From a virus: a stretch of 21,788 nucleotides of DNA. Positions 1 to 21,788 of the stretch are shown here, one piece after another. The stretch covers positions 1-21,788 of the IMG/VR virus record IMGVR_UViG_3300028623_000307; one strand, 5' to 3'. Within the stretch, counting starts at the first letter, position 1. Every line of letters begins with the position of its first letter. The notes beneath the pieces were generated by a model. That model made no database searches and was not told where the DNA came from. It worked only from the letters and a program-made list of their open reading frames with translations. The translations under genes and the position numbers were made by a program.

Positions 1-21
1 AAAAAAAAAAAAAAAAAAAAA
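1..21. repeat. Poly-A homopolymer at the left edge
   Basis: The window opens with 21 consecutive A residues; the last belongs to the first ATG. A pure A run at the very edge is more typical of a contig end, a sequencing or assembly artefact or library tailing than of a biological element. T4-type genomes are usually circularly permuted and have no defined poly-A end. Whether it is real cannot be judged from the sequence. Confidence 0.6.
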
Positions 22-239
22 TGAGACGCAAGATAGATAGAACCAGACATTTATGCAATACATGCAGATGGACCCTTCCAACATGTAATGCTAAGGTGAT
101 CACATTTGGCACAGGCGTTGGGAATGACAATATCTGTACCTGTGCTAAGTACACCTTTAAGATTCCCTTTGACTCACTCAGGCTAATTTTTGATCTCACT
201 CATCCAAGAGGAGACGCTAATATTATACAAAATGCCTAA
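21..239 (+). CDS. Small cysteine-rich protein, putative zinc binding
   Basis: A 72-residue protein of unknown function. Its N-terminal half holds C12-x2-C15, C22, C39 and C41, with a GNDN turn before the last pair. This layout suits a small structural zinc site. The reading frame is open through the poly-A run to the window edge, so the true start could lie further left; ATG at 21 is the only visible one. Its stop overlaps the ATG of the next gene by 8 nt, as seen elsewhere in this tightly packed phage, which supports it being real. No enzymatic motif was recognised. Confidence 0.55.
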   Translation: MRRKIDRTRHLCNTCRWTLPTCNAKVITFGTGVGNDNICTCAKYTFKIPFDSLRLIFDLTHPRGDANIIQNA

Positions 240-492
240 AGCTAAGATAACATCAGTCTTTGTAAAAGGAAAAGAAGTAAAGCTCGGAGTTAACGAGCTT
301 TCCTTTTACACTCTTTTATGTCACCATAGAGGAGAGGTTGTAAGATATCCAGTTCTTGAGCAAGAACCACACAACTGGAAACAGAACTATTACCGTGTTT
401 TGAAGAAGACTGTTGAGGAGAAACTTGAAGGGCTTGAAAGAATCAGGTCAATATCAGGAGTAGGTTATTTATTATTACACCACGAATCATGA
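232..492 (+). CDS. Stand-alone OmpR/PhoB-type winged-helix DNA-binding protein
   Basis: The 86-residue product looks like an isolated C-terminal effector domain of an OmpR/PhoB response regulator, with no receiver domain. It has an initial beta region (about 6-20), a helix beginning NELSFYTLL (21-29), the turn RGEVVRYPVL (33-42), a probable recognition helix YYRVLKKTVEEKL (53-65), and the diagnostic wing hairpin IRSISGVGYLLL (71-82), which matches the family pattern I-x-T-V-R-G-x-G-Y-x-L. I chose ATG 232 over an in-frame ATG at 190 because the domain begins right after 232 and the 8-nt overlap with the upstream stop matches the local style. A purine-rich AAGAGGAGA lies at 206-214, rather far upstream. 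It probably binds DNA as a transcriptional regulator; its targets are unknown. Confidence 0.6.
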   Translation: MPKAKITSVFVKGKEVKLGVNELSFYTLLCHHRGEVVRYPVLEQEPHNWKQNYYRVLKKTVEEKLEGLERIRSISGVGYLLLHHES

Positions 493-815
493 AGAACTTT
501 AGCTGGAATAATTTCTTGAGAGGAACAGTGATTTTTATATCCTGGTCAATAGTAATAGGTCTCGGATTTGTGTTGTTTGGAGTAGGTGTGATGTTATGGA
601 AACGAGCACAGCCACCTGTGGTTGTTATAAAACAAGACAAAATTCCTGAACAGATTCCAGGCGCTATTTTCCTGATTGACAAGACTGGAATTCATCGCAC
701 TAGCATTACGCTTAAAACAGGTGACAGGTTGGTAGTTGTACAACAGTACTCTGACACTATCGTACTTAAGTCTATCTATAAAGAGAATCAACACCTTCAA
801 CAATTCACCAAATGA
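489..815 (+). CDS. Small single-pass membrane protein
   Basis: The 108-residue protein has one strongly hydrophobic segment at about residues 13-37, followed by KR and a polar C-terminal domain of about 70 residues predicted to be beta-rich (for example RLVVVQQ and TIVLKSI). No signal peptidase site or enzymatic motif is evident. Positive residues flank both ends of the segment, so topology is uncertain. Start and stop both share ATGA overlaps with the neighbouring genes, implying translational coupling in a small-gene operon. Phages often carry such proteins as spanin, holin-like or superinfection-exclusion factors, but nothing here identifies which, so no function is assigned. Confidence 0.65.
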   Translation: MKNFSWNNFLRGTVIFISWSIVIGLGFVLFGVGVMLWKRAQPPVVVIKQDKIPEQIPGAIFLIDKTGIHRTSITLKTGDRLVVVQQYSDTIVLKSIYKENQHLQQFTK

Positions 816-991
816 GTTTATCAACCGAATTAAATGATCAGTTAAAGGAGCTAAACACAAAGTTAACTGACATAAGGAATGAGTTCTCAAGTTCATTGCC
901 GACTGGAGAGATAAAAGCTTGGGATCTCATTAAAAGAATACAGACACATTTAGCAAAGTTAGATGAATTTATTGACACAGAACTATCATGA
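812..991 (+). CDS. Small helical/coiled-coil hypothetical protein
   Basis: A 59-residue reading frame bridges the otherwise empty stretch between its neighbours, sharing ATGA overlaps with the membrane protein upstream (812-815) and the next gene downstream (988-991). The product is almost entirely helical with hydrophobic repeats: MSLSTELNDQLKELNTKL, a break at SSLPTGE, then a second helix to DEFIDTELS. It could form a short helical hairpin or coiled coil. No family was recognised. Perfect fit into the chain of overlaps is the main reason to believe it is expressed. Confidence 0.6.
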   Translation: MSLSTELNDQLKELNTKLTDIRNEFSSSLPTGEIKAWDLIKRIQTHLAKLDEFIDTELS

Positions 992-1254
992 ACGACCTTA
1001 AGTATGTAATACTGACCTTTACAGCAATGCCAAATCATAAGACAGCTGTATTATTTAACGGTATGTACAATCACTGTGATTTTTTACCAAAAGAAGCTAC
1101 TTGTGAGTCAGCAGGTTTTTGTGTGATTGAGAGTGGGTTTCCTTTGATGACAGTTAAAGTTTATGGCAACTCCTCATCCTTAAAGGTCAAATCAAAGCCG
1201 GAAGATGCTGAAATTATTGAGGATACTCTTGCAAGAAATATACTATTTATTTAA
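988..1254 (+). CDS. Hypothetical protein, 88 residues
   Basis: Unrecognised small soluble protein beginning MNDLKYVILTF, with beta-strand-like segments (KYVILTFTAM, AVLFNGMY, MTVKVYG) and three cysteines at about residues 30, 39 and 45. The start overlaps the upstream stop as ATGA and the stop overlaps the next start as TAATG. No catalytic motif is visible. It belongs to the cluster of small accessory genes at the left of the window, and no function is assigned. Confidence 0.55.
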   Translation: MNDLKYVILTFTAMPNHKTAVLFNGMYNHCDFLPKEATCESAGFCVIESGFPLMTVKVYGNSSSLKVKSKPEDAEIIEDTLARNILFI

Positions 1255-1487
1255 TGAAAGCAATAGCCTACAAAACGGTAGTCCGTAATGATTTTCCTCT
1301 TAGCAGAGTAGATCTCATGCCAGGTGACAAGGTATTCTGGACATATGGTAAGACTCAAGCTCGGTTATTCCGTGAAAAGGACCGTGTTTGTGTGCTGATC
1401 ATGCCAGTTTACCCTATTCCTGTTGCAGGTGATATTCTTTATGAACGCTCATCCAAATATGCCATAATGGCACTAACACTAAAATAA
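1254..1487 (+). CDS. Hypothetical protein, 77 residues
   Basis: Unrecognised small protein, probably a compact beta domain. Short strands alternate with turns, including MPGDKVFWTYG (22-32), ARLFREKDRVCVLIM (36-50) and PVAGDILYE. It is mildly basic, with one cysteine at about residue 46. The start codon shares TAATG with the preceding stop, indicating coupled translation. No motif gives a function. Confidence 0.55.
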   Translation: MKAIAYKTVVRNDFPLSRVDLMPGDKVFWTYGKTQARLFREKDRVCVLIMPVYPIPVAGDILYERSSKYAIMALTLK

Positions 1488-1488
1488 T

Positions 1489-1647
1489 ATGGACGACATT
1501 AATTTTGTATCAAGCTTAGTATCACAAGCAAACGCTCACGATCTTGAAGCAGAGGTAGTTTTGAGTGCCTTACAGGCTATGAAAGAGAATCCAAATCAGT
1601 CCATCCAAGATGCGATGGCAACCGGATTCAATGAATGGATCAAGTAA
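1489..1647 (+). CDS. Small acidic hypothetical protein, 52 residues
   Basis: A short frame starts one base after the preceding stop (ATGGACGACATT) and ends at a TAA that overlaps the next ATG (TAATG, 1645-1649). The product is acidic and helical (for example QANAHDLEAEVVLSALQAM), ending GFNEWIK. It fills a gap that would otherwise hold no gene and keeps the gapless gene arrangement. No family was recognised. Confidence 0.55.
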   Translation: MDDINFVSSLVSQANAHDLEAEVVLSALQAMKENPNQSIQDAMATGFNEWIK

Positions 1648-2216
1648 TGCATTGGAATCTACTGACACGACTTGTCAAGGAAAACCCAATTGAAGGATTC
1701 ACATGTGAGTTTCTTCCAAACGGTACCTACGACTACAATATGCCTTGTTATCGAACCAAAGAAGATTGTGGTGAATACCACCTAGAAATGCTTAGGTCTG
1801 TAAATAAGGATAAACGAACCATTCACGATGACCTCAACTTAGTAGGGCTAAAGTCACTTGATCTTGCTAAGAACAGATGCTATCTTACTGAAGGAACCTC
1901 AGACTTTATGTCTGTAAAACTTATAACCAATGAAAATGTCCTTGGAATCACAACCCTTTCGGGCAACTCAACCACAAAAAGGATAATCAAAGCCTTGTTT
2001 GATGAATACATTATTATCGGGGACAACGATTCTACCGGGATTAGCAACCTTATGTCACTATCCCGTGAGCTTAAGACAGCAGGAAAGCGATCACGCATAC
2101 TTATTCCGCCCGCAGGGTATAACGATGTCTCACAATGGCTGCTTCGTTGTGTTAACTCCGGAAACGTGCTAGGTAACGACCTTAAGCTTAAATTCCTACT
2201 TGAATTCTCGTATTAA
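1647..2216 (+). CDS. Stand-alone TOPRIM-domain protein, primase-like
   Basis: The 189-residue product carries a TOPRIM fold, the metal-binding nucleotidyl-transfer domain of DnaG-type primases, topoisomerases and OLD/RNase M5 nucleases. The first motif is YLTEGTSDFMSV, with E82 as the invariant glutamate. The second is YIIIGDNDSTG, with D126 and D128 as the DxD metal ligands and the following TG typical of primases. A conserved-looking YNDVSQWL (158-165) follows. The N-terminal about 70 residues contain C20, C34, C41 and H45, at most a degenerate zinc site, and no complete DnaG RNA-polymerase core. I chose the start at 1647 because it overlaps the upstream stop as TAATG; an in-frame ATG exists at 1635. 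It could be a split or minimal primase subunit, or a regulatory nuclease. Confidence 0.65.
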   Translation: MHWNLLTRLVKENPIEGFTCEFLPNGTYDYNMPCYRTKEDCGEYHLEMLRSVNKDKRTIHDDLNLVGLKSLDLAKNRCYLTEGTSDFMSVKLITNENVLGITTLSGNSTTKRIIKALFDEYIIIGDNDSTGISNLMSLSRELKTAGKRSRILIPPAGYNDVSQWLLRCVNSGNVLGNDLKLKFLLEFSY

Positions 2217-2221
2217 AAAGT

Positions 2222-2554
2222 ATGAAAAGAGATATCATCATAACTATTCCAGCCTCTATTGATTGGAGTGATTATCAAAGGGGAATTGATAATGTGACTG
2301 AGGGAGATCAAGTTCTTAATTTCAAAGTCAGAGCCTTTACAAAGGATTCAGAGCCAGGTAAGAAATGCTACGTTAGTCACAAGAATGTTATAAAAGGCTG
2401 GATGTTGATAACAGGATATTCCAATCAGTCATTCAAATGCACAACCACAGGTAAAGTATGGGAAGGTAAGTTTATCCAAAGATCAGGACCATTCCACAAA
2501 TTGGATCTTCCTGTACCCTACATAGGATTCAGAGGTTTCAGATATATCAACTAA
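2222..2554 (+). CDS. Hypothetical protein, 110 residues, beta-rich
   Basis: Unrecognised protein. The N-terminus MKRDIIITIPASI and the middle (about 45-100) are rich in strand-like segments and aromatic residues: VIKGWMLITGY, GKVWEGKFIQRSGPF and VPYIGFRGFRY. The mixture of glycine, aromatic and basic residues gives a weak resemblance to small barrel domains of the PUA/ASCH kind, but I see no diagnostic motif and do not assign that family. It sits 5 nt after the TOPRIM gene and so probably shares its transcript. Confidence 0.55.
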   Translation: MKRDIIITIPASIDWSDYQRGIDNVTEGDQVLNFKVRAFTKDSEPGKKCYVSHKNVIKGWMLITGYSNQSFKCTTTGKVWEGKFIQRSGPFHKLDLPVPYIGFRGFRYIN

Positions 2555-2569
2555 ATAATATTAACACCA

Positions 2570-2884
2570 ATGTTTGACGAATTAACAAAGTATGCACCAG
2601 AGAATAAAGCATTTGTAGCTGACATTGAAGCTCATGCAGGTAAGAAGTTTGAAATACCACAAACTGACGAAGATAAGGAAACTATGAGTATCCTTTATTT
2701 TGGTTGGTTAATGGGCAAGTATGGTTCCAACTGGGAAGACAACGTCAAACCTTTGAACCTAAATATACCTGAGTTGTTCATTAATAATGTATCAGGCAGT
2801 CTTTATCAATGTGCCTCATGCCAGTTCTCAATGTGTTCAAAGTGTGCTTATTTACAGGAAGATTATAAGGAGAAATTTCTATGA
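2570..2884 (+). CDS. Small protein with C-terminal CxxC/CxxC zinc motif
   Basis: The 104-residue protein has a helical, acidic N-terminal part (FDELTKYAPENKAFVADIEA) and a compact C-terminal four-cysteine cluster C81-x2-C84-x4-C89-x2-C92, very likely a zinc knuckle or ribbon, perhaps an iron site. No catalytic motif is visible. The stop overlaps the start of the first ThyX-type gene as ATGA, so the two are probably translated together. A folding or partner role for this protein with the unusual ThyX is conceivable but unsupported. Confidence 0.6.
   Translation: MFDELTKYAPENKAFVADIEAHAGKKFEIPQTDEDKETMSILYFGWLMGKYGSNWEDNVKPLNLNIPELFINNVSGSLYQCASCQFSMCSKCAYLQEDYKEKFL
2867..2872 (+). promoter_or_regulatory. 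Shine-Dalgarno site for the first thyX-type gene
   Basis: AAGGAG lies 8 nt before ATG 2881. It is one of few good Shine-Dalgarno motifs in this window; most starts have A/T-rich leaders. It supports the 2881 start. Confidence 0.6.
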
Positions 2885-3498
2885 AGCTACAAGACCCGTC
2901 AGTTGAGATACTCACTAACATTCAGTATCCCAAGATGCTCAATACCATTCGAATGGCAATTGACATAAGGTATAAAACAGCAGGAGAAGAAAAGCTGGAA
3001 ACAGTAATCAGAAGGCTCACTAAAATTAATGGAAGTGGGCTTTCGCTGTTAGAGCACGAGTTGATTTCTGTTAAATTCATTTGTGATCGCAGGACTTCAC
3101 ACCGTTTGGTCCGCCATCGACTTTGTTCATTCTCTCAAGAGTCTACCAGTTACAGCAATTACATTGCAGAAGGTCATTTGACATTTATTTGCCACTCTAT
3201 ACCATCAAATAAGAAGCACTTGCAAGATTTATGGATGAATGGTTTAAAGTCTGTCGAGATGTGCTATTTTCAAGCACTTGAAGCAGGAATGCCACCGGAA
3301 GATGCTGCGTCCCTTTTACCGTCAGGATTAAAGACCGAGATAATGGTAACTGCAAATATAAGGCAGTGGCGTGAGATAATTAGACAGCGCACAGCTTCTA
3401 ACTCACATGGCGTCATGAAATCTTTGATGTCTGATCTATTGACACAATTCTGCATCAAGATGCCTGTATTCTTCAATGACTTAATAAAACCAATATAA
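2881..3498 (+). CDS. Divergent ThyX-type thymidylate synthase paralog
   Basis: The 205-residue protein belongs to the flavin-dependent thymidylate synthase (ThyX) family, which makes dTMP from dUMP using FAD and methylene-tetrahydrofolate. The signature R78-H-R80-x7-S88 is present and R170 near the C-terminus is kept (REIIRQRT). Two important positions differ from the family and from the adjacent copy. The GHxSxxEH motif reads SGLSLLEH, so His53 is Gly. The Arg two residues after S88 is Ser90 (STSY rather than STRY). The C-terminal HPQMR motif is also degraded to HGVMK. The protein is about 25 residues shorter than its neighbour, mainly in the insert before the C-terminal helices. The frame is intact, so it may be a folded non-catalytic or altered-substrate paralog, possibly assembling with the second copy, since ThyX active sites lie at tetramer interfaces. 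Confidence 0.8.
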   Translation: MKLQDPSVEILTNIQYPKMLNTIRMAIDIRYKTAGEEKLETVIRRLTKINGSGLSLLEHELISVKFICDRRTSHRLVRHRLCSFSQESTSYSNYIAEGHLTFICHSIPSNKKHLQDLWMNGLKSVEMCYFQALEAGMPPEDAASLLPSGLKTEIMVTANIRQWREIIRQRTASNSHGVMKSLMSDLLTQFCIKMPVFFNDLIKPI

Positions 3499-3500
3499 CA

Positions 3501-4193
3501 ATGAAACTTATCTACCCATCTTATGAGATTGAACCTTTGAACGTTCAACTCATCATTTCTAATATTGAGAAAGCAGGCAGAACTTGCTACAAGAGTGAAG
3601 AAGGTATAAAGCCAGATTCAGCTGAAGAGTTTATTACTAAGATAGTAGCTCGTGGTCATGAATCAGTTCTTGAGCATGAAAAGATGACAGTCAGGTTTAT
3701 ATGTGATCGCGGAGTAACCCACGAAATTGTAAGACATCGAATTGCATCATTCTCACAAGAATCTACCCGGTATTGTAACTATTCTAAGGACAAGTTTGAC
3801 AATCAACTCACATTCATCATCCCACCATGGGTACCTTTTCTTCCTGACGATAAATCAAGGGCATCCATCGACGACGCTTCCTTTGAGACAACCAAAGAAA
3901 TATTAGAATCAGATCCAATGCAAGGTGCTATGACTCTTTGGTTACAGGCTATGCAACAGGCACAGAATAATTATCTAGCCTTAATTAACGCAGGATGGCA
4001 ACCTCAGCAAGCTCGTTCAGTGCTTCCAAACTCTCTGAAGACCGAGATTGTGGTTACAGCAAACTTCCGGGAATGGAGAACCATCTTCAAACAACGCACT
4101 TCTCAAGCTGCACATCCTCAAATGAGAGAACTTATGCTTCCTTTACTATCCGAAGTAAGACAATATCTACCGTGTCTATTTAGTGATCTTTAA
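3501..4193 (+). CDS. thyX: Flavin-dependent thymidylate synthase ThyX
   Basis: The 230-residue protein makes dTMP de novo from dUMP with FAD, NADPH and methylene-tetrahydrofolate. All main ThyX landmarks are visible: AGRTCYKSEEG near 25-35, R51-G-H53-E-S-V-L-E-H59, the signature R78-H-R80-x7-S88-T-R90, and a C-terminal FREWRTIFKQRT with R199 followed by AAHPQMREL. Length is in the normal family range. It starts 2 nt after the stop of the paralog, with the same residue numbering through the signature, so a tandem duplication followed by divergence is likely. In phages ThyX supplies thymidylate for replication, which fits the clamp-loader gene downstream. Confidence 0.93.
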   Translation: MKLIYPSYEIEPLNVQLIISNIEKAGRTCYKSEEGIKPDSAEEFITKIVARGHESVLEHEKMTVRFICDRGVTHEIVRHRIASFSQESTRYCNYSKDKFDNQLTFIIPPWVPFLPDDKSRASIDDASFETTKEILESDPMQGAMTLWLQAMQQAQNNYLALINAGWQPQQARSVLPNSLKTEIVVTANFREWRTIFKQRTSQAAHPQMRELMLPLLSEVRQYLPCLFSDL

Positions 4194-4200
4194 CAATAGC

Positions 4201-4208
4201 TATAAATA
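4201..4208 (+). promoter_or_regulatory. T4-type late promoter -10 element TATAAATA
   Basis: TATAAATA lies in the 45-nt gap between thyX and the gene at 4239, with 30 nt from its end to the ATG. The octamer equals the T4 late-promoter consensus, which is read by the gp55 sigma without a -35 element. The surrounding CTATAAATA..GGGTTATT is nearly repeated at 12072-12088. Confidence 0.5.
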
Positions 4209-4221
4209 ACTGGGTTATTTA
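4203..4221 (+). promoter_or_regulatory. 8-bp dyad overlapping the putative late promoter
   Basis: TAAATAAC (4203-4210) and GTTATTTA (4214-4221) form a perfect 8-bp inverted repeat with a TGG spacer. It is AT-rich, lacks a following T-run and overlaps the promoter-like octamer. It could therefore be an operator or a weak hairpin at the end of the thyX transcript. The downstream edge would lie near the transcription start. Confidence 0.4.
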
Positions 4222-4238
4222 ACTTAAAACTATAAGCT

Positions 4239-4427
4239 ATGTTAGAAGATGAATCACTTATGCCAACCGGTCAACACAAGGGCAAGAGAATGGATGAAGT
4301 TCCTGATTCAGATCTTTATTGGATGTATGTGAACAATAAGTGTTCGAAGGATGTAAGGGAGTACATCGTAGATAATTTAGATGCAATTAAGTTGAACATG
4401 AAGAACAAACCAAAACCAGAGTTATGA
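4239..4427 (+). CDS. DUF3820-like small protein
   Basis: The 62-residue protein resembles the DUF3820 family (typical pattern: MPFGKxKGKxxxxxPxxYLxWL). Here it reads MPTGQHKGKRMDEVPDSDLYWMY at residues 8-30, split as MPTGQHKGK, then DEVP, then LYWMY, followed by a helix to about 52. The family is common in phages and bacteria, and its biochemical function is not established. It is the first gene after a putative late promoter and ends in an ATGA overlap with the next gene. Confidence 0.65.
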   Translation: MLEDESLMPTGQHKGKRMDEVPDSDLYWMYVNNKCSKDVREYIVDNLDAIKLNMKNKPKPEL

Positions 4428-4780
4428 TTTACCATCGGTTTAGATTTGGATTTAAGAAGAACCTTAAGGTTCTATTATGCAGGATAGTAGGACATAGGTT
4501 AAATGATGATCCTAAGTTCCAGTCATGCGGACGCTGTGGTCTTGCTTATGAGGAGTGCTACCATCCTCGTGATTATTTTGTAGAGTCAGGTATTGTAAAG
4601 GTATCAAAAGCAGAGAAGGAACTTTACTATGCTGAGTTAAGACGCACGCAAGAGAAATTTAAAAAGGAGAGTTTCTGGTCGTTATTCCCTTCATTGAGAC
4701 TGTTGTTTATTAGTGAGCATTTCTTTGATGAATTGATATACCGCTGGAGAGTATACAAACGTAAACCTGCAAAACAATGA
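4424..4780 (+). CDS. Small basic protein with CxxC motif
   Basis: The 118-residue basic protein has LLCRIVGHRL at 17-26, then SCGRCGLAYEECYH (34-47), a pattern reminiscent of the small prophage zinc proteins of the DUF1660 type (C..xGH..C.RCG). C19, H24, C35 and C38 are likely metal ligands. The C-terminal half is helical, charged and aromatic-rich (YRWRVYKRK). Start and stop are both ATGA overlaps with the DUF3820-like gene and the clamp-loader gene. Function unknown. Confidence 0.6.
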   Translation: MIYHRFRFGFKKNLKVLLCRIVGHRLNDDPKFQSCGRCGLAYEECYHPRDYFVESGIVKVSKAEKELYYAELRRTQEKFKKESFWSLFPSLRLLFISEHFFDELIYRWRVYKRKPAKQ

Positions 4781-5754
4781 TTTCTACCGATTACCGACCT
4801 AAACAATTCTCCGACGTACTGGGCCAAGATACACCAGTTGCAGTACTTAAACACCTAGCCAAGAGTGAAGGCATTGCTGCCAGATCAATCCTAATCAAGG
4901 GTGCTTGGGGCTCAGGTAAAACCACTGTTGCTAGAATCTTTGGCAAAGCTGTTAATTGTGAACGGTTTGCTGAACTTAATGATGTATGCAATGAGTGTGA
5001 AGGTTGTAAACAGGCAGAGCGTGTAAACTCTAGACATTATATTGAATATGATGCAACCAGAGTCGGGTCAGTTGAAGCCATCAGACAGATGGATTCTGTA
5101 TTCTCATCCCACGTGAAGGGTCGCAGAGTTCTAGTTTATGATGAAATTCACACTGCTTCACGACAAGCTCAATCTGCATTGTTGAAGATCCTTGAAGAAG
5201 GGGTTCCAAATACATTCATGGTATTTTGTACAACCGATGAAGTGATTGACACGATCAAATCCAGATCATGTGTTCTTGAAGTAGGACTAATTCCTCATGC
5301 AATTATTAAAGAACAGGTAAGAATTATATCAGTTGAGCGAGGAATAAGTTTAACAGAGAATCAGCTTGACACCCTCTCAATTAAGTCAAACGGTCACATG
5401 AGGGACGCTCTTCAAATATTAGAACTTTTCGAGATGGTTGGTGAAGAAGCTCTTAGATCACCTCTTCAACTCTTAAGAAAGTTCATGTATTTATCTCTGA
5501 AGAATGAAAGTATTGAAGACATACTTTCTGAGATAATGAAATACACATCAGGTGCTATAAGGGATTCATCTGCTGTGATGGTTAAGAATCTATTCCTATC
5601 GTCAGAGAAGTTGGAAACAACCATCAGACAAAAGGGACTGGCTGTAAAGATCTTTGAGATGTTCTACACCCCAGTTGCACAACAAGCATTGAACAGTGAA
5701 GTCGGAGTAGAAATCTTATTAAGAGCGGTAAATGAAAGGTTCCAACGTAGTTGA
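4777..5754 (+). CDS. DnaX-type clamp-loader ATPase subunit
   Basis: The 325-residue AAA+ ATPase resembles the gamma/tau (DnaX) subunit that loads the sliding clamp on DNA. Visible in order are the N-terminal YRPKQFSDVLGQ box (6-17), Walker A GAWGSGKTT (42-50), the DnaX zinc module C61, C71-x2-C74-x2-C77, Walker B RVLVYDEIH (117-125), sensor 1 CTTDE (151-155), an arginine-finger region IKSRSCV (160-166, one residue different from the usual SRC), and sensor 2 GHMRDAL (206-212). It ends after a short C-terminal collar region, so it has gamma length and lacks tau extensions. No other clamp-loader subunit lies in the window. It overlaps the sigma-like gene by 23 nt, which is suggestive because T4 late transcription needs a loaded clamp. 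Confidence 0.88.
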   Translation: MISTDYRPKQFSDVLGQDTPVAVLKHLAKSEGIAARSILIKGAWGSGKTTVARIFGKAVNCERFAELNDVCNECEGCKQAERVNSRHYIEYDATRVGSVEAIRQMDSVFSSHVKGRRVLVYDEIHTASRQAQSALLKILEEGVPNTFMVFCTTDEVIDTIKSRSCVLEVGLIPHAIIKEQVRIISVERGISLTENQLDTLSIKSNGHMRDALQILELFEMVGEEALRSPLQLLRKFMYLSLKNESIEDILSEIMKYTSGAIRDSSAVMVKNLFLSSEKLETTIRQKGLAVKIFEMFYTPVAQQALNSEVGVEILLRAVNERFQRS

Positions 5755-6304
5755 CAAAGAGCTCTTGTATGAGTTCCTTTTGATTGACGAAGATCTGATG
5801 GGTGCGATGCATCTGGAAGAAGTCTACAAGGTAATTAATATATGCCTTAATAAGTATGCCGGTGCATACTTTAATGACTTTTCTGAGCTGAAAGGCGAGG
5901 TCTTTGTGATAATGTTAGAGCGCAGACACCGATTCAATCCCGGTCAGGATGCTTACAACTATCTCTACACCCAAGCAAGGAATGAGATTGGAAACTGTAT
6001 CTACCGCTGGAAGAAAGAGAAAAGTATTGAAGATGCTCCCCGCAAATACGATAAAGGTTATGATCAAAACATTGGTGAGGAGATCGATATTCCTGAGGGA
6101 TGTAAAAAATATATTCCGTACTTAACCTGCGAACAAGACTTTGTGACTAAACGAATAGCCAGAAAAGATGTTGTTGATTTACTAACATGGTTAATGTGCA
6201 AAGAAAAGAAAAAGAAAGAGCCCCTCCCGCTCAGTTTAGCATCAGAACCAAATGTAGCAAACGTATTATATAAATTACTAAAAGACCTAATTAATTATGG
6301 ATAA
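5732..6304 (+). CDS. Probable T4 gp55-type late sigma factor
   Basis: The 190-residue protein is close in length to T4 gp55 (185 residues), the small sigma that directs host RNA polymerase to TATAAATA late promoters. Residues 50-100 look like a sigma region 2: an acidic helix FSELKGEVFVIMLER, then RHRFNPGQDAYNYLYTQARNEIGN (two pieces: RFNPGQDAYNYLY and TQARNEIGN), then a basic YRWKKEK. The pattern of a phenylalanine/Asn-Pro turn followed by YLYTQARN parallels the FDP..FSTYA..RN of sigma factors. N-terminal VDKELLYEFL resembles the gp55 N-terminus. No region 4 is visible, as in gp55. The context of late promoters and an adjacent clamp loader supports the role. An unrelated helical DNA-binding protein is the main alternative. 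Confidence 0.66.
   Translation: MKGSNVVDKELLYEFLLIDEDLMGAMHLEEVYKVINICLNKYAGAYFNDFSELKGEVFVIMLERRHRFNPGQDAYNYLYTQARNEIGNCIYRWKKEKSIEDAPRKYDKGYDQNIGEEIDIPEGCKKYIPYLTCEQDFVTKRIARKDVVDLLTWLMCKEKKKKEPLPLSLASEPNVANVLYKLLKDLINYG
6269..6276 (+). promoter_or_regulatory. Weak late-promoter-like octamer TATAAATT
   Basis: A 7-of-8 match to TATAAATA, inside the 3' end of the sigma-like gene and 20 nt before the next ATG (6297). The placement suits a promoter for the terminase genes, but one mismatch in AT-rich DNA makes it uncertain. Confidence 0.25.
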
Positions 6305-6800
6305 CAATCAAGTGACCAACATGGTAGTGAAGGTTCTGGAGGGACAGTCAACCACAGAGCAAGTAGGGATATTCAACCGACTGTTGAATACAGCTTTAGC
6401 ACAGGATTTAGTGCAAGGACAGCAAGCTCTGATTAGAACCCTTTCAGGATTTGAAGAGGTATCTCAAAAGTTACAGAATGCAATTGACCAGAAGTTACAG
6501 GTAGAGGTGGAAACAATGGAACTCAAGGAATTATTTGAGTACTACGAAAAGATCCAAAGCTATGCATTGCGTGTACTGGACTTACAGAGAAAGATTGTAC
6601 AAGGTAAGGATTTATTCCCATCCGATATATTGTCAGAAGAGGAGAAAGCATTTTTATCCATCCTGAAATCATTCAGGACAGATGCAGAAAAGACCGACTT
6701 TGTAAATAAGATCAAACAGATTCAAGCAGAAAAAGATGCCAAGCAACCAACATCCACAGACACCGATCCTGACACCGAGAAATCAGACTTCGAAGACTAA
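6297..6800 (+). CDS. Probable small terminase subunit
   Basis: The 167-residue protein is largely alpha-helical with a central coiled-coil-like stretch (about 45-105: VSQKLQNAIDQKLQVEVETM, then LFEYYEKIQSYALRVL) and an acidic, Thr/Asp-rich tail (TDTDPDTEKSDFED). Size and position directly before the large terminase match T4 gp16 (164 residues), the DNA-recognition subunit of the packaging motor. Sequence alone gives no diagnostic motif, so the call rests on position, length and helical character. It overlaps the sigma-like gene by 8 nt and the large terminase by 65 nt. Confidence 0.5.
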   Translation: MDNNQVTNMVVKVLEGQSTTEQVGIFNRLLNTALAQDLVQGQQALIRTLSGFEEVSQKLQNAIDQKLQVEVETMELKELFEYYEKIQSYALRVLDLQRKIVQGKDLFPSDILSEEEKAFLSILKSFRTDAEKTDFVNKIKQIQAEKDAKQPTSTDTDPDTEKSDFED

Positions 6801-9390
6801 TCACATTGACCAGATAGAGAATTTCCTATTCACGTCCAAGAAACCAGTGTCATTCCGTGAATTTTGCGATAGCCCCGATTATATGGGGCTATCTGGTTTA
6901 TATGAGTTTTGGAAGAAAGAGCTCAACCCTATTTCAGATGACATCAATGAAATCCTATTCGACGGATCACTTGGTACAGGTAAATGTATACCCGGCCACT
7001 GTAGAGTAGCATCAAATCACGGATATCAGCCAATTGAGTACTTTAAGAAGTTGGTGTCAGGGGATAAATTTGGTGGAATGAGACCAATAAACGATGTGAT
7101 GCTTATGCAACACAACGGAACTGATAGGGCAACAACTCATTTCTACGAACAATCAAAATGTGATGTTGTAAATCTACACCTAAGCAATAAATTGACAGTG
7201 TCAGGTACACAGAATCACAAGATACAGACTATGGAAGGTCCAATGATGGCTACCAAAGACTGGACAATCGGAGATTTAGTACCTCTCAACCATAGCATCA
7301 TGTTCTATGGTCAGTCCACAATTTGTAGTAGGCGAGCTTTCAAAGTAGGTGTGTTGTATAAATTCGCTGTATTATATGGTTATTACGGATCATTGACAGA
7401 GAAACCCGGCTTCGAGTTGAATATTGTAGATAATGTGTACAGGTGTACCGATCCTGATATTAACGCTATAAGCTATCTTGACATCCTGAATGAATCAGTT
7501 GAGGTACGGGTAGCATTTCTCAAGGGGTTAGTGTCTAACAAAGGTTTAAAGATATTCACCAGTGAGTCACGTGATTTTGTATCAGCATTGTTAACCTCAC
7601 TGGGAATAGTTCATAAAGCAGGAACTAATTCAATCACAGTTGCTGAGTTCTCGAAACAGCTATTTCTTGACTTCTTGAAGGGAACACCAACTGATCGGAT
7701 TAAATACTCTGACAAGTTCTACTATGTAATTGATAACAAGGTTTGTTGTAAGATTGAATATGTCACCCACACAGTTGAAGATGTTTATGATTTTGTAGTT
7801 CCAAGCACTCACCGTTTTGTTGCTCAGGGAGTCCTAAATCATAATACGACTGCCTCAAATGCTTTTCTACTCTACCGCCTTTATAAACTATTCCTGAATG
7901 GAGATCCTCGCTACCGGCTAGGTATCATGGACAACTCACCAGTCTACATTATCTATTTCTCTGTATCATTGAAGATGGCTGAGAAGTCTGGTTATAAGCA
8001 GTTGAAATCTATGATTGACCATTCAACATGGTTTAAGAACAACGCACCACGTGATAAAGCACTCGAGTCTGTAATTAAACTTCCTTATGACTTTGAGATT
8101 GACTCAGCATCAGCAGAAGGCCACCAGATTGGTTTGAATGTTTGGGCATTCATCTTAGATGAAGCTAACTTCCGGTCAGGTACAGGCTCAGGTCTGGTTG
8201 AAGAGTACGAAGAAGTAACACAGTTGTATCAGCAGTTAGTTGACAGGCAGATAACCCGTTTCATGACCCGTGAAGGTATGAACACCATCAGTATTCTGAT
8301 ATCATCTGCATCGTATCAGTCCTCATTTATGGAAAAGAGGAAGAGAGATCTGGAAGGTGAAAAGAGTGTGAAGATTATAACCTCAGTAGGTTACAAGATA
8401 AAACCAGAGAAGTATTCTAAGGAGATGTTCGAAGTTTTTGTTGGTACCACCATGATGTCACCAATTATAATCAAGGACGAACATCACAAGCGTGTAATCC
8501 TGAGACAACTGCATATGGAGGATATGTCTGCTGTGTCTGATAAATTCTTTGAGAAGGTACCGGAATCACTTCGCAAGCAGTATGAATTGAATATCAATCT
8601 AGCATTACAGAACCACTCTGGAGTAGCAACACAATCAGAAGACAAGTTTGTTCACAACATGGATCTGGTTAGAACAGCTTATGTTGAAGACATCCATCCA
8701 TGGTTTATAAACAATATTGTTACGCTTTCTAATAAGGATGATGTTCAGTTGATTTACTATCTTCAACCGGAGAATATGCACGAGCTTGAGAAACCTCACT
8801 CAATATTCCTTGACTTATCAATATCAGGTGACGCAGGAGGTTTATCATGTACAAGGTTTGACGGTATAGTTAATGGTGTTAAGAAGCATACTCATGTATT
8901 TACACTTGAAATAGTCCCACCACCTTACCCGGGTGAAACCAAGATATCAAAGATCAAGGATTTCATTGTGATGCTGGCTGAGATTGTAAACCTATCAGCA
9001 TTTGGTAGTGACCAGTATCAATCAAAAGGGATAAGACAAGAGATTCTTGCTGAACTTGATCTGGTTGATACTCGTCTATCCATTGACTCATCAGATGAAT
9101 TCTTCCTCTTGTGGATAAGAGCTCTGGTTGAAGAACGATTCCAAATGCTATTTATCAAGAAGCTCGAGACTGAAATAGAGGAAGCTAAACACGATTTAAA
9201 GAGACGAAGAATAACCAGAAACAACAAGTCTACCGATGACTTATTCCAATCTTTAGTAGGATCATTTTTCCTATCCGAGACAGTAAGCTCACTGGGTGAT
9301 AATGATATTGGGTCGCTATATCGTGATAGAATAAATTTAGTGGGTGGTAATTCAGTTAGAAAGATGATGAGAAGTTTAGGATTTTCTTAA
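6736..9390 (+). CDS. Large terminase subunit (TerL), intein-containing precursor
   Basis: The 884-residue precursor splices to a 597-residue TerL (T4 gp17 is 610), the ATP-driven motor and nuclease that packages DNA into proheads. N-extein residues 1-83 end in GSLGTGK, the first part of Walker A. After the intein, TT completes it. Walker B is AFILDEAN with D475 and E476 (precursor numbering). The C-terminal RNase H-like nuclease shows FLDLSISGD (D693, D699), FGSDQYQS (D759) and STDDLFQSLVGSFF (D834/D835), the usual three acidic clusters. The visible ATG 6736 overlaps the upstream gene by 65 nt; recognisable terminase similarity begins only near residue 38 (PVSFREFCDSPDY), so the real start could be a nearby non-ATG codon. 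Without splicing the ATPase would be inactive. Confidence 0.93.
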   Translation: MPSNQHPQTPILTPRNQTSKTNHIDQIENFLFTSKKPVSFREFCDSPDYMGLSGLYEFWKKELNPISDDINEILFDGSLGTGKCIPGHCRVASNHGYQPIEYFKKLVSGDKFGGMRPINDVMLMQHNGTDRATTHFYEQSKCDVVNLHLSNKLTVSGTQNHKIQTMEGPMMATKDWTIGDLVPLNHSIMFYGQSTICSRRAFKVGVLYKFAVLYGYYGSLTEKPGFELNIVDNVYRCTDPDINAISYLDILNESVEVRVAFLKGLVSNKGLKIFTSESRDFVSALLTSLGIVHKAGTNSITVAEFSKQLFLDFLKGTPTDRIKYSDKFYYVIDNKVCCKIEYVTHTVEDVYDFVVPSTHRFVAQGVLNHNTTASNAFLLYRLYKLFLNGDPRYRLGIMDNSPVYIIYFSVSLKMAEKSGYKQLKSMIDHSTWFKNNAPRDKALESVIKLPYDFEIDSASAEGHQIGLNVWAFILDEANFRSGTGSGLVEEYEEVTQLYQQLVDRQITRFMTREGMNTISILISSASYQSSFMEKRKRDLEGEKSVKIITSVGYKIKPEKYSKEMFEVFVGTTMMSPIIIKDEHHKRVILRQLHMEDMSAVSDKFFEKVPESLRKQYELNINLALQNHSGVATQSEDKFVHNMDLVRTAYVEDIHPWFINNIVTLSNKDDVQLIYYLQPENMHELEKPHSIFLDLSISGDAGGLSCTRFDGIVNGVKKHTHVFTLEIVPPPYPGETKISKIKDFIVMLAEIVNLSAFGSDQYQSKGIRQEILAELDLVDTRLSIDSSDEFFLLWIRALVEERFQMLFIKKLETEIEEAKHDLKRRRITRNNKSTDDLFQSLVGSFFLSETVSSLGDNDIGSLYRDRINLVGGNSVRKMMRSLGFS
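6868..6893 (+). other. Perfect 9-bp hairpin inside terL
   Basis: GATAGCCCC (6868-6876) pairs perfectly with GGGGCTATC (6885-6893) around an 8-nt loop, and outer AAACCA (6841-6846) can pair with TGGTTT (6894-6899). It is GC-rich in AT-rich surroundings and has no T-run, so it is not a standard terminator. It lies about 90 nt before the intein, in the early terL coding region. Confidence 0.5.
6985..7845 (+). mobile_element. Intein in the TerL Walker A motif, with decayed endonuclease
   Basis: A 287-residue in-frame insert splits GTGK from TT. It begins with Cys1 (CIPGHCRVAS, block A). It has block B SGTQNHKI with T75 and H78, block F VEDVYDFVV..HRFVAQG (264-282), and block G ending VLNHN with H286 and N287; the +1 extein residue is Thr. 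All residues needed for class 1 splicing are present. The central region (about 110-240) resembles a LAGLIDADG homing endonuclease. The second motif reads FLKGLVSNKG (178-187), where the family has FLRGLFDADG, so the catalytic Asp is Lys186. The first motif region (LYGYYGS) also lacks its acid. Hence splicing is likely intact but homing is probably lost. Confidence 0.9.
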
Positions 9391-9426
9391 GTTGATATAT
9401 TCATTTAAACATAAGCGGAATTTATT

Positions 9427-10047
9427 ATGGCAACAAAAGACAACAAGAAGTCAAAGCCAGTGGACAAGAAACCACCCTTGACACAGCAACAAAAAGCAGA
9501 TATTCTTATAGGAAGATTGGAGATAGGGACAGACGAAGAGAAACAGGTTCTGGTTGACAGAATCAAAGTGATCATTGAAGTTTTGCCTTTGGATGAACAG
9601 AATGAAATCCTTCGGAAGGTATTCGCGGTATACGTACCTGCAGTCTGTCCAGAAATCCAAGTCCTTGAAACTCCCGGTATGGATCAAGGCAAAGAGTTTC
9701 CCTCATCTGTTGAAGTTCCTGAACCTCAAGCACCAGAACCTGAAACAGTTGTCGATACTAATACCGATGATAGTGATGTTTCTGATAACTCTGACGTTAT
9801 CGATGAAATAACTGGTGAAACTGCTCAGGAACAAGAAAACCTTGAAGAAGATATGAAAAAGAAACCAACCACTGAAGTACCTGCAACACCAAGTATTTCA
9901 TTAGCCCGGATGCAGGCCGTGATTAATAACAGAAAACAAGGGGTAATTCCAAAAGCTTCCTCTGTTCAGGAAGAACTGAGACGCAGAAGGTTCGGATCCT
10001 CTGTGTTAGAAGAAATAGAACGTCGTAAAGGTAAGAAAGATGTCTAG
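9427..10047 (+). CDS. Acidic head-region protein, possible scaffold/core component
   Basis: The 206-residue protein starts with a very basic stretch (MATKDNKKSKPVDKKPP), has a helical segment (about 20-70), a long disordered acidic Pro/Glu/Asp-rich centre (about 85-150, for example VPEPQAPEPETVV) and a basic helical C-terminus (EELRRRRF, then EEIERRKGKKDV). It lies between terL and portal. No gp22-like scaffold gene is seen between protease and capsid where T4 has it, so this disordered, charged protein is a candidate for that job. That is inference only; no homology was recognised. Its stop overlaps the portal start by 8 nt. A 36-nt gap without a clear promoter precedes it. Confidence 0.6.
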   Translation: MATKDNKKSKPVDKKPPLTQQQKADILIGRLEIGTDEEKQVLVDRIKVIIEVLPLDEQNEILRKVFAVYVPAVCPEIQVLETPGMDQGKEFPSSVEVPEPQAPEPETVVDTNTDDSDVSDNSDVIDEITGETAQEQENLEEDMKKKPTTEVPATPSISLARMQAVINNRKQGVIPKASSVQEELRRRRFGSSVLEEIERRKGKKDV

Positions 10048-11575
10048 TGCCGGTGGAGTATTTGGTATTGTAGGTTTAATTTCTAGGTTCTTAAACGTCC
10101 CAATTGGTGCTGGACTGCGTAAAGCAGGGGGCGCTCGTGAACGTGAAAAGTACCTCGCAAAGCATGAACTGATTAACTCTGTGATGGGTATCACAGTTGA
10201 CGATATCTGTATGGGCAACTCGCCCTTTTATGCTCAGAATGCAGATAAACTACGAAGAGAGTCTGGTAAGAAGCTTGAAAACCTAACTAAAGAGATTAAC
10301 TCAATCTCTAAGTGGGCCGCTTTTGATCTACTATCTTTGGGATACTCAGTATACTCCGTTAAGGTTAAGAACAACCACCTTTATTTACTTCCAGAAACTG
10401 ATGAACTCGAGTTCTATCTAACTGACGAGAAGCGTGTAATTGTTTTCAAGGAGAAGAAGGAATTGAGAGGAGCAGTTGTATTTATCAACTATAACAAAGC
10501 ATCCCTTGAGATCATTCCTGATAACAAACTAACTGAACAAAAGGAAGAGGACAAACGTGATTTTGAGGCACAAGGCAAGGACAAGAAATCAGAATCTGCT
10601 AACAAAGAGGTATTAAAATATACCATTAAGCCAACTGCAATTCAGGTAGCCAACATTGATGCATCGATCAAGGAATTACAGCTCATCGAGAGGGCAATTC
10701 AACGTTATCGTCGTGATGCTAGGATTCTAAGGTTTATCACTGTTGATGTTGGTATGTCGCAAGGTGATAAGATTGACGAAGTAACTGAATCCATAGGTAA
10801 TGGTCTGAATGCAGACTCAATATCATTAGAAGAAGCTACACTGTCTGACTATTTCAATGATGAAATGCCTGTGTTCCCAACTAAAGGAGGAAAAGGAAAA
10901 CCTGAGTTAACCACAGACATTCCTGATTTCAACATTAAGGAAATGATGGACTTGGATCACGTCTTATCTAAGATCTTCTTAGGTATGAGGTTTCCAAAGT
11001 CTTATGCTGACTTCTCAACAACTCTTGACGCAACTGCTGTTTCAATGATACGTGGCGATATCCGCTACTCTCGCCTTATCAAACAGGTAAGATCGTTGAT
11101 GGAAGATACAGTAAACGCCTACCTTGAAGGTATTGAAGTGTTGAAGAACAAGGATGTCAAGCTTAAGTTGACTGAAATGCCAACACCTGAAGAGGAAGAA
11201 GTGGTCAATTCACTAACACTTTACAGTGACTTCTCATCTGAGTTCTATGAATTTGTTATTAATACATCTGAAACCAAAGGGCAGGCTGAACACAAGGTAG
11301 ATATGCTTGAGTGCTTATTGGGCAATTCAACGTCACTGCTATCAGTTTCTAAATGGCTTGCGGCTGTTAGAGCTTGTATTGATGATAAGTTTTCAGAAGC
11401 ACCTGATGTTCAACAATCTGAAGATGAACTTGGTGAATCAGCAGGAGCAGACTTTGGTTCAGGTGGACCAGATCAACCGTCAGACTTAAGTGAGTTTGAA
11501 GTGCCTGGATCAGAAGCAGGTGGCCCGGGTGAAGAAGCACCTGAAGAAGCAACCTCAGAAGCACCAGTTGAATAA
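10040..11575 (+). CDS. Portal vertex protein (gp20-like)
   Basis: The 511-residue protein matches the T4 gp20-type portal, the dodecameric ring at the head vertex through which DNA passes. The signature helix IERAIQRYRRDARILRF (216-232) followed by ITVDVGM corresponds to the gp20 segment rich in Arg ending in a D-V-G turn. Later come FPTKGGKGKPEL and LDHVLSKIFLGMRFPKSY, like the family's LPTxxGG and YFxxKLYxALxIP motifs. T4 gp20 is 524 residues. The C-terminal about 60 residues are an acidic, Gly/Ser/Pro-rich extension with EEAPEEATSEAP, probably disordered. It follows an 8-nt overlap and precedes the SWIM-type gene by 2 nt. Confidence 0.85.
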   Translation: MSSAGGVFGIVGLISRFLNVPIGAGLRKAGGAREREKYLAKHELINSVMGITVDDICMGNSPFYAQNADKLRRESGKKLENLTKEINSISKWAAFDLLSLGYSVYSVKVKNNHLYLLPETDELEFYLTDEKRVIVFKEKKELRGAVVFINYNKASLEIIPDNKLTEQKEEDKRDFEAQGKDKKSESANKEVLKYTIKPTAIQVANIDASIKELQLIERAIQRYRRDARILRFITVDVGMSQGDKIDEVTESIGNGLNADSISLEEATLSDYFNDEMPVFPTKGGKGKPELTTDIPDFNIKEMMDLDHVLSKIFLGMRFPKSYADFSTTLDATAVSMIRGDIRYSRLIKQVRSLMEDTVNAYLEGIEVLKNKDVKLKLTEMPTPEEEEVVNSLTLYSDFSSEFYEFVINTSETKGQAEHKVDMLECLLGNSTSLLSVSKWLAAVRACIDDKFSEAPDVQQSEDELGESAGADFGSGGPDQPSDLSEFEVPGSEAGGPGEEAPEEATSEAPVE

Positions 11576-11577
11576 CA

Positions 11578-12060
11578 ATGGCACAATACAAGAAGTTATT
11601 ATCTGAAAGAGCGTTCTTAAAGGTACAGCAACGTGCTCGTGCCTTGAATGGGACTGATATCTCTCAGATCTTCTATAAAAACAAAGAAGTTTTGTTTAAA
11701 ACAATCTCTGGGACAGATCATAAAACAATCTGGACTCAGAGAATTGTTATTTTTGATATCAACGACGTTGATATCTCAGGTAGAGCTATCAATGTTTCAA
11801 AAGAAATTAGAGACTCGAATCTCAAGGTTAACTGCAATTGCCCCGCATTCCTCTATTGGGGCTATAAATACATCGCATGGCGTACTGGCTACGGTATTGA
11901 AAAAGAAACTAGAAGACCAAAGGTAAGGAATCCTCAACAGAAGGGATTCGTTTGTAAGCATCTTTTCCAAGTCATGCAAGTTTATCCATTTGTGGCATCT
12001 CATATTGTAAAAGAATTAAAGAAGGAGCAAGACAAGCTGATTAAAAAGGCTGAAAAATAG
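11578..12060 (+). CDS. SWIM-type zinc-finger protein in the head cluster
   Basis: The 160-residue protein carries a SWIM-like zinc motif CxCxnCxH: C86-N-C88 and C126-K-H128, with PAFLYWGYKYIAWRTGYG between them and a hydrophobic helix KHLFQVMQVYPF after. The N-terminal about 75 residues resemble a small beta domain. SWIM domains usually bind DNA or protein. The position between portal and prohead protease suggests a head assembly, packaging or virion role, but no T4 counterpart at this site is known to me. The C-terminus is lysine-rich (KKEQDKLIKKAEK). It is followed by a 48-nt gap that holds a late-promoter-like element. Confidence 0.7.
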   Translation: MAQYKKLLSERAFLKVQQRARALNGTDISQIFYKNKEVLFKTISGTDHKTIWTQRIVIFDINDVDISGRAINVSKEIRDSNLKVNCNCPAFLYWGYKYIAWRTGYGIEKETRRPKVRNPQQKGFVCKHLFQVMQVYPFVASHIVKELKKEQDKLIKKAEK

Positions 12061-12072
12061 CCACAGACTTTC

Positions 12073-12080
12073 TATAAATA
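12073..12080 (+). promoter_or_regulatory. T4-type late promoter -10 element before prohead protease
   Basis: TATAAATA lies in the 48-nt gap before ATG 12109, 28 nt upstream of it. The context CTATAAATAGGGTTATT repeats the site at 4200 except for three extra bases there. No -35 element is needed for T4-type late promoters. Confidence 0.55.
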
Positions 12081-12108
12081 GGGTTATTAAAAGATAATTA
12101 CAAGTCTT

Positions 12109-12777
12109 ATGGACAGGATAATTTTGGCTAATACCGCACTATTTAAAGTGAAAGACAGCATTGAGTTAGGAAACGCTATGGTACCAACTGTGCGTGGACC
12201 GCTTTCTAATGTTAATCTGGTATCAACGAATGGGTACAGGTACAAAGATACTTTCTGGAAGAAAGTTATCAACCACGAATCTATTCAGGACAGAATTGCA
12301 TCAAGGGATATGCTCGGTATGATTGAGCACCCGGTTGACGATGACGAATATCTCCGCACTCCTTATAAGAAAGCATCACATGTGGTGTTTGGTGTATCCA
12401 TTGAAAAGAATATACCATACGGTGTATTCGGATTACTAAACAATGCTGAAGGTAATTCAATGAAGGCCCTTTGTGATGTAGGCGTGCCGATTGGAGTTTC
12501 TACCCGTGGTCTGGGTGAATTCATTAAGGACAATGTATCCGACTATGTGGACGAAAACAACTACGTCTGCATCACATGGGATTTTACAAACAACCCCAAC
12601 CTGAAGAATGCCATTATGACAAAAGTGACTGACTCAATGAGGTCAACTCCACGGTTCACTGAACTGCTTGAGATGTATCACTTGAGAGATTCCGGAAACG
12701 CTACCCGGTTAGAAGTTTTATGTTCTGATATGGACAGGCTTGTTGCTGAAATTAGGAAAGAAATTATAAATAAGTAA
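12109..12777 (+). CDS. Prohead core protease (gp21-like)
   Basis: The 222-residue protein resembles the T4 gp21-type prohead serine protease, which digests scaffold and trims head proteins during maturation. H74 lies in LGMIEHPVDD, the family's G-x-x-x-HP motif. S131 lies in GVPIGVSTRGLGEF, the S-x-RG motif. D158 in ITWDFTNNP fits the third conserved segment. The preceding GLLNNAEGNSMKAL corresponds to the conserved 'interior T-x-x-G' region. T4 gp21 is 212 residues. It starts behind a TATAAATA element with no Shine-Dalgarno, and a second such element overlaps its 3' end before the capsid gene. Confidence 0.88.
   Translation: MDRIILANTALFKVKDSIELGNAMVPTVRGPLSNVNLVSTNGYRYKDTFWKKVINHESIQDRIASRDMLGMIEHPVDDDEYLRTPYKKASHVVFGVSIEKNIPYGVFGLLNNAEGNSMKALCDVGVPIGVSTRGLGEFIKDNVSDYVDENNYVCITWDFTNNPNLKNAIMTKVTDSMRSTPRFTELLEMYHLRDSGNATRLEVLCSDMDRLVAEIRKEIINK
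12765..12772 (+). promoter_or_regulatory. T4-type late promoter -10 element before major capsid gene
   Basis: TATAAATA covers the last codons of the protease gene and lies 16 nt before the capsid ATG (12789), giving a leader of about 10 nt if transcription starts some 6 nt after the octamer. It suits separate strong expression of the capsid gene. Confidence 0.5.
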
Positions 12778-12788
12778 AATTAATTAGT

Positions 12789-14273
12789 ATGAAAAGAGAT
12801 GATTTGTTAAAAAGAGTCACTGACTCTATCAGCAAAGTCACCGCAGGTGGTGGTAAAGTTGCTGAGTACTACGAGATCGCTTCTGCCGAATTGACTCGTA
12901 TCGAAGATAAAGGGAATGTCGCCCTGTTGCTCGACAACCTGCAAAGGATCTCGGATGCTGACGAAGGTCAGGCCTTCATTACAACCAGCAACTACGGTCC
13001 TTATGTTCAGGAGTTCTGGCCAATCGTTACAGCTTGGTATCCTGAGTTCCCATTGAAAGACCTGATCTGCGTGCAGACTATGGACCGCCCATTGGCTTAC
13101 CTGTTCTTCTCTCGTTTGTTAGTAGGTACCAACAAAGCTGACTCTATTGCAGGGGAAGTTGTTGAAACTGCAACTGGTAAACGTGTACTCCGCGGAAGGT
13201 ATCCGACCGGTGAAATCTTCGGTGAAGCTCTCGTAACTGCCGACTTCATCTTTGATGATGGAACTGATCAGTCAATCGCTGTATTGGCTTACTATCCATT
13301 GGTTGTAACAGGTGACAACATTGAAAAATACTTGTTGACTGTTGACTCTACTCTTCCTGCATTGGACGGTGTATTATCCGTATTGAATGTAACTGGTGAC
13401 TTGATCAACTTCAAGAAAGGTGCCGGAACTGACATTCTTGCCACTATTGACATGAAAACCGGTCAGTTGGTTATTAACGAAGGTATTTCTGGCCCTGTTG
13501 CTGCAGGTTCAATCACTTCTGTTTCCGTGAATTATGTATGGAACATTGAAAGTGCTGTTGAAACCACTATCCCGTCAATCACTGAAGATGTTGAGAAAAT
13601 CAGCATGGAAGCAATTCCACGTGCTCTTGGAATCAAATGGTCAATCTTCTCTGAATACGTTAAGAAGAAACAGTTCGGTCAGGACATTCGCGTTGACACT
13701 ACCAAACGTGTCTTGGAGATCATCTTCCAATACCAGTGCCGTTACATCCTTGATCAGATGTATGACTATGCTGGAGGATTTGTTGATGGATCAGCCGGTG
13801 AAGTTATTGATATCAGCTTGGTACCAACCACTGCTGTTACCATTGAAACCCGGGTTCAGGAAGTTTTACTGCAGTTGAACGCTGTTGGTAACGCTATCGA
13901 AATGAACGTTGGTCGTATGGCTGGAAACCGGATCGTTGCCGGTATGGCATTGAAATCATGGTTGGAGTCACTTCCTAACACCTATTTCAAACCAGTTACT
14001 GCTGATCAGGGTTACAACTCTCCTCGCAAAATTGGTACTATCGGCCGCTACGAAGTGTATTACGATCCACAACGTGCTTCTGACGAAGGTTTCATGACCT
14101 ATCGTGGTACTGAATGGTACGATGCTACCTACTATGTAGGAGAATTCATGCCTATCGTTCCTACCGATGCAATTGCATTGGGTGTAACTGTACGTTCTTC
14201 TATGGTGAGCATGGAAGCATACAAATACCACAAGAAAGGTGGAGTAACCAAATTGTCTTTCGTTACTGCATAA
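12789..14273 (+). CDS. Major capsid protein (gp23-like)
   Basis: The 494-residue protein matches the T4 gp23-type HK97-fold capsid protein (T4: 521). Landmarks are LICVQTMDRPLAYLFFSRLL (early domain), then TEDVEKISMEAIPRALGIKW and FSEYVKKKQFGQDIRVD, which correspond to the conserved RxLKAxYSxELxQDL helix, then ILDQMYDYAGG. Codon use is visibly biased (GGT, GAA, ATC, TTC, CGT), as expected for the most expressed gene. The typical gp21 cleavage pattern (I/L-x-E) is not found in the first 60 residues; the nearest is VAE at 24-26. A late promoter precedes it and a strong hairpin follows 28 nt after its stop. Confidence 0.88.
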   Translation: MKRDDLLKRVTDSISKVTAGGGKVAEYYEIASAELTRIEDKGNVALLLDNLQRISDADEGQAFITTSNYGPYVQEFWPIVTAWYPEFPLKDLICVQTMDRPLAYLFFSRLLVGTNKADSIAGEVVETATGKRVLRGRYPTGEIFGEALVTADFIFDDGTDQSIAVLAYYPLVVTGDNIEKYLLTVDSTLPALDGVLSVLNVTGDLINFKKGAGTDILATIDMKTGQLVINEGISGPVAAGSITSVSVNYVWNIESAVETTIPSITEDVEKISMEAIPRALGIKWSIFSEYVKKKQFGQDIRVDTTKRVLEIIFQYQCRYILDQMYDYAGGFVDGSAGEVIDISLVPTTAVTIETRVQEVLLQLNAVGNAIEMNVGRMAGNRIVAGMALKSWLESLPNTYFKPVTADQGYNSPRKIGTIGRYEVYYDPQRASDEGFMTYRGTEWYDATYYVGEFMPIVPTDAIALGVTVRSSMVSMEAYKYHKKGGVTKLSFVTA

Positions 14274-14285
14274 TAATTAGCCACT

Positions 14286-14831
14286 ATGGTTACATTTATA
14301 GAAAAGGTATGGGTGGAATATCCCATACCTTTTTCTGTTTCTATCTGGGGACAGGTAGCAATAGAGAATCTGGATACATTGGTAGAGACTGTGTTAGAGG
14401 AAGTTAGTTCTGACTGTAACAAAACAGAAACAACAGTATGTCTTCGTGACGTAAACAGTATGCCTGTTGGTTGCCGTGAGGTAATTTCTGTGAAGCTTGA
14501 TCTTGGATTCCAAGGTAACAGGTATGTCAAGAAAAACTATGACAGGGAAACAAATATGCTTTACCTGAGAATGTACCCATCCCGAGTTAAGTATCGTCGT
14601 AATTTAGTACTTACCGACTTGGATACATTAAGAGGTGATCAGCTCATTTATGTGAAGAATTATGTCTTTATGAAGATGGCTACAAAAGAATTGACAATAC
14701 TCGGCTCCGTGAAGTACGAAGCAGATAATGGTCAGATGGACCTTGAGAATCTTAAAGCTTTCAGAGATGCTGCAGTTCTTAAGGTTAATGAATTAAAATC
14801 AGAACTCTCAATGTATGGCAACTCCCGTTAA
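14286..14831 (+). CDS. Putative neck/head-completion protein
   Basis: The 181-residue protein is unrecognised by motif. From its place after the capsid gene and before sheath it is probably a neck or head-tail connector component (T4 gp13/gp14 position). Residues 1-60 are acidic with a hydrophobic start (VWVEYPIPFSVSIWGQ); the middle is basic (RNLVLTDLDTLRGDQLIYVK) and the C-terminus is helical. A strong inverted repeat lies at codons 6-16, so the 5' end of the coding region is folded. No better start is apparent: the next in-frame ATG (14460) would remove a protein-like N-terminus. The leader has no Shine-Dalgarno. Confidence 0.55.
   Translation: MVTFIEKVWVEYPIPFSVSIWGQVAIENLDTLVETVLEEVSSDCNKTETTVCLRDVNSMPVGCREVISVKLDLGFQGNRYVKKNYDRETNMLYLRMYPSRVKYRRNLVLTDLDTLRGDQLIYVKNYVFMKMATKELTILGSVKYEADNGQMDLENLKAFRDAAVLKVNELKSELSMYGNSR
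14302..14333 (+). terminator. Intrinsic-terminator-like hairpin after the capsid gene
   Basis: AAAAGGTATGGG (14302-14313) and CCCATACCTTTT (14322-14333) form a perfect 12-bp stem around an 8-nt loop, followed by one more T and then CTG. A-run, GC centre and T-run make it look like a bidirectional intrinsic terminator. It starts 28 nt after the capsid stop but lies inside the coding region that begins at 14286. Confidence 0.7.
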
Positions 14832-14940
14832 ACAAACAAAGTCCTTAGGTCAAAAGAAGAGGACAGCTATGAAGATATCTAAAGGTCTTGTTAAGTACAA
14901 CATGACTAAAAAGACTAAAGATGAACGACGCTCGTCTTAA
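14815..14940 (+). CDS. Very basic 41-residue protein
   Basis: A short frame fills the stretch between the neck gene and the next gene. It overlaps the former by 17 nt and the latter by 20 nt, so it fits the gapless style. The product has 12 Lys and 3-4 Arg and almost no acidic residues (MATPVKQTKSLGQKKRTAM, ending KDERRSS). It could be a small nucleic-acid-binding or virion protein. It is short enough that chance cannot be excluded. Confidence 0.45.
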   Translation: MATPVKQTKSLGQKKRTAMKISKGLVKYNMTKKTKDERRSS

Positions 14941-15706
14941 TACTATTTATGGTTTCGTCCAGAAGATGTCAGATATCAAGATAGCCAGGCACCCTTTGGT
15001 AAAAGAGATCATAGTAATTTTAAACGATAAGGATGTAGATCTTTACCGTGACGTGGAAACACATGAATACCTGAGAGTCAGGAAACAAGCCATATTTCAG
15101 AAGTCTACTGCCATGCAGTATGTTGACTTCGATTACGAGGATACCCCTCAAGACCTCAGTGAAGATACAACAGAAATCATTCCTTGGACTGTGGTTCTTA
15201 CCAAGACAAACCTTGACAGACCAGTAACCTCAGAAGACCAGTTCATCATAGACAACATTCTCTACACCATCTCCAAGGTAAAACCAATTAACAGAAACAC
15301 AGATTGTGTCCTTGAGTGCAAGGTATACAATGAAAGAGATACCTTCACACCACTATCCACAGTGATCCCAATACAGATGAAAGTAGTATCTGAGCTAGCG
15401 ATGCCAGAGCTATGGTTATCATACAAATTTAATGGAGAGAAAGCCACAACTAAGGTGTTGACCGGATTAGCAACCAGAGCAAGAGTTGAAGGTAAAAATA
15501 AACAGTTGACAGTGGGATTGTTTGTAAGGGTAGCAAATGTAATGACACCCTCAACTACATGGAGAATAAAAGACACTTTACTAAATACTGTAAATGGAGT
15601 GCATGATCCTAATCAGTGGATCAATAATGCAGGTGTTATAACACTAGTGCTAGACCCTGTATCAGATATAACAGATGTACTAATAAACGTAGAAAAATAT
15701 GCTTAG
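14921..15706 (+). CDS. Putative neck/connector structural protein
   Basis: The 261-residue protein is not recognised by motif. It starts with a helix (ARLNTIYGFVQKM) followed by a beta-rich body with segments such as IIPWTVVLTKTNL, QFIIDNILYTISKV and VITLVLDPV. Its place between the capsid gene and sheath fits a neck protein (gp14-like position) or a head-tail connector. It overlaps both neighbours (20 nt and 8 nt). No enzymatic residues stand out. Confidence 0.55.
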   Translation: MNDARLNTIYGFVQKMSDIKIARHPLVKEIIVILNDKDVDLYRDVETHEYLRVRKQAIFQKSTAMQYVDFDYEDTPQDLSEDTTEIIPWTVVLTKTNLDRPVTSEDQFIIDNILYTISKVKPINRNTDCVLECKVYNERDTFTPLSTVIPIQMKVVSELAMPELWLSYKFNGEKATTKVLTGLATRARVEGKNKQLTVGLFVRVANVMTPSTTWRIKDTLLNTVNGVHDPNQWINNAGVITLVLDPVSDITDVLINVEKYA

Positions 15707-16277
15707 GGATTACGAACTTGCTCTGAGTGATTGGATCATGAAGATGCTTCCGGACAACTCTCTGGTTATATGGGGAGAGGATGCTGAAGCTTACCAGTAT
15801 ATGAGTAAGAGCAAGGTATTCCCATTTGCTATTTTCAAGAGAGTTGATGATAACCAAACTCTAACCAAGTCAATTGATATTGAAGAAGGAGCAGTCTCAA
15901 CTAAATACTTTATTAATGAGTTTGAGTACATCGTAAGGCTGTATGTAGAGAAATCAGTTGATACAGTCAAACTACAAGCAAACACAAGGTATTTTATTGA
16001 GGACAATTCCTACATACAGGTAATTTATGATAATGAGTTGATCCCGATAGGAGCTAGAATTTTATATATAGATTTGAAAGAAGATAGATCTTCTAATGAT
16101 CCTAAAGGACAGTTGCGGTATGTGGAATTAAAGTTTAAATCTTGGATTCCAATTGTAAGAAGTACAACAGCCTTTGACGGATTAATCGAAGGAATCTCAA
16201 TTAACATTAACGGAGCCAATGCAAAGTTTGTTAAAAGCTCTAAAGGATGGTCAAAAATAACACCTTCTGTGCTTTAA
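15699..16277 (+). CDS. Putative tail terminator/connector protein
   Basis: The 192-residue protein begins with a helix (RDYELALSDWIMKML) and then a beta-rich body containing VFPFAIFKRV, FEYIVRLYVE and RYVELKFKSWIPI. Helix first, then a sheet with a long edge strand, is usual for tail-terminator or connector proteins such as T4 gp15 or gp3. Placement directly before the sheath supports that. The assignment between these roles is not possible from sequence alone. The start overlaps the upstream stop by 8 nt; an 18-nt gap before sheath has no clear promoter. Confidence 0.5.
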   Translation: MLRDYELALSDWIMKMLPDNSLVIWGEDAEAYQYMSKSKVFPFAIFKRVDDNQTLTKSIDIEEGAVSTKYFINEFEYIVRLYVEKSVDTVKLQANTRYFIEDNSYIQVIYDNELIPIGARILYIDLKEDRSSNDPKGQLRYVELKFKSWIPIVRSTTAFDGLIEGISININGANAKFVKSSKGWSKITPSVL

Positions 16278-16295
16278 AATTTAAATAAACATGAT

Positions 16296-17864
16296 ATGAG
16301 AGAGTTAGTAACAATTGATTTTCAGGACAATTCCCTTTATACTCCACAGCAAGGAGCTGATATGGCTGCAATCGCTATTGCCCATTTCTGGGGTCCTGTC
16401 GGAGCAATAAAAAGAGTAACCGCTGCAACAATTGACACATTCTATCCTAAGACTATCTTGTCTCAGTCTTATCTCAAGGCTTACATGATGCTTAAGTATG
16501 GTATACCAACTGTTGAGATAGTGCGAGCACAAGGTACTGCTGAATACCTTTATGTTGATGATGCACACATTGGTATAACACCATTTCCATTGAGTCAATC
16601 AGCAACTGTTGTTGAGTTGGCTGGAGATTATATTCTTCACGCTAAATATCCCGGATTTCATCCAAAAGTAATGGACTGTTTGAATGCAGGTCGCAAGTTA
16701 AAAGTTAAGATAACATTTAATGATATCACTGCATCTGTAAATGTTGATGGTCGGTCAATAACAATTGAAACCATTGATGTTACTACGGATCCAACCACTT
16801 TGGAAAAGATTGAAGGTTCTCCAACACCCGGTCATGCTACTGATGGACAGTTTGATTTTATCACCGATCTAATGGTATCCAAATCAGAATACTGGCATGT
16901 ACAGTTTGATGAAGCCTTCATTGCAACTGACTTTGGAACAGGAGGCCCTGCCGACCTACAGTTTGAAACTGCACTTGCTGATGTTGATGGTCTACCATGG
17001 GCAGAAACAGATACAACTGAACAGAACTTAATTGATATCTATGAAAAGATATTGATTTCTACAGACTACAGTGATGCAACAATTGTTGTAGCTTCTTACT
17101 CATCTGAAGATCTGAACAAAGCTGTTCTTGCTTTAGCTGAAGCACGGTCAAACTGTGTTGGCATTGTAGGATATCCATTATCTGAGACTTTTGCTCAGGC
17201 TGATATGGAAACATTTGTAGCTTTGATGACACCAACCAAGTTTGGTATCACATGTTTTGCACGTGCGGTTGAGAACTTCTTAGGTCGCAAAGTTATTCAT
17301 GATGGAGTAGGTCCAGCTGCAGGTCGGTATGCTATTGTTCGCAAAGATGCAGGTCCAAACCAGATTCCTTCTGCTTTGACATACGGGGCATATCCTGCGA
17401 CATTAACTGACTCACTAACATTTGCAGAAGTGCTGGATCTACACGACAATTTCAGTGTAAACTCAATTTACTCTGCTCCAGTAGGAGCACAAATGTTTGG
17501 GATCAGAACTCTGCACACTCGCAAAGCATCCTATTTCGCATTGTCAAATGTAATGAGGATTGTATCACTGTTGTTGAAATCTACTCTGGTAACTGCTGAT
17601 GCTGTAATTCATACATCAAACAACCCGACCAAGCGTGCGATGATCCAACTTGATCGTCAATCATATCTGGATCAGTTGATCGGAATAGAAAACCTAAAAC
17701 CACAGTCTGTTTGTATCTGTAATGGTGACAATAACACTGATGCTGCCACTGAAGGTGGTAAATGGTTGGTGATTGACTTTGATCTATGGTTCTATAAACT
17801 CATTGAAAGAGTGCATATCAATATTAAAGCTTCTGACACTACAACTCAAATTACAATTGGATAA
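16296..17864 (+). CDS. Contractile tail sheath protein
   Basis: The 522-residue protein matches the contractile sheath family (T4 gp18: 659, so a shorter version lacking some surface domains). The core region DATIVVASYSSEDLNKAVL..CVGIVGYPL (about 267-300) is the beta-alpha sheath core, and the C-terminal part (about 415-522) holds MRIVSLLLKSTL and KRAMIQLDRQSYLDQLIG, ending in HINIKASDTTTQITIG. This is typical of the conserved C-terminal sheath domain that links neighbouring subunits. Next come the tube genes, in the order usual for myoviruses. No Shine-Dalgarno; the leader is AAATAAAC. Confidence 0.87.
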   Translation: MRELVTIDFQDNSLYTPQQGADMAAIAIAHFWGPVGAIKRVTAATIDTFYPKTILSQSYLKAYMMLKYGIPTVEIVRAQGTAEYLYVDDAHIGITPFPLSQSATVVELAGDYILHAKYPGFHPKVMDCLNAGRKLKVKITFNDITASVNVDGRSITIETIDVTTDPTTLEKIEGSPTPGHATDGQFDFITDLMVSKSEYWHVQFDEAFIATDFGTGGPADLQFETALADVDGLPWAETDTTEQNLIDIYEKILISTDYSDATIVVASYSSEDLNKAVLALAEARSNCVGIVGYPLSETFAQADMETFVALMTPTKFGITCFARAVENFLGRKVIHDGVGPAAGRYAIVRKDAGPNQIPSALTYGAYPATLTDSLTFAEVLDLHDNFSVNSIYSAPVGAQMFGIRTLHTRKASYFALSNVMRIVSLLLKSTLVTADAVIHTSNNPTKRAMIQLDRQSYLDQLIGIENLKPQSVCICNGDNNTDAATEGGKWLVIDFDLWFYKLIERVHINIKASDTTTQITIG

Positions 17865-18364
17865 TGAGTACAAAACAAGCACAGTTTGCGAAGGTTCTAG
17901 GTAACCCTCAAAACACCCATAATTTCATCATACGTGCCGGTAAGCTTCTTGAGGGACTGGAAGTTCTCGTTCAAGCCGCCTCATTCCCGACTGAGAAAAT
18001 GAGAGAATACACTCTGCACTATTTAGGTGAGACAATCCTATATCCTGCAATGCCCGAAACATCAGGCAAATGGAACTGTCAAATTCCTGAATCGGAAAGT
18101 GCTTTGGTCTTCAAGAAAGCAGTTGAGCAGAAAGGTGCAATTTGGCAACAGCATTCAGGGTTACTGATTCCAGTCATTAAAACTGAGATCGAAGTAGTAT
18201 CTCGTGATCTGCAAGATGTTGAATTGTATTCTGTAACTCTTCACGGTTGCTGGATTGTAGGAAAAGAGCCGGTTGCTATGAGTAATGCAACTCAAACAAC
18301 AAACTGGGTATGGGACATATCATTTAACTACGATTGGCAAGAAGACAATATCATTAAAAAATAA
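17864..18364 (+). CDS. Tail tube protein (gp19-like)
   Basis: The 166-residue protein has the size (T4 gp19: 163) and pattern of the tube protein that forms the inner tail channel: FIIRAGKLLEGLEVLVQAAS (21-40), SFPTEKM (40-46), GKWNCQIPES (68-77) and the C-terminal strand VWDISFNYDW. The order after sheath, with start sharing TAATG with the sheath stop, supports the call. It aligns almost without gaps over residues 34-77 with the following gene. Confidence 0.82.
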   Translation: MSTKQAQFAKVLGNPQNTHNFIIRAGKLLEGLEVLVQAASFPTEKMREYTLHYLGETILYPAMPETSGKWNCQIPESESALVFKKAVEQKGAIWQQHSGLLIPVIKTEIEVVSRDLQDVELYSVTLHGCWIVGKEPVAMSNATQTTNWVWDISFNYDWQEDNIIKK

Positions 18365-18367
18365 AGA

Positions 18368-18904
18368 ATGAGCTATAAACAAGCGATATTTAAGGTAGCG
18401 AATCCTGCTCCTCAAAGTGTTGCTCATTTTCTGATCATCTTTGTCCCATTCTTACCTCTGGTTTCTGTGTTGGTTGAAGCGACTTCCTATCCATCTATAA
18501 AAATGGGGGAGGTCGCTATTCCGTTTAAGGGAAGACTTGTTTATCGACCAACAGTGCCACTAATCGATGGTATGTGGAATGTAAAGGTGCCAGAATCTGT
18601 TCTACACATGGTCAAAAGAGAACTTGTGCGAAACACAGCAACTCCAATGGATATCCGTACTAAGAGTGTTACCATACACCCTCTAGGATTAGGTATGATT
18701 CCTATGCCTGGAGTTACCTTACATGATGTTTGGTTAAAGGAACGTGCTGCAGTTGATCTGAATTCAGGGACACCTCTAGAAGTTTGGAAGTGGAATGTAT
18801 CATTTAGGTACTCCATGATAGAAGAAAGTACAATTTCATTGGCTCAAGCTGCAATCCTCGCTGCAGGTGCTGCGACTGTTGTAGGAGCTATAAACATACT
18901 CTAA
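18368..18904 (+). CDS. Second tail tube-like protein (paralog)
   Basis: The 178-residue protein is a paralog of the preceding tube protein. Matching positions include S40-x-P42, K45-M46, W70-N71 and PES (75-77), plus a shared closing strand (WNVSFRYSM against WDISFNYDW). It differs by a hydrophobic N-terminal segment (about 20-38) and a hydrophobic Ala-rich C-terminal helix (about 155-178). These could cap the tube or contact the baseplate or membrane. T4 has gp54 as tube initiator and gp3 as terminator, so this may play such a role. Confidence 0.7.
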   Translation: MSYKQAIFKVANPAPQSVAHFLIIFVPFLPLVSVLVEATSYPSIKMGEVAIPFKGRLVYRPTVPLIDGMWNVKVPESVLHMVKRELVRNTATPMDIRTKSVTIHPLGLGMIPMPGVTLHDVWLKERAAVDLNSGTPLEVWKWNVSFRYSMIEESTISLAQAAILAAGAATVVGAINIL

Positions 18905-19527
18905 TGAACCTATTCAATAAGGAATTCGCCAATTTTATTTACGAGTTAGGACCACGAACTCCTTGGGTAGAGTGTGATTTTGACTGTTTCTGGGTAAATT
19001 CAGAGTTTGGAGGTAAATCTAATAAGAAACTACCACTGGTATCGGTGTCCATTCCACCTCAAGGTCACGCTTTTAAAAACCTTGATGAATTAGGAGGTAA
19101 GATATCAGCTGAGTTCTTGGTTAATGCTCCTATTACTGCTACATTCCTTGCAAAAGACATTGACAAGTTCTACAACCCAATCACGGGTACTGCAAAAGAT
19201 GATCCAAACAAAACAGGGATATATGACGATCAGCTAACCGATACAGGAACTTTAAGACTAAGGTTTAATAAGGGTACAGCGTTAGTAGTGGTAGTTAACA
19301 CCTTGTTTGATTCCTCAGCTTATGCAACAGAACAAGACAAAATAAGACATACATTTCTAAACGTAGCCGTTACCAGACCGGTTATGTCAAATTTAACTCA
19401 GTTATCCTCAGGATTGCTGATGTTTAACATTTCATTCAACTATGAAGATTACTTCTTTGAGGTAATAACAGTAGAGCAAACTAACAGAGAAAACATAAAC
19501 GCAACTCAACTGTTGCCGGGGGAATAA
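18904..19527 (+). CDS. Third tail tube-like/baseplate-proximal protein
   Basis: The 207-residue protein is probably related to tube proteins. It has LPLVSVSIPPQGHAF (43-57) in place of the SFP region, GGKISAEFLVNAPITATFLA as a long strand pair, and near the end LLMFNISFNYEDYFFE, which resembles the FNYDW end of the tube protein. Residues 85-115 are an insertion rich in Asp, Lys and Gly. It is less similar than the second copy, so this is tentative. The position before the gp26-like gene suits a tube-initiator or hub-associated protein. The start overlaps the preceding stop (TAATG). Confidence 0.5.
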   Translation: MNLFNKEFANFIYELGPRTPWVECDFDCFWVNSEFGGKSNKKLPLVSVSIPPQGHAFKNLDELGGKISAEFLVNAPITATFLAKDIDKFYNPITGTAKDDPNKTGIYDDQLTDTGTLRLRFNKGTALVVVVNTLFDSSAYATEQDKIRHTFLNVAVTRPVMSNLTQLSSGLLMFNISFNYEDYFFEVITVEQTNRENINATQLLPGE

Positions 19528-19528
19528 C

Positions 19529-20305
19529 ATGAAAATAATTATACCATCCGCAGGAAAAACAGGCGTGGTATCAGTGGGTATAAGACAACCTAGAATTGCT
19601 GATCTTCGCAAGGCTCCAGATTTAACAGAGATTTCAGGAATTAGAAAGAACGAGTTTCTCAGGTTATTGCTTGAAGATCCTGAAGTTCTAAAGAAGATAA
19701 CTCACTATGATCGGGACTACCTATTTCTGATAGCCATTTCAGTTGTAACTCTAAATGTTATAAAGTTTGGATACGATTGTCCAGTTTGTAAGAAAAGAGT
19801 GATAGAGCAAATTGCTATTGGAACTTTACAGCCTGTATTTCTTAAGAAGGAAGAGAACCTCACCAAGAAGATAACCATCAACAAACAAAAGTACACAATT
19901 AAGGTACTCACTGCCTATGAAGAAGAGTTAGCTCTCGAGTATGCATCTGAAGATGATGATACTTTTAACGATAGGTTAGAGGATGCAAAGGTGTGTTTAA
20001 GTATTGGGTTACCAATAACACTTGAAAATATAAGCAAGGTTTTAAATACCGATTTAATGCTATATTATGTTGTGGATTTCTTTAATAAGTGTATGTTTCA
20101 CGGAACAATGCTTGAAAAGGAATGTCGATGTTCATGTGGAGTTCAGAAGAAGGTAATTGTAAAGATTGATGGATCAATGCTTAGCTCTGAAATCTCGGTG
20201 TTGATGGAACGATATGTAAGCATATCATCCAAGATAGATTATATGTCATTCCTTGAGCTTACAATTCCGGAGTATAATACAATGATCACAGCAATGGAGC
20301 AATAA
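19529..20305 (+). CDS. Baseplate hub/assembly protein, T4 gp26-like
   Basis: The 258-residue protein resembles the T4 baseplate family (gp26/gp51 and relatives). It begins MKIIIPSAGKTGVVSVGIRQP, then has an RKNEFLRLLLEDPEVL helix, the THYDRDYLFLIAIS helix, and a zinc pair C84-P-V-C87 as in the family's tCPxC segment. C199, C201 and C203 could complete the zinc site. The remainder is helical, ending SFLELTIPEYNTMITAM. These proteins act in hub assembly or as tail-assembly adaptors. The order after the tube genes supports the call. The start follows the preceding stop by 1 nt. Confidence 0.65.
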   Translation: MKIIIPSAGKTGVVSVGIRQPRIADLRKAPDLTEISGIRKNEFLRLLLEDPEVLKKITHYDRDYLFLIAISVVTLNVIKFGYDCPVCKKRVIEQIAIGTLQPVFLKKEENLTKKITINKQKYTIKVLTAYEEELALEYASEDDDTFNDRLEDAKVCLSIGLPITLENISKVLNTDLMLYYVVDFFNKCMFHGTMLEKECRCSCGVQKKVIVKIDGSMLSSEISVLMERYVSISSKIDYMSFLELTIPEYNTMITAMEQ

Positions 20306-20306
20306 T

Positions 20307-21788
20307 ATGTCAGATTTAGATAATATACGACGAGCACTAGGCATATCTAAAGCAGATGTGCAAGCTTCTTATGGAGAAAAAGGAGTGGAGCATATTAAGC
20401 AATCTCTGGATATTGTAGAGGAAGCATTAAAAGGTTCGGCTCAGAATGATCTAGTAAAAGCCCAACTTGCTCAAGTTCAGAAATTAAAGATCCTTGTAAA
20501 CCAAGGAATTAAAGAAGGAGGCCTATCACAAGCTCTAAAGGATAAGTTTGAAACTATTGTAAGTGATGAAGCAAATCTTGGTAAGATCAATGCAGCCCAG
20601 AATAAAACTGAGTATATTTCAGTAGCAAGGATTACCAAAGAAGCATTAGGAGCTGACACGATAAAACAGGTAGCAAATGATGTAGATAAAATGATTAAAA
20701 CTACAGATATTCAGAATAAAACTCCAATGTCTGCCAAAGACCTGAATATCTATGGGCAACCTGAGAAAACACAAGCTCAAGAAGCACTATCAAAGAAACC
20801 CGGCAATGAAGATCAAGAATCAAAAGGATTCAGCGGATACATTAAGAAGATGAAAGCTGAGTACAGGACTAAGGTTGGTTTACCAGCTGTACAGGGGCAA
20901 TCCCCAACATCTGGAAAGCTTATTCCTCCGGGATATGTAACAACTCAAGTAAAAACAGGAGCAAAGACAAGATTTCATATGGATGGAATTAGTGAGTATG
21001 TTACTGAAGGAGAACCCGGTCAAGTGATTGGAGAAACAGGAATAATCTATGATCGTAATTCCTTGAAGGAATTAGGACGAGTAGATACAAACGAGCCAGG
21101 AAGCACCTTATCGCAAAAGAATATTGACGACATTAGGAGTAAAAATATAACCAAGGATCAACAGGACGAATACATCAGAGCATTTGAAGCTGCACACAAA
21201 AAACACCCAGAACTACCGGCAGATGCATTTCCTGCTTTAATGGCAGGTGAGAATCCACCTTATGGTGTTAACGCTAAGAACCCTGCATCTACTGCACTGG
21301 GCCCAACTCAGATAATCGATGCAACAGCCAGAGAAAAAGGAATGACAGATGCTGATAGAACATCAATTTCCAGAAGTGTGGATGTTGCAGGAGATCTTAT
21401 GGCTGAGGAATACAAGAAATATGGTAATGTAGGTGATGCTATACTAGGTTACCACTTAGGAGGTCCAAATATGGCTAAGTATAAATCAGGAGGTATTTTA
21501 CCTGCTGAAAGTGCTGATTATATGGCTAAGGTAGGAGCAAACTTCAATAAGAATTCAGATGTACCAACATATGGTGAAATACCACCCTACACTCTTGCAG
21601 ACGGATCACCAGTTCAAGGAACTCCCGAAGGAAATATAGCAATGAAAAAACCATGGGAGAAGCCTGATTATAATGCAGTAAATCCTATATCATCAGAGCT
21701 TATGAAGTTCCAACCCTCATTATCAGGATCAGGTAGGGGTAGAGCGTCTAGGGGAGGCGGTGGAGGAGGCGGTGGAGAAGAAGGTCCG
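20307..21788 (+). CDS. Tail/baseplate protein with lytic transglycosylase-like domain (partial)
   Basis: The frame is open for 494 codons and runs off the right edge. Residues 1-140 are helical and charged. Residues about 288-415 resemble a soluble lytic transglycosylase fold: FEAAHKKHPELPADAFPALM, then AGENPPYGVN with E315 as the probable catalytic acid, ASTALGPTQI (S-x-x-GA-x-GLMQ-like), GDAILGYHLGG (AxxxYNxG-like), and SADYMAKVGANF. Near the right edge it becomes Gly/Arg-rich (GRGRASRGGGGGGGG). It probably cuts peptidoglycan during DNA entry, as the T4 gp5 hub lysozyme does. ATG 20307 follows a stop by 1 nt. Confidence 0.7.
   Translation, partial: MSDLDNIRRALGISKADVQASYGEKGVEHIKQSLDIVEEALKGSAQNDLVKAQLAQVQKLKILVNQGIKEGGLSQALKDKFETIVSDEANLGKINAAQNKTEYISVARITKEALGADTIKQVANDVDKMIKTTDIQNKTPMSAKDLNIYGQPEKTQAQEALSKKPGNEDQESKGFSGYIKKMKAEYRTKVGLPAVQGQSPTSGKLIPPGYVTTQVKTGAKTRFHMDGISEYVTEGEPGQVIGETGIIYDRNSLKELGRVDTNEPGSTLSQKNIDDIRSKNITKDQQDEYIRAFEAAHKKHPELPADAFPALMAGENPPYGVNAKNPASTALGPTQIIDATAREKGMTDADRTSISRSVDVAGDLMAEEYKKYGNVGDAILGYHLGGPNMAKYKSGGILPAESADYMAKVGANFNKNSDVPTYGEIPPYTLADGSPVQGTPEGNIAMKKPWEKPDYNAVNPISSELMKFQPSLSGSGRGRASRGGGGGGGGEEGP

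Follow-up and report, generated by a model that had tools for sequence, protein, structure and literature searches.

Flavin-dependent thymidylate synthase (ThyX) normally has one job and a near-unchanging residue set. Its active site is a composite common to three subunits (PMC6514825, PMC5954106, PMC11940539), and the initial annotation of the locus described here had likewise taken it to be shared between subunits. FAD binds to the RHR of subunit A and to one Ser and one Arg from subunit B, and dUMP to subunits A and C (PMC6514825). H53 stacks on flavin or folate, the loop spanning residues 27-37 gates folate, and a hydrogen bond between H53 and Y91 has been described as stabilising the flavin 'OFF' form (PMC11940539). 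R174 activates uracil, and S88 and Y91, aided by R90, assist carbon transfer; in T. maritima (Tm) ThyX the substitutions S88A, R90A and Y91A each cause a large fall in the rate of dUMP-triggered carbinolamine consumption (PMC8316439).

Paralogues that depart from this role have been described in bacteria. In Streptomyces, PolB and SVIThyX2 are UMP-methylating ThyX paralogues that stand, as a second and diverged ThyX, beside a housekeeping one, and PolB serves nucleoside antibiotic synthesis (PMC5003785). The atypical ThyX of Corynebacterium glutamicum (3FNN, 3GE9) is comparable in that its deposited title calls it dispensable for thymidylate synthesis, but it is encoded by a bacterial genome and keeps both the RHR and a canonical-looking S-x-R motif. 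In the literature we found no report of two thyX genes in phages, nor of ThyX heterotetramers. To our knowledge, no hetero-oligomeric or re-substrated ThyX from a phage is known. Here we analyze a phage locus with two adjacent ThyX genes, the first of which (copy 1) retains the flavin and uracil-ring residues and has dropped the folate histidine and two arginines. In copy 1, nature provides a test of the step that each residue serves in the ThyX reaction; its study could uncover a new nucleotide-modifying enzyme or, alternatively, a mixed ThyX tetramer.

Two adjacent ThyX genes in a phage replication module

The window analyzed is the whole of the IMG/VR viral record IMGVR_UViG_3300028623_000307, 21,788 bases that probably represent a fragment. 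Its gene order runs from a replication module, containing a Toprim-like ORF and a clamp loader, through a terminase gene with an intein-like insert to capsid and tail-like genes (Table 1). The tandem ThyX pair first reported at 2881-4193 is indeed present there, with both ORFs well above the Pfam Thy1 cut-off, head to tail and flanked by replication genes. The start of copy 1 overlaps the end of the preceding ORF by 4 bases (ATGA), and only 2 bases separate its stop from the start of the second gene (copy 2).

Table 1. Positions of the ThyX genes, of their neighbours in the window and of comparable phage genes elsewhere
Feature	Position	Strand	Remarks
Toprim-like ORF	1635..2216	+	Pfam Toprim_2, E 3.1e-6; replication module, upstream of the ThyX pair
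ORF, 104 aa, no family	2570..2884	+	Cys-rich C-terminal part; contains SD-like AAGGAG
Copy 1, divergent ThyX-like protein, 205 aa	2881..3498	+	Pfam Thy1, E 1.9e-27
Copy 2, canonical flavin-dependent thymidylate synthase ThyX, 230 aa	3501..4193	+	Pfam Thy1, E 1.5e-50
DNA polymerase clamp loader	4777..5754	+	phrog_5846, E 4.2e-43; replication module, downstream of the ThyX pair
Terminase large subunit	6736-9390		Intein-like insert
Divergent Thy1 protein, ~316 aa, L075	2206-3156	+	RHR and Tm R147/R174 positions kept
Divergent Thy1 protein, ~316 aa, L078	2200-3153	+	RHR and Tm R147/R174 positions kept
Divergent Thy1 protein, ~316 aa, Geobacillus phage GR1 (OK896991)	28752-29720		RHR and Tm R147/R174 positions kept

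Copy 1 had also been credited with the best Shine-Dalgarno (SD) sequence of the region. The site is real and is the strongest found (-9.3 kcal/mol), but we regard it as weak evidence of expression because it sits within the last codons of the ORF ahead of copy 1 and because most gene starts of the window have no SD. Strong sites occur only at 2881, 18904, 19529 and 20307, the last three being the starts of the last three genes of the window, and this scarcity hints that the host may not rely on SD sequences. The insert in the terminase large subunit interrupts the Walker A motif (GTGK / TT); it matches Pfam Intein_splicing with an E-value of 8e-6, which is below the curated cut-off, and no endonuclease domain was recognised in it.

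Copy 2 carries the canonical ThyX residues

Copy 2 satisfies both the Thy1 profile and the RHRx7S motif with its S88-x-R90 arrangement (RHRIASFSQESTRY), and its numbering through R90 is that of T. maritima ThyX. In an alignment with 290 other ThyX proteins, drawn from viral contigs and bacterial genomes, it carries H53, R78-H79-R80, S88, R90, R172 (Tm R147) and R199 (Tm R174), and it agrees with the described enzymes of the family (PF02511; T. maritima TM0449, M. tuberculosis ThyX) at all residues tested. Its phage relatives reach 62% identity. In the explanation of the pair that we tentatively prefer (see below), copy 2 would be the working thymidylate synthase of the phage.

Copy 1 has lost residues that are invariant in ThyX

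Copy 1 is 37% identical to copy 2 over its length and matches the Thy1 profile with 96.7 bits, against a curated cut-off of 24.8. The initial annotation had assigned H53 and R90 to copy 2 and G53 and S90 to copy 1, and the alignment bears out all four assignments. Position 90 is Arg in each of the 290 homologues and Ser in copy 1. Position 172, which corresponds to Tm R147 and PolB R166 because it always lies 27 residues before R199 (Tm R174, PolB R193), is likewise Arg in 290 of 290 and is Ala (A143) in copy 1. At position 53 the homologues have His (225), Asp (63, a count inflated by one contributing scan that picked non-His sequences) or Asn (2). Since R90 is never replaced and Gly never occurs at position 53 in this alignment, chance is, on these sequences, excluded as the source of the changes at the two positions.

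The original description of two lost key residues was correct for H53 and R90 and understated the extent of the change, which also takes in the third nucleotide arginine, Tm R147, together with R27, S32, E33 and P206, as well as the replacement of G71 and E75 by Arg. Among 35 near-invariant columns (at least 95% conserved), copy 1 keeps 26 and loses nine (E23, R27, S32, E33, G71, E75, R90, R172 and P206), more than any other full-length homologue. R27 is replaced by D28 of copy 1, the folate-loop residues R27, S32 and E33 are gone together, and with the loss of P206 the motif HPQMR reads HGVMK, the degraded form noted at the outset. The columns that are kept include R70, the R78-H79-R80 and S88 of the FAD/dUMP motif RHRx7S, Q86-E87-S88-T89, and N188, R190, R199 and H205 (N159, R161, R170 and H176 in the numbering of copy 1, at the positions of Tm N163, R165, R174 and H178); Y91 and S55 are retained as well. 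Copy 1 therefore resembles TM0449 and M. tuberculosis ThyX in fold, RHR, S88-x-x-Y91 and the four C-terminal positions, and differs from them in lacking H53, R90, R147, R27 and the KSE residues of the folate loop and in having R71 and R75.

These differences bear on whether copy 1 could still be an ordinary, if slower, thymidylate synthase in which R71 and R75 stand in for the lost arginines. Single losses do not abolish binding, as T. maritima R90A, H53A and H53D have, by the titles of their entries, been crystallised with dUMP (5IOS, 4GTF, 4KAS), and Asp stands at position 53 in 63 natural viral homologues. In copy 1, however, H53 (flavin/folate stacking), the dUMP arginines R90 and R147 and the folate loop are all altered together, when S88A, R90A or Y91A alone already sharply cuts the carbinolamine rate of Tm ThyX (PMC8316439), and with copy 2 present the phage would have no need of another full synthase. 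We consider such an enzyme very improbable; judged by its residues, copy 1 is probably not an ordinary thymidylate synthase.

The alignment also shows that positions 53 and 91 change together in nature, since His53 is paired with Tyr91 in 224 of 225 sequences and a viral clade with Asp53, recovered by the scan for ThyX without His53 (L149-L213), has Phe91 in 60 of 63 and usually also His30.

Copy 1 is intact and predicted to fold as ThyX

The reading frame of copy 1, initially called intact, is so, and its codon usage agrees with the coding frame. The AlphaFold model, built with a homologue alignment, has a pLDDT of 88.6 and a pTM of 0.85, and its best fold matches in the PDB are ThyX chains, with TM scores of up to 0.83. 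When sequences were evolved neutrally to the same divergence (42% identity) they acquired a mean of 7.6 stops, and only 1 of 300 runs remained stop-free, so random decay of copy 1 is unlikely.

Copy 1 sits on a very long branch (3.14, against a median of 0.58). A tree in which copies 1 and 2 are sisters lies 8 log units above the free tree and is not rejected (p-AU 0.69); together with the long branch this makes a local duplication followed by fast change plausible, although not proven. The same in-situ duplication could have left copy 1 as a recently released, decaying or non-catalytic remnant that has yet to acquire a stop, a reading with which its singleton status, very long branch and lost invariant residues agree. 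The stops expected of a neutral gene at this divergence, the high-confidence fold (with the homologue alignment in its input) and the fact that the residues kept are the family's own conserved ones all speak against such a remnant, which we place third among the explanations and judge distinctly unlikely.

An apparent exchange of arginines at the phosphate site

In PolB one monomer contributes residues 79, 82 and 83 to the phosphate contacts, and the neighbouring monomer contributes S96', A97', R98' and R166' (PMC5003785). With an offset of 8 these correspond to positions 71, 74 and 75 and to positions 88, 89 and 90, plus 172. The neighbour side of copy 1 has thus lost both of its arginines (R90 and R172), and the opposite monomer has gained two, at positions 71 and 75 (G71R, E75R), where none of the 290 homologues has Arg or Lys. 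Copy 1 departs from the consensus at 106 positions and has Arg at six of them; the chance that two of them fall at these particular sites is ~0.003, for a swap that was noticed post hoc. The phosphate clamp of copy 1 looks to have moved to the other subunit. PolB, by contrast, keeps both phosphate arginines (R98 and R166) and has activity with dUMP, and the S90 and A143 of copy 1 at these positions set it apart from UMP methylases of the PolB type, as does its origin in a phage.

Models for the function of copy 1

The explanation that we favour, tentatively and at somewhat less than an even chance, is that copy 1 is a strongly diverged and probably neofunctionalised ThyX flavoprotein with a rewired nucleotide/folate site, that is, a paralogue retained as a folded protein whose function has changed. 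Copy 1 would most likely still form a ThyX-type oligomer and bind FAD via the RHR, S55 and R165. It retains the residues for uracil-ring and one-carbon chemistry (R78, S88, Y91 and Tm R174), has given up the folate-holding histidine and loop and two of the dUMP-phosphate arginines, and has gained R71 and R75 where the other subunit contacts the phosphate. The likely outcome would be a flavoenzyme that uses another nucleotide or another carbon donor, or that carries out a half-reaction, in place of ordinary dTMP synthesis. UMP methylation by PolB is a precedent for such a change (PMC5003785). Loss of invariant residues and a very long branch would, however, also fit relaxed selection.

The composite nature of ThyX sites also allows copy 1 to be the partner of copy 2 in a mixed tetramer, as had been suggested initially. 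In PolB, R90 and R147 share one (primed) face of the site (PMC5003785). Copy 1, which keeps the catalytic residues of the opposite face, would supply that face (RHR, FAD and Tm R174), and copy 2 the face with R90 and R147, and with H53 if it is on that side. A 2+2 tetramer with like subunits on the right dyad would have two complete and two dead sites among its four and would act as a regulated or half-sites enzyme. The adjacency of the genes, 2 bases apart, and the shared fold are consistent with such a partnership. Copy 1 has, however, also kept S88, T89, Y91 and R70 of the primed face, which would be superfluous on a dead face; their retention suggests that its own site is still used and argues against a partner role, as does the failure to find a conserved pair in relatives. 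The mixed tetramer ranks second and is, in our judgement, unlikely. The kept loop (S88, T89 and Y91) and the new arginines on the opposite face would fit a re-tuned site in copy 1 better than a dead partner.

Combining these elements, copy 1 might be a ThyX-derived phage flavoenzyme that lacks a normal folate site, has its phosphate clamp on the other subunit and makes a modified pyrimidine or performs a partial reaction, either alone or in a mixed tetramer with copy 2; as a complete proposal we rate this as rather doubtful. Within the 21.8 kb of this contig fragment we recognised no genes for base modification, and neither a substrate nor a modification pathway for copy 1 is evident there.

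The pair in other phages

Scans of 2.9 million viral contigs revealed neither a second example of copy 1 or of the pair nor a close relative of the phage, and a search of viral contigs with copy 1 alone returned no relatives. Neither the Ser90 motif of copy 1 nor any other non-Arg90 residue turned up in pattern scans. A scan for ThyX without His53 returned 65 stretches, of which 64 are ThyX proteins that all carry R90; copy 1 itself fits this pattern, and an orthologue with the same residues should therefore have surfaced. Nor did the initially proposed check for a conserved pair in relatives reveal one: among about 290 fetched ThyX loci, no other case of two adjacent Thy1 genes was found apart from the unrelated L075 and L078, and a single Thy1 is present in 49 of 50 relative contigs. 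Annotations of ThyX as 'x2' in crAss-like phages were rejected as a pair, being two pieces of one split gene.

Neither a terminase scan nor a nucleotide search identified a close relative of the window's phage; a 46% relative of its capsid protein lies in a human-faecal phage fragment that carries no annotation. As far as seen, the pair is not conserved. Because no orthologue was found, the maintenance of copy 1 over time is inferred from one sequence.

Among the fetched loci, ThyX ORFs of ~530-560 aa in L153, L188, L191, L195 (cut by the contig end), L204 and L213 contain intein-like inserts, either within the active-site loop or immediately ahead of E58.

In the IMG/VR contigs L075 and L078 a very divergent Thy1 protein of ~316 aa is encoded 0.8 kb from a canonical ThyX and is related to a protein of Geobacillus phage GR1 (Table 1). 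As in copy 1, this is a second phage Thy1 without H53 and without the S88-x-R90 arrangement. It differs from copy 1, to which it is related only at the family level, in its length, in keeping Tm R147, in lacking S88 and in its location among genes of nucleotide metabolism. The L075 protein is accompanied by a deoxyribosyltransferase-like gene, an HD hydrolase, a deaminase and the canonical ThyX, and that of GR1 by a glycosyltransferase and a nitroreductase, neighbourhoods that possibly represent a nucleotide-modification cassette.
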